A stretch of DNA of 64,000 nucleotides from Halapricum desulfuricans. Its GTDB lineage: Archaea > Halobacteriota > Halobacteria > Halobacteriales > Haloarculaceae. A program made the position numbers and the translations under genes. Location of the stretch: contig NZ_CP064787.1 in the NCBI RefSeq assembly GCF_017094505.1, positions 1,550,001 through 1,614,000 of the forward strand. The letters are read 5' to 3'. The notes below the pieces were generated by a model that ran no database searches, was not told the origin of the DNA, and saw only the letters and a program-made list of their open reading frames with translations. Shown piece after piece: positions 1-64,000 of the stretch. The stretch's first letter is position 1, and each line of letters opens with the position of its first letter.

Positions 1-628
1 GCTCGAACCCGTTACTCTGGAGCTGTCGGGCGGCCTCCGCGCAGTCGTCGATGTCCTCGATCGCAATCCCGGTCGCTTCCTCCAGTTCGACCTCGTTGGG
101 CTTGACGTACTCGTAGGTCCCGTCCAGCGCGATCATGTCGTCGCCGTGGATGTCCAGTGCGGTGTCCCACTCGCCGGCACCCGCGAGTCGGTCGATATCC
201 GCGGGTTCCATGCCCGGCGGGAGGCTCCCCCCGATGTTGACGATCGACGGCTCGTACTCCTGAAGGACGTCGACGAGTTCGTCGACGACCGCGCTACCGA
301 CTTCGGGACCGGACTGATTGAGTCGGTACTGGTGGTTCGGCGCGAGAATTGCCGTGTTCATCCGGGTCGGCTCCTCGACCTCACAGAAGTCCGTCGGAAC
401 GTCGAACGACGCGAGGTTCTGCTCGATGAAATACCCGGTGAACCCGCCGATGATACCCGTCGCGAGCGTCTCCTCGCCGAGTGCCGTGACGAACTGCGAG
501 ACGTTGATCCCGTTGCCCCCGGAATCGAACCGCGCCCCGGTCGATCGCTGGACGGCGTCGGCTTCGAGCGGTTCGTCCATCTCGATTGTCTGGTCGACTG
601 CCGGATTCGGTGTTACTGTCAGTATCAT
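1..628 (-). CDS. fruK: 1-phosphofructokinase, PfkB family (3' part beyond window)
   Basis: The minus strand from ATG at 628 encodes MILTVTPNPAVDQTI, the typical start of 1-phosphofructokinases in the ribokinase/PfkB family. The glycine-rich PfkB signature GGNGINVSQFVTALG lies at about residues 37-51. About 209 codons are visible; the family is about 305 residues, so the C-terminal third with the catalytic aspartate lies outside the window. Known role: ATP-dependent conversion of fructose 1-phosphate to fructose 1,6-bisphosphate in the cytoplasm, usually linked to fructose uptake by a PTS. The transport genes are not in view, so the exact sugar phosphate is inferred. It is separated from leuB by 84 bp and runs in the same direction. 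Confidence 0.85.
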   Translation of the reverse strand, partial: MILTVTPNPAVDQTIEMDEPLEADAVQRSTGARFDSGGNGINVSQFVTALGEETLATGIIGGFTGYFIEQNLASFDVPTDFCEVEEPTRMNTAILAPNHQYRLNQSGPEVGSAVVDELVDVLQEYEPSIVNIGGSLPPGMEPADIDRLAGAGEWDTALDIHGDDMIALDGTYEYVKPNEVELEEATGIAIEDIDDCAEAARQLQSNGFE

Positions 629-712
629 GGATAGAGATGTGCTGTCACACTGCGCGAGCTACTAGCCGGTGATGACTCACCGCGGGTTGATAAACGGGTC
701 GATACGCGAGCG

Positions 713-1693
713 CTACAGCTGGTCGATGACGGCCGCGGTGAACTGCTCGGTCGAGGCGTCACCGCCGAGATCCGGCGTGTGCGGTCCCTCGGCCAGCACC
801 GTCTCGACGGCGTCGGTCACGCGGGCCGCCTCGTCGTCGTAATTCAGGTGATCGAGCATCATCGCGGCCGAGAGGATCATCGCCGAGGGGTTGGCGACCC
901 CCTGGCCCGCGATGTCGGGTGCCGAGCCGTGGACCGGCTCGAACAGCGCGTTGTCGTCGCCGACGTTCGCGCTGGGCAACAGCCCCAGCCCGCCGACGAG
1001 CCCCGCAGCCAGATCCGAGAGCACGTCGCCAGCGAGGTTCGGCGTGATGATCACGTCGTAGTCCTCGGGATACATCACGAGTTTCATCGCCAGCGCGTCC
1101 ATCAGTTCGGTGTCGTAGTCGGCGCCGCGCTCCTCGGCGACCGCCTCGGCAGCCTCGAGAAACAGGCCGTCGGTCTCCTGCATCACGTTCGCCTTGTGCG
1201 CGATCGTCACGTTGTCATAGCCGTGTTCCTCGGCGTATTCGAAGCCGTACTCGGCGATCTTCCGGGAGGCCTCACGCGTGACGACGCGGGTCAGCGTGGC
1301 GACGTCGTCGGTGAGCCGGCTCTCGATCTGGGCGTACACCCCCTGGGTGTTCTCGCGGATGAAGACGAGATCGGTCTCGGGCTTGACCGCTTCCAGCCCG
1401 GGGTAGGCTTTCGCCGGCCGGACGTTGGCATAGGAGCCGACGACTTCTCTGAGCGGGAGGATGATGTCGGCCGCGCGCTCGCCGGCCGCCCCGAACAGCG
1501 TCGCGTCGGACTCCCGTGCGAGCTCGATCGTCGCTTCGGGCAGCGGCTCGCCGGTCTCCTCGGCGACGTGGTCGCCGGCTTCGCCCTTGCGGAACTCGAA
1601 GTCGACCTCGAGGGCGTCCAGCACGTCGATCGCCGCGGGCGTCACTTCCTGACCGATCCCGTCGCCGGGTATCACCGCGATCTGATGACTCAT
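713..1693 (-). CDS. leuB: 3-isopropylmalate dehydrogenase
   Basis: A 326-residue member of the isocitrate/isopropylmalate dehydrogenase family. It oxidises and decarboxylates 3-isopropylmalate with NAD in leucine synthesis. Visible landmarks are the N-terminal [13 protein letters not shown], the substrate-binding [19 protein letters not shown], the metal-binding aspartates in [20 protein letters not shown], and [14 protein letters not shown] near the C-terminus. The ATG at 1693 is chosen because family homology starts exactly there. The reading frame stays open further upstream only because it runs through duplicated nuoI 3' sequence. Upstream lies the tandem repeat region rather than other leu genes, so it may be transcribed alone here. 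Confidence 0.93.
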
Positions 1694-1795
1694 ACCTCGT
1701 GTTCGCGCGGGCGACAGAAAAGAGGATGTCGATCCACCTTTTTCTTCGTCGGGTGGCTCACTTCGCTCGCCACCGCTCCTCGAAAAAGCTGGACC

Positions 1796-1822
1796 AAAAA
1801 TCTCGACCTCACTTCGGTCGAG
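1796..1822 (-). terminator. Intrinsic terminator, duplicated copy
   Basis: Minus-strand stem CTCGACC, loop GAAGTGA, stem GGTCGAG, followed by ATTTTT. It is the relic copy of the terminator at 1992-2018 and lies 102 bp upstream of the leuB start. Confidence 0.7.
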
Positions 1823-1991
1823 GGCAAACAACTGACTTTCGCCGCTACTGATAGTCGACTTCGCCTTCGCCCTCGCCGATCCAGGCACTGCGGTCCGGTT
1901 CCCGAGCAGCAAGCGGGTCAACATCAACCACCTTTTTCCGCGTCGGGGTCGCTCCCGGTGGTCGCGACCCGCTCGCGCAAAAAGCTGGACC

Positions 1992-2018
1992 AAAAATCTC
2001 GACCTCACTTCGGTCGAG
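1992..2018 (-). terminator. Intrinsic terminator of the nuo operon
   Basis: Minus-strand stem CTCGACC, loop GAAGTGA, stem GGTCGAG and ATTTTT, starting 23 nt after the nuoI stop codon. It implies that transcription of nuoA-I ends here, with no nuoJ-N genes following. Confidence 0.75.
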
Positions 2019-2040
2019 GGCAAACAACTGACTTTCGCCG

Positions 2041-2502
2041 CTATTGATAGTCGACTTCGCCTTCGCCCTCGCCGATCCAGGCACCGCGGTCCGGTTCCCG
2101 AGCAGCAAGCGGGTCGATGTCCTTGTACCACGGGACGTTCTTGAGCTGTTCCTTGTTGTAGGCGAGTTCGTCTTTCGTGTCGGCGGTGAACTCGAAGTTC
2201 TGGGTCAACAGGATCGCGTCGACGGGACAGACTTCCTCACAGAGCCGACAGTAGATACACTGGCCGATGTGGAGGTTGTACTGCTCGCCGTTGCGCTGGT
2301 CGTCCTGCACGATCTGGATCGTGTCGTTCGGACAGACGCTCTCACACTGGCGACACCAGATACACCGCTCCTGGCTGAACTTGTGGACCCCACGGAACCG
2401 AGGGCTCACTTCGGGTGTGTCTTCGGGATACTCGACGGTGAACGTCTTGCCGTCGAGTGCGTGTTTCATCGTCGTTGCCATCGATTTGAGCAGGCCGATC
2501 AT
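2041..2502 (-). CDS. nuoI: NADH dehydrogenase-like complex I subunit I (two 4Fe-4S clusters)
   Basis: A 153-residue ferredoxin-like subunit of the haloarchaeal complex I. It carries two 4Fe-4S motifs, [12 protein letters not shown] near residue 48 and [12 protein letters not shown] near residue 83, which pass electrons toward the quinone site at the membrane arm. It follows nuoH by 28 bp on the same strand and is the last gene of the cluster here. Its C-terminal tail (from about LAAREPDRG to the stop) is duplicated downstream. In most haloarchaea I know of, nuoJ, K, L, M and N follow directly, so the cluster looks interrupted after this gene. Confidence 0.95.
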
Positions 2503-2530
2503 TTGTAATCACCGTGGGTTAGCCGCGCCG

Positions 2531-3589
2531 TCATACGCCGACCACCCCGACGATGACGGCCGTCAGGATCAGGTTGAGGAAGCTCAACACGAGCAGTCCT
2601 TTCCAGCCGATCTCGATGAGCTGGTCGATACGCACGCGCGGGAGCGCCGAGCGCGCCCACTGCGTGAACAGGAACACGGCCCAGATCTTGACCGTGAACC
2701 AGACGATCCCCGGGAGGACCGGACCGGCCGGACCGCCGAGGAACAGCGTGGCGATGAGCGCACCGCCGAGGAAGATGTGGATGAACTCCCCCAGATAAAA
2801 GAGGACGAAGTAGACGCTCGAGTACTCGGTCTGGTAGCCGGCGACGATCTCCGTCGGGGCTTCCGGGATGTCGAAGGGGTTTCGCCCGACCTCCGCGAGG
2901 TTCGCGACGACGAACAGCGCGAACGCGAAGGGGTTGAGAATCGCGAACCACGCCGGGATCGCGACCGGGCCGAGCTGGAGCAGCGTCTGCTGCTGGGCGG
3001 CGACGATCTCGCTCATCTGGAGCGAACCGGTGAAGAGGACGACCGACGCGCCGGTCAGCACCAGCGGGATCTCGTAGGCGAGGTTCTGTGCGACCGCGCG
3101 CAGCCCGCCCAGAAACGAGTACTTGTTGTTCGAGGAGTAGCCGGCCATCACCAGCCCCAGCGAGGCGATCGAGGCCACGGCGAAGACGTAAGCGAGTCCG
3201 ACTTCCGGGTCAGCGACCTGAATGCCGTTGCCCATCGGGATGACGGCGAAGCCGAGCAGCGCCGACCCGGCGAGCACGAGCGGCGCGAGGTCGTACGCCG
3301 GCCGATCAGCGCCTTCGGGGACGATCAGCTCCTTGCTGAGCAGGCGAACCGAGTCGACGATGATCGTTCCCAGGCCCCACGGACCGACCCGGTTGACCGA
3401 GATCCGGTCGGTGAACGACGCCGTGATCTTCCGCTTTGCCCACGGCCCGGCCACGGCCGTGTTCAACAGCACGAATGTCCCGACGAGCGCCGAGGCGAGC
3501 AATCCGGCGAGAAACTCCCCGGCGACGCCGAACCCCCCGAGGCCGAGCAGTTCCGAGAACGTCTCGGGCAGGGGTGCCGACTCGACCAT
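2531..3589 (-). CDS. nuoH: Complex I membrane subunit H
   Basis: A 352-residue integral membrane protein with about eight hydrophobic segments, matching NuoH/ND1, which forms the quinone-binding chamber and links the hydrophilic arm to the membrane arm. The conserved stretches NRVGPWGLGTIIVDSVRLL, AYEIPLVL and NPFDIPEAPTEIVAGYQTEY are present. The stop codon of nuoCD (TGA) overlaps this ATG at 3589, which indicates translational coupling inside the nuo operon. Confidence 0.95.
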   Translation of the reverse strand: MVESAPLPETFSELLGLGGFGVAGEFLAGLLASALVGTFVLLNTAVAGPWAKRKITASFTDRISVNRVGPWGLGTIIVDSVRLLSKELIVPEGADRPAYDLAPLVLAGSALLGFAVIPMGNGIQVADPEVGLAYVFAVASIASLGLVMAGYSSNNKYSFLGGLRAVAQNLAYEIPLVLTGASVVLFTGSLQMSEIVAAQQQTLLQLGPVAIPAWFAILNPFAFALFVVANLAEVGRNPFDIPEAPTEIVAGYQTEYSSVYFVLFYLGEFIHIFLGGALIATLFLGGPAGPVLPGIVWFTVKIWAVFLFTQWARSALPRVRIDQLIEIGWKGLLVLSFLNLILTAVIVGVVGV

Positions 3590-5270
3590 CAGCGATCCAC
3601 CTCCCCGAGCACGATGTCGAGACTGCCCAGCGAGGCGACCATGTCAGGGATGTACTCGCCTTCGCTCATCTCGGGCAGCGTCTGGAGGTTCGAGAAACAC
3701 GGCGACCGGATCTTGAAGCGCGCGGGCTTGTCCGTCCCGTCGCTTCGCATGTAGATCCCGAGTTCGCCTTTCGCCCCCTCGACGGCCTCGTAGACTTCCT
3801 TTCCGGCCTCGGGGCGCAGCGTCCGTGGGACGTTGGCCTGGATCTCGCGATCGTCTTCCGGCCAGTCCTCAAGCAGATCGACACACTGGCGGATGATCTT
3901 CGCCGACTCCTCGACCTCCCGCATGCGGACGAGCACGCGCGAGTAGTTGTCACAGCCGTCTTCGGTGACGACATCCCAGTCGAGTTCGTCGTAGTAGCCG
4001 TAGGGGTCGTCCCGGCGCAGGTCGTAATCGACGCCAGACCCGCGGAGGACGGGCCCGGTCGCGCCGTAGTTCTTCGCGACTTCCGGCGGGAGGACGCCGG
4101 TGTCGATACACCGCAACTGGAAGATCTCGTTTTCCGTGATGAGGTTGTGGTACTCCTCGATGTACTCCGGAAGTCCGTCGAGGAACTCGCGAGTCTTCTC
4201 GAAGAACTCCTCGCGCGGTTCGGGGATGTCCCAGGCGACCCCGCCCAGCCGGAAGTAGTTGAACATCAGTCGCTGGCCGGTCAGGTCCTCGAGGATGTTC
4301 TGGACGGCCTCCCGATCCCGGACCGCGTACATGAAGATCGCGTTGAAGTCGCCGTAGACGTCCAGCCCGAAGGTCCCCAGCGCGAGCATGTGCGCGGCGA
4401 TGCGGGTCAGTTCGGCGCTCATCGTCCGCAGGACCTGCGCGTACTCGGGCACCTCGATGTCGGCCATCGACTCGGCCGCGCGGGCGTAGGCCCACTCGTT
4501 GAGGATCCCGCCCGGCGTGTAGTCCCACCGGTCGGGATAGGGCATGATCTGGTGGCGGTAGGTAGACTGCTCGCACATCTGCTCTTCGTTGCGGTGCAGA
4601 TAGCCGATGTCCGGGTCGAGGTCGACGATCTGCTCGCCGTCGAGGACGGTCTTGACGTGGAGGACGCCGTGGGTCGCGGGGTGGTGTGGACCGATGTTGA
4701 CGAACATCGTGTCCGAGTCCTCGCCCGCGCTGTGGTCCTCCGCCAGCGGATTGACGTGCTCGCGCAGCGTGACGACCTGTGGCTGGTTCTGGTTGTAATC
4801 TTTCCCCATCGGATGGCCCTGCCAGGTCTCCGGCAGCAGGATTCGACGCAGGTCAGGATGGTCGTCGTACTCGATGCCGACGAGGTCGTAGGCCTCCCGC
4901 TCGTGCCAGTCGGCCGTCCGGAAGACCGGTTCGGCGCTTTCGGAGACCGGTTCGTCCTTGTTGGTCGGCACGACGACGCTCAGCTGCTGGGTCGGGTCGT
5001 CGAACTTCTTGAGGTGGTAGATCGACTCGTAGCGGTCCTCGTACTCCTGGGCCGTGACGGCCGAACAGTGATCGAACCCGGCCTCCTCTTTCAGCGCGGA
5101 GAGGGTGTCTTGAACCGCGTCGGGCCGGATCACCAGCCCCTCGGCGTTGACGTGACTCTCCCGATCGATGACGTGCTCGGAAACGAGATCTTCGAGCGCG
5201 TCGTAGTCGAGGCCGCCTTCGGTGACACCGACATCGTCTGCCGTAGCGGGCCGTTCAGGCTCTTCCAAAC

Positions 5271-5274
<4 letters not shown>
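3589..5274 (-). CDS. nuoCD: Complex I fused subunit C/D
   Basis: A 561-residue fusion. The first 170 or so residues are NuoC-like (EREAYDLVGIEYDDHPDLRR near residues 126-145). The rest is the 49-kDa NuoD subunit, with NIGPHHPATHGVLH near residue 192 and the quinone-site motif RHQIMPYPDRWDY. The fused form is normal in haloarchaea. The haloarchaeal complex lacks the NADH-binding NuoE, F and G subunits, none of which is seen here, so the electron donor is not defined by sequence. It overlaps nuoB (ATGA at 5271-5274) and nuoH. Confidence 0.95.
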
Positions 5275-5969
<695 letters not shown>

Positions 5970-5971
5970 GG

Positions 5972-6379
5972 TTACCGTTCGACCTTCTGACGCTGTGCCC
6001 GCGGGCTGCGCACCCACCGGACTGCGCCGTTGCGCCACGCCCACGCGAGACCGACGACGAGGACCCCGACGAACACGAGCATCGGGACGAGCGCTCGCGT
6101 CATCCCGACGGCCTCGACGGCGTCGTTGTAGATGACAGTCCATGGAAAGATCAGGACCGTCTCGATGTCGAAGACCACGAACAGCAGCGCAACCATGTAG
6201 TACTGGATGTTAAACCGGATGCGCGTGCCGCCCGTCGGGACCTCCCCGCTCTCGTAGGTGGCGCGTTTACTCAGTTCTGGGACGCGCGGGCGAAGCAGCG
6301 CCGAGACGACGATCATCGCTACCGGGATGAGAATCGCCACGACCGCCAGCGCGCCGATCGCGATCCACGGATTGCTCAT
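5972..6379 (-). CDS. nuoA: Complex I membrane subunit A
   Basis: A 135-residue membrane protein with three hydrophobic segments (near residues 7-29, 62-82 and 95-113) and the NuoA signature YESGEVPTGG followed by FVVFDIETVLIFPW. It is the first gene of the nuo operon. A TATA-like TTATAT on the minus strand at 6412-6417 sits about 35 nt upstream of the ATG, which fits a short-leader transcript. Confidence 0.94.
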   Translation of the reverse strand: MSNPWIAIGALAVVAILIPVAMIVVSALLRPRVPELSKRATYESGEVPTGGTRIRFNIQYYMVALLFVVFDIETVLIFPWTVIYNDAVEAVGMTRALVPMLVFVGVLVVGLAWAWRNGAVRWVRSPRAQRQKVER

Positions 6380-6388
6380 AAGACTCCT

Positions 6389-6417
6389 GACCGCCGCTTG
6401 GAGGCGGTCGCATATAA
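6389..6417 (-). promoter_or_regulatory. nuoA promoter with inverted repeat
   Basis: TATA-like TTATAT at 6412-6417 is followed by a perfect 7-bp inverted repeat (GACCGCC / GGCGGTC, arms 6389-6395 and 6403-6409) lying between the TATA box and the expected transcription start. The position suits an operator, which is an inference. Confidence 0.5.
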
Positions 6418-6426
6418 GGATTCAGT

Positions 6427-6444
6427 GTTGCCGTTTTCGGCAAC
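6427..6444 (-). terminator. Hairpin between purE and nuoA
   Basis: Perfect 7-bp inverted repeat GTTGCCG / CGGCAAC with a four-base loop, about 110 bp after the purE stop and just upstream of the nuoA TATA box. It is probably a terminator or insulator; there is no long T tract. Confidence 0.4.
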
Positions 6445-6552
6445 GCTGACCGGGCCTCGATTCGCTCGCGGATCGCTTCGCTCCCGCTCGCGACGCTGCG
6501 GGGACCGCTCGTCGAAAAACGCGGGCGAAAACGCCGCTCGCTTTGCTCGCGG

Positions 6553-7206
6553 TCACTCCTCCCAGTATTTGTCCTTGAAGCCGGGCGTCCCGAGTTCGTG
6601 AAGGTCTCGGGAGACCTCGCCGACATCCTGCTGGAGGTCGCGGTGATAGTCGACGAGTCGCTCGCGGAGTTCGGGATACTGTCGCGAGAGGATCTGAGCG
6701 GCGGTCAGCGCGGCGTTGAACGACTTGCCCGCGTCGACGGCGGTGATCGGCGCGCCCTGTGGCATCCCGATGACGCTGTCGACGGACTTCTCCTGAACGG
6801 GGACGCCGATCACGGGTAACGGATAAGCGATCGAGGCAGTCATGTTCGGCAGGTCGGCCGACTTGCCGCCCGCGCCCGCGATGATCACGTCCAGTCCGCG
6901 GTCCTCGGCGGTCTCGGCGTAGGCGTACATTAGTTCGGGGGTGCGATGGGCCGAGACGACAAGCGTCTCGAAGGTAAAGCGCGCCTCGGGGGCGTCCGTG
7001 TAGTCGGTCTGCTCCTCGAAGCCGAGTTCCTCAGCGAGGGCGGCGTACGCACCGGGTCGTTTGCCCTTGCCGCCGGCCATCGTCGGCAGGTCCGAATCGC
7101 TGCCCATCACGATGCCCACGTCGGGCGTCTCCTCGTTCGGCCGGTCCCTCTCGGCTTGCTCGTGTAGCTGGTCGATCAGCGACTGGACGCGCTCGGGAGT
7201 CGTCAT
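6553..7206 (-). CDS. purE: N5-carboxyaminoimidazole ribonucleotide mutase
   Basis: A 217-residue PurE protein. It moves the carboxyl group of N5-CAIR to give CAIR in purine synthesis. The family hallmarks are VGIVMGSDSDLPTM, VVSAHRTPELMYAYAE, IIAGAGGKSADLPNMTAS, PVIGVPVQ and MPQGAPITAVD. The insertion AGGKGKRPGAYAALAEELGF after the first motif and a C-terminal tail make it longer than the roughly 160-residue bacterial enzymes. The ATG at 7206 is chosen over an upstream in-frame start because an ATTATTA box lies about 28 bp upstream, as expected for a leaderless mRNA. The partner purK is not in the window. Confidence 0.93.
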   Translation of the reverse strand: MTTPERVQSLIDQLHEQAERDRPNEETPDVGIVMGSDSDLPTMAGGKGKRPGAYAALAEELGFEEQTDYTDAPEARFTFETLVVSAHRTPELMYAYAETAEDRGLDVIIAGAGGKSADLPNMTASIAYPLPVIGVPVQEKSVDSVIGMPQGAPITAVDAGKSFNAALTAAQILSRQYPELRERLVDYHRDLQQDVGEVSRDLHELGTPGFKDKYWEE

Positions 7207-7361
7207 GTGAGAGAGTCGATGCAGCCCCGATCCTAATAATGCCGGGATCGAATCAGTGCACGAGCGGCGACACACCAGTGTTCCTCAATAACGTTCACCG
7301 TCAGCGGTACCGAACCAATTGGGGACCATATTGATGTTCGAATGATACGAATGGGGGATAG

Positions 7362-8783
7362 ATGAGACCCGACGACTCAACGGATCACGTCGCCGCAAGC
7401 TCTGATGAGCTTCTCAGTGCGTTGCCATCGTCGTTCGTCGAGGTCGGATGTCTCGTCGACCAGACAGGTACCGTCGTCGAACTGCTGTGTGAACCTGCCG
7501 ACGAATCGCCCGTCATCGAGCGGGCCGCCCCAGCCGATACCGGCGAGGAAGTGAGCTTTCCCCCGGGGATCAGGACTCAACTGGTCGAACGGTTCGACAG
7601 AGCAGCCGAGACCGGTTCGACACAGACTTTCGAAACGGCGATCGAGTCCGACGGCGAACAGCGATGGTATCAGGTCACCGTTACGCCAGTGACTGGCGAA
7701 GACGGAGACGCCGTGACAGCCGTCAGAGACGTGACCGAGACGCGACGGGAGCAACGATCGACCCGGAGGCAGGCCGAGGAGCTGTGGCAGGCGATCAACG
7801 CGACGGACGACCTCGTGTACGTCTACGGGCCGGACGGGACGATGCGGCGGTGGAACGACGCCGTCGAACAGGTGACCGGATACAGTCCGGAGGAACTTTC
7901 CGGAATCGAACCTACCGCGTTCTTCCCCGATAGCGAGTCAGAGCGTGTTCTGCGGGCGTTCGAGGACGTGTTCGAGACAGGTCACAATCGGATCGATATC
8001 GCGCTCGAAACCAAGGACGGCCGTCGGATCCCCTACCAATTCGCTGCGAGCCGCTCGGAGACGGCCGACGGCGAGCCGATTCTCACTGGAATCGGACGGG
8101 ACGTGACTGATAGGATCGAGCGCGAGCAACAGATCGCAGTCCTGAGTCGAGTGCTCAGACACAACGTCCGAAACGAGATGACAGTCGTTGCCGGCGGCGC
8201 AGAACACCTCCGGAAGTACGTCCCAGACGAGGGGACGGACAAGATCGACCGGATCGAACGGGCCGCAAAAGATCTGCAGGACCTCTCGGAAAATGCGCTT
8301 GACATCACGAAATTGCTTCTGGAGGCCCCGCCGAAACAGCCGGTTTCCCTCGGCTCGAACATCGAAGCAATAGCGGAACGAATCGATACCGACTACCCAG
8401 GGTCGACCATCGAGACGGACGTCGAAGCGGGGCTCGTCGTCGAGGCTGTGCCCCAGATCAGCCGCGCCGTGGCGGAACTGGTCGAGAACGCCTGCGAACA
8501 CAACGACGACCCGAGCGTGACGGTCTTGACCGAGCGCGGCGCGGAACAGGTCCGGATCACCATCACCGACGACGGCACCGGCCTCCCGGCCAACGAGAAG
8601 AACGTTGTGATCCAGTCCGAGCCCACGTCTCCGGTGTTTCACGGAATCGGGATGGGATTGTGGCTGGTTCGCTGGCTCGTCCGTCTGTCCGACGGCTCGA
8701 TTAGCTACCGGGAATCGGAGCACGGCGGGGCACGTTTCGATCTCTACCTGAGCCCTGCGAGGGGTGGTTCGACCACACCGTAA
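7362..8783 (+). CDS. PAS-domain sensor histidine kinase
   Basis: A 473-residue soluble kinase with no transmembrane segment. It has an N-terminal PAS-like region (about 20-125), a second PAS domain (about 140-255, with NATDDLVYVYGPDGTMRRWN), a phospho-acceptor box VLRHNVRNEM with the histidine at about 267, and a HATPase domain with N box ELVENACEHN (about 373-382), DDGTGLP (about 403) and GIGMGLWL. It is an orphan: no receiver gene lies next to it, and it stands alone between purE and the RND gene. The signal and the target are unknown. The layout is common for haloarchaeal cytoplasmic kinases. Confidence 0.9.
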   Translation: MRPDDSTDHVAASSDELLSALPSSFVEVGCLVDQTGTVVELLCEPADESPVIERAAPADTGEEVSFPPGIRTQLVERFDRAAETGSTQTFETAIESDGEQRWYQVTVTPVTGEDGDAVTAVRDVTETRREQRSTRRQAEELWQAINATDDLVYVYGPDGTMRRWNDAVEQVTGYSPEELSGIEPTAFFPDSESERVLRAFEDVFETGHNRIDIALETKDGRRIPYQFAASRSETADGEPILTGIGRDVTDRIEREQQIAVLSRVLRHNVRNEMTVVAGGAEHLRKYVPDEGTDKIDRIERAAKDLQDLSENALDITKLLLEAPPKQPVSLGSNIEAIAERIDTDYPGSTIETDVEAGLVVEAVPQISRAVAELVENACEHNDDPSVTVLTERGAEQVRITITDDGTGLPANEKNVVIQSEPTSPVFHGIGMGLWLVRWLVRLSDGSISYRESEHGGARFDLYLSPARGGSTTP

Positions 8784-8840
8784 GTCGATTTCGCCGTGGC
8801 CAGTATCTCGTATGCCGAGTGCTCGCTGACAGTATCGCTA

Positions 8841-11417
8841 TCAGGAGGGTCTGTCTCCCAACACTCGCTCGCGCACGACGAGCAGGCCCGGCAACATCGT
8901 GACGACGGCGACGAACGCGAAGACGATCGCCAGCCCCGTCACGATCCCGAACCGCTGTAGCGGCGGCGAGAGGGCAAAGGCGAGCACGCCGAAGGCCGCT
9001 GCGGTCGTCGCAGCGCTGGCGAGGAGTGCCCCGCCCGTCCCGGTGATCGTCCGGGTGAGCGCGGATTCGAGGGTCTCGGCACGCTCGCGCTCGTCGACGA
9101 ACCGCTCGCTGGCGTGGATGCTGTAGTCGACGCCGAGCCCGATCGCGAGGCTCGTGATCACCGCCGTCTCGCTGTTGAACGACAGGCCGAGCGCCGACAT
9201 CGCCCCGAGCAGCCACGCAAGCGCCACCACGACCGGCAGGACCGCCACGGGGCCCAGCGACCACGAGCCGTACCGGACGCGGAACAGCGCCGTCAGGAAC
9301 AGCAGGATGACCACGAGCGTCACCGCGAAGGCCTCGATCAGCGTCTCCAGCAGCGCGTCCTGGATGACCGCCGTCGTGACTGTCGCACCCGTCGCCACGG
9401 CCGAAACCGTGGCCGCGCCGTCGTCGGCAACGCCGCGCTCGATCTGCGCCGCGAACGCGCGCGTGTCCCCGGCGATCGTCTGGGCCGATTCGCTCGACCG
9501 GACCGAGAGCAGCAGCCGGGCCGACGTGACCGTGCCGTCCGCGTCGCGGCTCAGGACCTCGCTCGCGGCCCGCTCGTCGGCGTCGAACAGCGCCGCGTAG
9601 ATCTCGCCGATGTCCTCCTCGGGGAGGCCGTCGCCGTCGCTGTCGGACCGCGCGACAAGTGCTGCGAACGTCTCGTTTCCGCTCGCCACGTCCCGGATCA
9701 CGGTGTGTGGGCCCTCGATGGCCGCCGCGCCGCCGGGCCGACGCTGGATGGAACTGTCCGGGTCGACGTCCGTTTCGGCGTCGTCGATCGCCGAGAGTAC
9801 GGTACTATCTGTCACATCCCCGCGTATCAGTATCTGCGATTGTCCCTCGTCGCCCCGCAGCCGGAAGTTGTCGCTCAGATACTCGAAGTCCTCGGCGATG
9901 GTGTACGTCCCGGGCTCGAGCGGGCCGGGGAGGTACTCGGCCCAGTCAGGTGCGTCCTGAGGCAGGAAGTCGACCTCGTTGAACTCCGTGTCGATCGTCG
10001 TCGCGCCGTATCCGCCCGCAGTCGCGAGCAACAGCGCGACGACGACGATCGCGACTGGCGCGCGGATCGACAGCCCACTCAGCCGTTCCAGCACCGCGTT
10101 GGCGAGGCCGCTCTCGACGCCGAACGCCGGTTTCGCCCGCGACCGGCCGAGCCGGTTCTCGACGACGGAGTCGACCTCGATCTTCAGCGCCGGCAGGAAC
10201 ACGCCGAAGGCGACGAACGTGGCGAAGATACCGCCCGCGCTGAGGACTGCGAAGTCCTGGATCGCCGGGAGCGGACTGACGACGTTCGACAGAAAGCCCA
10301 CGCCAGTCGAGACGGTCGCCGCCGCCAGCGCGAGGACGACGCTCCCGAACCCGAGCGCCATCGCCGCCCGGATCGAGAGGTCGCTCCCGGTGCCGTCCTG
10401 CGCGTCGAGCGTCCCCCGGCGGGCCTCCCGATAGCGCATGACCACGTGCAGGGCGTAGTCGATGCTCAGCCCGGTCAACAGGAAGGGAACGGCGATGAGG
10501 ATGACGTTCATCGGGATCGCGAGCCAGCCCATGATCCCCGCGAGCCAGGCCATCACGACGGCGATGCCGACGAACGCCAGCAGGATGTCCAGCAGATCGC
10601 GGTAGGTGATCCCGAGGACGAACACGATCAGCGCGAGCGCGAACGGCGTGATGATCGCGAAGCTGTCGCCGGTCGCCCGCGCGGAGGCGTCGTCCTGAAT
10701 CCCCTGTCCGAAGACGAACGCGTCGTCGAAGCGCTGCTCGATCAGCCCGTCGATCTCGACCTGTGCATCGTAAGCGGCCTGCGGATCCTCGTTCGACCCG
10801 CTGTCGTCGACCTGGAACAGCAGCGTCAGCCGCGCCTCGGCGCTCGTGTCTCCGGGCTCGTAACTCCGGGGCAGGAACGCGTAGGGGTCCTGTCCGCCCG
10901 GCAATTCGGCGTCCGGATCGAGGACGCTCGCGAGCACCTGCTCGAATCGGTCCTGCTGGACGCTCTCGAGGGCCGTGATCTGGCGGTCCAGCGACGGTGT
11001 CCCGGTCGGCGGCGGGCCGTCACCCGAGCCGGCGTGGACGACTGCGGTCGCGACGACGTTCTCGATTCCGACCATTCCCTGTTCGGACAGCGTCGCGTTC
11101 AGGTCCGGATCAGTCCTGATCTCGCGCTGGAGAGCCAGCCCCTCCAGAAGCGATTCCCGCGTGAGGGTGTCGCCGCTCTCGTTGCGGACGACGATCTGGG
11201 CGACGACGCCCTCGTCGCCCCCGTAGCTGTCACGGACGAACTCCTGGGCCGCCGTCTCCTCGGAATCGACCTCGAACTGACCGACGTCCGAACTGCCGGT
11301 CTCGCCGAAGGCGACTCCGGCCGCGACGACGACCGTCAGAGCGAGTACGGCGAGCACGACGAGTTTGCTGTGGGCCGCGATCCAGTCCGCGTACCGTCGC
11401 GCGATCGATCCGGCCAT
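8841..11417 (-). CDS. RND/MMPL superfamily membrane exporter
   Basis: An 858-residue protein with the two-fold RND layout: an N-terminal helix (about 18-38), a large extracytoplasmic loop, a bundle of five or more helices (from about residue 247, containing LTGLSIDYALHVVMRYREAR), a helix near 450, a second loop and a second helix bundle (from about 700, containing GLGVDYSIHASERFVDE). The repeated GxxxDYxxH elements are typical of MMPL and SSD-type RND proteins. Substrate unknown; lipids, isoprenoids or drugs are the usual guesses. It is transcribed divergently from the TrmB-like regulator gene, which probably controls it. Confidence 0.85.
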   Translation of the reverse strand: MAGSIARRYADWIAAHSKLVVLAVLALTVVVAAGVAFGETGSSDVGQFEVDSEETAAQEFVRDSYGGDEGVVAQIVVRNESGDTLTRESLLEGLALQREIRTDPDLNATLSEQGMVGIENVVATAVVHAGSGDGPPPTGTPSLDRQITALESVQQDRFEQVLASVLDPDAELPGGQDPYAFLPRSYEPGDTSAEARLTLLFQVDDSGSNEDPQAAYDAQVEIDGLIEQRFDDAFVFGQGIQDDASARATGDSFAIITPFALALIVFVLGITYRDLLDILLAFVGIAVVMAWLAGIMGWLAIPMNVILIAVPFLLTGLSIDYALHVVMRYREARRGTLDAQDGTGSDLSIRAAMALGFGSVVLALAAATVSTGVGFLSNVVSPLPAIQDFAVLSAGGIFATFVAFGVFLPALKIEVDSVVENRLGRSRAKPAFGVESGLANAVLERLSGLSIRAPVAIVVVALLLATAGGYGATTIDTEFNEVDFLPQDAPDWAEYLPGPLEPGTYTIAEDFEYLSDNFRLRGDEGQSQILIRGDVTDSTVLSAIDDAETDVDPDSSIQRRPGGAAAIEGPHTVIRDVASGNETFAALVARSDSDGDGLPEEDIGEIYAALFDADERAASEVLSRDADGTVTSARLLLSVRSSESAQTIAGDTRAFAAQIERGVADDGAATVSAVATGATVTTAVIQDALLETLIEAFAVTLVVILLFLTALFRVRYGSWSLGPVAVLPVVVALAWLLGAMSALGLSFNSETAVITSLAIGLGVDYSIHASERFVDERERAETLESALTRTITGTGGALLASAATTAAAFGVLAFALSPPLQRFGIVTGLAIVFAFVAVVTMLPGLLVVRERVLGDRPS

Positions 11418-11485
11418 GTCAGATCCCCGCTCCTCGGTGCTGGCTGCTCATACCTGTGCAGTAGCCACGATCAACTTAAGTGTTT

Positions 11486-11497
11486 GTAGGTTCCTAC
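11486..11497. promoter_or_regulatory. Candidate operator in the RND/TrmB divergent promoter region
   Basis: Inverted repeat GTAGG-TT-CCTAC inside the 185-bp region between the two divergent starts, next to AT-rich promoter sequence (CTATATTTG). It is a candidate binding site for the adjacent TrmB-like protein. This is inferred from position and symmetry only. Confidence 0.35.
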
Positions 11498-11602
11498 TAT
11501 ATTTGCAGTCTGTCGAGGCGGCGATCGGTGCGAACGGATCCGGGAACAGCAGGGAGCGCACCGGTCCGTCGGCTGTGTGAGAACGATCGAAAAGAGACAA
11601 GC

Positions 11603-12385
11603 ATGGACCGGGCCAACGAGACGGCAATGAGCGAACGCGAGGCGATCGAGGCGCTGGAGGCGCTGGGGCTGTCGAACTACGAGGCGCAGGTGTTCGTCGC
11701 GCTCCAGCGGCTCGGCGGCGGGACCGCCCAGGAGGTGAGTCGCAACTCCGAAGTGCCCCGATCGCAGGTCTACGGGACCGCCGACGGCCTCGCCGAGCGC
11801 GGCCTGCTGGAAGTGATCGAGTCCTCGCCCAAGACCTACCGGCCGGTCGAACTCTCGACGGCCCGGCAGCTGCTCACCGAACGCCTCGAACGCGAGACGG
11901 CACGCGCGTTCGACACCCTCGAGGAGTTACGAGCCACCGATCGCTCGCCAGCCGAGGGCGACGTCGCGACGCTGCGGGGCCGACGGCCGATCGATGACCG
12001 GATCGCCGCGCTCGTCGCCGACGCTGACTCGACCGTGGTCTTCGTCTCGCCGACCGCCGAATCGCTGACCGGCGAAATCGCGACCGCACTCCGGGAGGCC
12101 GCCAGTACGGGCGTCTCGGTGACTGTTGTCACGGCCGAACCGTCGCTGCGCGACCGCTCCGACGGCGGCGTCGAGGTGTTCGTCATGTCCGAAGACAATC
12201 CGGCGGACTTCGCCGGCCGCGCGCTCATGGTCGACGACCGGACGGTCCTGCTGGCCGCCGAGACCGACTCCTCGCCGGTCGAGGAAGAGGCGCTGTGGAC
12301 CGGCGACTCCAGCATCGGTCGGATCCTCGCGGCGTTCATGCGCTCCGGGATGGAGTCGGGACGCGACCGCCACCGGGAGTCGTAG
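11603..12385 (+). CDS. TrmB-family transcriptional regulator
   Basis: A 260-residue regulator with an N-terminal winged helix (LGLSNYEAQVFVALQRLGGG, then EVPRSQVYGTADGLAERGLL, about residues 22-75) and a C-terminal domain of the phospholipase-D-like TrmB class. The ATG at 11603 is chosen; the frame is open further upstream but would run into the divergent promoter. The next gene converges on it with a 6-bp gap. Because it is divergent from the RND exporter gene, it is likely a local repressor or sensor for export. The ligand is unknown. Confidence 0.85.
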   Translation: MDRANETAMSEREAIEALEALGLSNYEAQVFVALQRLGGGTAQEVSRNSEVPRSQVYGTADGLAERGLLEVIESSPKTYRPVELSTARQLLTERLERETARAFDTLEELRATDRSPAEGDVATLRGRRPIDDRIAALVADADSTVVFVSPTAESLTGEIATALREAASTGVSVTVVTAEPSLRDRSDGGVEVFVMSEDNPADFAGRALMVDDRTVLLAAETDSSPVEEEALWTGDSSIGRILAAFMRSGMESGRDRHRES

Positions 12386-12391
12386 ACGCAG

Positions 12392-12988
12392 TTACTCTTC
12401 GTCGCTTTCGCTCGCGTCTTCGACGGTGATCGTCACGGGTTCGTCGGCGTCCGACTCGCGCTCTTTGAGGTGAGAATCGAGATTGAAGACCGTGTTGAGC
12501 TGTTCCTGCACGTCGTCGACGACCTCTGAGACGAGGTCGCTGGGGGCCATCGCGCTGTACTCGTAGGGGTTGTTGCCCGCGCCGTCGCTCTCGCGCTTGC
12601 GCCGCGTCACTTTCCCCTCCTCGTGGAGCTGTGCGAGCGCTTCCCGGACCGTGCTCGGGTACAGGCCGGTCCCTTCGGCGATCTCCTCGCTCGTGCTGTG
12701 GGGATGCTGGCGGAGATTGACGTAGATCCGCGCCCGCGTCTCGGTATCGAGCACCCACGCGAGCAGGTCGACCAGTCGGTCGTCGAACTCCCCGACCGCC
12801 CGGTCGGCCTCCTCTTCGAGGCGCTCGCGGACGCCCCCCTCGTCGTCGACCGTTACGTCGACTGGTTCGCCGGCGTCCTCGGTCTCGATATCGACGGGTT
12901 CGCCGTCGCTCTCGGTCTCGACGTCGATCGATTCCCCGTCGTCCGGTACGTCGGTTCGGTCCTCGTCTGTGGTGTCGTCAGGTGACAT
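12392..12988 (-). CDS. Winged-helix DNA-binding protein (ArsR-like)
   Basis: A 198-residue, strongly acidic protein. Residues 1-60 are a low-complexity tail with repeated EPVD(I/V) units. The middle (about 70-150) is a winged helix with ARIYVNLRQHPHSTSEEIA and STVREALAQLHEEGKVTRR, and the end is a helical segment suited to dimerisation. It resembles the haloarchaeal HTH proteins that sense cell state, but no specific target can be named. A TTTTTATT box about 35-40 bp upstream marks its promoter. It converges with the TrmB-like gene. Confidence 0.75.
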   Translation of the reverse strand: MSPDDTTDEDRTDVPDDGESIDVETESDGEPVDIETEDAGEPVDVTVDDEGGVRERLEEEADRAVGEFDDRLVDLLAWVLDTETRARIYVNLRQHPHSTSEEIAEGTGLYPSTVREALAQLHEEGKVTRRKRESDGAGNNPYEYSAMAPSDLVSEVVDDVQEQLNTVFNLDSHLKERESDADEPVTITVEDASESDEE

Positions 12989-13059
12989 GCGTCGTTTCTA
13001 CGAGGACAAAAGCGGTTCCCGAATAAAAAGCCTTGGCTGGCACGCGACGCGAATGCCGC

Positions 13060-14163
13060 TCACATCCGACGAGAGGCGGCCTGCTGCACCCGCAGCTGGA
13101 GCGCGTCACAGAGCGCGTCGACGCCTACCTCGTCCCGGAGACGGCGCTGCCGTTGCGATCCGCTCTCGCCCTCGTAGATCTCGCGGATGCCGTCGACGCC
13201 GAGCCGGTCGGCGTCCCGGTAGACGACCTCCTCGAGGTCGACCGTTCCGTCGCCGTCCCGAGCGATAAAAGCGGCGTCGTGGCCGTGGCGAGTCGCTCGC
13301 CACTTGTTCTCGTCGAGCAGTTCGCGCCGCATCTCCGTGCCGGACTCGCCGTCCTCGTACCGTTCGGCCAGATCGAGCACGAGCGCGTGGGCGTACTCGA
13401 CGAACGCCATCGTCCGGTCCGGATCGGCCTGTCCGTCCGGCGCGCGGATCTCGACGGTCCCGTACTCGGTGTGCGGTCGCACGTCGAACCACAGCTCCCC
13501 GCGATCGCTGATCGAATCCGTCTCCAGCATCTGCTCTTCGAACGCCCGGTACTCCTCGATCGATTCGAACGCCGTCGGCATGCCCGTGTTGGGCAGTCCC
13601 TCGAAGATCTTCGCCCGGGCGGACGCCAGCCCCGTGTCGTAGCCGTTCCAGTACGGCGAGTTGGCCGACAGCGCCAGCATGATCGGGAGGTGCCACCGGA
13701 TCTCGTTGGCGATCCACATGGCCTTCTCGCCGTCGTCGACGCCGACGTGGACGTGGACGCCGGCGGTCGTATTGCGGTGTTGGGGGTACTGGATGCGATC
13801 CAGTTGCGCCCGGTAGCGCGGCTTCTCGGCGTGTTCGAGTTCGCGCCACTTCGCCAGCGGGTGCAGCCCCGCGGCCGCGATCCCGTACCCGTGCTCGCGG
13901 GCGTGTTCGACGAGCGCGTCACGCACCTCGAGAACGGCCTCGCGGGCGTTTTCCGGCGCTTCGATCAGTCGGGTCCGGGTTTCGATGACAGTCTTGAACA
14001 GTTCGTGGTCGATTCGATCGTCGAGCACGGGGGGGAGGTCGGACTCGTAGACCAGTTCGTCCGATCCGGCAGTCGGCCGGCCCGCGTCGTCGACGACGTA
14101 GAACTCTTCCTCGACACCCAGCGTTCCGAGGCGGGTGAACGGCGACTCCGTGCCCGTATCCAT
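13060..14163 (-). CDS. gshA: Glutamate--cysteine ligase (GCS2 family)
   Basis: A 367-residue enzyme that joins glutamate and cysteine to gamma-glutamylcysteine, the main thiol of haloarchaea. Family features are [11 protein letters not shown] near the N-terminus, [13 protein letters not shown]-type substrate loop (seen as [15 protein letters not shown]), [16 protein letters not shown] and [20 protein letters not shown]. The ATG at 14163 is preferred over a GTG three codons upstream because it fits the usual start of the family. No gshB is expected in this group. Single gene, same direction as flpA/nop5 but 52 bp downstream of them. Confidence 0.92.
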
Positions 14164-14215
14164 CGCTACCACGCGTTTGGTTTCGGCCCGCTAAAACCTT
14201 CCCGTTACTGCGGGG

Positions 14216-14845
14216 TTATTGCCGGGGTGTGGCGACGACGCCCAGATGATCGTCGTGGTACGGTTCCAGTCGCACCCGGTCGAGAATCTCGTAGCCGGAT
14301 TCGAGGGTCGCACTGACCTCCTCGAAGACCGTTTCGGGATCAGCGGTCACGTCCTCGCTGCGGGCTTTGATCGCCAGCAGCAGCCGACCGTCGGGTTCGA
14401 GGAACTGCCGGTTCGCGAGCGCGACCTCGGCCTGCCCGCGCGTCGCGACGTCCTGTATCAGGACCTCGACCGGCTCGACGACGTGGGCGTAGGTCTCGGG
14501 CTTGCGCGCGTCTTTCAACAGCGGGAACAGCCGCTCGCGCTCGGCTGCGACCCCGATCAGGTCGCGGGTCGGCCGCGGGGCGAACTCGACGGCGTAGGTC
14601 GGCCCGGCGAAATCGGCGACGTGGCTGACCGTCGTCCCGCTCGCGGCCCCGAGATACAGCACGCGCTCGCCGCCGGCGAGGCCGTGATCCAGGCCGCGTT
14701 CGAACATCGCCGCGACCTTCGAGCGGTCGGGGTCCCAGCGGCGCCACCCGTCGACGATCGGCTCCTCGGAGACCCGCGGTCCGCGGGTCGCGAGCGACTC
14801 GCGGCCGTCGAACGTTCGGCGCCGGACGCCATTGGGGAGACTCAT
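14216..14845 (-). CDS. flpA: Fibrillarin-like rRNA/tRNA 2'-O-methyltransferase
   Basis: A 209-residue SAM-dependent methyltransferase, the catalytic subunit of C/D-box guide RNPs. Visible are RRWDPDRSKVAAMF, the SAM-binding VLYLGAASGTTVSHVAD (about residues 62-78), YAVEFAPRPTRDL and LIQDVA. The start overlaps the end of the Nop5 gene (ATGA at 14842-14845), so the two core RNP proteins are translationally coupled. Confidence 0.96.
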   Translation of the reverse strand: MSLPNGVRRRTFDGRESLATRGPRVSEEPIVDGWRRWDPDRSKVAAMFERGLDHGLAGGERVLYLGAASGTTVSHVADFAGPTYAVEFAPRPTRDLIGVAAERERLFPLLKDARKPETYAHVVEPVEVLIQDVATRGQAEVALANRQFLEPDGRLLLAIKARSEDVTADPETVFEEVSATLESGYEILDRVRLEPYHDDHLGVVATPRQ

Positions 14846-15678
14846 TCGCCGTCACCCCGCGCGCGGATCGTCTCGATGCGGTCGTCCAGTTCGGCCTGCA
14901 GTTCGGGCCGGCGTTCGCCGCTGTAGTGGTCGACGCGAGCGGCGAGCGTCAACTTGCCCGCGAGCGCCCGGGCGGCCGAGCCGCGGTGCTCGGGGTCGGT
15001 CCCGCGGACGTACTCGTGGGTGTAGATGATCCCGTGTTTCGGCGATGGGGCGTTCCCCCGAAGGTGGGCAAAGAGTGCGTCCTCGGCACCAAGGACCTGC
15101 ACCGTCCCGCTGGCCGAGCGGGCAAGCTGTTTCAGCCCGCCAGAGAGCGCGATCAGCCGCGCCGCGAGCACCGGCCCGGCCATCGCCGCGAGGTTCGGCG
15201 CGACCTCCGGCGCGAACCGCTCGATCGACGCCCGGAGTTCGGCGGCCCGCTCGTCGAGGTCGACCACCTGCTCGGCGAGCGCGCGCAGTTGCTCGTCGAG
15301 GTCGCCCGCCGGCTCGCGCTCGGCGATCTCGCGGGCGAATGAGACCCCACCGCCAGACTCACTGATCCGACTGCCGCCCCACTCGGCGACACGCTCGGCC
15401 AGTTCGTTGGCAGTGCGTTCACAGTCGTCCATCGCGCGGACGGCGTGGACAAGCTGCTGGTCGTCGGCGCGCTCGCGTTCGGCGACGGCCTCGCGGGCAG
15501 TTTCGATGGTCGCTTCGCGCAGTTTGTCGTAGTAGTCGTCTTCGTCAGCGGCGAATCCAGACTCGACCGCTCGAGCCGGCCAGTCCGCCGGCGATTCGGC
15601 AGTTCCGTTCTCGATCGCGCCGCGCGCGTCGAGGTCGTCGGGATCGACGCCCTCGAACCAGCCTGTGTCCGTGGTCAT
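14842..15678 (-). CDS. nop5: Nop5/Nop56-family C/D-box RNP protein
   Basis: A 278-residue scaffold that bridges fibrillarin, L7Ae and the guide RNA. The Nop domain is recognised by APNLAAMAGPVLAARLIALSG-type sequence near residue 175 (VAPNLAAMAGPVLAARLIA), QVLGAEDALFAHLRG and SPKHGIIYTHEYVRG. The N-terminal fibrillarin-binding half is shorter and more acidic than in hyperthermophiles. A GATATAC box about 25 bp upstream suggests a leaderless start shared with the divergent acyl-CoA ligase region. Confidence 0.95.
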   Translation of the reverse strand: MTTDTGWFEGVDPDDLDARGAIENGTAESPADWPARAVESGFAADEDDYYDKLREATIETAREAVAERERADDQQLVHAVRAMDDCERTANELAERVAEWGGSRISESGGGVSFAREIAEREPAGDLDEQLRALAEQVVDLDERAAELRASIERFAPEVAPNLAAMAGPVLAARLIALSGGLKQLARSASGTVQVLGAEDALFAHLRGNAPSPKHGIIYTHEYVRGTDPEHRGSAARALAGKLTLAARVDHYSGERRPELQAELDDRIETIRARGDGE

Positions 15679-15820
15679 TGTCGGTGTGTATACGTTCCCC
15701 CCGTATATCGGTTCCCGAGTCGGTTTTCGATAGACGAGTCAGCCAATCGTCACTTCGATCTTCGCATCCTCGATTGCCCCTTTCATTGTTATTATTCATA
15801 AAGGAATCGAACAGCCGACC

Positions 15821-17773
15821 ATGGGCACGGCGAGGTGGCGCGAGGCGGAGCGCGAGCACACCGACGCGGTGATCGGGCGGGACACGCTGGCGGAGATGTT
15901 CGAGGGGGCGGCCGAGCGCAACGCCGAGCGGGACGCACAGCTGTACAAGACGGGCTGTTACGAGCGGACGCTGCCGGCGGTCGAGACGCCGGACACTGAA
16001 TCGGGGCGGTACCGGGCGCTGACCTACGCGGAGATGCGCGAGAGCGTCCGTCACCTGGCGGCCGGGTTCCGCGAACTCGGAGTGAGCGAGGACGATCGGG
16101 TCGGAATCTTCGCGGACACGCGCATGGAGTGGGCCCAGACCGACTTCGCGCTGCTCGCGGCGGGCGGGGTCGTCACGACCGTCTACACCGAGTCTTCGCC
16201 ACAGCAGGTCCGATACCTGCTGGGCGATCCCGACGCCGTCGGCGTCGTCGTCGAGAACGGCGACCTGCTCGATCGCGTGCTGGAGGTCGAAGACGACCTC
16301 GATCTGGAGTTCATCGTCGCCATCGACGAAGTCTACGGGCACGGCGACCGCGAGGACATCTATACGCTCGGTGAGGTCGCACGCCTCGGTGCGGCGGCGT
16401 TCGAGGAGTCTGCCTACCGGGGGTGGCTCGAGGCGCGCGACCCCGACGACCTGGCGACGCTGATCTACACCTCGGGGACGACGGGCAAGCCCAAGGGCGT
16501 GAAACTCACCCACTGGAACCTCCGGTCGAACGTCAACCAGACGCGCAAGCGGATCGGGCCCCGCCCCGACAAGCCCGCGGACGTCCCCACTCTGGACAGC
16601 GGCACGCGGACGATCTCGGTCCTCCCGCTGGCGCACGTCTTCGAGCGGACCGCCGGCCACTTCCTCATGTTCGCCTCGGGCGCGACCGTCGGGTACGCCG
16701 AGAGCCCGGACACGATCCCGGAAGACATCAACAAGATCCGCCCCCAGACTGGGACGAGCGTCCCGCGGATCTACGAGCGGATCTTCGACCGGATGCGCGA
16801 TACGGCGGGCGAGACCGCGACCAAACAGCGGATCTTCGAGTGGTCCGTCGACGTCGCTTGCTCCTATGCTCGAGCGGACTCGCCGGGGCCGTTGCTCCGG
16901 GCTAAACACAGGCTGGCGGACTATCTGGTCTACGAGAGCGTCCGGAGTCGGCTCGGCGGCAACGTCGAGTTCATGGTCAGCGGCGGGGGGAGCCTCAGCC
17001 CGGAACTGGCCGAACTGTTCCTCGGGATGGGGCTGCCGATTCTGGAGGGGTACGGGCTGACCGAAACGTCGCCGGTCGTGTCCGTCAACCCGCCCGAGGA
17101 CGTCCGACCCGGAACGCTCGGGCCGCCGGTCGCCGACGTGGAGACGCGGCTGGACACCGAACTGGTCACCGACGAGGAGTTCCCGGACGCTGAGGGCGAG
17201 GTCGGCGAGTTACAGGTCAGGGGGCCGAACGTCTACCCTGGCTACTGGGAACGGCCCGAGGACACCGATCGGGTGTTCACCGACGACGGCTGGTTCAGGA
17301 CGGGCGACATCATCGAGCGAACCGACGACGGCTACCTGATCTATCGCGACCGGATGAAACAGATCCTCGTGCTCGATACGGGCAAGAACGTCGCGCCGGG
17401 CCGGATCGAAAACGAGTTCGCCACAAGCGACCGGATCGAGCAAATCATGGCCGTCGGCGACGGCCAGAAGTTCGTCAGCGCGCTCATCGCGCCGAACTTC
17501 GAGCGCCTCGAAGCGTGGGCCGACCGTGAGGAGATCGACCTGCCGACGGATCGCGAACGGCTCTGCGAGGACGAACGCGTTCGCGAGTGGATCGGCGAGG
17601 AGGTCGAGCGCGTCAACCGGCGGCTCGAACCGGTCGAACAGGTCAAGCAGTTCCGGCTCACGCCCGAGGAGTGGACGCCCGAGAACGAACTGCTCACGCC
17701 CTCGATGAAAAAGAAGCGTCGGACGATCCTCCAGCGGTTCAACGATCAAGTCGAGGACATATACGAGGGGTAG
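15821..17773 (+). CDS. Long-chain fatty acid--CoA ligase (AMP-forming)
   Basis: A 650-residue ANL-superfamily enzyme. The ATP-binding motif LIYTSGTTGKPKGVKLTH is near residue 215, the adenylation motif LEGYGLTETSPVVSVNPP near 407, FRTGDIIERTDDGYLIYRDR near 490 and KNVAPGRIENEF near 525. The architecture matches the FadD15-like long-chain ligases found in bacteria and haloarchaea that lack a classical fatty acid synthase. It is preceded by a CATAAAGG box about 30 bp upstream of the ATG, so it is probably leaderless. The gene converges on the photolyase gene. Confidence 0.9.
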   Translation: MGTARWREAEREHTDAVIGRDTLAEMFEGAAERNAERDAQLYKTGCYERTLPAVETPDTESGRYRALTYAEMRESVRHLAAGFRELGVSEDDRVGIFADTRMEWAQTDFALLAAGGVVTTVYTESSPQQVRYLLGDPDAVGVVVENGDLLDRVLEVEDDLDLEFIVAIDEVYGHGDREDIYTLGEVARLGAAAFEESAYRGWLEARDPDDLATLIYTSGTTGKPKGVKLTHWNLRSNVNQTRKRIGPRPDKPADVPTLDSGTRTISVLPLAHVFERTAGHFLMFASGATVGYAESPDTIPEDINKIRPQTGTSVPRIYERIFDRMRDTAGETATKQRIFEWSVDVACSYARADSPGPLLRAKHRLADYLVYESVRSRLGGNVEFMVSGGGSLSPELAELFLGMGLPILEGYGLTETSPVVSVNPPEDVRPGTLGPPVADVETRLDTELVTDEEFPDAEGEVGELQVRGPNVYPGYWERPEDTDRVFTDDGWFRTGDIIERTDDGYLIYRDRMKQILVLDTGKNVAPGRIENEFATSDRIEQIMAVGDGQKFVSALIAPNFERLEAWADREEIDLPTDRERLCEDERVREWIGEEVERVNRRLEPVEQVKQFRLTPEEWTPENELLTPSMKKKRRTILQRFNDQVEDIYEG

Positions 17774-17788
17774 TTCCCCCATCGAGAC

Positions 17789-19231
17789 CTACGACGAGGG
17801 GCTCTCGAAGTGGGCGGTCGGATCGACCACCGGCTCGGGGTAGTCGACGCCCAGTCCGACGCCGTAGCGGGCCTGTTCGTCGGCGTCCATCCGCCAGGGC
17901 TCGTGCGCGTAGCGGGGCGGGAGTTCCGCCAGTTCCGGGACCCATCGACGGACGTACTCGGCGTCGGGGTCGTAGTTGTGGGCCTGCCAGAGCACGTCGA
18001 AGGCGCGGTCGCGCGAATCGGTCCCGACGCCGGCGATATACGCCCAGTTGCCGTAGTTCGAGGCGACGTCGTAATCCAGCAGGCGAGACTCGTAGAGGGC
18101 AGCCCCCCACCGCCAGTCGATCCGGAGCGTGTTCGCCAGAAACGACGCGGCGTTCTGGCGGGCGCGGTTGCTCTGATAGCCCGTCGCACGCAATTCCCGC
18201 ATCGCCGCGTCGACGAACGGGAAGCCGGTCTCGCCGTCGACCCACCGGCGGAAGGCGGACCCGTCGCGATTCCAGGCGATCTCTCGGTCCCGGATCCCGC
18301 CGGGTCGGAAGTACGCCGCGCCGTGTTTCGCGAGCTGGAACTGGAAGAAGTCCCGCCAGCGCAACTCGAAGACCAGCCAGTAGGTCGAGTCGTTTTCGAC
18401 CCGCTCGCGCTCGTAGCGATCGACCGCCTGCGTGACTCGTCGCGGCGAGAGACAACCCTGAGCGAGCCACGGCGAGAGCTTCGAGGAGAAGTCCATCCCG
18501 AGCAGTCCGTTTCGCGTCTCGCGGTACTCCCGGAGACGGTCGCGCTCGAAGACGTACGTCTCCAGCCGTTCCAGCGCGGCCGACTCCCCGCCGGAGACGG
18601 GCATGGGAGCGGCGCGCTCGTCGGCTGGCCCGCCCGCGTCGTAGCTCAACTCGGACAGGGCCGGAATCGGACTACCGTCGAGGTCGGGCGTCGGAACCGA
18701 CGCAGGCGGGTCGAGCGGGTCCCGAACCCGGGAGCTCGCCTCGACGCTGTCCTTCCAGGGCGTGAACGTGTCCTGAACGTCGCTGACTGCCATCGGCAGG
18801 TCCTCGATCGCGTGCAGCGTGTGTGTCCAGTGGGTCGAAAGGTCGATCCCGCGGTCGCTGAGGGCGTCATCGACGGTCGCTTCGGTCGCTCGTTCTTCGG
18901 TGCCGGGGAGCCGCTGGGCGTGCACGACGTCGGCGTCGACGGATTCGGCGACCTCCGGCACGATCGATCGCGGATCGCCGCGGCGAACGAGCAACTCGCC
19001 GTCGCGTTCGCGGAGCCGGTCCCGTAGATCGCGGACGCTCTCGCGGACGAACTGCGCTCGGAGGGGGCCGATTCTCGGTTCGTCGATCCATCGACTCGAC
19101 TGTCCGAACCGCCGTGTGTCGAATATATAGAGCGGAACGACCCGGTCGCTCCCGTCGATCGCCCGCCGGAGCGTCGGGTTGTCGTGGACGCGCAGGTCGC
19201 GTCGAAACCAGACGAGTGCCGTCTCTGTCAT
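17789..19231 (-). CDS. Cryptochrome/photolyase, DASH type
   Basis: A 480-residue flavoprotein with an N-terminal photolyase domain (LVWFRRDLRVHDNPTLRRAI) and the FAD-binding C-terminal domain. WLVFELRWRDFFQFQLAKHG, FVDAAMRELRATGYQSNRAR, IDWRWGAALYESRLLDYD and ASNYGNWAYIAGVG are characteristic of the DASH subgroup, which repairs cyclobutane dimers in single-stranded or looped DNA and may also signal. The ATG at 19231 (MTETALVWF) is chosen; the upstream frame is not family-like. Haloarchaea usually also have a class I CPD photolyase, which is not in this window. Confidence 0.9.
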   Translation of the reverse strand: MTETALVWFRRDLRVHDNPTLRRAIDGSDRVVPLYIFDTRRFGQSSRWIDEPRIGPLRAQFVRESVRDLRDRLRERDGELLVRRGDPRSIVPEVAESVDADVVHAQRLPGTEERATEATVDDALSDRGIDLSTHWTHTLHAIEDLPMAVSDVQDTFTPWKDSVEASSRVRDPLDPPASVPTPDLDGSPIPALSELSYDAGGPADERAAPMPVSGGESAALERLETYVFERDRLREYRETRNGLLGMDFSSKLSPWLAQGCLSPRRVTQAVDRYERERVENDSTYWLVFELRWRDFFQFQLAKHGAAYFRPGGIRDREIAWNRDGSAFRRWVDGETGFPFVDAAMRELRATGYQSNRARQNAASFLANTLRIDWRWGAALYESRLLDYDVASNYGNWAYIAGVGTDSRDRAFDVLWQAHNYDPDAEYVRRWVPELAELPPRYAHEPWRMDADEQARYGVGLGVDYPEPVVDPTAHFESPSS

Positions 19232-19325
19232 GGACTTCCTGTGGGCTACGATCACTTTACCGCCACGCTCAGCGAGTCGGGCGGCGGGATGCAAGATGAC
19301 CGTTCTCCCGGCTCTCTGTCCCTCG

Positions 19326-19715
19326 TCACGTGCCAGCCACTTCGACCTGTAGCGTCCGGGTGCGCGGCCCGTCACACTCCACGAGCAGGATCGACTGCCA
19401 GGTGCCCAGCGCCGGCCGGCCGTCGCTGACGGGCACGCTCGTGCTCGGGCCGATCAGCGCCGCCCGCACGTGGCCGTCGGCGTTGTCGTCGATCTCGTCG
19501 TGCGCCCAGCCCGCGTCCGGCACCAGCCCCTCCAGCGCATCGGCCAGATCGCCCAGCAGTCGCGATTCGGCCTCGTTGACGGTCACGCCCGCGGTCGTGT
19601 GTCGGACGAACACCGTCGCAATGCCCTCGGCGTCGTCGGGAAGCGCCCGGGTGACTTCCTCGGTCACGTCCAGTACGTCCGTTCGGTCGGTCGTCTCGAT
19701 GGAAATCGTTGCCAT
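19326..19715 (-). CDS. YjbQ/UPF0047 family protein
   Basis: A 129-residue protein with the family core TVFVRHTTAGVTVNEAE (about residues 35-51), HVRAALIGPSTSVPVSDGR and LGTWQSILLVECDGPR. The conserved histidines and the trimeric fold of the family are known. Some members show weak thiamine-phosphate synthase activity, but the physiological role is unsettled. It stands alone, 94 bp from the photolyase start and 75 bp from the spoVR stop. Confidence 0.88.
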   Translation of the reverse strand: MATISIETTDRTDVLDVTEEVTRALPDDAEGIATVFVRHTTAGVTVNEAESRLLGDLADALEGLVPDAGWAHDEIDDNADGHVRAALIGPSTSVPVSDGRPALGTWQSILLVECDGPRTRTLQVEVAGT

Positions 19716-19790
19716 GGCAGGCTATTCGAGCCACGACTCGAAAAAACCGGGTCTCCGGTCCGGACGACGCAGTGGCGGTCCCGACCAGAT

Positions 19791-21791
19791 CTAGTTGAGC
19801 CACTCCTCGGGTGTGGTATCGTAGTCGACGTCGGTCGCCGCGAGGTGTTCGACCATCTCCCAGGGGACCTCATCGACCGTGACCTCCTGACCGTCGTATC
19901 GCAGTCGCCGCCCGACCTCGACCGGCTCGGGTTCGCGGTCCTGACGGCGAGCGATCTCGATCTCACTGTCGTCGTACTCCTTGTCGATGGTGAGCAGGTT
20001 CACGGGCCGACCCCACAGTTCGAACGCGCGTTCGAGCACGTCCGTCGCCTGCTCGATGTCAAGCACGATCCCGTTGTATCGATGGGCGAGCAACAACTCG
20101 CCGGCGTTGTCGTAGTTGCCGTCCTCGACGACGACCGTCGGCTTGCCGAAGTTGGTGAACTGCAACAGCAGCTTCCGCTTGACGTCTCCGGGATCCGTCG
20201 AGGAAACCCGGAAGTCGCCGGTCTGCTGGGAGTGTTCGTAGGCGAAGTAGTCGTTTTCCTCGACGAACTCGCCGGTGAGGAACTCGTCGATGAACGTCAC
20301 GTCGTTGTGGCTCTGGCGGACCTCGCGCATCCGGTCCCAGCCGCGGGCGTAGTCGACGTCCGAAAGCGCCGCCTCGACGCTGTCGTAACGGCTGTCGTCG
20401 AACAGGTACCGGCTGATCCGCTCCAGCTGTGGCTGTCCGATCCGGGATAGAAAGCCCCGGTTCTGGGGCTTCACCAGCGAGTAGTGACGCCGGACGAGCC
20501 CCTCGTAGGAGAGGACCGCCCACGGGTAGGTCTCCACGTCGAGGTCGCCGTTCCGGGCGCGCTCGAGCGCGTCGGCGTCGACGCGGGGATCGTCCGGGTC
20601 GATCTCCTCGAGGTGGCCGGGGACGTCCTCGATCCACGCCGGCGGCGCGAGCGCCGCCTGCACCGCCTCGAAGTCGACGGCCTCCTGGAAGTTCCGCCAG
20701 GTGATCCCCTCGACCCGCAGGAGGCGTTCGACGACCTCCCGTCGGTTGGCGAGGTTCTCGACGTGCTGCCACAGTTCGAACCCGAGTTTGTACGGGTTGA
20801 GCCCGCCCGAGCCGAGCACTTTCGACATGTGGTCGGCGTAGGTAACGAACTCCTCGGCGCTCGCGAACCCCTCCCCGACCATCATCAGCGACTCCCAGTA
20901 ACTGGCCCACCCCTCGTTGAGCACCTTTGTCATCTTCTGGGGCGCGAAGTAGTACGCCTCCCGGCGGACGATCTCCAGCACGTCCTTTTGCCAGTCAGTC
21001 ATCTCGACGGCCTTGCCCGCCGCCTCGTCGTACTGTCTGCCGTGCACCCGGAGGAACGCGAGCACGTCTTTCTCGGGGGTCGCCGGGAACGAACGCGTCT
21101 CGTCTTCGACCTGTGCGTCGCGCCACTCGTCGTCGAAGACCTGCCGGGTGATGTCCTCAGAGAGGTCCAGGTCCTCGAGACGCTCGTCGGGATCGGCGGT
21201 GTCGAGGTCCGTCTCGTCGTCGGTCGCGGCCGGCGCGTACGGCCGGTGCTGGTCGATCGCGTCCGCCAGACAGAGGACGTGGTCGATCCACTGCTCGACC
21301 TCGTTGCGGTCGATCTCGGGGTCGCGCATGTGCTCCCGGATCGTCTCGGCGTGGCGGGCGAGCATCTCGGCGGCCGCCGGGTCCTGCGACGGCACCTCGC
21401 CGTCGGTGAACAGCCCGAACCACTCGTTGTTGGCGAAGAAGTCGGCGTGGGCCTCGACGTGAGTGATCACCGCCTTCTGGTCGGCCAGCGAGTTCGATTC
21501 CTGGAGGAACGCGTGTGCCGGGTTGTCGTTGTTGACGATCTCGAAGGCCTTCCCGCCGAGGAACTGATTCTGCTTTCGCTGGCGGTCGTAGGCCATCCCC
21601 CACCGCCAGTGGGGGTATCGCTCCTGGAACCCGCCGTAGGCGATGAGCTCGTTCATTTCGTCGTAGTCGACGATCCAGTAGTTGACGGGGTAGGGCGTCA
21701 GCCCGAGTTTCCGCGCCAGTTCGCCCGCCCGGGCGACGGGCTCTTCCAGTTCGTCGGCGATCCGCTGTGCTTCGATTCGGTCGTCGATCAT
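19791..21791 (-). CDS. SpoVR family protein
   Basis: A 666-residue SpoVR/YcgB homologue. Recognisable parts are [20 protein letters not shown] near the N-terminus, [52 protein letters not shown] and [20 protein letters not shown]. The biochemical function is unknown. In bacteria the gene travels with prkA (yeaG) and yeaH and is tied to stress or sporulation. The same set occurs here as one operon: this ATG overlaps the end of the DUF444 gene (stop at 21788). Confidence 0.92.
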
Positions 21792-23095
21792 GATTCGTCC
21801 TCCGTGCTGAGCACCTCGTAGATGGCGTCGACGACGTCGTCGGGACCGGTGACGTAGGCGACGGCCACGTCGTCGCTGTTCCGGAAGTGGCGCTCGACCT
21901 CCTCGGCGTGGGTGGCGTTGATCGCGTTGCCCGAGGGCTGGGTCTCGACGTACGCGTGGAGGTTCGCCGGGATCTCCTCCATCAGCGGGATCACCTGCTG
22001 TTCGGTGTCGTTTGAGGAGTTCTCGCTGTCGCCAGCGGCGAAGACGTAGCGGTTCCACTCGCTGTAGGGATACTCCTCCTCGAGGACCGCCGCGGCGAGT
22101 TCGTAAGCGCTTGAGATGCGCGTCCCGCCGCCGGACCGGATACCGAAGAACTCCTCGCGATCGACCTCCCAGGCCTCGGCGTCGTGGGCGATGTAGACGA
22201 ACTCGGCGTTGTCGTATTTCCCCTGGAGATACCAGTCCAGCGGCGTGAACGTCCGCTCGACCAGTTCGCGCTTCTGCTGGCGCATGCTCCCGGAGACGTC
22301 GCGGATGTTGACCACGACGACGTTTCGCTCGGGGGTCTCGACGACTTCGGGGTATCGGTAGCGTTCGTCCTCGCTGCGGAAGGGGACCTCCTCCAGTCCC
22401 TCCCGGCGGATCCGCTGGGCCGTCGTCTCGTGTTCGACGCTCGCCTCCATCTCCTCGACGGAGGCCCAGCGGTCGCGTTCGTCGGCCGGCAGGTCCTCGT
22501 AGGCGTTCTCGATCCAGGCCCGCGAGACGGGGATGTGCTCGCCGCGCGCCCACTCATAGACCGTCGCCGGTCCCCAGCCGTCGACGCGCAGCGCCTCCCG
22601 GACGTACTCCTCGTCGAAGTCCATCGCCATCTTGCGCTTCAGTCCCTCCTTGAACAGCCGCTCGAAGTCAAGCGTCGAGGACGGACCGGTTCGGGTGATG
22701 TCGGTGAAATCGCCCTCGGTCTCCTCGACGACCTTCTTGCCTTTCGGCTCGAGGTCCAGCCCGAGCCGTTCGTCGAGTTCCTGCGCGAACTCCTCGGGGT
22801 CCATCTCGTAGTACTCGTGGTCGCCGCCCTCCTCGCCGGGTTCGCCGTCTTCGTCGCCGTCGCCCGGCTGTGGCTGGCCGACGGGGTCGCCCTCCTGGGC
22901 TCCGTCGCCCTGCCCGACCCCGCCCATGTCGCGGCGGTCGTAGACGAACTCGGGGAGGTCGACGATCTTGATCGGGATCCGGGCGGCGTCGCGCCGCGAG
23001 TTCCCCAGATCGCCGTACTGGATGAACTCCGCCAGGTCCTGGCGGCGCTTCTCGCCCACCTCCCGGTAGCGCTCGAGGTCGTCTCTCAGTCCCAT
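21788..23095 (-). CDS. YeaH/YhbH family (DUF444) VWA-domain protein
   Basis: A 435-residue protein. After a charged N-terminus and a glycine- and acid-rich linker (about residues 60-95), the second half is a von Willebrand A-like domain with the MIDAS loop [13 protein letters not shown] near residue 257 and the later [12 protein letters not shown]. It is the middle member of the PrkA-YeaH-SpoVR set. It overlaps the second kinase gene by 10 bp at its start and spoVR by 4 bp at its end, so it is translationally coupled on both sides. Its role is probably a metal-dependent partner of the kinases; this is inference. Confidence 0.9.
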
Positions 23096-25359
23096 CGGTA
23101 ACTCACCTGTCCCATGACGTGACGGCTCGTGAGTTCGGCCGCGGCCTCGCTGTAGCCGAACTGCTCGGCCATCGTCTCGATCGTCCGCGCCTTGATCCGG
23201 GCCGTCTCGGTGTCTTCCGGGGGGTCGTCCCACTGTCGCGGGTCGAAGTCCTCGAAGGTCCGCCGGACGTCCGTCCAGTCGTGACTCCCCAGCACCGACT
23301 CGATGACCGGGATCTCCGTCAGCGCCACGTCCTCGACCCGGAACTGGTCGTCGCGGTTGTGCCAGGCGTGGCGGTTCAGCGCGGTGATGACCTTCTCCGT
23401 TCGGAACGCCGTGACCTCGTCGGTCGGCTCGTTGCCGTGGTAGTCGCTCTCGGTGAACCGACCGAGGTGCTCGATCTCGAAGACCTTCATCTTCAGCGGG
23501 TCGGGAGCGACGGACTCCCCGCGGTCGTTCTCGATGCGCTCGTCGGTCGCCCAGGCGTAGACGTGTTCGACGTACTCCTCGACGGTCTCGTCGGTGACGC
23601 CGCTCTCGTACATGATCGCCGCCAGGACGTCCGACTCCTGTCTGTCGAAGACCCGGCTCTTGACCGGGACGACTCGCTCCTCGAACTCGGCCGTCTCGGA
23701 CGGCGAGAAGACCGGAGCCGTCCGGAGTCTCTGGACCATCGCGTTCAGGACGTCCCGCGGCATGAGCACGTCCTCGACCGGCAACTCGGCGTGGTGGCGG
23801 TCGGTCTCCTCCTGGAGGAGATCGGCGATCACGTCGCGCGTGTAGGTCACGGGGATTCCGTGCTCGCCGTCGGCAGCGCTCTCGTCGAACGCGAAGGCCT
23901 CGGCCTCGCGGCGCTCGTCGCCGTCCTGGAGGTAGCCGCGATCGAACAGCAGCGCCTTCTCGACCAGTCCGAGGTCGGCGGGGAGGTCGCTATCGTCCAG
24001 TCGCGAGACGACGTCGTACAGCGCGGCCGCCTCCAGTGCGTGGGGCGCGAGTTCGCGCTCGCGGACGCCGTCGCCGCGATCGACCTCAACGGCGAGCGCA
24101 CTCCTGATGCGCTCGTCCAGTTCCGACCAGGAATTGGCCGTCCAGACGGCCGTCTCGGACGTCAGCTCCCGGCGAAGGAGCTGGGCCTCCAGCGAGAGGT
24201 TCGTCAGGTAGGTAAACTCGTGTCTGGTCAGCCGCCGCTTGAGCGCTTTCAGCGGGTCCTCACCCCCGCGATCGGCGTGCTGGTCGAGCGTCGCCTCCAG
24301 ATCGGGGTTGGAGATGACGACCAGTTGCGTGTCCACGTCCATGCCGATCCCCTTGTCGAGTTTGACGGCCGCTTCGTCGGGGACGTTCAGCAGTCGCTGG
24401 AGGAGGTCGGCGTGCTGGGCGGCGTCCTCGACGATCGTCAGCAGGCCGTTGCCTTGACTGAGCACGCCGTCGTAGGAGAACGCCTGCGGGTTCTTCCGGC
24501 CTCGCGAGTCCAACTCGCGCAACATGCCGGCCATCCACGACCCGACGAGCCGCTCCTTGGGGGTGCCCTCATCCTCGCTGTGCAGGACGCCGATCCCCTG
24601 ACCGAGGTCGACGACGTAGTTAGTCACGCGCAGGTGGTCGGGATCGGTCACCGCCGAGAACAGGTCCTCGACGCCCCGGCGACGGTACTGCTCGGTCAAG
24701 TGATCGTAGGCTTCCCGCGAGAACGGGTCCAGATCGGCGTCGACGTGGATCGTCGTGTGGTCGAGCCGGTCGTTGACGGCGTCGAGGACTTCCTCGCGGA
24801 CCGATTCCGGGAAGACCGAGAGCGGGTGGGTCTGGACCGGGCTCTCGTACCAGTCGTCCTCGTTCTCGCGGTGGCTGGCACCGTAGGTGAGCCCGCTCGT
24901 CTCGCCCGCGCCGCTGACGTTCCACTCGAGGGTGTACCGACGGCCCTCGTCGGTCTTCGAGTACGCCCTGAGTCCGTTGATCAGACAGCGTTTCAGTTCG
25001 GACTTGCCGGTCGCGGTCGGGCCGGTGAACCAGATGATCGTCTCGTCGTTGCCCCGCCGGGCCGCGATCGATCGCAGGTCGTCGACGAAGGCGTTCAGCA
25101 CGTCGGTGTTGCCGAGGATCGCGTGCTCGCCGTCGTTGTACGGGTCGTCGAAGAACCGGTAGCGCTCGGTCTGTTCGCCCTCCTCGATCACGGTTCGGGT
25201 TCCGGCCGCCTCGATAGCGTCGAGCAGGTACTGCGAGGCGTGGGCGGCGACCGCCGGTCGTTCGAGGATCAGATCGACGTACTCTGACAGCGACATCGGC
25301 TCCCGGTAGGCCCGGTCGAGGGTCCGATCGGCCGCATCGATGAAGTCAGTGCCGTCCAT
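23086..25359 (-). CDS. PrkA-type serine protein kinase, second paralogue
   Basis: A 757-residue PrkA homologue with an AAA-type N-terminal part and a C-terminal kinase-like region. The P-loop [20 protein letters not shown] is near residue 110, followed by [12 protein letters not shown] and [17 protein letters not shown]. The ATG at 25359 shares bases with the stop of the first paralogue (TGATG), so the genes are coupled; a GTG one codon upstream is the alternative. It differs clearly from the first copy (about 70 residues longer and low similarity outside the core), so the two probably form a heteromer or act on different targets. Confidence 0.88.
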
Positions 25360-27425
25360 CACTCTTCCATCTCGCTTTTGGCGACCTCCGCGCCGGCGAA
25401 CTCCAGCACCTCCCTGGCACCGTCGCGACTGTAGCCCTGATCGATAAGCGCCTCGATCCAGGCGCTGCGTTCGTCCTCGCTCATCTCGCCGGAGGCGACC
25501 AGCGCCGAGAAGTTGATGTTGTGTTTCTTGTCCTCCCAGAGCTTGCGCTCCAGGGCCCGACGCAGCCGGTCGTTGTCCTGCGGATCGAAACTCTCTCCTT
25601 CGCGGGCGCGTCGTGAGACCCAGTTCGCGACCTCCTGGCGGAAGTCGTCCTTGCGGTCGCGGGGCAACTCGAGCTTCTCCTCGACGCTGCGGAGGAACGT
25701 CTCGTCGGGTTCCTGCTCGCGGCCGGTAATCTCGTCTTCGACGGTGTCGTCGTCGATGTAGGCCATCACGTGGTCCATGTACTTCTCGCCCTGGCGGCGG
25801 ATCTCCTCGACGTCGTAGGCCAGCGCGTGGCGGACGTCCTCGATCGCCCGCTCGCGGTACTCCTCGCGGACGAGTTCGAGGTACCGGTAGTAGGTGTCGA
25901 AGCGGTCTTCGGGAATCGACCCGTGGTTTTCGAGGTTCTCCTCGAGGTGGGTGAACGTCGCGAGCGGCGAGAGGAACGACCGATCGCGGTGCATCGAGTC
26001 CATGATCGCCTCGGCGATCTCGTCGCCGATGAACCGCGGACTGACGCCGTCCATGCCCTCGCTGATCTCGGCGGCGGCGTCGCCCTCCTCGCGGAGTTTC
26101 TTGACGTCGACCTCGTCGCTCTCGCTCTCGCCGTTGTAGGCTTTGGCCTTCTGGAGCAGGTCGACGTTGCTGGCGTCGGGTTCCTCGACCCGGGTCAGGA
26201 CGCCGAACAGCCCCGCCATCTCCAGGGTGTGCGGTTCGACGGAGATGTCCGGCAGGTCGGCGTTTCGCAGCATCTTCCGGTAGATCATCGCCTCGTCCTC
26301 GTAGCTCAACACGTAGGGGAAGTCGATGCGCTTTGTGCGGTCGTTGAACGCCTCCATCTTCTCGTCGCCCTTCTTGTCTCTGTATTCGGGCATGTTCGTC
26401 CGACCGACGATCACCTGGTCGATGTCGATCCGGGGGTTGTTCTTGGGCTTGATCGTCTGCTCCTGGGTGGCGTGCAGGAAGTCATAGAGGAACTCCCGCT
26501 GGAGTTTCAACAGTTCCTCGCCGGAGAACAGCCCGCGGTTGGCGTTACAGAAGGCTCCCGAGTAGTCGAACGCCCGCGGGTCCGACTCGCCGTAGATCGC
26601 GATCTTGCTGTAGTTGACGTCGCCCGTCAACTCGGTCTCGTCCTGATTTTTCTTGTCTTTGGGTTCGAAGGTCTCGACGGCCTGGCGCATGTTCTCGTCG
26701 GCGACGAGGCGGACGATCTCGACGTGGTTTTCCAGCACTGTCTCCAGATCGTCGTCGTAGTACGCCAGCAGCCGGTCCATGTAGAACTCGCTGGCCGGAT
26801 CGAGGCTCTGCTCGTTGCGGATCGTGTACGGTGCGTCGAGGATCTCGTTGACGTCGTCTAAGATCGTCTGGCGCTGCCCTTCCGGCACCAGCACGAGCGG
26901 GTCCTGGTTCATCGGCGACCGGACGGTGTCGTCGGCGGGGTCCTGGTCAGGGATGACGTCACAGAGGTTCGTCCACCGGAAGGTGTACATCCGGCCCGCC
27001 TCGCGGCGGGTGTAATCCTCGAAGTAGCGCCTGACCTGCCGGTCGAAGTCGGACTTGCCCGAACCGACCGGGCCCAGCAGGAGCTTGATCCGCTTTTGGG
27101 GCCCGAGTCCGCGGGCGCCGCTTTTGACCTTGTTGACGAACTCGTGGATCGACTCGTGGATGACCCGGCCGTAGAAGGTGTTCTCGCCGTCGCCGACGGG
27201 GTCCTCGGAGGCCAGTTTGTACTCGACGAGACCGGCGTCCTCGTCGTACTCGGTGCCGTAGTAGTCGAACATGTCCGCGACCCGCTGGTGGGCGCTGCGA
27301 GCGATCCGCGGCTCGTCGTAGAGCTGTTCGAGGTACCACGCGAAGTCGTGATGATCCCGCAGGTCGGACGGGACCGACTCGCGGTACTCGTCGCTCAGCT
27401 CCGAGAGCGATTCCGGCTCACTCAT
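25359..27425 (-). CDS. prkA: PrkA-type serine protein kinase, first paralogue
   Basis: A 688-residue protein that matches bacterial PrkA/YeaG. Landmarks are the P-loop LLLGPVGSGKSDFDRQVRR near residue 113, YTFRWTNLCDVIPDQDPADD, NANRGLFSGEELLKLQREFL and VGRTNMPEYRDKKGDEKMEA. PrkA proteins combine an AAA domain with a kinase-like C-terminal region and act in stress and starvation responses. First gene of the four-gene operon, with a 378-bp upstream region that holds its promoter. Confidence 0.9.
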   Translation of the reverse strand: MSEPESLSELSDEYRESVPSDLRDHHDFAWYLEQLYDEPRIARSAHQRVADMFDYYGTEYDEDAGLVEYKLASEDPVGDGENTFYGRVIHESIHEFVNKVKSGARGLGPQKRIKLLLGPVGSGKSDFDRQVRRYFEDYTRREAGRMYTFRWTNLCDVIPDQDPADDTVRSPMNQDPLVLVPEGQRQTILDDVNEILDAPYTIRNEQSLDPASEFYMDRLLAYYDDDLETVLENHVEIVRLVADENMRQAVETFEPKDKKNQDETELTGDVNYSKIAIYGESDPRAFDYSGAFCNANRGLFSGEELLKLQREFLYDFLHATQEQTIKPKNNPRIDIDQVIVGRTNMPEYRDKKGDEKMEAFNDRTKRIDFPYVLSYEDEAMIYRKMLRNADLPDISVEPHTLEMAGLFGVLTRVEEPDASNVDLLQKAKAYNGESESDEVDVKKLREEGDAAAEISEGMDGVSPRFIGDEIAEAIMDSMHRDRSFLSPLATFTHLEENLENHGSIPEDRFDTYYRYLELVREEYRERAIEDVRHALAYDVEEIRRQGEKYMDHVMAYIDDDTVEDEITGREQEPDETFLRSVEEKLELPRDRKDDFRQEVANWVSRRAREGESFDPQDNDRLRRALERKLWEDKKHNINFSALVASGEMSEDERSAWIEALIDQGYSRDGAREVLEFAGAEVAKSEMEE

Positions 27426-27803
27426 GGTATCACGCGTGGCGTTGCCCGCGTCCAGTCTCCGCGTGACTGAGCGTACGGGGCGGCAGGCCCGGGCGTTGTT
27501 TCGGGGGGGTCGAACGTTGCTGGTCGCGCCCGGCGGTGGGGACCGGACTCGGGCGGCCGTGTCATGTCGTATGGTATCGAGTGTCGCATTTTCCGATACT
27601 GTAATACCTAAGGGGACCTCATTTACTTAAACCCTCGCTTTATCCGGGGTATGAGTAACTCCCTCAGATAGCGAAGAACGCAATCTGGAAGCGCCACGAA
27701 ACCATATTTGGTTATCTCTATCCGGGGCAGTTTGCCGGTATTTATAAACTAACCGCTCCCCCCGACCGGGAGGTTCTTTTCGGTCGCGGCGGTGAAGGGG
27801 AGT
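27426..27803. other. Non-coding divergent region between prkA and the DUF5820-like gene
   Basis: 378 bp with no credible gene. It is AT-rich for this genome from 27580 on. It holds TTTATAAA at 27741-27748, the promoter of the plus-strand gene; a minus-strand TTTAAGTAAA near 27624-27633, which would give the prkA operon a leader of about 170-200 nt; and an inverted repeat AACCA-TATT-TGGTT at 27700-27713 between them that could be an operator. Confidence 0.6.
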
Positions 27804-28205
27804 ATGGAACTGGCGAGTGCGCTGCCCGACGGGTGGTCGGTCTGGAGCGAGGAGGCGGGGCGGGCCGTAGTCGTCTACCGGCCGGATGTCTTCGACAGTG
27901 AGGCGTTCCCGCCGCCGTGTCTGCCGACGCTATATCTCACCAAGGGGTCGCGTGGTCGCCGTCCCGGCAGACCCGAACCGGCTCCGGACGATCCCTGGTA
28001 CGTGACGCTGTCGCTGGAGCCGGACGTGACGGCCGATCGCCGGCGGTTCGACGACCGCAAGGTGGCGGTCGAGGAAACGGTCGAACTGGCGAGAGCCTTC
28101 GCCGACGGCGAATTCGACTACCGGTCGCTGTATCAGGTCCCGCGCGATCGATACCTCGACGAGCTCGACGAACTGACCGGACGTGAGACAAATTCGACGG
28201 GCTGA
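27804..28205 (+). CDS. Haloarchaeal conserved protein, DUF5820-like
   Basis: A 133-residue acidic protein starting MELASALPDGWSVWSEEAGR. I recognise it as a conserved haloarchaeal protein of unknown function (DUF5820-like, from memory). No catalytic motif or membrane segment is seen. The ATG at 27804 is preferred to a GTG at 27792; TTTATAAA lies about 60 bp upstream. The end of the gene runs into a 29-bp imperfect tandem repeat, so its last residues (LTGRETNSTG) may be recent additions. Confidence 0.65.
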   Translation: MELASALPDGWSVWSEEAGRAVVVYRPDVFDSEAFPPPCLPTLYLTKGSRGRRPGRPEPAPDDPWYVTLSLEPDVTADRRRFDDRKVAVEETVELARAFADGEFDYRSLYQVPRDRYLDELDELTGRETNSTG

Positions 28206-28288
28206 CGGGGTGAGAGGCACATTTGACGGGCTGACGGGACGCGAGCCCAACTCGACGAGGTGGCCGGGCGAGAAACTTAATCGGCTCG
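28173..28288. repeat. Imperfect 29-bp tandem repeat, four units
   Basis: Units begin at 28173, 28202, 28231 and 28260, each about CTGACGGGacGTGAGaC followed by AAnTCGACGGG; the fourth is the most degraded. The first unit encodes the C-terminus of the preceding protein and the rest are non-coding. The repeat ends 18 bp before the UPF0179 start. Confidence 0.65.
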
Positions 28289-28306
28289 GGGGTGTACTGA
28301 CGGTCG

Positions 28307-28759
28307 ATGGCTCAGCTCACGCTCGTCGGCACGCGCCTGGCGGAGGTCGGTCAGACGTTCGTCTATCAGGGGCCTGCCGAGGCCTGTGAGGGGTGTCCCT
28401 ACCGCGATCAGTGTCTCAACCTCACCGAGGGCCGCAAGTACGAGATCGTCACAGTCAGAGAGAACGCCAGCGTGCTCGACTGTGGCGTCCACGACACCGG
28501 CGTGCAGGCCGTCGAAGTCGAACCCGCTTCGATCCGGGCGAACGTCGCCTCGAAGGGCGCTTACGCCGGGAGCAAGTCCCAGCTCGAGGGGCCCTGCCCG
28601 TACACGGACTGCCCCAGCCACGAGTACTGCGAGCCCGCCGGCGCCGAGTTCGACGAGCAGTACACGATCGACGAGGTGCTCGGCGAGCCGCCACACGACT
28701 ACTGTATGCTGGATCGGGACCTGACGCTCGTCGAGTTCGCGCCCCCTGACGACGCTTGA
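28307..28759 (+). CDS. UPF0179 family protein (cysteine-rich)
   Basis: A 150-residue archaeal protein with eight or more cysteines arranged in pairs: ACEGCPYRDQCLNL near residue 26, VLDCGVHD, GPCPYTDCPSHEYCEP near residue 98 and DYCMLDRDL. The layout suggests a metal- or Fe-S-binding protein. UPF0179 is conserved in euryarchaea and its function is unknown. Single gene; the next gene converges on it. Confidence 0.9.
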   Translation: MAQLTLVGTRLAEVGQTFVYQGPAEACEGCPYRDQCLNLTEGRKYEIVTVRENASVLDCGVHDTGVQAVEVEPASIRANVASKGAYAGSKSQLEGPCPYTDCPSHEYCEPAGAEFDEQYTIDEVLGEPPHDYCMLDRDLTLVEFAPPDDA

Positions 28760-28907
28760 AGCGGACGTGACGGAAGAAACGGTTGATACGGATGCTGTAA
28801 GTCTGTTTCACATCGATCGCACGCGGTCGGGCGATCGTAGCGGTAAATCGTTACAACAGTCCGTATGACCGCGGGGCGACTCCCCTGTTGTCGCCGCCCC
28901 GTGTCGA

Positions 28908-30182
28908 CTATCCGCCGGAACGGCCCGCCGCGAACCGTGAGACGATTTCGGGGACGTCACCGGGAGTTGCGTAGTCCGTCTGCCCGTCGCGAAACTCCAG
29001 TTCGACGTTTCCGGTTTCGCGGAACTGGTTCCCGAGGATCAACTTGACGGGGATCCCGAGCAGGTCGCTCTCCGCGAAGCGCTCGCCGGGAGACCGGTCC
29101 CCGTCGAACAGGAGGACGTCGTCGGGGCCACAGCGGGCGTAGAGCGTCTCCGCCGTCTCGCGGACGCTCTCGTCGTCACCGATGGGGACGATTGCTGCCC
29201 GGAAGGGCGCGATTGAGCCCCACCCCGTGACGGGCCAAGAGAGTCCGTCCGTGTCGGCGTGCTGCTGTGCGATGGTCTGCAGGAGCCGCTCGACGCCGAT
29301 CCCGTAGCTCCCCATCAGCACGTCGCGACTGCTACCGTCCCGCAGATCGACGGTCAGTCCCATCCGTTCGGAGTAGCGCGTCCCGAGCTCGAAGATATGG
29401 CCGACTTCGATCGCCTCGCTGGCTGTCAGCGTCCCGCCGCATTCGGGGCAGTCGTCGCCGCCCTCGAAGCGCTCGAGATCACCGTGTTCGTCCGAGACGC
29501 CGAACCGGCAGTCCCGACAGAAGCGGAGTCGATGGCTCCCGTTCTCGACGGGAGCGACAAATTCCTCCGAGCGCGAGCCGCCCATGACGCTGTTGTCGGC
29601 CTCGACCACCGCGACCGTCAGCCCGAGGTCGTCGAAGAGTCGCAGATACGCCTCGCGGATCCGGCGGTAGGTCGCTCCGAGCGACGACTCGCTCGCGTGG
29701 AAACTGTACGCGTCTTTCATCGTGAACTCCTTGCTCCGGACCAGCCCGTTCCGGGGCCGGTCGTCACGGAACTTCGTCGCGATCTGATAGACCAGCACGG
29801 GAAGGTCGTCGTACGACCGCACGCGTCCGTCGACGAGGTGGACCATCCCCTCCTCGTGGCTGGGCGCCAGACACAGCTCCTGTCCGTCGCGGTTCCGGAG
29901 CGTGAACATCTCGTTCTCGAAGCTCTCCCAGCGGCCGCTCTGCTCCCAGCGGTCGCGATACTGCAGGCCGGGAAGGTGGACCTCCTGCCCGTCGACTTCG
30001 GACATGACGGCCCTGAGATGCCGGAGCAGTTTCCGTCTGGTTCGCTGCCCGACGGGCGTCAGCCCCCAGAGACCGGCACCGAACGACCGGACCATCCCCG
30101 CACGCCGGAGGAGGTCGCTCGCGTCGGTGCTGTCGCTTGAGCTATCCCGTCTGGTGGGCAAGAACGCGTCACTCCGACGCAT
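28908..30182 (-). CDS. Bacterial-type prolyl-tRNA synthetase-like protein without the INS domain
   Basis: A 424-residue class II synthetase. It starts MRRSDAFLPTRRDSSSD like bacterial ProRS and keeps SHEEGMVHLV, the motif 2 region TKFRDDRPRNGLVRSKEFTM, motif 3 GSYGIGVERLLQTIA and a C-terminal anticodon-binding domain (about residues 325-415). The roughly 180-residue editing insertion (INS) of most bacterial ProRS is absent, as in the short alphaproteobacterial and mitochondrial forms. A pair of CxxC motifs (CRDCRFG and CPECGG, about residues 223-250) may bind zinc. Archaea normally use an archaeal/eukaryal-type ProRS, so this is probably a transferred paralogue. The ATG at 30182 fits the family start. 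Confidence 0.8.
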   Translation of the reverse strand: MRRSDAFLPTRRDSSSDSTDASDLLRRAGMVRSFGAGLWGLTPVGQRTRRKLLRHLRAVMSEVDGQEVHLPGLQYRDRWEQSGRWESFENEMFTLRNRDGQELCLAPSHEEGMVHLVDGRVRSYDDLPVLVYQIATKFRDDRPRNGLVRSKEFTMKDAYSFHASESSLGATYRRIREAYLRLFDDLGLTVAVVEADNSVMGGSRSEEFVAPVENGSHRLRFCRDCRFGVSDEHGDLERFEGGDDCPECGGTLTASEAIEVGHIFELGTRYSERMGLTVDLRDGSSRDVLMGSYGIGVERLLQTIAQQHADTDGLSWPVTGWGSIAPFRAAIVPIGDDESVRETAETLYARCGPDDVLLFDGDRSPGERFAESDLLGIPVKLILGNQFRETGNVELEFRDGQTDYATPGDVPEIVSRFAAGRSGG

Positions 30183-30427
30183 TCTGATCACCCCCGGAGC
30201 GGTCGCCCCGAACGCCGCGAGCAGCGCCATCCCTGCGCAGGCGGTGTCGCCGCTCGCGGATCGCTACGGCGGGCACGCGGCTATCGACAGAACAGTCACT
30301 TCGAGCACGATACGCGGTTCGGAACCCGTCCACGGGCCGTGATCGACCCTCGGGTCACGCGTGTAGAACGCATCACCCGGACCGTCGCCGGCGACCGACA
30401 TAAGCGTTGGCCAGCCGTGTGAGACGT

Positions 30428-31216
30428 TCACACGATGTTGTCCCGCTTTTTCGCCGTGTACCCGAAGACGTCCTCGTAACCGTACGCCGACAGCAACACG
30501 GGGTAGAACGGTTCGTCGGCGACGACCCGCTCGCCGTCGGCCGCGGCGAAGGCGTCGCCGGCCTCGACGCGTTCGAAGTTAGAAACGTAGACCTCGTACT
30601 CCTCTGCCTCTCGCTTCGGGACGACGTCGTCGAGCCTGTAGACCTCGTGCTCGCGTGGTTCGAGCGGCGGCTGGTCGGCCAGCACGCCCGTCGCCCGCAG
30701 GAACTCCCGGACGACTCGAGTAGCGTTGTCCGCAGCGACCGTCGATCCCTGATAGCCGGCCTCGACCTCGACGAGCGTCTCGACCGACTGGAACAGTCGC
30801 CCGTCGTCGAACGGACCGGTCTCGACGATCGCCTCGACCGGCAGCCGACGGGCCAGTTCCTCCGACCGGCCGCCCGCCCGCCTGACGATCGCGAACGGCT
30901 CCTCGTAGGACTGCGTCGAGTGCAGCGCCAGCGTCGTACAGCCGTCGAGTTCGGCCGCCAGCTCGGCCGCGAGCCGCGATTCGTGTGTCGAACCGTCGGT
31001 ATCGCCCGGGAACGCCCGGTTGAGGTCCTCCTCGCAGTAGCGCTGTTCGGCCGCCAGCGCTCGCTCGTTCGCGACGATCAACTTCACAGGTCGCTCGATG
31101 GGTGGCTCAGACGCCAGTAGACGGTCGATCGCCGTCACGCCACACGGTTCGTCACCGTGAATCGCGCCCACGACTGCGACGGACGGTTCGCCAGCACCGA
31201 GCTGTTCGACTCGCAT
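30428..31216 (-). CDS. Succinylglutamate desuccinylase/aspartoacylase family metallohydrolase
   Basis: A 262-residue M14-like zinc hydrolase. GAIHGDEPCG (His and Glu zinc ligands, about residues 17-26), the NLNRAFPG-type loop seen as EDLNRAFPG and ALHSTQS (third ligand) are present. The start MRVEQLGAG at 31216 is preferred over an ATG nine codons upstream, because the TATA-like ATATAAA at 31245-31251 lies about 30 bp before it, as expected for a leaderless transcript. The substrate is not predictable; haloarchaeal members are not part of an arginine catabolic operon here. Confidence 0.82.
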   Translation of the reverse strand: MRVEQLGAGEPSVAVVGAIHGDEPCGVTAIDRLLASEPPIERPVKLIVANERALAAEQRYCEEDLNRAFPGDTDGSTHESRLAAELAAELDGCTTLALHSTQSYEEPFAIVRRAGGRSEELARRLPVEAIVETGPFDDGRLFQSVETLVEVEAGYQGSTVAADNATRVVREFLRATGVLADQPPLEPREHEVYRLDDVVPKREAEEYEVYVSNFERVEAGDAFAAADGERVVADEPFYPVLLSAYGYEDVFGYTAKKRDNIV

Positions 31217-31374
31217 TCGTTGTCGGGTTAGGTAGTCGGTCATTTATATTGCTCGACTGGACCCCGCCCGGAGCCGACAGGCGTCACGGACAAACACCGA
31301 CGCGTATCGCTCGACGAATCGCCCACTCAATTAGCTGTTAGTTTTTTTATATCCACGCCGAGATATAAGGGTGG

Positions 31375-32340
31375 ATGTCTGAATCAAATATCGATCGCGA
31401 CATCGACCGGGATATCGACGAACTCGAGGAGAATATCGACCGGAGCGCGGGATACGACCACGAGGCCGCAAGCGAGATCCAGACGTCAGTTGCGAAATTG
31501 GAGGACTCCTCGGTCGAGATCGCCGAACAGGCGGACTACATCAAGGAACTCACCGCCGAACAGTATCAGGGGATCGACAAGGTCTCCGACGAGATATCGA
31601 ATCTCAGTGCGGCCGTCGAAGAGGTGGCCTCCTCGACGCAGCAGGTCTCGGCGTCCAGTCAGGAGGCCGAGCGGCTCGCCGAACGGGGGCAAGGCGTCGC
31701 CGACGAGACGGTCGACGTGATGGAATCGATCAGAGAGGCGTCCGAGAGCGTCAGCGAAGACGTCCGAACGATCCAGGAAAGCGTCGAAGAGATCGACGAG
31801 GTCGTCGAAATCATCAACGATATCGCCGACCAGACGAACATGCTGGCACTGAACGCCTCGATCGAGGCCGCTCGTGCGGGCGAGGCCGGTGAGGGGTTCG
31901 GCGTGGTCGCTGACGAGGTGAAATCGCTGGCCGAGCAGGCCCAACAGGAGGCTACCAGGATAGAGGAGATGGTCGCGGACATCCAGGGCGATACCGAGAA
32001 CGCCGTCGCCAGTCTCGAAGAGAACAACGAGGAGATCGAACGCGGACTCGACAGCGTCGGCGAGGCCGTCGACATCCTCGAAGAGCTCGGCGAGGCGGTT
32101 CAGGAAATCAACGCCGGGATCCAGGAGGTCGCTGATGCCACCGACGAGCAGGCCGCCTCGGCCGAGGAGATCGCCAGTATGGTCGATCAGTCGACGACTA
32201 ACGCCGAGGAGATCGCAGACGAGGTCGAGCGGATCGTCGTCGAGATCGACGACCAGACCGGACAGATCGTCGATATCAATCAGGCTGTCGACGACCTCGT
32301 CGAGGATCTCGCCCGCAACACTGCCACGGCCGACGACTAG
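31375..32340 (+). CDS. Soluble methyl-accepting chemotaxis transducer, signalling domain only
   Basis: A 321-residue acidic coiled-coil protein. The highly conserved hairpin tip of MCPs is at about residues 145-190 ([20 protein letters not shown] and [15 protein letters not shown]). There is no transmembrane helix, no HAMP and no recognisable sensor domain, only about 80 residues of helical sequence before the signalling part. It is therefore a cytoplasmic transducer whose input must come from a partner or from the cell state. TTTTTATATCC about 28-30 bp upstream marks a leaderless promoter. Its last codon overlaps the end of the convergent ahcY. Confidence 0.9.
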
Positions 32341-33617
32341 GTCCCGTGCTGCCAGGAGTCCATGTACTCGCGCTGTTCCGGGGTTAGCTCGTCGATCGCG
32401 ATGCCTTCCGCGTCCAGTTTGATCTCCGCCACCTCGCGGTCGAGTCGGTCGGGGATCTCGTGGACGCCGGCGTCGTACTGGTCGCCATTGGTCGCCATCT
32501 CCCGGGCGGCGACCGCCTGGATCCCGAAGCTCTGGTCCATCACTTCGACCGGGTGGCCCTCGGCTTTCGGCGCGGCGAGGTTGACCAGCCGCCCCTCCGC
32601 GAGGACGTTGAGCTGGCGGCCGTCGGGCATGACGTAGCCGGTGACGCCGTCGCGCGCCTCGATGACCTCCTCTGCCATCGATTCGAGGTCCTCGAGGTTG
32701 ATCTCGACGTCGAAGTGGCCGGCGTTGGCCAGCAGCGCGCCGTCCTGCATGACCTCGAAGTGCTGTTCGGTGATGACGTCGCGGTTGCCGGTCGTCGTCA
32801 CGAAGATGTCGCCGTCCCGTGCGGCCTCGTCCATCGTCGTGACCTCGAAGCCCTCCATGTGGGCTTCCAGTGCCCGACGCGGGTCGATTTCAGTGACGAT
32901 CACGTCGGCGTTCATACCCGAGGCCTTCTTGGCGACGCCCTTGCCACACTGGCCGTAGCCGCCGACGACGACGGTCTTGCCGGCGATCGAGAGGTTCGTC
33001 GTGAGCTCGATCGCGACCATCGAGGCCTCGCCGGTGCCGTGGACGTTGTCGAACAGCCGCTTCATCGGCGTGTCGTTGACGGCGAACATCGGGTACTCCA
33101 GCGCGCCGTCGTCGTCCATCGCGCGCAGGCGGTGGACGCCTGTGGTCGTCTCCTCACAGCCGCCGACGATCGAGTCGATCAACTCGGGATACTCCTCGTG
33201 GACGAGAAAGACCAGATCCGCGCCGTCGTCGATGGTGATCGTCGGGTCGTGGTCGAGCACGCTGTGCATCGCGTCGTAGTAGGCCTCGTCGTCGACACCG
33301 CGTTTGGCGTAAGAGGTGATGTTGTCGTGTGCGTCAAGCGCCGCGCTCACGTCGTCGTGAGTCGACAGCGGGTTACAGCCGGTGATCGCGACCTCCGCAC
33401 CCGCGGCCGCCAGCGCCTCGGTCAGGACGGCCGTCGTGGCCTCGACGTGCATCGCCATCGCGACCGTCTCGCCGGCCAGCGGCTGGTCGGCCTCGAAGTC
33501 TCTCCGGAGTGACTCGACGATCGACATGTGCTGGCGCGCCCAGTCGATCTTCCTGCGCCCCGACTCGACGGCCGATTCGACGTCCTCAAGCTGCTCGGAG
33601 ATGGGCTCTCCTGTCAT
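32337..33617 (-). CDS. ahcY: Adenosylhomocysteinase
   Basis: A 426-residue NAD-dependent enzyme that splits S-adenosylhomocysteine into adenosine and homocysteine, recycling the product of methyltransferases. Visible are the substrate site [33 protein letters not shown], the NAD-binding [17 protein letters not shown], and [12 protein letters not shown]. Length and motifs are typical of the archaeal form. Single gene, convergent with the transducer gene with a 4-bp overlap of the coding ends. Confidence 0.95.
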
Positions 33618-33806
33618 AGTCCGGGCAACGGACGCGGGGGAGAAAACCCTGCCGAAGCGCAGTCGCGCGCTTTGACAGTGTCGTGGCGACCTGTCAGCGC
33701 GGCCGTTCGGTCGGTCCGGAACGGCCGTACGATGGAGACGACGAAGCAGCGTTGAGCGCGACGGTCGTAGTCGCTCGACGGCTGTCTGGTCGTCCCTGAC
33801 TGCCGA

Positions 33807-34559
33807 TCAGCAGTGCCGATCGAGGAACGCTCCCAGTCGTTCGACCGTCTTCTCGTACCAGCCCATGTCGTCGTACAGGAACGTGTGGCCGCCGCCGTCG
33901 GCCCGGAACCGATCGACCGGGACGCCGGCCGAGAGCAGTTCCTCATAGAAGGCGTCAGTCTCGTCGATCTGGACGGTTTCGTCGTCGACAGCGTGGGCGA
34001 GAAACGTCGGCGGTGCGTCCGCACCGACCCACGCGATCGGAGACGCCCGCTCGGCGGCGTCGGGGCCGTCACCGACGAGCGGTTCGTACCTGTCCTCGCG
34101 GACGTCGTAAGCCCCGCTGAATCCCGCCAGCGCTGCCAGCGATAGGTCGTCAGTGCCATCCGGGCGAAACTCCCCGGGTGCGAGCGCGGCCAGTGCGGCG
34201 AGGTGCGCGCCCGCCGAGTGGCCGGCGATGGCGATCCGGTCGGGGTCGATGCCCAGCGAGTCGGCGTGCTCACGAGACCAGCGGACGCCGGCCAGCACGT
34301 CCGCGACCATCTCCGGGACCGTCGCGTCCGGCGCGAGCCGGTAGTTCGGGTTCACGCCGACGTAGCCGCGACCGGCGAACTCGACCGCGTAGCGGCTGAA
34401 CTGCCCCTTACTCCCGGCCCGCCAGGCTCCACCGTGGACGTAGACAACGGCCGGGTTGGAGTCGGTCTCGGCCGGCCGATACGTATCCAGGCCCAGCGTG
34501 CGACCGCCGAGCTCGCGGAACGGCACATCTCGTTCGACGACGACGCGCGATGCGGACAT
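33807..34559 (-). CDS. Alpha/beta hydrolase, esterase/lipase-like
   Basis: A 250-residue hydrolase of the hormone-sensitive-lipase/BD-FAE type. The oxyanion-hole motif is VVYVHGGAWRAGSKG, the nucleophile elbow GHSAGAHLAALAAL (Ser near residue 119), the acid in HAVDDETVQIDE and the histidine in GGGHTFLYDD. No signal peptide, so it acts in the cytoplasm. The ATG at 34559 begins 1 bp after the aldo/keto reductase stop, so the two genes form an operon and may act on the same compound. The substrate is unknown. Confidence 0.85.
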   Translation of the reverse strand: MSASRVVVERDVPFRELGGRTLGLDTYRPAETDSNPAVVYVHGGAWRAGSKGQFSRYAVEFAGRGYVGVNPNYRLAPDATVPEMVADVLAGVRWSREHADSLGIDPDRIAIAGHSAGAHLAALAALAPGEFRPDGTDDLSLAALAGFSGAYDVREDRYEPLVGDGPDAAERASPIAWVGADAPPTFLAHAVDDETVQIDETDAFYEELLSAGVPVDRFRADGGGHTFLYDDMGWYEKTVERLGAFLDRHC

Positions 34560-34560
34560 G

Positions 34561-35409
34561 TTACTCTCGCAGGCGCGCCAGTTCGTCGTCACGCAACTCG
34601 ATCTCGGTGGCGGCGACGTTCTCTTTCAGGTGCTCTATGCTCGAGGTGCCGGGAATCGGGAGCGTGACCGGCGAGTGCTGGAGCAGCCACGCCAGCGCGA
34701 CCTGATAGCGCGTGGCGTCGTGGGCTTCGGCGATCGCGTCGAGGTCGGCCGCCTTCCCGTCGAGTTCGCCCGCCCCGAGCGGGAACCACGGGATGAACCC
34801 GATGTCGTACGATTCGCAGGCCCGCAGGACGTCCTCGTCCTCGCGGTCGGCGACGTTGTACTGGTTCTGGACGGTGGCGACGTCGACGATCTCGCGCGCC
34901 GTCTCGAGTTGCTCGACGGAGACGTTGCTCAGCCCGACGTGGCGGAGCAGCCCCTCGTCTTTCATCTCCGCGAGCGCGTGCACCGAGTCCTCGAATGGCG
35001 TGTCCGGGTCCGGGCGGTGATACTGATAGAGGTCGATCGTCTCGACGCCCAGCCGATCCCGGCTCGCGAGGACGGCGTTGCGCAGGTAATCGGGGTCGCC
35101 CTGCGGGAGCCAGTCGCCGTCGGTGTTTCGCAGGAGCCCGCCCTTGGTCGCGACGACGAGGTCGTCCGGATACGGTGCGAGCGCCTCGCGGATGAGCCGT
35201 TCGCTGACGCCCGGGCCGTACGAGTCGGCCGTGTCGATGAAGTCGACGCCCAGCGCGAGCGCCTGATGGAGCACTCGTCGTGCCTCGTCTTCGTCTTCTG
35301 GCCGGCCGATGATGTCATCGCCGGTCAGTCGCATCGCGCCGTACCCGAGCCGGTGGATCGTCGTCTCGCCGTCGAGATCGAAGGTGTCACTTCGGTTCGC
35401 AAGTCCCAT
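34561..35409 (-). CDS. Aldo/keto reductase
   Basis: A 282-residue TIM-barrel oxidoreductase. The tetrad is visible: Asp and Tyr in DFIDTADSYGPGVSE, Lys in VVATKGGLL and His in YQYHRPDPDTP. The NADPH-binding C-terminal region has PIPGTSSIEHLKEN. The start MGLANRSDTF at 35409 is chosen; the longer frame upstream is not family-like. First gene of a two-gene operon with the alpha/beta hydrolase. Substrate not predictable. Confidence 0.9.
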   Translation of the reverse strand: MGLANRSDTFDLDGETTIHRLGYGAMRLTGDDIIGRPEDEDEARRVLHQALALGVDFIDTADSYGPGVSERLIREALAPYPDDLVVATKGGLLRNTDGDWLPQGDPDYLRNAVLASRDRLGVETIDLYQYHRPDPDTPFEDSVHALAEMKDEGLLRHVGLSNVSVEQLETAREIVDVATVQNQYNVADREDEDVLRACESYDIGFIPWFPLGAGELDGKAADLDAIAEAHDATRYQVALAWLLQHSPVTLPIPGTSSIEHLKENVAATEIELRDDELARLRE

Positions 35410-35517
35410 ACCACCTCCTCGACCCCCGGAGTGATGTGGCTTTGGCCCGAGAATAGGTGTTAACATCACTCACGACTTGCGGGCGGGTTCTACCCACCCC
35501 GATCTGTCCGGGGCAAT

Positions 35518-35772
35518 TCACCGGGCAGCTGCTTCGACGCCGCCGCAGCGTTCGGCGACGTCGACCAGCGACAGCCAGGTGTTGATCCCGGCACGCAGCG
35601 CGATCAAGTCCGCCGCTTCGACCGTGACGGTCAGTCGGTCGCCGTCGCGGTCGACAGACGCGACCGTACGATCGCCCTCGATGTCGCCGGCTTCGAGTTC
35701 GACGCTGCGTTCGACGCGGCGCGCGTGTTCGTTGGACTCGTAGACGGCAGTGAAAACGGCCTCGTGGTCCAT
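35518..35772 (-). CDS. pcc1: KEOPS complex subunit Pcc1
   Basis: An 84-residue Pcc1 protein (VYESNEHARRVERSVELE and LRAGINTWLSLVDVAERC). Pcc1 is the dimerisation subunit of KEOPS, which makes the t6A base at position 37 of ANN-decoding tRNAs. It begins directly after the rpoP stop (0-bp gap), in the order rpl37ae, rpoP, pcc1, a conserved archaeal informational gene string. Confidence 0.93.
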   Translation of the reverse strand: MDHEAVFTAVYESNEHARRVERSVELEAGDIEGDRTVASVDRDGDRLTVTVEAADLIALRAGINTWLSLVDVAERCGGVEAAAR

Positions 35773-35907
35773 CTATTCGACGTCGACTTCCTTGACGTCC
35801 GGGGCGCGCTCCTTGAGGAGCACCCGGTGTCCGCAGTAGGGACAGCGGACGCCGCCGTAGGAGTCCAGTTCGACGTCGCGCTTGCAGCGAGAACACTTGT
35901 AGCTCAT
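35773..35907 (-). CDS. rpoP: DNA-directed RNA polymerase subunit P (Rpo12)
   Basis: A 44-residue zinc-ribbon protein, [19 protein letters not shown] then [11 protein letters not shown], with the expected CxxC...CxxC. It is the small zinc-binding subunit of archaeal RNA polymerase. The ATG at 35907 is the family start; the frame is open upstream but not conserved. Confidence 0.95.
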
Positions 35908-35932
35908 GTCTGTATCCTGTGGCTGGAGGCAG

Positions 35933-36205
35933 TTAGTCTTCGTCCTCGGAGAGCGCTGCGCGAATCGACCGTCGGACGGTCTGCCCGGCGGGCGTCTCGG
36001 GCTGGTAGGCACCGCCGGTGAAGGCGTACCCGCAGGCCTGACACTCCCAGATTCCGGTCCCCTGACGGTCGACGCGGTCCTCGCCGCAGCTGGGACAGGT
36101 GTGATCGTCGTTCATTTCCGCTTCGATCTCGGCGACGCGACGCCGGGCGACGCGCCCGTAGCGGGCACCGAACCGGCCCGCGCTCCCGGTGCGTTTCTCG
36201 GCCAT
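35933..36205 (-). CDS. rpl37ae: Ribosomal protein eL43 (L37Ae)
   Basis: A 90-residue ribosomal protein with a zinc-binding motif [19 protein letters not shown] then [13 protein letters not shown] and the N-terminal [18 protein letters not shown]. Part of the large subunit. It heads the rpl37ae-rpoP-pcc1 cluster. A TTAAGAATA box about 25-30 bp upstream marks the promoter. Confidence 0.95.
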
Positions 36206-36283
36206 AGTACCGTACTCTCGCGCCAGCGTATTCTTAAGTCCTGCGAGTCGCGGTCATACCGCCGGCCGTACGTTCGTGAAGCG

Positions 36284-36307
36284 TTTCGCCACTCCGGAGT
36301 GGCGAAA
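36284..36307. repeat. Perfect 24-bp palindrome
   Basis: TTTCGCCACTCC followed immediately by its exact reverse complement, no loop. It lies in the 130-bp gap between the rpl37ae promoter and the end of the DUF2103 gene. It may be an operator or terminator element. Confidence 0.6.
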
Positions 36308-36335
36308 TGCGTGCGAAACGTTATATACGGCAGTA

Positions 36336-37064
36336 TCAGGACTCGTCGCGCAGATCCGCCTCGGCCAGCGCCTCGTTGAGGTCGGCGCGGACGTGTTCGC
36401 CGAGCTGTCGATCCCCGGCGGTCGTCACGACGCGGTTCTCCTGGACGCTCGAGCCGTCCCGGATGAGCAGCCGGACGTTGCCGTCCGTGCCGGCCCGGGT
36501 CGCCTTCGCGCGGACGCCCGTCCGGGAGCCGCTTCCGCCGGCGTCGATCGGCCCGGGGATGACCTTCTTGACGTGGGGGTGGCCGGCCACCGTCCGGATC
36601 GCGCGCTGGCCGTCGCGGCCCCCGATCAGCGTCGAGTGGCTGCCGCCGAGTTTCTCCGCGGGCGCGGCGTCGACGACGTCCAGCGCGGGTTCGCCCCGCC
36701 GTTCGAGGACGTGCTCGACGGGGTCGTCGGCCCGAACCCGATAGAAGGGGTAGTGCAACTGGCCGCGCAGGCGCTCGATCACGGTCCGGTCGCCCGTGAC
36801 GTAGACCTCCTCGGGGCGCTTGCGCCGGACCTCGTCGGCCACGAGTCCGGCGAAGTTCCGGAGTTCGACCACCTCGGCTTCGCCGTCGCTCTCGGGCGTG
36901 GTGGTGATCGTGTGCTCGCCGACGACCGAGTCCTCGAGCAGCGAGACGATCCGCGCCCGCTCGCGGTCGAGATCGAGCACGACGGCGTCGGCGTTGTGCG
37001 TCCGACAGACCAGACAGTAGTCGCCGGGACGCTCAAGCGGCGAGGCACACTGCCGACACTCCAT
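36336..37064 (-). CDS. DUF2103 family protein (zinc-ribbon N-terminus)
   Basis: A 242-residue archaeal protein. It starts with a zinc ribbon, MECRQCASPLERPGDYCLVC, and ends with the DUF2103 region containing GGRDGQRAIRTVAGHPHVKK and VIPGPI. Members are called predicted metal-binding proteins; the function is unknown. A middle segment (VYVTGDRTVIERLRGQLHYP) looks nucleotide- or RNA-related but I cannot assign it. Same direction as truD, 81 bp downstream of it. Confidence 0.8.
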   Translation of the reverse strand: MECRQCASPLERPGDYCLVCRTHNADAVVLDLDRERARIVSLLEDSVVGEHTITTTPESDGEAEVVELRNFAGLVADEVRRKRPEEVYVTGDRTVIERLRGQLHYPFYRVRADDPVEHVLERRGEPALDVVDAAPAEKLGGSHSTLIGGRDGQRAIRTVAGHPHVKKVIPGPIDAGGSGSRTGVRAKATRAGTDGNVRLLIRDGSSVQENRVVTTAGDRQLGEHVRADLNEALAEADLRDES

Positions 37065-37145
37065 ACACGAACAGTTCGCACTCGGCGCGAATAAGCCGGA
37101 CGATTCGAATCGTCCGCCGTGAGAGACGGCATTTTCCGAGGCCGG

Positions 37146-38483
37146 TCACGCGAGGTCGTCGGGCGGGGCCTTCATGTACTCCCGGAGCAGGACGGTCGCG
37201 TAGGACCCTTTCGGGAGCGCGAAGGAGAACGTCGGCGGATCGCCCGACACCTCGAGATCGGTCCGCACCAGTATCGCCCGTCGGGTGCCCGACGATTCGA
37301 ACTCGCCGGGCAGATCGAAATCGGCCGGTTCGAGCTCGAGATCGTCGAGCACGTCACGCGCGATCTCGGCCGGCTCGCCCGCGCCGAACTCGGTGTCGGT
37401 CCCGACCAGCGGCGCGGTCACGAACGCCCGGCCGCGTTCGACGTGTCGGCGCGCCGTCCCGACGCGGCGCTCGGTGACCAGTTGCGTCCGGTCCGTGTCT
37501 GGCAACTCCAGATCCGGAGAGGCGTCGCTGTCGGCGAAGCAGATCACGTCGCCCTCGACCGGTTCGTCGAACGGCAGCCCGCGGCGGAGTCGCTCCGAGC
37601 AGATCCGGTTGAACGCGTACGACTGGGCGGCGTTGACCAGCAGGCGCTGGAGGTTGCTCGGCAGCGCGGTCAGCGCCGACCGGAAGTCGGCCGGCTCGTC
37701 GCCGTCGAGTTCGACGAGTCGCTGCAACATCGCCCGTTCATAGCCCAGGTACGCCGGCATCGCCTCGAGCGCCCGCTGCCACTCGCGACGCTCCCAGCAG
37801 TCCTCGACAGTCGCGCGTGCCGTCCGCGTTCGCTCGCGTTCGCGCTCGCTGGGATTTCCGACGTAGGTCCGGACGGCCTGCTCCCACTCGCGGCGGACGA
37901 TCGCCAGTCCGACCTCGTGGGTGATCGCCCGTCGACTGCCGAAGCGCTGCTGGCCGAAGACGTTTGGCACGCCCACTCTGTCGCCGCCGAACGATCGCAG
38001 GTCGTCGGTGATCGACTCGATCGTGTCGGTCTGATCGGCCCCCGTGACCGTGATCTCGAAACGGTTGCCCGCCAGATCGCCGAACTGCAGGCCGCGCCCG
38101 GATCGACCCAGTATCTCGATATCCGTCTCCGGCAGGTCGACGGTCGCGAGCGCGTCCGGATCGCCCTTCCGGACGGTGAACAGCTGCGTCGTGACCGCGT
38201 ACTTGTCCTTCGTGCCGGCCCAGTCGATCCGCTCGCGGCTGATCCCCAGTCGGTCCGACAGCGCGCCCGCGAAGTCGTTGGTGTCCCACTCCCGGAGCGT
38301 GGCCCGCAGGAGGACGTGTGGATACGCCCCGGGATCGGCCGACGGCGGCTCGGGATCGACGGTCTCGATCTCCTCGACCCGGAAGTGTTCGGGCGACTCG
38401 CGGAGTCGACCGCCGATCCCCGCCGCGTCGCTGACGTAGTAGTCGATCCCGACGGCTGCCTCGAGTGGGTGTGCCTCGCGCAT
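37146..38483 (-). CDS. truD: tRNA pseudouridine(13) synthase
   Basis: A 445-residue TruD enzyme. The catalytic aspartate lies in [14 protein letters not shown] (near residue 85-98), and the family features [11 protein letters not shown] and [12 protein letters not shown] are present, with a long insertion as usual in archaea. It converts U13 of certain tRNAs to pseudouridine. The ATG at 38483 ([12 protein letters not shown]) is preferred because upstream reading runs through the promoter of the divergent SRPBCC gene. Confidence 0.93.
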
Positions 38484-38624
38484 CGCGTCGCCCGAACCCT
38501 GCAGCGGGAGGGCTAAAGCCCTGTCGTCACCGCCGCCGTCGGCCCGGTGGATATAGAACAGACAGAGAACGGTCGCGATATGTCGGGTCCGTGTCTTATG
38601 TTCCCTCGGGTGAAACGACGCAAT

Positions 38625-39062
38625 ATGGTCACAGTCAGTCGATCGATCCACATCGATGCCCCCGTTGAGGACGTGTTCGCGTACCTGGACGATCCCCGAA
38701 ACCACGCGGAGGTGACACCGAGTCTGGCGGAAGTCCGCAACGTCGAGGCGCTCGACAACGGCGGCAAACGTGTCGAACACACCTACAAGATGGCCGGCGT
38801 GGGACTCGACGGCGAACTCATCGAGCGGGTCCACGAGGAAAACGAGCGGATGGTCTTCGAGATGCGCGGGAGCCTCACGGGCGAGATCGAGATCGAGACC
38901 ACGGCGGCCGACGGCGGGACGGAACTGCGGTACAGCGCCGAGTACGAACTTCCGGGAAAAGTTCTCGCAACAGTGGCCAAGCCGTTCGTCCGCCGGTACA
39001 ACGAGCGGGAGTTGCGAACGACGCTGGAAAACACGAAGACGCGGCTCGAAGCCGGCAGTTGA
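38625..39062 (+). CDS. SRPBCC family protein (polyketide cyclase/dehydrase-like)
   Basis: A 145-residue START-like fold protein: [20 protein letters not shown], then [20 protein letters not shown], alternating beta strands and a C-terminal helix ([19 protein letters not shown]). Such proteins bind hydrophobic ligands; no specific role can be given. It is divergent from truD and converges on the metallo-beta-lactamase-fold gene. Confidence 0.82.
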
Positions 39063-39095
39063 ACCTCTCTCGTCGCGAAGTCGCCGTCGCCTCGG

Positions 39096-39806
39096 CTACA
39101 GCTCAAAGGTCTCGTCGCCCTCGAGGACGTGCACGTCGGCGTTACTGCCGGTCGCTTTCACCTCGCGGACGAAGTCGTCGGTGTCGATCTCGATGGGCGG
39201 GAACGAGTCGTAGTGCATCGGGAAGGCGTGATCGACGTCCAGCCAGTCGACGGCGACGGCCGCCTGCACCGGACCCATGGTGAAGTGATCGCCGACCGGG
39301 ACGGCGGCGGCGTCGGGTTCGAGATACGGCCCGATCACCTCGCGCATCTCGGTCATCAGGCTCGTATCGCCAGCGTGATAGAACGTCGTCGAGTCGGGGT
39401 CGCTCTCCTGAGTGGGCTTGGTGTCCGAGACGATGAATCCGGCTGGCATCCCGCCGGTCGCCTCGTAGTCGGTGTCCATTCCGTTGGTGTGATCGGCCCG
39501 GTGCATCGTCACGAACGCCTCGCCCAGTTCGATCGTGCCGCCGAGGTTGAACCCGATCGTCTCCCCGACGCCGTAGTTGTCCTCGACGTAGCCCGCGACC
39601 TCGGGCGTCGCCGCGACCGGCGTCGACTGGAAGTGATCCACGTCGCCGATGTGGTCGGCGTGACCGTGCGTGAGCAGGACGTAGTCCGGATCGAGCGTCG
39701 CCGGATCGACGTCGGTTTTCGGATTCCCGAAGAAGGGGTCGATCAACAGGTCCGTCGATCCGACCGATACGTACCACGTCGAATGGCCGTGCCAGGTGAG
39801 TTCCAT
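39096..39806 (-). CDS. Metallo-beta-lactamase-fold hydrolase, UPF0173-like
   Basis: A 236-residue protein beginning [16 protein letters not shown], with the zinc site [16 protein letters not shown] (near residue 50), [24 protein letters not shown] and [10 protein letters not shown]. The pattern matches the UPF0173/UlaG-like group. The substrate is unknown. The ATG at 39806 is chosen because the family starts with this WHGH motif. It is divergent from the RNA-ligase-like gene, 78 bp apart. Confidence 0.88.
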
Positions 39807-39884
39807 AGTGCAATCACACGTACACGACGGACCCACTTAGAATCACCTCTCCTTTTAGGTGTCTGTGAGTCCTCAGTCCACTCG

Positions 39885-40658
39885 ATGGATCCGTTCCCGA
39901 CGTACGTCGATCTGGCCGATAACCCGACGACGGGGCAGGGCCACCACTGGGTGTTCGAACACGTCGAAGGGGTCCCGCTACGGTTCACCCTCCAGTCCGA
40001 CGGCCGACTCGTCTTCGCCGGGAAACAGCGCCGATACGAGGACGGTTCGGAACCGCCGAGCGTCGCCCCCGCGATCGAGACAGTCCGGTCGGGATTCCGG
40101 CGGGACGCCTTCCGCGAGGCGGTCGCAGATCCCGACTCGGTCACGTTCTACGGGATCGCCACCGGCCAGCACCGGATCGAGTACGACTGGGACGAACTGC
40201 CCGCGTTCCTGGGATACGACGTTCGCGTCCCCGGCCGCGGCGGGTTGCTCACACCGGAGCGGGCACACGCGAGTTTCGACCGGCTCGGACTCGCTCCGGC
40301 ACCACCGATCGACCGCGAGGTCAGGGCCGACGCGATCGATCCCGGCCGCGAGCAGTTCCCCGACAGCGACTGGGCCGACCGACCGGTCGCCGGGCTGGTC
40401 TTCGCCGACAAGCACGGCTGGCGCGGCAGACTGCTCGATCCCGACCGACCGCCCGAGCCCGGAGCGTCGTTCGACTCGCCCGAATCCGCCGCCAAAGCCC
40501 TCGTTTCCGCCGACTCCGCGGCGTCCGGGAACGTCGAGGCGACGCTCCGACGGATCGCGCGCCGCCACCGGGCCACGCTGGCCGACGGTGACGTGGATCC
40601 CGCCTCCGCCGCGTTCCGGAGCGCGGTCGCCGAACACCTGCAGCGACACTCGAAGTGA
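39885..40658 (+). CDS. RNA-ligase-like nucleotidyltransferase-fold protein, motif I lysine replaced
   Basis: A 257-residue haloarchaeal protein. EHVEGVPLRFTLQSDGRLVF (residues about 25-44) aligns with motif I of Rnl2-like RNA ligases (E-K-x-D/H-G), but the nucleophilic lysine position is a histidine. SVTFYGIATGQHRIEYDWDE followed by LPAFLGYDV resembles motif IIIa, and VAGLVFADKHGWRGRLL resembles motifs IV and V. If the alignment is right, the protein has the fold but cannot use lysine adenylation. The assignment is inference from motif order, and a purely hypothetical status is the fallback. Confidence 0.5.
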   Translation: MDPFPTYVDLADNPTTGQGHHWVFEHVEGVPLRFTLQSDGRLVFAGKQRRYEDGSEPPSVAPAIETVRSGFRRDAFREAVADPDSVTFYGIATGQHRIEYDWDELPAFLGYDVRVPGRGGLLTPERAHASFDRLGLAPAPPIDREVRADAIDPGREQFPDSDWADRPVAGLVFADKHGWRGRLLDPDRPPEPGASFDSPESAAKALVSADSAASGNVEATLRRIARRHRATLADGDVDPASAAFRSAVAEHLQRHSK

Positions 40659-40765
40659 CTCGACGACAGATACTCGAAGTGGCTTGCCAGCAGGTGCTCC
40701 GGATCACTCGACGACAGACGCTCGTCTGACGGGTATTTAGGGAGTGTGCGTGAGACATTCACGCA

Positions 40766-40933
40766 ATGGCACGTCTCGTGATCGACATGCCGACCGAACT
40801 CCACGTTCGATCGGATCCGGCGGGCAGCGAGCCCCAGCCGTGCATGGACGACAGCGTCGGGGAGGAGTCGCTCCCGCCGGACGTGCGGTGGTTCCTGTCG
40901 TGGTTCGCCTGCTGGTCGCCGATCAGTCGCTGA
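40766..40933 (+). CDS. Possible small protein of 55 residues
   Basis: An ATG at 40766 preceded by TATTTAG about 30 bp upstream (40733-40739) opens a 55-codon frame ending ...FLSWFACWSPISR. A perfect 7-bp inverted repeat TGCGTGA-5-TCACGCA occupies 40747-40765, directly before the ATG. The frame is acidic and has two cysteines, but there is no recognisable family. Its end overlaps the salactin gene end by 11 bp. Could be a real small protein or a chance frame. Confidence 0.3.
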   Translation: MARLVIDMPTELHVRSDPAGSEPQPCMDDSVGEESLPPDVRWFLSWFACWSPISR

Positions 40934-41987
40934 GCCGGTCGGCGATCCGCTGGGCCCCGAGCGTCGCCGCGAGCGCGGGTTCGTCCGGTGCGACGGCCTC
41001 GATGTCGCGGTTGAGTTCGTCGCTGGCTCGCTCGGCAAATTCGTCGACGATGCCCGGGATACAGGCCATCCCGCCGGTGAGCACGACCGGCTTCTCGAGC
41101 GCGAGGTTGTACACCTTCATGTGTTCGTTGGCCAGTTCCGGCAGGAAGGTGTTGGCGAACTCGTCGACCACCTCGTCGACGTACTCGTCGACGGCGTCCA
41201 TGACGCTTCGCTCGATCGTGAACTCGTGTGCGCCGCCGCCGGGCTGCTGGATGACGTCGGTAAAGGGCTCGTAGTCCTCGAAGTCCGCGTGTTCCTCCTT
41301 GTATTCGCGGGCGGTCTGGACGTCGATGTTGACCCGCCCCTGCGTCTCCTCCTCGACGTAGTTTGCGATCACGCGATCGACCTCGTTGCCGGTGACCGCG
41401 CCCGTCGTGTACGGCGCGAGTTGTTCGCCGCGCCGATAGGCCGAGGCCTCCAGGTTCGTCGACCCCAGATTGACCGCCAGCAGGATCTCGTTGATCGCCT
41501 CCAGGTCCTCGCCGAAGGCCGGAATCGTCCCGCACAGCGACTCGGGATAGCTCTCGACCAGTTCCGTCCCGATCGAGCTGTTCTCGATGACGGTCTCGAG
41601 GTTCTGCAGCCCTGCCTCGTTGTCGATCGTCGGAATGGCGTAGACGACGGCGCTGTCCTCGGGGACATCGTTCGCCTCGATGACCTCCTCGAAGAACGTG
41701 CTTGTCAGTTCCGCCCGGTCGTCGTCCTCCGGTAGCCCGGACCTGAGCATGAACTCCACCCGGTCAGGGTATTCCCGGGCCGCCTCCTCCCCGTAGAGGA
41801 CTTGCTCTTCACCGGTGAGCGCGTCCTCGTAGGTCGCCATGCATGTCAGCGTGTTCACGATCTCCAGGTCACCGCCCTCGTCGGGATAGGCAATGACGGT
41901 CCTGGTGCTGCCGAGTTTCACTCCGACCGGAACGGGTCCGTCCGTCGAACTGTCAGCCGCGTCGTCAGTCTCGTCGTCCTCGCTCAT
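40923..41987 (-). CDS. Actin-family protein, salactin/volactin type
   Basis: A 354-residue actin-fold protein. An acidic N-terminus leads into VPVGVKLGSTRTVIAYPDE (phosphate 1 region), then ILLAVNLGSTNLEASAYRRG (phosphate 2) and KPVVLTGGMACIPGIVDEFA (adenosine region), in the order and spacing of actin-like ATPases. It resembles the haloarchaeal salactin/volactin proteins, which form dynamic filaments linked to cell shape and partition. TATATA at 42014-42019 is about 30 bp upstream, so the transcript is nearly leaderless. No ParR-like partner gene is seen beside it. Confidence 0.8.
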   Translation of the reverse strand: MSEDDETDDAADSSTDGPVPVGVKLGSTRTVIAYPDEGGDLEIVNTLTCMATYEDALTGEEQVLYGEEAAREYPDRVEFMLRSGLPEDDDRAELTSTFFEEVIEANDVPEDSAVVYAIPTIDNEAGLQNLETVIENSSIGTELVESYPESLCGTIPAFGEDLEAINEILLAVNLGSTNLEASAYRRGEQLAPYTTGAVTGNEVDRVIANYVEEETQGRVNIDVQTAREYKEEHADFEDYEPFTDVIQQPGGGAHEFTIERSVMDAVDEYVDEVVDEFANTFLPELANEHMKVYNLALEKPVVLTGGMACIPGIVDEFAERASDELNRDIEAVAPDEPALAATLGAQRIADRLSD

Positions 41988-42143
41988 ACGCCTGCGTGAT
42001 GGGGTCCCCGAAGTATATAACCGCCCGGAAAAGGTAGCGAATTTTATTGTTGTACGGAGATACGATCGGGGGTTGCCCGGTCGACGCTCGTCCGCTCGGA
42101 GGCGTCGAGGCTCGCAAAACGGGAGTCGACGGCGGCGATCGCG

Positions 42144-43580
42144 CTACGGATCGGTCCGAGCGCCGACGTCGTCGAGCGCCAGCCAGGAGAGGCGCGGCGA
42201 CCGCGCGGCCGCGACCTGATCGATCCGGCTGGCGGTCGTCCGGTGCGGTGCCGACTCGAGCGCGTCCGCGTCGGCGTCGCCGGCGGCGTCGAACGCGGCC
42301 GCCAGCAGGTCGAGCGTCTCCTTCGACTCGGCCTCGGTCGGTTCGACCATCAGCGCCTCCTCGACGAGTTCGGGCCACTTCGTCGTCGGCGGGTGCACGC
42401 CGTGATCGAGCATGTGCTTGGCCACGTCGGCTGCGTCCCGATCGCCGGCGCTGGCGACGAACTCGTGATGGAACGGGCCGTACGGCACCTCGAAGTCGAT
42501 CCGTTCGGCCAGGTAGTTAGCGTTGAGGACGGCCTTCGCGCTCGCGTCGGCCAGCCCCTCGTCGCCGAGTCGCCGGATGTACGCGTATGTTTTCAGCAGG
42601 ACGAGCCAGTTGCCCTCGAACCCGTGTACCTTCCCGATCGAGTGGGCGGGCTCGTAGCGCTCGTAAGTGCCTCCGTCAGTCTCGCGGACGTGGGGCGCGG
42701 GCAAGTACGGCGCGAGGTCCTCGCGCACGCCGACCGGCCCGGCACCCGGCCCGCCGCCGCCGTGAGGCGTCGCGAAGGTCTTGTGGACGTTGTAGTGCAT
42801 CACGTCAAAGCCCATGTCGCCCGGCCGGGCCTGTCCGAGCAGGGCGTTGAGGTTCGCCCCGTCGTAGTAGACCAGCCCGCCCGCGTCGTGGACGATCTCG
42901 GCGATCGTTTCGATGTCGCGCTCGAACAGCCCCAGCGTGTTCGGGTTCGTCAGCATGAGCGCCGCGGTCTCCTCACCGACCGCTGCCTCGAGCGCCTCGA
43001 GGTTCACCCGGCCGTCGTCGCCGCTGGGCAACTCGACGACGTCGAACCCGGCCATCGCCGCGCTGGCGAAGTTCGTCCCGTGTGCGCTGTCCGGAACTAC
43101 GACCTCCGTCCGGTCCTCGCCCCGCTGTTCGTGGTACGCCTTGGCGATCAGCAATCCGGTGTACTCGCCGGCCGCGCCGGCCGGCGGCTGCAGCGTCACG
43201 GCGTCCATCCCGCCGATCCGGCCGAGCCACTCCTGTAACGTCGCCATGACTTCGAGTGTCCCCTGGACGCTCTCGTCGGGCCGGTCCGGATGGACGGCCG
43301 CGTTCTCGTCGCTCGCGACGCGCTCGAGCAGCGCCGGGTTGTACTTCATCGTGCAACTGCCCAGCGGGAACGGGCCGCTGTCGACCCCGTAGGTCTCCTG
43401 TGAGAGGCGCGTGTAGTGGCGCGCCAGCTCGGGCTCGGCGGGGGCCGCCATCGTGAGTTCGTCACGGGTCAGCTCCTCGGGCAGCGGCGCGTCGTCGATC
43501 TCGACCGTCTCGGAGCGCTTCTCGATCAGCAGCGGCTCGTAGCGGTCCTCGTCGGCCCACCGCGCCTGATCGTAGCGCAT
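42144..43580 (-). CDS. gcvPB: Glycine dehydrogenase (decarboxylating) subunit 2
   Basis: A 478-residue PLP enzyme, C-terminal half of the split P-protein of the glycine cleavage system. It has FPLGSCTMKYNP, QPPAGAAGEYTGLL, YYDGANLNALLG, the PLP lysine in VMHYNVHKTFATPHGGGGPG and GPFHHEFV. The start at 43580 abuts the gcvPA stop at 43581. The partners gcvT and gcvH are not adjacent, so the rest of the system is elsewhere. Confidence 0.95.
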   Translation of the reverse strand: MRYDQARWADEDRYEPLLIEKRSETVEIDDAPLPEELTRDELTMAAPAEPELARHYTRLSQETYGVDSGPFPLGSCTMKYNPALLERVASDENAAVHPDRPDESVQGTLEVMATLQEWLGRIGGMDAVTLQPPAGAAGEYTGLLIAKAYHEQRGEDRTEVVVPDSAHGTNFASAAMAGFDVVELPSGDDGRVNLEALEAAVGEETAALMLTNPNTLGLFERDIETIAEIVHDAGGLVYYDGANLNALLGQARPGDMGFDVMHYNVHKTFATPHGGGGPGAGPVGVREDLAPYLPAPHVRETDGGTYERYEPAHSIGKVHGFEGNWLVLLKTYAYIRRLGDEGLADASAKAVLNANYLAERIDFEVPYGPFHHEFVASAGDRDAADVAKHMLDHGVHPPTTKWPELVEEALMVEPTEAESKETLDLLAAAFDAAGDADADALESAPHRTTASRIDQVAAARSPRLSWLALDDVGARTDP

Positions 43581-44912
43581 TCAGGCCACCTCCGAGAGCG
43601 CGGCGACGAGGCCGTCCGTCGCGTGTTCGTTCGCGTCGGTCACGCACAGCTGGAGGCGGTGGTCGTCGACCGCGTGAACGGCGTAGCCCCGATCCAGCAA
43701 CGCGTCGCGTATCTCCGGGGCGGGCCGATCCGTGGCGGCGAGAAACTCCCGGAAGTGGTGGCGGTCGTGAACCGGCGCGCGGACGCCGTCGATCTCGTCG
43801 ACTCGAGACGCGAGCGTCCGCGCGTCCCGGACGGCTCTCTCGGCCAGCTCGAGCAGGCCGCCCGGGCCGAGCCAGGCGAGGTGGATCGCCGTCCGCAGCG
43901 CCACCCACGCCTGATTGGTGCAGATGTTCGAGGTCGCGCGCTCGCGGCGGATGTGCTGTTCCCGGGTCTGCAGCGTCAGCGTGTAGGCCCGTCGCCCGCT
44001 CTCGTCGGTCCCGGCCCCGACCAGCCGTCCGGGGACCTGCCGGAGGAACTGCTCGCGCGTGACGAACAGGCCGTGTCCCATCCCGTGGGCGTGGCCGAGT
44101 CCGAGCGTCCCGGCGTCGCCGACGACGACGTCCGCGCCGACGCTCGCCGGCGTCTCCAGCAGCGACAGCGCGACCGGGTCGGTCCCGAGACAGAACAGCG
44201 CCTCGCTGTCCGCGGCGAGGTCGCCGACGGCCGACAGTCGCTCCTCGATCGTCCCGCGGACGGTCGGGTTCTCCGCGTAGACCATGAGCGTGTCCGAATC
44301 GACCATCGACGCCAGCGCGTCAAGATCGACGTTGCCGTCGTCGGTCGGGTAGGACTCGACGGTGAGGTCGGCCCCCTCCGCGTAGTTTTCGAGCACGGAC
44401 CGTCGCCGGGGCGGGAGCAGTTCGGGAACGAGCACGCGCGAGCCGCTGGTCGATCGGACCCGGGCGGCGAGCGTCGCGGCCTCGCCGAGGGCGGTCGCGT
44501 GGTCGTACATCGAGGCGTTCGCGACCGGCAGGCCGGTCAGGTCGACGAGCATCGACTGGTACTCGAACAGCGCCTGCAGGAACCCCTGGGCGATCTCGGG
44601 CTGATACTGCGTGTAGGAGGTCAGAAACTCGGAGCGCGAGGACAGCCGATCGACCACCGCCGGGACGTGATGGGCGTAATGGCCCCGGCCCAGAAACGAG
44701 GTCAGGTCGTCGTTTTCCGCGAGCGTCCCCGCGATCTCCCGGGCCGTCCCCGCGTCGTCTCGCGCTTCGATCCCGAAGGCCCGATCGAACTGCACCGCCT
44801 CGGGGATATCGAACAGTTCGTCCACGTCCTCGGCTCCGACCGTCTCGAGCATCGCCCGCGTCTCCGCGTCCGTGTGGGGGGCGTACGGACTCCCCTCGCG
44901 CGTCCCGGTCAT
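43581..44912 (-). CDS. gcvPA: Glycine dehydrogenase (decarboxylating) subunit 1
   Basis: A 443-residue N-terminal half of the P-protein. Typical stretches are [80 protein letters not shown] and the tail TDANEHATD. With subunit 2 it decarboxylates glycine and loads the aminomethyl group on the H-protein. The ATG at 44912 is preceded by a minus-strand GATATATG box about 30 bp upstream. Confidence 0.95.
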
Positions 44913-45088
44913 GTAACGACCGGGCCTACCGGCCGGGCGCATATATCGATTGCCGTCAGGCCCACGCGCTCTGTCGTCGACGGGTCGGCTCTGTGAGCGG
45001 GCTCGCTGTTCGCGGCCCACAGCGAGATATATAGCAATACGTAGCGATCATAGAAATCCTCGTATATGCCGAGAATAAAGGGTGGACG

Positions 45089-45523
45089 ATGACAGCAGAT
45101 CCCGTTCGATTCGGATTCGTCTGTGTCCAGAACGCCGGTCGGAGTCAGATGGCGACGGCGTTCGCCGAGCGCGAGCGCGACCGTCGCGGGCTCGAAGACG
45201 AGGTCGAGATCCTCACCGGGGGCACCCGGCCCGCGGACCACGTCCACGAGGAAGTCGTCGAGACCATGCGCGAGCTGGACATCGACATCTCGGATCGGAC
45301 GCCGCGCGAGATCACCCACGAGGAGACGGGGTCGTGCGATTACGTCCTCACGATGGGCTGTTCGGCCGAGGACGTCTGCCCGGCCGTCTGGCACGGGGAG
45401 AGCCGCGACTGGGACCTCGAGGACCCGGACGGCAAGGACCCACAGCGCGTCCGCGAGATCCGCGACGAGGTCCAGCGACGGGTCGAGTCGCTCTTTGACG
45501 ACGTGTTCGAATCGGGCCAGTAA
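45089..45523 (+). CDS. Low-molecular-weight phosphatase / arsenate reductase-like protein
   Basis: A 144-residue LMW-PTP-fold protein. The P-loop FVCVQNAGRSQMATAF (CX5R with following Ser) is at about residues 10-25 and the acid loop DWDLEDPDGKD near residue 110. LTGGTRPADHVHEEVVETMR and CDYVLTMGC match arsenate reductases of the ArsC (thioredoxin-coupled) class. No ars operon partners are nearby, so tyrosine phosphatase activity remains possible. Confidence 0.85.
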   Translation: MTADPVRFGFVCVQNAGRSQMATAFAERERDRRGLEDEVEILTGGTRPADHVHEEVVETMRELDIDISDRTPREITHEETGSCDYVLTMGCSAEDVCPAVWHGESRDWDLEDPDGKDPQRVREIRDEVQRRVESLFDDVFESGQ

Positions 45524-45536
45524 GGGTACGGGGTCG

Positions 45537-45740
45537 TTATTCCCGACGGTTTGTGACGGCCATGACGTCCTCGAGCGGGGCAGTCCGGAAATCGGCGTCA
45601 GCGACGACGAGTTCGTCGCCGGTCGATCGGGCGGTCGCGGCGATGAGCATGTCCGTCGTCGAGAGCCGGTTCCCATCGTCGACCAGTTCGTCCCGGAGGC
45701 GAGTCGCTTCGATGGCGATCGGCGGCTTGAGCTGCCGGAC
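45537..45740 (-). pseudogene. Remnant of a VapC-like PIN-domain toxin
   Basis: The minus strand encodes the C-terminal half of a PIN domain: PIAIEATRLRDELVDDGNRL, STTDMLIAATARSTGDELV and ADADFRTAPLEDVM. The distal acidic residues of the PIN nuclease are there, but the N-terminal half with the first catalytic aspartate is not recognisable in any frame upstream, where the same frame reads basic, non-halophilic sequence. No VapB antitoxin gene is seen. It sits between the arsC-like gene and the degenerate end of the CRISPR array. Confidence 0.55.
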
Positions 45741-45967
45741 GGCGGCGAGACGCTGGCAGAAGCTGTCAGTCGGTGCGACGCGGGCGAGGTGCAATCGCCG
45801 AGGCCGACATGCGAGATCGTACTGTCGTCGCTGAGCGGGGTTTTGATCGGTCGGAAGTACTACAGCGACCGCGATCCGCCGGTCCCGGTCGTCGAACAGC
45901 GCGAACCGGAATCGCTGTGACGTTCCAGATGTGTCTCTCGGGGCACGTAGTGTGTTTTGAGAGGGGT

Positions 45968-45998
45968 GGTTCAAGACCCATGGGGGTCCGTCTGGAAC
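45968..45998 (-). CRISPR. Degenerate terminal repeat at the distal end of the array
   Basis: 31 bp that keep GGGTCCGTCTG and the TTCAA start of the repeat but carry about six changes and one extra base. A 37-bp spacer-like stretch separates it from the first intact repeat. It is the trailer end of the array, opposite the leader. Confidence 0.75.
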
Positions 45999-46035
45999 TG
46001 CGTGTCGCAGCAGGGAGCAAACCCAAATCGGGATT

Positions 46036-47173
46036 GCTTCAACCCCACGAGGGTCCGTCTGAAACGCGGGTCGGCGTGATCGTCACCTCTTGCAGGACGC
46101 CGCTTCAACCCCACGAGGGTCCGTCTGAAACGCGGGTCGGCGTGATCGTCACCTCTTGCAGGACGCCGCTTCAACCCCACGAGGGTCCGTCTGAAACGAC
46201 TCGCCGGACCAACCCGGCGCGGAAATGATGGCTTCAACCCCACGAGGGTCCGTCTGAAACCACTTTTTGGTCCCGCAGCGCGGCAGCTACCCCGAGGCTT
46301 CAACCCCACAAGGGTCCGTCTGAAACAACCGAAACGTCGACTGTGTCGGCCGATGAGAGGTGCTTCAACCCCACGAGGGTCCGTCTGAAACGCCGAGGCC
46401 AGCCGATCGCGGACCCTCATACTGGCGCTTCAACCCCACGAGGGTCCGTCTGAAACTAGGAGATTATATAGACAAGTTGATCGACACAGGCTTCAACCCC
46501 ACGAGGGTCCGTCTGAAACCCCTCTAACCCAATCTGGCCGTCAACGCCGTAATCCGCTTCAACCCCACGAGGGTCCGTCTGAAACCGCACCGATTGCTTT
46601 GAGTCCTTGAGCGAGTCGTTGGCTTCAACCCCACGAGGGTCCGTCTGAAACGGTCCACAGATGCTCGGTCGCGTTGCTGTTCGCGCTTCAACCCCACGAG
46701 GGTCCGTCTGAAACCCGACGACGACTCCGACGAGGTCTTGCAGATCCGCGCTTCAACCCCACGAGGGTCCGTCTGAAACGAGCGGGACAAACTCGGGCAC
46801 GTCGATGTCCGTGCTTCAACCCCACGAGGGTCCGTCTGAAACCGGGCATCGCCGTCATCCCACCGACGAACGCGATGAGCTTCAACCCCACGAGGGTCCG
46901 TCTGAAACGAGCCGATCCTCGGCGGCTATCTCAACCGCAATACCGCTTCAACCCCACGAGGGTCCGTCTGAAACGCGTACCGGAGGACGTCGACGAGGAC
47001 GACATGGGGCTGCTTCAACCCCACGAGGGTCCGTCTGAAACCGGCGGTTCGGCGAGCCAGACGGCGTCGATGTCGCTGCTTCAACCCCACGAGGGTCCGT
47101 CTGAAACGTCTATGAAGGCGATCAATGGAAAGTGATGCTTGAGGCTTCAACCCCACGAGGGTCCGTCTGAAAC
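46036..47173 (-). CRISPR. Type I-B CRISPR array, 18 repeats of 30 bp, 17 spacers
   Basis: The plus-strand repeat reads GCTTCAACCCCACGA then GGGTCCGTCTGAAAC. Repeats start at 46036, 46102, 46168, 46231, 46297, 46362, 46427, 46490, 46556, 46622, 46685, 46750, 46813, 46879, 46945, 47012, 47078 and 47144. Spacers are 33-37 bp. All repeats are identical except the one at 46297 (one G to A). The two spacers at 46066-46101 and 46132-46167 are identical. By the haloarchaeal handle (GTTGAAGC at the crRNA 5' end), transcription is on the minus strand and the leader is on the right, next to cas2. The perfect repeats point to a recently active or maintained array. Confidence 0.98.
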
Positions 47174-47275
47174 CATGGCCAGTTCAGGCCATACAGTGCC
47201 TGTTGGACGGGCTGAGTCCTTAGTGTTTTCGTCGACCTGTGATAACCCCTGAGCCCCGGGGGGGTTGATGACCGA
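47174..47275 (-). promoter_or_regulatory. CRISPR leader (main array)
   Basis: 102 bp between the first repeat and cas2. It has an inverted repeat ATGGCC-6-GGCCAT at 47175-47192 touching the first repeat, and on the minus strand GACGAAAACACTAAG, a BRE/TATA-like element. Both parts recur in the second leader at 48410-48474, which shows they are conserved leader elements for transcription and spacer uptake. Confidence 0.75.
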
Positions 47276-47539
47276 TTACAGAAATTGGTCGTCTTCGGCG
47301 GGATCCTCGCCGTAGACAGTCCGAGTGACGTACTTTTCGGAGGTCATTCGATAGAGGATCACTGATTCGTCGGCTTCGAGCATCGATTCAAGTGTGTGCT
47401 TGACTTCTTCGACATCACCTTCGGTCAGTTCCCCCTCGAATACGGAGTTCTGAACATGAGTGAGATACTTCCGGAGGAAATTCAGGAAGCGATACGTCCT
47501 CTCTGCCTGTACGTCGTAGACGACGATCACGTACACCAC
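47276..47539 (-). CDS. cas2: CRISPR-associated endoribonuclease-like Cas2
   Basis: An 87-residue Cas2. MVYVIVVYDVQAERTYRFLN carries the conserved Asp9, and NSVFEGELTEGDVEEVKHTL is the typical middle part. Cas2 forms the bridge between Cas1 dimers during spacer integration. It lies 1 bp after the cas1 stop. It is full length, unlike the second copy at 48475-48744. Confidence 0.95.
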   Translation of the reverse strand: MVYVIVVYDVQAERTYRFLNFLRKYLTHVQNSVFEGELTEGDVEEVKHTLESMLEADESVILYRMTSEKYVTRTVYGEDPAEDDQFL

Positions 47540-47540
47540 G

Positions 47541-48305
47541 TTACCACCACCGCTCGAACGGCTCGTACGCCTCGCCCGCGAGGAGGTGTTTCTTGATTTT
47601 ATACGCTTCCAAGCGTAGGAGGTACTGATAACTCACCTTGCGATTGAGGTTCGGATGCTCAATCGTCTCCTCTAGCGTCTTCTCAAACTCTTTGGAGTAC
47701 GTCTCACGCCCGGATTCGGTGAGCAGACAGGAATTCAGCTCCGTCTGGAAGTCACCTTCACGAAGCTGCCCGCGGTTCACGAGCCGAAAGAGCACACGGT
47801 CCGTCAGGAGCGGTTTGAACAGATCTGCGATGTCCAGCGCAAGCGAATATCGACGTTCTCCCGGTTCGTGGAGATAGCTGATAGTGGGATCGAGTGCCGT
47901 CGCCCTGATCGCTGAGACGACACTCGCATAGACTAGGCTATTGCCGAACGAGATCAGGCTGTTTACCTTGTTGTCTGGAGGATTGTACTGGCGGCCGTTG
48001 AATACAAACCCTTCTGGAAGGATCTCGTCGAACGTCGCGTAGTAGGCTCTGCGTGCGCTGGCTTCGACGCCCATCGCCTCGTCGACTGACTCGACTGTCT
48101 CGATCTCGTCTCGGCGTCTGTCGAGGGCATCGAGTGTGCTACCGAAGTCGTAGTCTCGATTGTCGTAATAGGAGACGTTGGCCCGCATGTTGTGGATGCT
48201 TCCCGAGACGAACTTGATAGCGATACGTAGCCGATGGTCTGAATCGTCGTACGCACGCACCTGTTTGACGACGGTCTGACCCGAGGTCTGGCCGCGCTCT
48301 GGCAT
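47541..48305 (-). CDS. cas1: CRISPR-associated integrase Cas1, N-terminal domain missing
   Basis: A 254-residue protein that matches haloarchaeal Cas1 from the segment just after the N-terminal beta domain (MPERGQTSGQTVVKQVRAYD) to the usual end. Family members are about 330 residues, so roughly 75 are missing. The catalytic residues are retained: Glu81 in GVEASARRAYY, His146 in SYLHEPGE and Asp158 or Asp161 in LALDIADLF. Upstream of the only ATG the frame runs into a CRISPR repeat and stops in the spacer behind it, so no longer start exists. The truncation removes the domain needed for Cas1 dimerisation and Cas2 contact, so new spacer uptake is probably lost. Confidence 0.85.
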   Translation of the reverse strand: MPERGQTSGQTVVKQVRAYDDSDHRLRIAIKFVSGSIHNMRANVSYYDNRDYDFGSTLDALDRRRDEIETVESVDEAMGVEASARRAYYATFDEILPEGFVFNGRQYNPPDNKVNSLISFGNSLVYASVVSAIRATALDPTISYLHEPGERRYSLALDIADLFKPLLTDRVLFRLVNRGQLREGDFQTELNSCLLTESGRETYSKEFEKTLEETIEHPNLNRKVSYQYLLRLEAYKIKKHLLAGEAYEPFERWW

Positions 48306-48315
48306 GATTGAGCCG

Positions 48316-48409
48316 GCTTCAACCCCACGAGGGTCCGTCTGAAAGTGTCAGCGGCTCCGTGTTCATCGACGAGTCCATGGCTTCAACCTCAGAAGGGGCC
48401 GTCTGAAAC
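48316..48409 (-). CRISPR. Mini-array of two repeats and one spacer inside the cas operon
   Basis: The repeat at 48316-48345 is canonical except for its last base. The repeat at 48380-48409, next to the second leader, has four changes. The spacer is 48346-48379 (34 bp). The mini-array lies exactly where cas4 and the 5' part of cas1 should be, and the left repeat ends 10 bp before the cas1 ATG. Confidence 0.9.
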
Positions 48410-48474
48410 CATGGCCAATTCAGGCCATATAGGATCTGCTGGGCGGTGCTGGGACTTAGCATTTGCGTCGACCC
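48410..48474 (-). promoter_or_regulatory. Second CRISPR leader (diverged copy)
   Basis: It resembles the main leader: ATGGCC-6-GGCCAT at 48411-48428 next to the repeat, then on the minus strand GTCGACGCAAATGCTAAG, close to the main leader's GTCGACGAAAACACTAAG. It could still drive the mini-array and, through it, cas1 and cas2. Confidence 0.65.
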
Positions 48475-48744
48475 TCAATAGCCCTGAAACCCTCGGGGTC
48501 GATGAAAGAGCTGTAGAAACTGACTGTCTGCCGCTAGATTCTCGCCGTGGACCGTCCGCGAGACGTACTGCTCGGAACTCATCCGGTACACGATCACGGA
48601 CCCCCCAGGATCCAGCATCGATTCGAGCTGTTCCTTGACCTCTTCGAGATCCCTCTCCGTTATCTTGCCCTCGAACATCGAATTCTGCACGTGCGTCAGA
48701 TACCGGCGCAGGAAGTTCAAGAACAGCCGGGTCCGGTCGGCTGC
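48475..48744 (-). pseudogene. cas2: 5'-truncated second copy of cas2
   Basis: The minus strand from 48744 reads AADRTRLFLNFLRRYLTHVQ and onward, about 70 percent identical to the intact Cas2 over 69 residues. The first eleven residues, including catalytic Asp9, are replaced by the end of cas3, and the stop codon is lost, adding a tail of 12 residues. The divergence shows it came from a different CRISPR-Cas locus, not from a recent local duplication. It overlaps the cas3 3' end. Confidence 0.85.
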
Positions 48745-51338
48745 TCCTGACCCAGTTTCCGAATCCCGGACCCATCGGCCAGATCGTAACTGTCCGACTC
48801 GCGGGCATCAACGACGACCAACTCCGGCAGTTCGACCGGATCGATGTCCGTTTCCTGCACGACGAATGCCTGCAGGTCGTTTTCAGGAGCGGCGCGAACG
48901 GACGCCATGAGATAGTTCAATCGGTCGAACAGCCTCGATGCGCGTGCATACGAGTTCCGGGTGCGGGCCCGAATGTACTGCTTCAGGAGAGCCGCGTCAG
49001 CATCGTCGGTGATGACAAGGACGTCTTCTGCGTCGTCTTCGATGAGCGACGCCTCCCGCAGTCGGTCGCCGTCCGCTTCGTCAACGGCCCTGGCAAGCGA
49101 GTCGGTCTCGACTGAACGGTTGTCGTCGCTGTGTAGCCGCTCGTAATATCGCTCGACACCCGTCGAAACCATCTCCCGCTCCGGAATATCGCGGCCGTGT
49201 GTTTCGACGAGCGACTCTAGAGCGTATGTGGTCGGTCTGAGCAGGTTCCCGTCGATCCGGTAGATCGAGGACGGCGGTGGATTGTCGTCGATCCCTTGTA
49301 AACGCCAGAGCGTCACCGTCGCTGTCTGGCCACCGAACGACCGGTTACACCGACCCGCCGCCTGCACCACGGACGGGATTGGAGCGTAATCCCGGTACAG
49401 GCGATCGAAGCTCACGTCGACGCCGGCCTCGACCAGCTGTGTCGAGGAAATCACCAACGCGCGATCGTCGATCGGCGTCTCCGCATCGTCATCGAGAATC
49501 CGTCTGATTGCCTCGATCAGAATCGACCGATCGACTGGGCGCAGTGCCGTGCTGAGTGTCCCGACGAGCGTCTCTTGTTGCCCTTCGACGTGCTCTGCGA
49601 CCGCTGAAAGGTACGCCGATACGGTGTCGTCGAGTCGCTCGTCACCCTCGTCGACAGCTGTGAGCAGGTCGTGGTCAGTCGCTGTTCGAAACTCACCGAG
49701 GACGCGACCTAGCGAGACAACGCGCGTTCCGTTTCGTCCGGCTATTTCGACGAGTTCGTGGTAGAGTTGTCTCGCGGCACGAACGGTGTTGGACACCACA
49801 AGGACCGACCCGATTGTCTCTCGACGTAGTTCCGTCGTCACGTGCGTAGCCGCTTCATGAACGCTGATTCCACTCTCGTCGTTGGCCGTGAGATGTGAAA
49901 CGACGGAGTCGTCGAGCTCGAACCGGACGCGCTCGTGCTCCGCGAGGAAATCGAAATACGACGTTGCATCGGGAATCAGTTCCGTCGGGTCGAGTTCCGG
50001 ATGTGTCTTCGAGATGATTCCGGGCTGGGTCGCAGTCATCAGGATCAGCGTCGCATCGTACTCCTCGACAAGGATCGTCGCAAGCCGGCTCACGAGATAC
50101 CACCACTCGCTGCTCAGCGCCTGCGGTTCGTCTACTACGATCACGCTGTCCTGCAGTGCGGGCAACTTGATTGATTGTGTGTTCTGTGGACCAGCGAGGC
50201 TCTCGAACAGCTGCACAAACGTCGTCAAAACGAGCCCCGCTTGCCAGGTTTTTCCGTACAGGACTTCCGAACCGTCCGCGATTCGCTCTTCTCCGTCGCC
50301 AACTCGTGTCCGCGTATCAGCGAGATAGTGGTGGAGTGTATACCGTTCGCGATCCGGCGTCACGTCGAGTCGCTCGGTAATCTCGTCGTGAACCTGATCG
50401 ATGACAGTCGTGAACGGAAGCGCGTATATGACGCGACCGTTTGTGCGCTCGGCCTCGGCGAGGGCCGCCTCGAGTCCGGCAAACGTCTTGCCGAATCCGG
50501 TGGGCAGCGTCAGCGTGAACACCGATTCGTCGTCTCTCAGTGTTTCGAGCTGGCGGGTCGCATCCCGACGCGCAGTGGTGCGTTTGTCGTTGAGCGTTGC
50601 GAGTACTCCATCCGCATCGGTGTCGAACTCGATCTGATTCCGATCCGGAAGCTGTGGCGGCCCCGACTGGATTTCGAGACCTGCAGCGTTCGTCTTGTCA
50701 GCACAGACAAGTGTCGACCAGAGCCGAAGTACGAGCGGGTAGAACTCCGCCGAGTTCTGTGGTGAGAAACTAGACGGCAGTGCTTTCGGGTACACCATCG
50801 GCTGATCGACAAACACGTCGTCCCACCCCAGTGAACCATCAGTTGCCCGCTGAAGTATCTCGTCTGCGATCGCGGGAACGTGATCGTCGATATTCTGTAA
50901 TTGCTCGCTGACACGCCGTGGTCGGTCCGCGTCTACTCCAGTTGTCGAGGAATATCTGTTGTGGTTCGTGTCGAAATCAGGCAACACGCCGTGATGTTTC
51001 GCGACCGCGTAGAATCCAGCGAGCTTGATATCGCCTGGTACGCCCATGCTATCGAGTGCATGAAACGTGAGATACGCGCTTGTCAGCGAATGGCGCCTGT
51101 ACAGAGACGAGCGCGAACAGGAGTCGCCTTTGTGGATATACTCCTGAAACCACTGTGTAAGCTTCCCGATATCGTGCACTTCGCTGATGGTCGTAATGAC
51201 CGATTCGAGCGTCCAGCCGTCGGCGACCGCTATATCGTCGGGCGTGAGGTCCTTCGCGTTCGTTCGCACACCTGTCAGATGATCGTCAAGCGTTTGGTTC
51301 GGGCGTGCGAGCAGTTCGTCCCGTGTTCGATAGACCAT
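48717..51338 (-). CDS. cas3: CRISPR-associated helicase/nuclease Cas3 (HD plus helicase)
   Basis: An 873-residue fused Cas3. The HD nuclease has SEVHDIGKLTQWF (His55, Asp56), RRHSLTSAYL and VAKHHGVLPD. The superfamily 2 helicase has the P-loop TLTLPTGFGKTFAGLE (near 278), the DExH-like VVDEPQAL, LMTATQPG, and motif VI PSVVQAAGRCNRSF. It degrades DNA bound by Cascade. The last residues (KLGQEQPTGPGCS) are read from sequence belonging to the truncated cas2 copy, so the natural C-terminus was replaced at a recombination joint; the core is untouched. It starts 1 bp after the cas5 stop. Confidence 0.95.
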   Translation of the reverse strand: MVYRTRDELLARPNQTLDDHLTGVRTNAKDLTPDDIAVADGWTLESVITTISEVHDIGKLTQWFQEYIHKGDSCSRSSLYRRHSLTSAYLTFHALDSMGVPGDIKLAGFYAVAKHHGVLPDFDTNHNRYSSTTGVDADRPRRVSEQLQNIDDHVPAIADEILQRATDGSLGWDDVFVDQPMVYPKALPSSFSPQNSAEFYPLVLRLWSTLVCADKTNAAGLEIQSGPPQLPDRNQIEFDTDADGVLATLNDKRTTARRDATRQLETLRDDESVFTLTLPTGFGKTFAGLEAALAEAERTNGRVIYALPFTTVIDQVHDEITERLDVTPDRERYTLHHYLADTRTRVGDGEERIADGSEVLYGKTWQAGLVLTTFVQLFESLAGPQNTQSIKLPALQDSVIVVDEPQALSSEWWYLVSRLATILVEEYDATLILMTATQPGIISKTHPELDPTELIPDATSYFDFLAEHERVRFELDDSVVSHLTANDESGISVHEAATHVTTELRRETIGSVLVVSNTVRAARQLYHELVEIAGRNGTRVVSLGRVLGEFRTATDHDLLTAVDEGDERLDDTVSAYLSAVAEHVEGQQETLVGTLSTALRPVDRSILIEAIRRILDDDAETPIDDRALVISSTQLVEAGVDVSFDRLYRDYAPIPSVVQAAGRCNRSFGGQTATVTLWRLQGIDDNPPPSSIYRIDGNLLRPTTYALESLVETHGRDIPEREMVSTGVERYYERLHSDDNRSVETDSLARAVDEADGDRLREASLIEDDAEDVLVITDDADAALLKQYIRARTRNSYARASRLFDRLNYLMASVRAAPENDLQAFVVQETDIDPVELPELVVVDARESDSYDLADGSGIRKLGQEQPTGPGCS

Positions 51339-51339
51339 A

Positions 51340-52110
51340 TTAGATGAAACAGACTGTACTCTCGCCGACCTGTGATGCCGGTACGCCAGAGACTTGGACT
51401 GAATCTCCGTCTGGCGGGTACGCGTACGAGAGAAATTGCGTCGTCTTCCGTCCGTCGCCGTCCCACGTCATGTACTGGGGGGTCCGCTCGATCGAGTACG
51501 AGACTCCCGGTTGCGGACTGATGAGGTCCTCCGGAACGATCGAATCGATTGTGTCAGCACTCTCGACCGCTTCGACGGTATTTTCCTCGACATCGCGGAC
51601 CTCTGCCAGGCACTCCGATTTGCCGAGATACGGCGTGTACACCGGCCTCGGCCCATCGCCATTGATACCGAGTCGGTCGGCCAGTTCTTCCTCGAACGAG
51701 TCGTCCGTCAGGACGACATGCACCCGGAACGCCGCGTCACGAAGGTACTCGAAGGAGCGGCGTTGGCGCTTTGCTTCGAGCACTTCAGGCGGCACAAGTG
51801 TCTTTCCCGAAACGCCGTCCGCCTGCTGTATCTCGTTCTCGGTCGTCGGTAGCGTGAGCATCGGAACCTGCATCGTCCGAACCGGCTGCGTTGGTTCGAT
51901 TGCGATTGCCGATGAATCCGCATCAAACGTCTCGTAGTAGGAATCCCGTGCTCGACCGAGAATCGCCGCGATCAGCCCTGCAACGGTCGTCCGAGGCATC
52001 ACACGATAGGTCTGCTTGTCAGTCGTCGTATCGATCCGTCGGAAGTGCGCCCACGGACCGTCGACGGTGAACGAAAGACACCGACGACCCTCTGTGTCTA
52101 CGTTCGTCAT
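51340..52110 (-). CDS. cas5: Cascade subunit Cas5 (I-B)
   Basis: A 256-residue RAMP protein. CLSFTVDGPWAHFRRIDT near the N-terminus and YRVMPRTTVAGLIAAILGRA are the typical Cas5 parts. In Cascade it caps the 5' handle of the crRNA. The ATG at 52110 overlaps the cas7 stop (TGATG); a GTG one codon upstream is the alternative. Confidence 0.93.
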   Translation of the reverse strand: MTNVDTEGRRCLSFTVDGPWAHFRRIDTTTDKQTYRVMPRTTVAGLIAAILGRARDSYYETFDADSSAIAIEPTQPVRTMQVPMLTLPTTENEIQQADGVSGKTLVPPEVLEAKRQRRSFEYLRDAAFRVHVVLTDDSFEEELADRLGINGDGPRPVYTPYLGKSECLAEVRDVEENTVEAVESADTIDSIVPEDLISPQPGVSYSIERTPQYMTWDGDGRKTTQFLSYAYPPDGDSVQVSGVPASQVGESTVCFI

Positions 52111-53141
52111 CACTCTTGATCGGGGTGGACGTCGATGACAGTGACGTTATCTTCCCCGACACGGGATCGCAGCTTTTCGTAGAACGCTTCTGGCCCATCG
52201 TTCCCGGCGAAATCGAACTGCACGTAGTCGTCGGCGATCACATGCACTGTTTCGATATGATCCGCGTCGTTCTCCAGTTCATCGAGTAGCCCGCTCACAT
52301 CGAGCGTGCAGTCTCTGATATTACGGAGTTCGGTGTCGGTCTTGTCGTCGGTATCGAGTTCAACGCCGTGATCGAGCGACCCGCTGTGATAGGAGTCCGT
52401 CTCGTACTCAACCCGAAGGTAGACGCGAGGTTGGTGACCCATTTTCGAACGCGTGAGCGTCTGGTTCTTGAGTCCTCGCCAACAGAGCCTGTCGAGGCGC
52501 TCGACATCGTCTTGAGTGAGATGCGTCGCTTCAGCGGCGTTCTCGTTGACGACGCCGTGGAATTTCACGAGGGCGTATTCCAGGCGGTTATCGGTCGCAA
52601 AGGTCCCTTGCTCTTCTTCACCACCACTGGCAACGACCGTCGAGAGCTGCTTCGATTCTGTCTTCGTGGCGACTGTATGCATGCTTCGCCCGTGTTCGAA
52701 CTGGACTGGACCGATGAACTGACCGGGGAAGTCATCACCGAGTAGGTCCTGGAAATTAGACGAGAACGAACACGTTGCGCCGAAATACCGGACGTCTGTG
52801 GCGTTCGTGAGGAACAGCTCTGCCGCATCTTTGCTGGCCATGTCTTCCAGCTCGTCCTCGTCCGTCCCTGTGACCCGCTTGAACAGCCCATCTCGGTCGG
52901 GAACGTCCTCATACGGCGCTTTCGAGGGGTTTCTGACGTAAATCCCGTAGCCGTCGTCGTCAAGCTGATCGCGGATATACCGCTTTAGACGGACATCAGT
53001 GACGACTGCTTCCCCGGTCGTCTCGTCCACACGTGGTTTGTCGTTAGCCGATAGCGGGTTCCCGTTCGGGTTGCAGTCGCTGGCGTCGTACAGGAACACG
53101 ATTTCTGAGCGGTTCTCGAGCGTGGTGGGTTCATCAGACAT
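52110..53141 (-). CDS. cas7: Cascade backbone subunit Cas7 (Csh2)
   Basis: A 343-residue protein with the Csh2/Cas7 start EIVFLYDASDCNPNGNPLS, then TDVRLKRYIRDQLDDDGYG and DVRYFGATCSF. Several copies coat the spacer part of the crRNA, flipping out each sixth base. A GGAGGA ribosome-binding site precedes the ATG by 7 nt. It lies 3 bp after the cas8b stop. Confidence 0.95.
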   Translation of the reverse strand: MSDEPTTLENRSEIVFLYDASDCNPNGNPLSANDKPRVDETTGEAVVTDVRLKRYIRDQLDDDGYGIYVRNPSKAPYEDVPDRDGLFKRVTGTDEDELEDMASKDAAELFLTNATDVRYFGATCSFSSNFQDLLGDDFPGQFIGPVQFEHGRSMHTVATKTESKQLSTVVASGGEEEQGTFATDNRLEYALVKFHGVVNENAAEATHLTQDDVERLDRLCWRGLKNQTLTRSKMGHQPRVYLRVEYETDSYHSGSLDHGVELDTDDKTDTELRNIRDCTLDVSGLLDELENDADHIETVHVIADDYVQFDFAGNDGPEAFYEKLRSRVGEDNVTVIDVHPDQE

Positions 53142-53144
53142 GAA

Positions 53145-55322
53145 TCATTCCTCCGTGGAGTCTTCGGTAATGTTTTCGTCAGTGTCGCTGATTCCGTATG
53201 CGATACCCAGAGCGTAGAGCCACTGGAGTTCGTTCTGAGTGAACTTCCAGGTGCTCGGATCAGACTGGAGCATCAAGTTCGGCAGCCGGTTGACGTACCG
53301 TGCATTGTACTGGCTGCCAAGCTCGTCCTCGCTTTCGATATAGGTGTTGTTCATCTGCAGGACCTCGTTGGTGACCTCCTTGATCGACTGAGTCGTGAGA
53401 TAGTCGATCGGATATCGACGGACGAGCGTCGAAGAGACGTCATTGCGGCGCTGTAGCGTCGTGATCCGTCCGACGAGCCCGCCGAGAAGGAATACGGCCT
53501 GTCGACTCTCCTTCTGAAGCACTTCGTGGCTGTTGAGGAACTCCTGCAGTCGTTCGTCACGCGATTCGTATTCGGTGTCGTGAGTGATCGGTTGCACGTT
53601 TGCGATTGTCGCTGTCGGTGTCGATTCCAGCACCCCGGCGTCGGACAGGGCGCGGAACTGTGCGTACTGAGCGAGAATGTCGAAGACCGGAACGCCGTTG
53701 CCTTCTCCATCAAATTCTGACCGCTGGCTCTGGACGAGTTGGTGGACGTACTCTTCCAGCAGCGTCTCCGGCACGATCGTCTCGCCGGTCAGGAACTGGC
53801 GCATCCGACGGGCACGACTGTCGTCGATATCTCCCGCTTTCGGCGTTTCGCTGGCTTCGCGGCTCGATCGCGTCGGCTCTGTCGTCCGGACGAAGTACGA
53901 CCCGAACAAGAGCTCTCCGTGCAATCGTGCGTCTCGACTGAGAAGCGGTGACTGTGCGCGACGCAGCGTGCTCGAAAAGAGCCCGAACTCGCCGAATGGA
54001 CGCTCGTTGAGGATGTGCCGGTGTGCTTGTTCGACCTCTCTTGGCCGATAACGCGGTGCGTCGATTGTATCGAATAGCAGTCGGTTCGGGTTCCCGCTTA
54101 CGACCAGGGCCGTCGCAAATCGGACACTTCCGAAGGCCTCGTCGCTATCTATACCGAACGAGATTTCCTCTCGCTCACCGGCTTCCTCGACCCGTTGGTA
54201 TAAATCGACAATGACATCTTCAAGATCGTCCTGATCGGCGTCACGAAGACGGGTGTAGACAGTGTCAACGAACCAGTCAAAGTCAGCCGGAGAAAGCGCA
54301 GAGGGTGGACCAGACAGATACGGCAGGACGTACAACCGTCGGCTCTGACCGAGTCCGCGATAGAACTCCTCAAAGAGGTTGTTGGCATCAGCGATAGCAG
54401 CGGCCGTTTCGTGGCTGATCGGTCGCGATCGCCACGCGTCCGAACCATCAACTGACAGGTCCGGGAAATGTTCTCGCTGTTTTTTCCCGTACATCCCGAA
54501 CAGGCCTGCTGAACCACCCGTGACGCGGTCCTGTTCATTGGTTACGTAGCCGGCTCCCTCCCCACCTGCGCCTTCGACCGACATGGACTCCAGCCGTTCC
54601 GACTTCTGTTCGACCATGACCTCGTTCAGGACCGGTATCTCACCCGGGTATCGGTACTCGTCGTCGTCCGGCAGCTTCACCCGAATCGTGATCAACGACT
54701 CCAGTTCGTACGTCTCGTCACCACCGACCTCTCGCAGGAGCCCGTCTTTCGCGCGTTCCATCTGCTCGTCATCATCACCGAGCTCGGCGAGTGCTTCGAT
54801 GATCCACGTCGCTCCGCTGTCATCCCGTTCGATGACAGTCTGCGCGGCATCACTCTGTGCCCACCCCGTAAACCTGTCTTGGACGTTATTTGTTCCCCAG
54901 GCGTCGTCGCGCATCCCTGCGATGTGGTGAGCATCAGCCGACTTCTGGGTCGTGACCGAATAGTCGGTCATGCTGCTGGTCTTGTTGGCTGGATAGGAAT
55001 GGCCGAGCTTGAATCGAAGATCTTCTGTCGCCTGTGTGATTCGTACGGGACGGTCAGCCCGTAGCTGCGGGTTGTCAGGGTCGCTGAGATCAACGAAGAT
55101 CTCGACGAGACTCTCGTCTTCACCGAACAGCTCGTTCTTGGCGGCCGGCGTCATGAACGACAGATGGCGCGGAGCCAATTCGAAGTCTATTTGCCCTGCT
55201 GTGACTGTGTCGTACCATTCTAGAATCGAATACTGGACCCCGATGTCGTAAAACGACGCGGGACGGCGCTGTGGTAACCGTTCCAGGGCCTCTTCAGCCC
55301 GATCCAGTCCGTTACTCGTCAT
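53145..55322 (-). CDS. cas8b: Cascade large subunit Cas8b
   Basis: A 725-residue I-B large subunit of the haloarchaeal type. It begins MTSNGLDRAEEALERLPQRR and ASFYDIGVQYSILEWYD. It recognises the PAM and recruits Cas3. The family is poorly conserved and I assign it by size, position and general resemblance to haloarchaeal Cas8b. Its start overlaps the cas6 stop by 11 bp, so there is no intergenic space between cas6 and cas8b, where the CreTA module of Haloarcula hispanica lies. Confidence 0.9.
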   Translation of the reverse strand: MTSNGLDRAEEALERLPQRRPASFYDIGVQYSILEWYDTVTAGQIDFELAPRHLSFMTPAAKNELFGEDESLVEIFVDLSDPDNPQLRADRPVRITQATEDLRFKLGHSYPANKTSSMTDYSVTTQKSADAHHIAGMRDDAWGTNNVQDRFTGWAQSDAAQTVIERDDSGATWIIEALAELGDDDEQMERAKDGLLREVGGDETYELESLITIRVKLPDDDEYRYPGEIPVLNEVMVEQKSERLESMSVEGAGGEGAGYVTNEQDRVTGGSAGLFGMYGKKQREHFPDLSVDGSDAWRSRPISHETAAAIADANNLFEEFYRGLGQSRRLYVLPYLSGPPSALSPADFDWFVDTVYTRLRDADQDDLEDVIVDLYQRVEEAGEREEISFGIDSDEAFGSVRFATALVVSGNPNRLLFDTIDAPRYRPREVEQAHRHILNERPFGEFGLFSSTLRRAQSPLLSRDARLHGELLFGSYFVRTTEPTRSSREASETPKAGDIDDSRARRMRQFLTGETIVPETLLEEYVHQLVQSQRSEFDGEGNGVPVFDILAQYAQFRALSDAGVLESTPTATIANVQPITHDTEYESRDERLQEFLNSHEVLQKESRQAVFLLGGLVGRITTLQRRNDVSSTLVRRYPIDYLTTQSIKEVTNEVLQMNNTYIESEDELGSQYNARYVNRLPNLMLQSDPSTWKFTQNELQWLYALGIAYGISDTDENITEDSTEE

Positions 55323-56085
55323 GGTCCTGTATATTCACGAACCCGAACCCGAGGCTGTTCCGTTCTCCAATCCCGACATCAAGCGCCAGATTCAGGTGCC
55401 GTCTGTGATCGTCGTCTCGAACTGTGTAATCGAACCGCCACTTGCTCAATACCCATGTCTCCGTTTGGCCGGTCGTCGGCTCAACGGGGATAGCAAAGGT
55501 TTTGAGTAGCTCGTAGCCGTCGAACAGGTCGCCCTTGACTTCGGATGGCCCGGGCAGGTACTCCGGACAGTACAGGTCGTGTTTCTTGTCCAGATTGGCC
55601 TCGAGCTGGTTTCGGAACGGTTCCATCGTATGTTCGGGCCGCCAGAACTCGGCTTCGTCGTGGTCGATATCCAGACCGTACGCCTCAAAACGCCAGGGCG
55701 GGATCCGCACGAGGACGCCTGTTCCGGTCTCGATCGTTCCGGACGTTCCGGGATCGCCGACATCCGGAGCTACCGGTGTGAGTTCCTCGACGTGGAACGG
55801 CATCTCGCCGATGTTCAACTCGCGGTTGTCTTTGAGATCCGCGGCAACGTACGCGAGTAGCTCCTCCTCGGGCGACGCGATCAGCAACGTCCGCTCGTCC
55901 CCCTCTCTCATGTCCTCGGGGGGAAATGGATTCGAGTAGACGAACGGCATCGGTCGATTCTCGTCGTGCAAGTCGTCGTACGGACTGTCCTCGAGCGCAC
56001 CCCAGATTCGGCCCTGGAGCTTGTGGTGGTACGTGTTGTCGTAGGCGGTGTCTCGCCGCGCTCGCAAGCGAGCGAGTATTCGCAT
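55312..56085 (-). CDS. cas6: crRNA-processing endoribonuclease Cas6
   Basis: A 257-residue RAMP nuclease. Candidate catalytic histidines are in DNTYHHKLQGRIWG (His20/His21), and the glycine-rich loop GIGERNSLGFGFV closes the protein. It cuts the repeat to leave the 8-nt handle GTTGAAGC. The ATG at 56085 follows a GGAGGA site by 8 nt. First gene of the cas operon. TTATAA at 56148-56153 is the likely TATA box, giving a leader of about 35-40 nt. Confidence 0.93.
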   Translation of the reverse strand: MRILARLRARRDTAYDNTYHHKLQGRIWGALEDSPYDDLHDENRPMPFVYSNPFPPEDMREGDERTLLIASPEEELLAYVAADLKDNRELNIGEMPFHVEELTPVAPDVGDPGTSGTIETGTGVLVRIPPWRFEAYGLDIDHDEAEFWRPEHTMEPFRNQLEANLDKKHDLYCPEYLPGPSEVKGDLFDGYELLKTFAIPVEPTTGQTETWVLSKWRFDYTVRDDDHRRHLNLALDVGIGERNSLGFGFVNIQDHDE

Positions 56086-56147
56086 TCGCTATTCCTCCGT
56101 TGCTGTACGGTTTGCTTCCATTACCCTTTGGTTGTGGAATGGCTTTG

Positions 56148-56153
56148 TTATAA
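56148..56153 (-). promoter_or_regulatory. TATA box of the cas operon
   Basis: TTATAA about 65 bp upstream of the cas6 start and 27 bp downstream of the relic repeat at 56181-56204. The start site would be near 56122. Confidence 0.55.
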
Positions 56154-56182
56154 GGGTCATTGTATCGTAGTGAAAGTGGGAC

Positions 56183-56247
56183 CCCACAAGGGTCCGTCTG
56201 AAACTGTACCCTGACTTAGCCAATAGAATGGCTCGGCTAGCTTCAAC
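56183..56247 (-). ncRNA. CreA-like guide RNA (degenerate mini-CRISPR)
   Basis: Two degenerate repeats flank a 35-nt guide (56205-56239). The upstream repeat (56240-56270, minus strand) has decayed except for its last eight bases, GTTGAAGC, identical to the crRNA 5' handle of the array. The downstream repeat (56181-56204) keeps 21 of the 22 bases of the 3' handle (from GTTTCAGACGG to GTGGG, one C to T in the loop) and has lost its own handle. The mature RNA after Cas6 cutting would be 65 nt (8+35+22). A minus-strand ATAAAAG box at 56289-56295 would start transcription near 56267, at the edge of the first repeat. This is the architecture described for CreA antitoxin guides. The guide pairs with 56610-56630. 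Confidence 0.8.
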
Positions 56248-56288
56248 TGCAATCTGCGCCTTCTGGATACTGTGGTGCTGCCAGGGTA

Positions 56289-56295
56289 CTTTTAT
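56289..56295 (-). promoter_or_regulatory. Putative promoter of the CreA-like RNA
   Basis: ATAAAAG on the minus strand (GACATGATAAAAG context), 25 bp upstream of the expected start near 56267. Confidence 0.5.
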
Positions 56296-56313
56296 CATGT
56301 CTTAGCCTCTATT

Positions 56314-56418
56314 TTACTCCTTCGACTCTTCGTGCTCGCTACGTGGCTTTGCTCTGATGTGCCCTCGCTTTAGCCAGTTAATGGTCGGTTCGTCTTCTTC
56401 GGTGTGGGGTGGTCTCAT
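56314..56418 (-). CDS. Small ORF of 34 residues with strong ribosome-binding site
   Basis: An ATG at 56418 preceded at 8 nt by GGAGGAGG (56427-56434), the strongest Shine-Dalgarno in the region. The frame reads MRPPHTEEDEPTINWLKRGH and ends ...SEHEESKE. The second codon is the rare AGA, and CTA, CGA and a second AGA follow. No family is recognised. A TTATTA box inside the palindrome at 56464-56481 could be its promoter. It lies between the CreA-like gene and the guide target, so it is one candidate for the controlled (CreT-like) unit. Confidence 0.4.
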   Translation of the reverse strand: MRPPHTEEDEPTINWLKRGHIRAKPRSEHEESKE

Positions 56419-56463
56419 ATCTTGAGCCTCCTCCTGCACCCGAAACTACTATCCAGAAGGAGA

Positions 56464-56500
56464 CCCCAGTAATAACTGGGGCCGCTCCGGAGTAGTCCGG
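56464..56500. repeat. Two adjacent stem-loops
   Basis: CCCCAGT-AATA-ACTGGGG at 56464-56481 (7-bp stem) and CCGGA-GTAG-TCCGG at 56487-56500 (5-bp stem). On the minus strand the first loop reads TATT within TTATTA. Confidence 0.7.
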
Positions 56501-56514
56501 ATAGCAGGCTCACT

Positions 56515-56558
56515 CATCCAACACGCGAGATGCCTGGACAGCCAACGCGTGTTGGATG
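56515..56558. repeat. Perfect 13-bp inverted repeat with 18-nt loop
   Basis: CATCCAACACGCG at 56515-56527 and its exact reverse complement at 56546-56558. It forms a strong hairpin on either strand, 52 bp from the guide target site. It may be a structured RNA or a relic of a mobile element. Confidence 0.75.
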
Positions 56559-56609
56559 GCCGCTGACGCAGCATTGGCAATGTACGGATGTATCCCATTT
56601 ATTTCTTTT

Positions 56610-56633
56610 GCCTATAGATTGGCTGGGCTAGAA
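56610..56633 (-). promoter_or_regulatory. Target site of the CreA-like guide with TTC PAM
   Basis: On the minus strand, TTC (56633-56631) is followed by 21 bases that match the guide in the blocks TAGCC, AGCCA, TCTAT and GGC, with mismatches only at positions 6, 12 and 18. The site covers a TATA-like CTATAG on the plus strand (56612-56617) and lies about 30 bp downstream of TATATA (56662-56667) read on the minus strand. Bound Cascade would block transcription in either direction. Confidence 0.8.
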
Positions 56634-56644
56634 GTATCCACAGG

Positions 56645-56668
56645 ATGGCCTTTCTATCCCATATATAG
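56645..56668 (+). other. Mini-ORF downstream of the guide target, CreT candidate
   Basis: If the CTATAG at 56612-56617 is a TATA box, a plus-strand transcript would start near 56640 and meet ATG at 56645 almost at once. The frame is seven codons (M-A-F-L-S-H-I) and contains the rare codons CTA and ATA just before the stop. Known CreT toxins are short RNAs whose mini-ORFs trap scarce tRNAs. The fit is suggestive only; there is no clear ribosome-binding site. Confidence 0.25.
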
Positions 56669-56712
56669 GTATGATCCAAACAGATTTGCAAAATCACACC
56701 CACCCGTCCGAA

Positions 56713-58950
56713 TCACTTCCCCTGCCCGAACAGCGAGTCGGTCTCGAGGATCGCAAGCGTCTCGACCTCGACAGTGACGGCGTCGGCAGACGAACCGACA
56801 GCCAGATCCTCGCCGGAGAACAGGTCGCGAGTCTCGACAGTCGGGCGGAGCTGGACCCGCCGCGGTTCGGGCGCGAAGTTGATGACGACCACGCGTTTCT
56901 CGTCGCCGGCGTCGCGGCCGAACACCAGCACGTCGTCGATGGCGTCGGTCCGGTGGGCCTCGCGCACGAGGTCGGCGGTCGGGCCGAACACGGGCGAGTC
57001 GTGATAGCAGTCGATCAGCGCGTCGACGAACGCGAAGTGCGCCTCGTCGTACTCCTCCCAGTTCATGAACGCCCGCTTGTAGGGGTCTTTCTCGATGTCG
57101 TCGAAGCGGTCGTCCCGGTCCGCGAAGGGGCTCTCCCGGCGGGTGCCGTACTCGGCGATGAGCCGTTCCTGCCCGTAGTAGAGGAAGGGCACGCCGGGCA
57201 GGGTGAACGCGGCCGCCAGTGCGGCGCGCTCGGCCTGAGCGGGGTCCTCGCGGTGGCCCTCGGCCTTGGCCTCCCAGTAGATGCGCGATTCGTCGTGGTT
57301 CTCGGTCGTGTTGAGGATGCGACTGTAGGTCGGAAAGCCGTGCTCCGCCCGGGCGTCGATCGCGTCAAGCAGGTCGCTGGGCGGGCGCTCGCCGCGGGCG
57401 ACCGCGTGGGCGGTGAACATGAACTCGGTCGTGTCGAAGTGCAGGTCGAACTCCGACTCGTCCATCGAGGTGAGATAGGGGATCGACTCGTCGAGCCACA
57501 TGAACTCGGCGTCCTTCTGTCGGGTGAGCCGGCGGGCCTCCTTCCAGAAGGAGTGGGGGACGCCCCAGGCGATGTCACACCGGAAGGCGTCGACGTACTC
57601 AGACCAGAAGTCCACCGCGGCCAGGATGTGCTCGCGCAGCGCCACGTTGCCGTAGTTGAGGTTGGGCTGCAGGCGGACGTTGAAGAAACTCGTCTGGGCC
57701 GGCGCGGCGTCCTCCTCTGAGGGAGTGGTCTGGCGGTCGAACCAGTCGAAGTACGGCGAGTCGGTGTCCCAGGCCTCGACGTCGGGGAACGCGTAGGGGT
57801 CCTCGGGCTGGTCACCGAGCTCGGCGATCGTGTCCTGCCAGTGGTCGTTGGTCCACCCGCAGTGGTTGACCACGAGGTCGAAACACACCCGGATGTCCGC
57901 CTCGTGGCAGGCGTCGACGAACGCCTCGAAGTCCGACAGCGTGCCGAGGTCGTCGGCCACGTCGAAGTAGTCGCCCGTGCTGTAGCCGTGGGGGCCGCCG
58001 GGCGGCGTGTCGATCTCCGGGCTCCAGGCCGGGACGATCGGCGTCAGCCAGACCACGTCGACGCCCAGGTCCGCGAGGTAGTCGACTTTCTCGGTGAGGA
58101 ACTCGAAGTCGGCCTCACCGGACTCGCCCGCGAACGACCGCGGGAAGATCTCGTACATCACGGCGTCGTCGAGCCACTCCGGGGGCCGGTTGGGATACTC
58201 GATCCCCCCGTCGGGCTCGAGGACGATCTCGTCGGTCGCGCCCACCCGAACCCCGTCGAAGGGGGCCGCGAACAGGCTAGTCGGTTCGTCGACGGCCTCG
58301 ACCGGGATCCGGGCGGTCGTTCCCTCGACGGTGACGTCCTCGGCCGAGAGGGCGGCGGCGTCGTGGGGCCGAAACGAGACCGCCAGGTCGTCCTCGACGG
58401 TGAAGGCGTCGGCGGCGAGCTGCGGGTTCGATTCGACGACGAACTCTCCGGCCTCGGCGTCGAACTCGCCGACGAGTTCGAGATGGGGCGGACCGCCGAC
58501 GTCGGCTTCCTCGACGCCGCCGACCGCGCCCTCGATGTCGAAGACCTCGATTTCGTCGTCGAGGTCCGGCCTCGGAAACGCCTCGATCGTCAGCTCGTGG
58601 GAGCCGTCCGGGGCGTCGAGCTCGAGGCGGTAGACGCCCGGCGCGTCGGGCTGGAACTCGACGGTGTTGTGCAGACCCTCGTCGTACTGGGTCCGGTCGT
58701 CGTACGGTGTCGGCGCGTACTCGAGACCGGCGTCGCTACCGTCGGGCGTCTCGAGCAGCTGCCACGTGAAGTCGCTTCGATCGTACGGGTCGGGGTCGCG
58801 CTCGGGCGTCCCCGCGACCGTCGGTGCGATGTTGTCCCGGTCGTAGCCGTGAGCCATGTCGACGTAGATCGGGTCGACGATCCGCTCGCCGACCTGGACG
58901 AACCGTGGCGGGCCGGGCTGGTGTGTGTCGGTGTGTGAGTGATCGGTCAT
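56713..58950 (-). CDS. Alpha-amylase / glycoside hydrolase family 13
   Basis: A 745-residue cytoplasmic GH13 enzyme with an N-terminal beta region of about 260 residues and a (beta/alpha)8 domain. The conserved regions are RVCFDLVVNHCG (region I), DAFRCDIAWG (nucleophile Asp), FMWLDESI (acid Glu) and NTTENHDESRI (third Asp). There is no signal peptide, so it acts on internal or imported maltodextrins or glycogen. The N-terminal domain is long for the family and highly acidic. The gene ends 45 bp from the TATATA element of the CreA target region. Confidence 0.9.
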   Translation of the reverse strand: MTDHSHTDTHQPGPPRFVQVGERIVDPIYVDMAHGYDRDNIAPTVAGTPERDPDPYDRSDFTWQLLETPDGSDAGLEYAPTPYDDRTQYDEGLHNTVEFQPDAPGVYRLELDAPDGSHELTIEAFPRPDLDDEIEVFDIEGAVGGVEEADVGGPPHLELVGEFDAEAGEFVVESNPQLAADAFTVEDDLAVSFRPHDAAALSAEDVTVEGTTARIPVEAVDEPTSLFAAPFDGVRVGATDEIVLEPDGGIEYPNRPPEWLDDAVMYEIFPRSFAGESGEADFEFLTEKVDYLADLGVDVVWLTPIVPAWSPEIDTPPGGPHGYSTGDYFDVADDLGTLSDFEAFVDACHEADIRVCFDLVVNHCGWTNDHWQDTIAELGDQPEDPYAFPDVEAWDTDSPYFDWFDRQTTPSEEDAAPAQTSFFNVRLQPNLNYGNVALREHILAAVDFWSEYVDAFRCDIAWGVPHSFWKEARRLTRQKDAEFMWLDESIPYLTSMDESEFDLHFDTTEFMFTAHAVARGERPPSDLLDAIDARAEHGFPTYSRILNTTENHDESRIYWEAKAEGHREDPAQAERAALAAAFTLPGVPFLYYGQERLIAEYGTRRESPFADRDDRFDDIEKDPYKRAFMNWEEYDEAHFAFVDALIDCYHDSPVFGPTADLVREAHRTDAIDDVLVFGRDAGDEKRVVVINFAPEPRRVQLRPTVETRDLFSGEDLAVGSSADAVTVEVETLAILETDSLFGQGK

Positions 58951-59119
58951 GAGTGTGCTCCTGTAGGCGAACGAGCCACGGACGATATCCGCGACGCGCG
59001 GCGAGAAAAGTGTTCCGTCACTCGGTTTTCCACACGGGAGTGGCCAGCCCGGTACGGACGGGACCGCGACACCTGCCGCCAGCCGAACCTATTTTCGGCT
59101 GGCCGCCGACGAGACAGGT

Positions 59120-59398
59120 ATGAGCGACCTGCTCTCGGACGACGAGATCGACCGTCAGCTACCGGACAGCTGGGCACGGGACGGCGAGGAGATCACCAGG
59201 GCCTTCGAGTTCGACTCGTATCTCCCGGGCGTGGGGTTCGCGTCCGCGGTGGGCGGGCTCGCCGAGGAGGCCTGGCACCACCCCGAGATCACGATCACCT
59301 GGGGCGAAGTCGAGGTTCGACTGACGACTCACGACGCGGGAGGCGTCACCGAGAAAGACATCGAGCTTGCAGAGCGCTGCAACGAGATCTACGAGTGA
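59120..59398 (+). CDS. Pterin-4a-carbinolamine dehydratase
   Basis: A 92-residue PCD/DCoH-family protein. EEAWHHPEITITWGEVEVRL holds the two catalytic histidines, followed by TTHDAGGVTEKDIELAE. It dehydrates 4a-hydroxytetrahydropterin to recycle the cofactor. No aromatic amino acid hydroxylase is beside it, so the partner is elsewhere or the role is different. Single gene between divergent and unrelated neighbours. Confidence 0.92.
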   Translation: MSDLLSDDEIDRQLPDSWARDGEEITRAFEFDSYLPGVGFASAVGGLAEEAWHHPEITITWGEVEVRLTTHDAGGVTEKDIELAERCNEIYE

Positions 59399-59572
59399 TC
59401 AGGCGAGTGGGGCGTCGTCGCCGCTCGATGGCGGTGCCGGCACGACTGAACCCTGTCTCGAGCTAGCGTCACACGTGGAACCGCCACCGGTGTTTTCCGG
59501 GTCAGCGTGTACGTCGCACGATAGCGTTGCCACGGGCCGCGAGTTTAAGACTACCGGCGCGCACACACGTGT

Positions 59573-61285
59573 ATGGACGAGCTAAATAAGGACCCGGAAC
59601 TGCGAAGCTCCGAGGTCACGGAAGGCACAGAGCGCGCCCCGCACCGGGCGATGTTCCGGGCGATGGGATATGACGATCAGGACCTCTCCTCGCCGATGGT
59701 CGGGATCGCCAACCCGGCGGCGGACATCACGCCGTGTAACGTCCATCTGGACGAGGTCGCCGAGTCGGCCTACGAGGGTATCGACGAGTCCGGCGGTATG
59801 CCCATCGAGTTCGGGACGATCACCGTCTCCGATGCGATCTCGATGGGGACCGAGGGGATGAAGGCGTCGCTGATATCCAGAGAGATGATCGCCGACTCGG
59901 TCGAGCTGGTGAGTTTCGCCGAGAGGATGGACGGGCTGGTGACGATCGGCGGCTGTGACAAGAACATGCCAGGGATGATGATGGCCTCGATCAGGACCGA
60001 TCTTCCCTCAGTGTTCCTCTACGGTGGGTCGATCATGCCCGGCGAGCACGACGGCCGCGAGGTGACGATCCAGAACGTCTTCGAGGGCGTCGGCGCGGTC
60101 GCACAGGGCGAGATGTCCGAGGACGAACTCGACGAGATGGAACGCCACGCCTGTCCCGGGGCCGGCTCCTGTGGCGGGATGTTCACGGCCAACACGATGG
60201 CCTCGGTTTCGGAGGCGCTCGGGTTCGCGCCGCTGGGCAGCGCCGCGCCGCCGGCCGAGGAGTGGTCGCGCTACACGGTCGCCCGCGAGAGCGGCGAACT
60301 CGCAGTCGAGGCCGTCCGAGAGCAGCGCCGTCCCTCGGATTTCCTCAGCAAAGCGAGCTTCGAGAACGCGATCGCCCTGCAGGTCGCCGTCGGCGGCTCG
60401 ACCAACGCCGTGTTGCACCTGCTGGCGATGGCCGCCGAGGCGGGCGTCGATCTCGACATCGAGGACTTCAACCGGATCAGCGCACGCACGCCCAAGATCG
60501 CGGACTTCCAGCCCGGCGGCGAGAAGGTCATGAACGACCTCTACGAGGTCGGCGGCGTCCCGGTCGTGCTGCAGGCCCTGCGCGACGCCGATCTGATCGA
60601 CGGCGACGCGCTGACTGTCACGGGGGACACCATCGGCGAGGAACTGGACGCGATGGACCTGCCGACGATCGCTGAACTCGACGTCGAGTACCTCCGGCCG
60701 GTCGAGGACCCGTTCCACGAGCGGGGCGCTATCCGGATCCTCTCGGGCAACCTCGCGCCGGACGGCGCGGTCATCAAGATCACCGGCGCCGATCACCTGC
60801 ATCACGAGGGTCCGGTCAGGGTCTTCGAGGAGGAGTCCGAGGCCATGGAGTACGTTCAGGAGGGCCACGTCGAGGCCGGCGACGCGATCGTCATCCGCAA
60901 CGAGGGGCCACGCGGCGGGCCCGGCATGCGGGAGATGCTCGGCGTCACCTCGGCGGTCGCCGGCCAGGGCCACGCCGAGGACGTGGCGCTGTTGACTGAC
61001 GGACGCTTCTCGGGGGCGACTCGCGGGTTCTCGATCGGGCACGTCGCGCCGGAGGCGTACGTCGGCGGTCCGATCGCCGCACTCGAGGACGGCGATCTGA
61101 TCACGATCGACATCGACGACCTCGAGCTGTCGGTCGATCTCAGCGACGACGAGATCGAACGCCGACTCGAAGCGCGCGACGAGCCCGAGCCGAACTACGA
61201 GGGCGGGTTCCTCGCGAAGTACCACCGCGACTTCGGCTCCGCGGCGAACGGTGCGGTGACGAACCCGGCAGCCAAGTGGGAGTGA
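59573..61285 (+). CDS. ilvD: Dihydroxy-acid dehydratase
   Basis: A 570-residue Fe-S dehydratase of branched-chain amino acid synthesis. Cluster cysteines are in [24 protein letters not shown] and [17 protein letters not shown], with [19 protein letters not shown] and the C-terminal [11 protein letters not shown]. It makes the 2-keto acid precursors of valine, isoleucine and leucine, and so feeds the LeuB reaction at the other end of the window. Length and start are typical. A palindromic element begins right after the stop codon. Confidence 0.95.
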
Positions 61286-61286
61286 G

Positions 61287-61362
61287 ACTGGTGGCTATAC
61301 GTTCGTAACGATATCTGGCACGACGGCGTGCCAGATCATTTCGAAATGGTATAGCCACCAGT
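61287..61362. repeat. 76-bp cloverleaf-shaped palindromic element
   Basis: The outer arms ACTGGTGGCTATAC (61287-61300) and its exact reverse complement (61349-61362) form a 14-bp stem. Inside are three more hairpins: CGTT-CGT-AACG (61300-61309), ATCTGGCACG-ACGG-CGTGCCAGAT (61313-61336) and the palindrome CATTTC/GAAATG (61337-61348). It begins 2 nt after the ilvD stop. It could be a terminator or a small mobile palindrome. Confidence 0.85.
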
Positions 61363-61477
61363 ATGAGCCGACAGGCGCGTACCGGTGGCTGCTTTCTCAA
61401 CAGACGATCACCGGTAATACTCCGGCTGTGTTCGCGTTTGAGAAGAGTTAAGTCCGAACTGGAGCGAAAATCCCGAC

Positions 61478-63904
61478 GTGCAACCGAACCAGTGGGTCAT
61501 GGCGGTTATCGTGGGACTGCCGTTCCTCGCTGCAGCCCTGACACCGCTCGTCTACCGGCTGCTCGGCGAGCGAACTGCCTACGCGTCTGCGGCGGTTGCG
61601 GCTGTCTCGTTCGGTCTCGTCGGCTGGTTTGCGACGACCGGCGCGCGCGGGCTCGTCTCCTGGACGTGGATCGACGCGCCCGGGTTCGAGGTCGCGCTGT
61701 CGTTTTACGTCGACGGGCTCTCGCTTCTGATCGGCTTTCTGGCCAGCGGGATCGGCGTCCTGATCCTCACCTACTCCGGCGGCTACATGCACGAAGAGCC
61801 GGGGAAGATGAAGTTCTACGCGACGCTGCTGGCGTTTATGGGGTCGATGCTCGGCGTGGCGTTCGCCGCCGATCTCGTGGTGCTGTTCGTGTTCTGGGAA
61901 CTGACCAGCATCTCGTCGTTCATTCTGATCGGCCACTACACCGGCGAGTCGTCCTCGCGGTACGCCGCCCGCAAGTCGATGCTGATCACGGTCGCGGGGG
62001 GGCTGTTCATGTTGCTCGGCTTCCTGCTTCTGGCCGGCGAAGGGGGGACCTTCCAGTTGCTCGGGACGGAGCAGGCGCTGTTCGCACAGGCCGAATCGCT
62101 CCGCGAGGGGCTCCGCGCGGACGGACTGTTCGTGCCTGCGCTCGTGTTGATCGGCATCGGGGCCGCCGCCAAGTCCGCGCAGGTCCCGCTGCACATCTGG
62201 CTGCCCAACGCGATGGAAGCGCCCACGCCCGTCTCGGCGTTTCTCCACTCGGCGACGATGGTCAAGGCGGGCGTCTACCTCGTCGGTCGGCTCCGCCCGC
62301 TTCTGGCCTCTGAGGAGTGGCAACTGCTGTTCGTGGCGATGGGGCTGGTGACGATGACCGTCGCCGCAATCCTGGCTGTCGGAGCCAGCGACATCAAGGA
62401 GTTGCTGGCCTACTCGACGGCGTCGCACCTCGGGTTGATCATCGCCGGCTTCGGCGTCGTCGGAGGCGGTGCGAGCGCCTACGGAGCCGAAACCGGGTCG
62501 TTCCACATCCTCAACCACGCCGCGTTCAAGGCCGCGCTCTTTCTCGTGGCCGGGATCATCGCCCACGAGGCCGGATCGCGCCTGATCGACGACCTCGGCG
62601 GGCTGTGGCGCGACCTCCCGATCGCCGCCGGCGTTACGGTCGTCGCGGCGCTCGGAATGGCCGGCGTGCCGCCGTTCAACGGCTTTTACTCCAAGGAGTT
62701 CCTCTTCGAGGCGACCTACGAACTCGCGCACGCCTCCGGCGGGCTGTGGTGGATACTGCCCGCGGTCGCCGTCTTCGGGAGCGTGTTCACGTTCCTGTAC
62801 TCGATCCGGTTTTTGATGCTGTTCTTCGGTGAGAAGCCCGATGCGCTGGGGCACGTCCACACGCCGCCGTGGTCGATGCGACTGCCCGCGGTCGCGCTGG
62901 CCGTCGTCGCCGGGATCATCGGACTCGGCGGGATCACCGCGACGGCCGGCGTCCACATCGGCCCGCTCGAGGAGTTCGTCCGGCAGGTCGTCGGCGCGAC
63001 CGCGATCGATCAGGGTGGCGAGCACGGCGCGCACTTCTCGTATTACCTGCCGACCGAGCCCACCGTTCCGGTACTGATGAGCGCGACGACGATCGGGCTC
63101 GGGGCGGTCGCCTATCCGTTCTACGACCAGCTCCGGGACGTCGTCCGTCGGCTGCGCTCGGTTTCGCTCCTCAGCGCGAACTGGTATTACGACTCGGTCG
63201 TCGAGGGACTCGATCGCTCTCGCGCGGTCGAGTCGACGATCCAGACGGGACAGCTTCGGACCTACGCGCTGGTGTTGTTGCTCGCTGTGAGCGTCATGAC
63301 GCTGCTCGCCTACGCCACAGCGGCCGTCGGACTTCCCGCGTTCGGGAGCGTCGCGAGTCCGATCCCGATGGTGATCGTCCTCGGGGTCGCGGTCGTGGCC
63401 GCGTTCGCGGTCACGCGGGCCCCGTCACACATCGCGGGCGTGCTGACGCTCTCGATTCTGGGGTTCATGGTCGCGATCTTCTACATCCTGGGAGACGCGC
63501 CGGACCTGGCGCTGACACAGCTACTCATCGAGACGCTTGTGCTGGTGCTCTTTTTGCTCGTCCTGGACAAACTCCCGCCGTTCTACGGCGAGGCGCGCCG
63601 GTGGGTACTCGCCCGGGACGCGGTCGCGTCGGCGGTCGTCGGCGTCACCGTCTTCCTGACCGTCCTGGTGACGACGGCCGCAAGTCCCGCCAGCAGGATC
63701 TCGAACTTCTTCCTCGAGCGCGGGGGCGTCCCGGCCGAGCACGGCACGTGGATCCTCGATTACGGCGGCGGGGCCAACATCGTGAATGTCATCCTCGTCG
63801 ACTTCCGCGCGTTCGATACGCTGGGCGAGATCTCGGTGATCGCGATGGCCGCGCTGTCCGTGATTACGCTGGTTGCGATGCGCGAACGAGGTGAGAAACA
63901 GTGA
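61478..63904 (+). CDS. mnhA: Multisubunit Na+/H+ antiporter subunit A (Mrp/Mnh)
   Basis: An 808-residue membrane protein. The first 500 residues are NuoL/MrpA-like (FVFWELTSISSFILIGHYTG, PLHIWLPNAMEAPTPVSAFLH, SATMVKAGVYLVGR with the key Lys). The C-terminal part (from about 630) contains the extra MrpA helices, including LGDAPDLALTQLLIETLVL. It is the largest subunit of the Mrp complex, which exchanges Na+ for H+ across the membrane. The GTG at 61478 is taken as start, with GTTAAG about 28 bp upstream; ATG at 61499 is the alternative. Confidence 0.92.
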   Translation: MQPNQWVMAVIVGLPFLAAALTPLVYRLLGERTAYASAAVAAVSFGLVGWFATTGARGLVSWTWIDAPGFEVALSFYVDGLSLLIGFLASGIGVLILTYSGGYMHEEPGKMKFYATLLAFMGSMLGVAFAADLVVLFVFWELTSISSFILIGHYTGESSSRYAARKSMLITVAGGLFMLLGFLLLAGEGGTFQLLGTEQALFAQAESLREGLRADGLFVPALVLIGIGAAAKSAQVPLHIWLPNAMEAPTPVSAFLHSATMVKAGVYLVGRLRPLLASEEWQLLFVAMGLVTMTVAAILAVGASDIKELLAYSTASHLGLIIAGFGVVGGGASAYGAETGSFHILNHAAFKAALFLVAGIIAHEAGSRLIDDLGGLWRDLPIAAGVTVVAALGMAGVPPFNGFYSKEFLFEATYELAHASGGLWWILPAVAVFGSVFTFLYSIRFLMLFFGEKPDALGHVHTPPWSMRLPAVALAVVAGIIGLGGITATAGVHIGPLEEFVRQVVGATAIDQGGEHGAHFSYYLPTEPTVPVLMSATTIGLGAVAYPFYDQLRDVVRRLRSVSLLSANWYYDSVVEGLDRSRAVESTIQTGQLRTYALVLLLAVSVMTLLAYATAAVGLPAFGSVASPIPMVIVLGVAVVAAFAVTRAPSHIAGVLTLSILGFMVAIFYILGDAPDLALTQLLIETLVLVLFLLVLDKLPPFYGEARRWVLARDAVASAVVGVTVFLTVLVTTAASPASRISNFFLERGGVPAEHGTWILDYGGGANIVNVILVDFRAFDTLGEISVIAMAALSVITLVAMRERGEKQ

Positions 63905-64000
63905 CAGAGAACGAACCGACAGTCATCGCCCGTACGGTCGTTCGGATCGTCGTGCCGATCATCCTGGTGACGGCAGTCGCGCTGCTGTTGCAGGGACACA
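63901..64000 (+). CDS. mnhB: Multisubunit Na+/H+ antiporter subunit B (partial)
   Basis: A GTG at 63901 overlaps the mnhA stop (GTGA) and opens a frame reading MTENEPTVIARTVVRIVVPI followed by a hydrophobic helix, as in MrpB. Only 33 codons are in the window. Position in the mnhABCDEFG order supports the call. Confidence 0.8.
   Translation, partial: MTENEPTVIARTVVRIVVPIILVTAVALLLQGH

What the first reader, a model, noticed from the sequence alone, without database searches (positions are those of the whole stretch)
56181..56633. CreA-type guide RNA upstream of cas6 matches a nearby site with the sixth-base pattern of Cascade
Seen: a degenerate two-repeat mini-CRISPR on the minus strand keeps an 8-nt 5' handle identical to the array (GTTGAAGC) and 21 of 22 bases of the 3' handle. 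Its 35-nt guide matches 56630-56610 in the blocks TAGCC, AGCCA, TCTAT and GGC. The only mismatches in the first 21 positions are 6, 12 and 18, and the site follows TTC. Known: type I guides leave each sixth base unpaired, TTC is a haloarchaeal I-B PAM, and CreA RNAs in CreTA modules carry exactly such two degenerate handles and silence a toxin RNA promoter. Inference: this is a CreTA-like addiction or regulatory module that protects the cas genes. It lies upstream of cas6, not between cas6 and cas8b as in Haloarcula hispanica.
Basis: partly seen in the sequence, partly recalled or inferred. Interest (0 to 1): 0.96.

Follow-up and report, generated by a model that had tools for sequence, protein, structure and literature searches.

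The report
CRISPR-repressed peptide toxin module beside cas6
A salt-loving archaeon carries, just upstream of its CRISPR genes, a small guide RNA that appears to make the CRISPR complex silence a tiny toxin gene, so a cell that loses CRISPR would probably poison itself; relatives with different guides and matching targets share the design, and their toxin genes encode a short conserved peptide that I found in no annotation or library checked.

Summary
A two-repeat mini-CRISPR lies on the minus strand upstream of an I-B cas6 (8/8 of the 5' handle, 21/22 of the 3' handle, 35-nt guide). Its guide matches 56630-56610, next to TTC, at 18 of 21 positions, with mismatches only at 6, 12 and 18. The site is unique in the 2.94-Mb genome, and none of 2,000 shuffled guides came close.

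It belongs to the CreTA kind. Ten related haloarchaeal loci have the same layout with different guides that match their own targets. Two of the ten lie in strains whose CreTA was tested in print (Halomicrobium mukohataei DSM 12286, Haloarcula marismortui ATCC 43049).

New here: between target and guide, all 11 loci have a two-hairpin leader and a 30-60-aa reading frame with the core PTxNWxxRGH. The peptide is conserved while its codons drift. The leaders share no sequence motif, and no tandem rare codons are conserved, so the tRNA-sequestering mechanism known for two other CreTs does not fit.

Best reading: CreA-Cascade represses a peptide-type CreT. The peptide's toxicity is inferred; a toxic RNA is the main rival. 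CreR autoregulation is unlikely, because cas6 has its own conserved promoter downstream.

The parts
56661..56668 (-). TATA-like element of the presumed toxin promoter (CTATATAT); start site would fall near 56637-56641
   Evidence: sequence only; inferred, not aligned across all relatives
56631..56633 (-). PAM TTC
   Evidence: TTC is the I-B PAM in the cited papers
56610..56630 (-). CreA target (protospacer), 18/21 match to the guide, mismatches at 6, 12, 18
56515..56558 (-). leader hairpin 1: 13-bp perfect stem CATCCAACACGCG/CGCGTGTTGGATG
   Evidence: a hairpin at this place in the relatives, with different stem sequences
56433..56508 (-). leader hairpin 2, ending just before the Shine-Dalgarno region
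   Evidence: leader z = -7.2; second stem in relatives
56314..56418 (-). mini-gene of 34 codons, MRPPHTEEDEPTINWLKRGHIRAKPRSEHEESKE: presumed toxin; preceded by GGAGGAGG
   Evidence: ORF read
56240..56269 (-). psiR1, degenerate first repeat; its last 8 nt (56247-56240) give the 5' handle
56205..56239 (-). guide (psiS), 35 nt
56175..56204 (-). psiR2, second repeat; first 22 nt (56204-56183) give the 3' handle
56183..56247 (-). predicted mature CreA RNA, 65 nt
   Evidence: 8-nt and 22-nt handles by analogy with published CreA RNAs
56148..56153 (-). TATA-like element of cas6's own promoter (TTATAA), inside a stretch conserved upstream of cas6 in relatives without the module
55312..56085 (-). cas6
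   Evidence: TIGR01877
53145..55322 (-). cas8b
   Evidence: TIGR02591
52110..53141 (-). cas7
   Evidence: TIGR02590
51340..52113 (-). cas5b
   Evidence: TIGR02592
48717..51338 (-). cas3
   Evidence: TIGR01587 and TIGR01596
46036..47173 (-). CRISPR array with repeat GTTTCAGACGGACCCTCGTGGGGTTGAAGC

Best explanation
This is a CreTA-type addiction module. A promoter near 56670-56640 (minus strand) would make a transcript with a two-hairpin leader and a 34-codon gene. CreA, cut by Cas6 from the degenerate mini-CRISPR at 56269-56175, guides the I-B Cascade to 56633-56610 and blocks that promoter. If Cascade is lost or inhibited, the gene is released and its product stops growth, so cells are addicted to Cascade. 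The effector is most likely the peptide with the PTxNWxxRGH core, made from a structured leader, and not a tRNA-sequestering RNA. Shown here: the guide-target pair, its covariation across loci, the common architecture, protein-level conservation of the mini-gene and the stable leader. From the literature: CreA handles and creT toxicity in H. mukohataei and H. marismortui. Inferred: transcription start, repression in this organism, toxicity of this gene, and that the peptide is the toxin.
For: Guide-target match with sixth-base pattern and PAM, unique in the genome. Ten other loci with different guides have matching targets at similar positions; in the swap matrix of nine loci all seven perfect (10/10) seeds are on the diagonal, and the 9/10 scores include two off-diagonal ones outside the Natrinema pair. 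HMM hits to the mini-gene with E <= 1e-12 number nine in 392 genomes of the order, all next to creA and cas6; two weaker hits (G085, G230) also have a creA. Mini-gene: mean BLOSUM 3.49 in frame against 0.20 and 0.12 in the other frames, 0 of 2,000 column permutations as high, third codon positions vary most, P = 9e-5; 225 synonymous codon differences in the core. Leader folding z -2.0 to -7.2 in all 11. No shared leader motif above shuffles, no conserved tandem rare codons. H. mukohataei DSM 12286 and H. marismortui ATCC 43049 identified by their plasmids; their creT genes cut transformation about 10^4-fold in H. hispanica and their CreA RNAs carry 8-nt and 22-nt handles.
Against: No expression or toxicity data for this organism. 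Characterised CreTs act as RNAs, and in Acinetobacter a conserved mini-ORF proved to be part of an RNA toxin. I do not know which bases the published creT constructs covered, so their toxicity cannot be assigned to the mini-gene. The Natrinema and G085 pairs have imperfect seeds (9/10; for N. gari also PAM GTC), and G177 has ATA in place of the start ATG. Promoter elements are read by eye.
Confidence: 0.68

Rival explanations
1. CreTA with a toxic RNA: the structured leader plus translation start is the toxin, and the mini-gene is only the translated part of it, as in H. hispanica, H. hubeiense and Acinetobacter.
For: All 11 loci have a very stable two-hairpin leader. Characterised CreTs are RNAs whose hairpin and start codon matter, and a conserved mini-ORF in Acinetobacter is not a protein toxin.
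Against: The reading frame is conserved as amino acids with free synonymous drift, the opposite of the Acinetobacter case, where synonymous changes kill toxicity. The leader has no shared sequence motif, and no tandem AGA or AUA codons near the start are conserved.
Confidence: 0.25
2. CreR-like autoregulation: the guide represses the cas genes through the promoter at 56670-56600.
For: The site lies upstream of cas6 on the cas-coding strand, and readthrough to cas6 is possible. CreR RNAs are known in type I systems.
Against: The site is about 545 nt from cas6. cas6 has a conserved promoter-like stretch downstream of creA that is also present in relatives without the module. A conserved mini-gene always lies between target and guide. 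The site is unique.
Confidence: 0.06
3. The peptide is not a toxin but a regulator or Cascade accessory, repressed when Cascade is plentiful.
For: Tight linkage to the I-B locus; no similarity to known toxin families.
Against: creT genes of the homologous modules are toxic, though the construct limits are unknown to me.
Confidence: 0.07
4. A degenerate relic or chance match without function.
For: Repeat remnants without a complete module exist in relatives (L036, L037).
Against: Shuffles, uniqueness and independent guide-target covariation.
Confidence: 0.02

Closest known systems
CreTA of Halomicrobium mukohataei DSM 12286 and Haloarcula marismortui ATCC 43049 (Natrinema sp. J7-2 possibly the same type, not tested)
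   Same: homologous: same order target - hairpin leader - mini-gene - psiR1/guide/psiR2 - cas6, same peptide core, similar spacing
   Different: different guide and target sequence; psiR2 of the window is almost undegraded (21/22); the peptide was not discussed in the parts of the papers I read
CreTA of Halobacterium hubeiense
   Same: two psiR, location upstream of the cas operon, TTC PAM, seed 1-5 and 7-11
   Different: its CreT is a six-codon AUA-AUA RNA toxin with the stem-loop after the ORF, and its PAM lies in the complement of the BRE; here a longer conserved peptide gene follows the hairpins
CreTA of Haloarcula hispanica
   Same: Cascade-guided repression by partial complementarity
   Different: between cas6 and cas8, one psiR, AGA-AGA RNA toxin
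CrePA
   Same: a protein product repressed by CreA-Cascade
   Different: reviewed CreP proteins typically have a KilA-N domain and block cell division; here a 34-aa peptide without a Pfam match
CreR
   Same: crRNA-like regulator near cas genes
   Different: CreR targets the cas promoter and is generally not coupled with a toxin gene

Membership tests
CreTA | creA with two degenerate repeats giving 8-nt 5' and 22-nt 3' handles | tested here: met
   psiR1 10/22 + 8/8, psiR2 21/22 + 3/8; processing itself not tested
CreTA | guide seed 1-5 and 7-11 complementary to a PAM-flanked site near creT | tested here: met
   10/10 seed, TTC
[quoted passage not shown]
   TATA-like element at 56661-56668 and mini-gene downstream; start site not measured
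CreTA | linked to a complete set of Cascade genes | tested here: met
   cas6, cas8b, cas7, cas5 adjacent
CreTA | conserved as a module with covarying guide and target | tested here: met
   11 loci
CreTA | toxicity relieved by CreA plus Cascade | not testable with these tools
   creT toxicity published for homologous H. mukohataei and H. marismortui
CreTA | toxin is an RNA (type VIII) | tested here: inconclusive
   amino-acid-level conservation points to a peptide; experiment needed
CrePA | CreP protein, typically with a KilA-N domain | tested here: not met
   no Pfam match in the window peptide
CreR | target in the promoter of the cas operon, no toxin gene | tested here: not met
   separate conserved cas6 promoter-like stretch, mini-gene in between

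The most novel reading that the evidence does not exclude
Part of haloarchaeal CreTA, including two experimentally studied modules, uses a toxin class not described in the papers I could read: a conserved 30-60-aa peptide (PTxNWxxRGH) made from a two-hairpin leader. That would be a peptide-type, CRISPR-repressed toxin between the all-RNA type VIII systems and CrePA.
Probability: 0.55. Interest if true: 0.75.

Novelty: new variant of a known kind. Interest (0 to 1): 0.62.

Why it matters
CreT toxins are described as highly diverse with mostly elusive mechanisms, and homology-based prediction is said to be largely impeded. The conserved peptide and leader give a searchable signature that joins modules from three haloarchaeal families, covers at least two studied strains of unknown mechanism, and makes the question 'RNA or peptide?' answerable with a few point mutants.

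Tried and rejected
Direct DNA search of the region in five other genomes of the genus found only a repeat fragment in one. Pfam and PADLOC had no credible match to the peptide, NCBIfam none for the window copy. The PDB gave only weak matches, E >= 0.16. Viral contigs held no relative; plasmids only H. marismortui pNG400 (itself E 0.4 with the single window sequence) and a weak Streptomyces match. A conserved leader sequence motif was sought and not found. Rare-codon tRNA sequestration was rejected: no conserved tandem AGA, AGG or AUA near the start. Host mimicry: no other match better than E = 0.5 in the own genome. CreR was considered and rejected. Of the HMM hits with E > 0.001, G085 and G230 have a creA; in the six others none was found. 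Structure prediction of a 34-aa peptide was judged uninformative and not run.

Full report
What was claimed and whether it is there. This is exact. On the minus strand psiR1 (56269-56240) keeps the last 8 nt of the array repeat and 10 of the first 22; psiR2 (56204-56175) keeps 21 of the first 22 and 3 of the last 8; the guide is 35 nt. The target at 56630-56610 follows TTC and matches 18 of 21, with mismatches at 6, 12 and 18. Shuffled guides scored at most 15 where the real pair scores 20, and the PAM plus seed occurs once in 2.94 Mb.

Comparison with relatives. Cas6 of the window was used to collect loci from the family and from named genomes. Four family loci at once showed the same layout with different guides and targets: window, L033, L038 and L044, guide 145-158 nt and target 539-560 nt upstream of cas6. 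A profile of the small reading frame between target and guide then found further members in other families: L062, L063/L078 (Natrinema gari), L064, L066/L096 (Halococcus morrhuae), L118 (Natribaculum breve), and two weaker ones with a creA, L139 and L142. In the guide-by-locus matrix of nine loci, all seven perfect 10/10 seeds are on the diagonal; the two Natrinema loci reach 9/10 with their own and each other's targets, and two unrelated off-diagonal pairs also reach 9/10. L142's target lies on the opposite strand (read by eye).

Link to published work. One locus is in Halomicrobium mukohataei DSM 12286: a 221,862-base contig of that genome is the strain's plasmid, 100% identical over the 6 kb compared. 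Another is on Haloarcula marismortui ATCC 43049 plasmid pNG400, where the mini-gene is not annotated and sits just before cas6. These are strains whose CreA RNAs were sequenced (PMC8501985) and whose creT genes were toxic in H. hispanica (PMC9458426). A third published strain that may belong here, Natrinema sp. J7-2, is close to N. gari to my knowledge; that was not tested. The 2022 paper says CreT mechanisms are elusive except for H. hispanica and H. hubeiense.

The mini-gene. Core alignment: P-T-x-N/D/S-W-x-x-x-G/S-H, with one F for T. Third codon positions differ in 66% of pairs of nine divergent loci, first and second in 39% and 31% (P = 9e-5). Frame 0 scores 3.49 BLOSUM units per codon, the other two 0.20 and 0.12, and no column permutation in 2,000 reached it. 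This is selection on a peptide. It matters because a conserved mini-ORF alone is no proof: in Acinetobacter a conserved mini-ORF is an RNA toxin and synonymous changes abolish it (PMC10097628).

The leader. The 160 nt before each start codon fold better than shuffles (z -2.0 to -7.2), with a first hairpin and a second longer stem near the start codon; the frame itself is not unusually stable. Stem sequences differ between most loci while pairing is kept, and no motif is shared above shuffles. So the RNA is constrained in shape and the peptide in sequence. No conserved tandem rare codons follow the start, which argues against the published tRNA-sequestering mechanism.

Not CreR. A promoter-like stretch (CACTTTCAC...CTTATAA) stands between creA and cas6 in the window, and related stretches stand upstream of cas6 in relatives without the module, so cas6 need not depend on the targeted promoter.

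What remains inference. Promoter positions, processing of this CreA, repression and toxicity in this organism, and the peptide being the effector. I put about 0.9 on a CRISPR-repressed toxin module and about 0.6-0.7 on the peptide as its effector.

A side observation in line with addiction to Cascade: the Cascade genes and cas3 are present, but the adaptation part of the same locus is damaged, with no cas4 seen and Cas1 lacking its first ~73 residues. In H. hispanica cells lacking cas1-cas4 the H. hubeiense toxin is not released. The genome has a second I-B-like locus with a full-length Cas1, so this is only suggestive.

Noticed in passing
window 47276-48760: Adaptation module of the locus is broken: no cas4 seen between cas3 and cas1, Cas1 (47541-48305) lacks ~73 N-terminal residues, and a cas2 fragment, leader-like stretch and two repeats (48316-48723) stand in their place.
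   Followed up: partly
L157 (own genome C1 935000-950500): Second I-B-like locus with different repeats (GTTCCAGACGAACCCTTGAGGGATTGAAGC), a Cas6 45% identical to the window's and a full-length Cas1; no creA-like guide-target pair found in the 1.5 kb upstream of its cas6.
   Followed up: partly
L036 and L037, about 100-125 nt upstream of cas6: A lone psiR2-like repeat remnant just before the cas6 promoter without psiR1 or guide: possible scar of a lost module.
   Followed up: no
L120 and L093, upstream of cas6: creA-like elements with a ~100-aa protein gene upstream instead of the mini-gene; L120 has a good guide-target pair (9/10 seed, TTC), L093 only a weak one. The L093 protein weakly resembles a winged helix (E 0.016). 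Possibly other CRISPR-repressed proteins.
   Followed up: partly
L040, 377-131 nt upstream of cas6: A different creTA-like element with ATGAGA after a purine-rich stretch and two near-targets (9/10).
   Followed up: no
L062 (G177): Mini-gene start is ATA instead of ATG, the guide-target seed is imperfect, and more than one TTCTTRTTAGG-like near-target is present: possibly a decaying or multi-site module.
   Followed up: no
window 46036-46167: Two repeat-spacer units of the array are identical (66-nt duplication).
   Followed up: no
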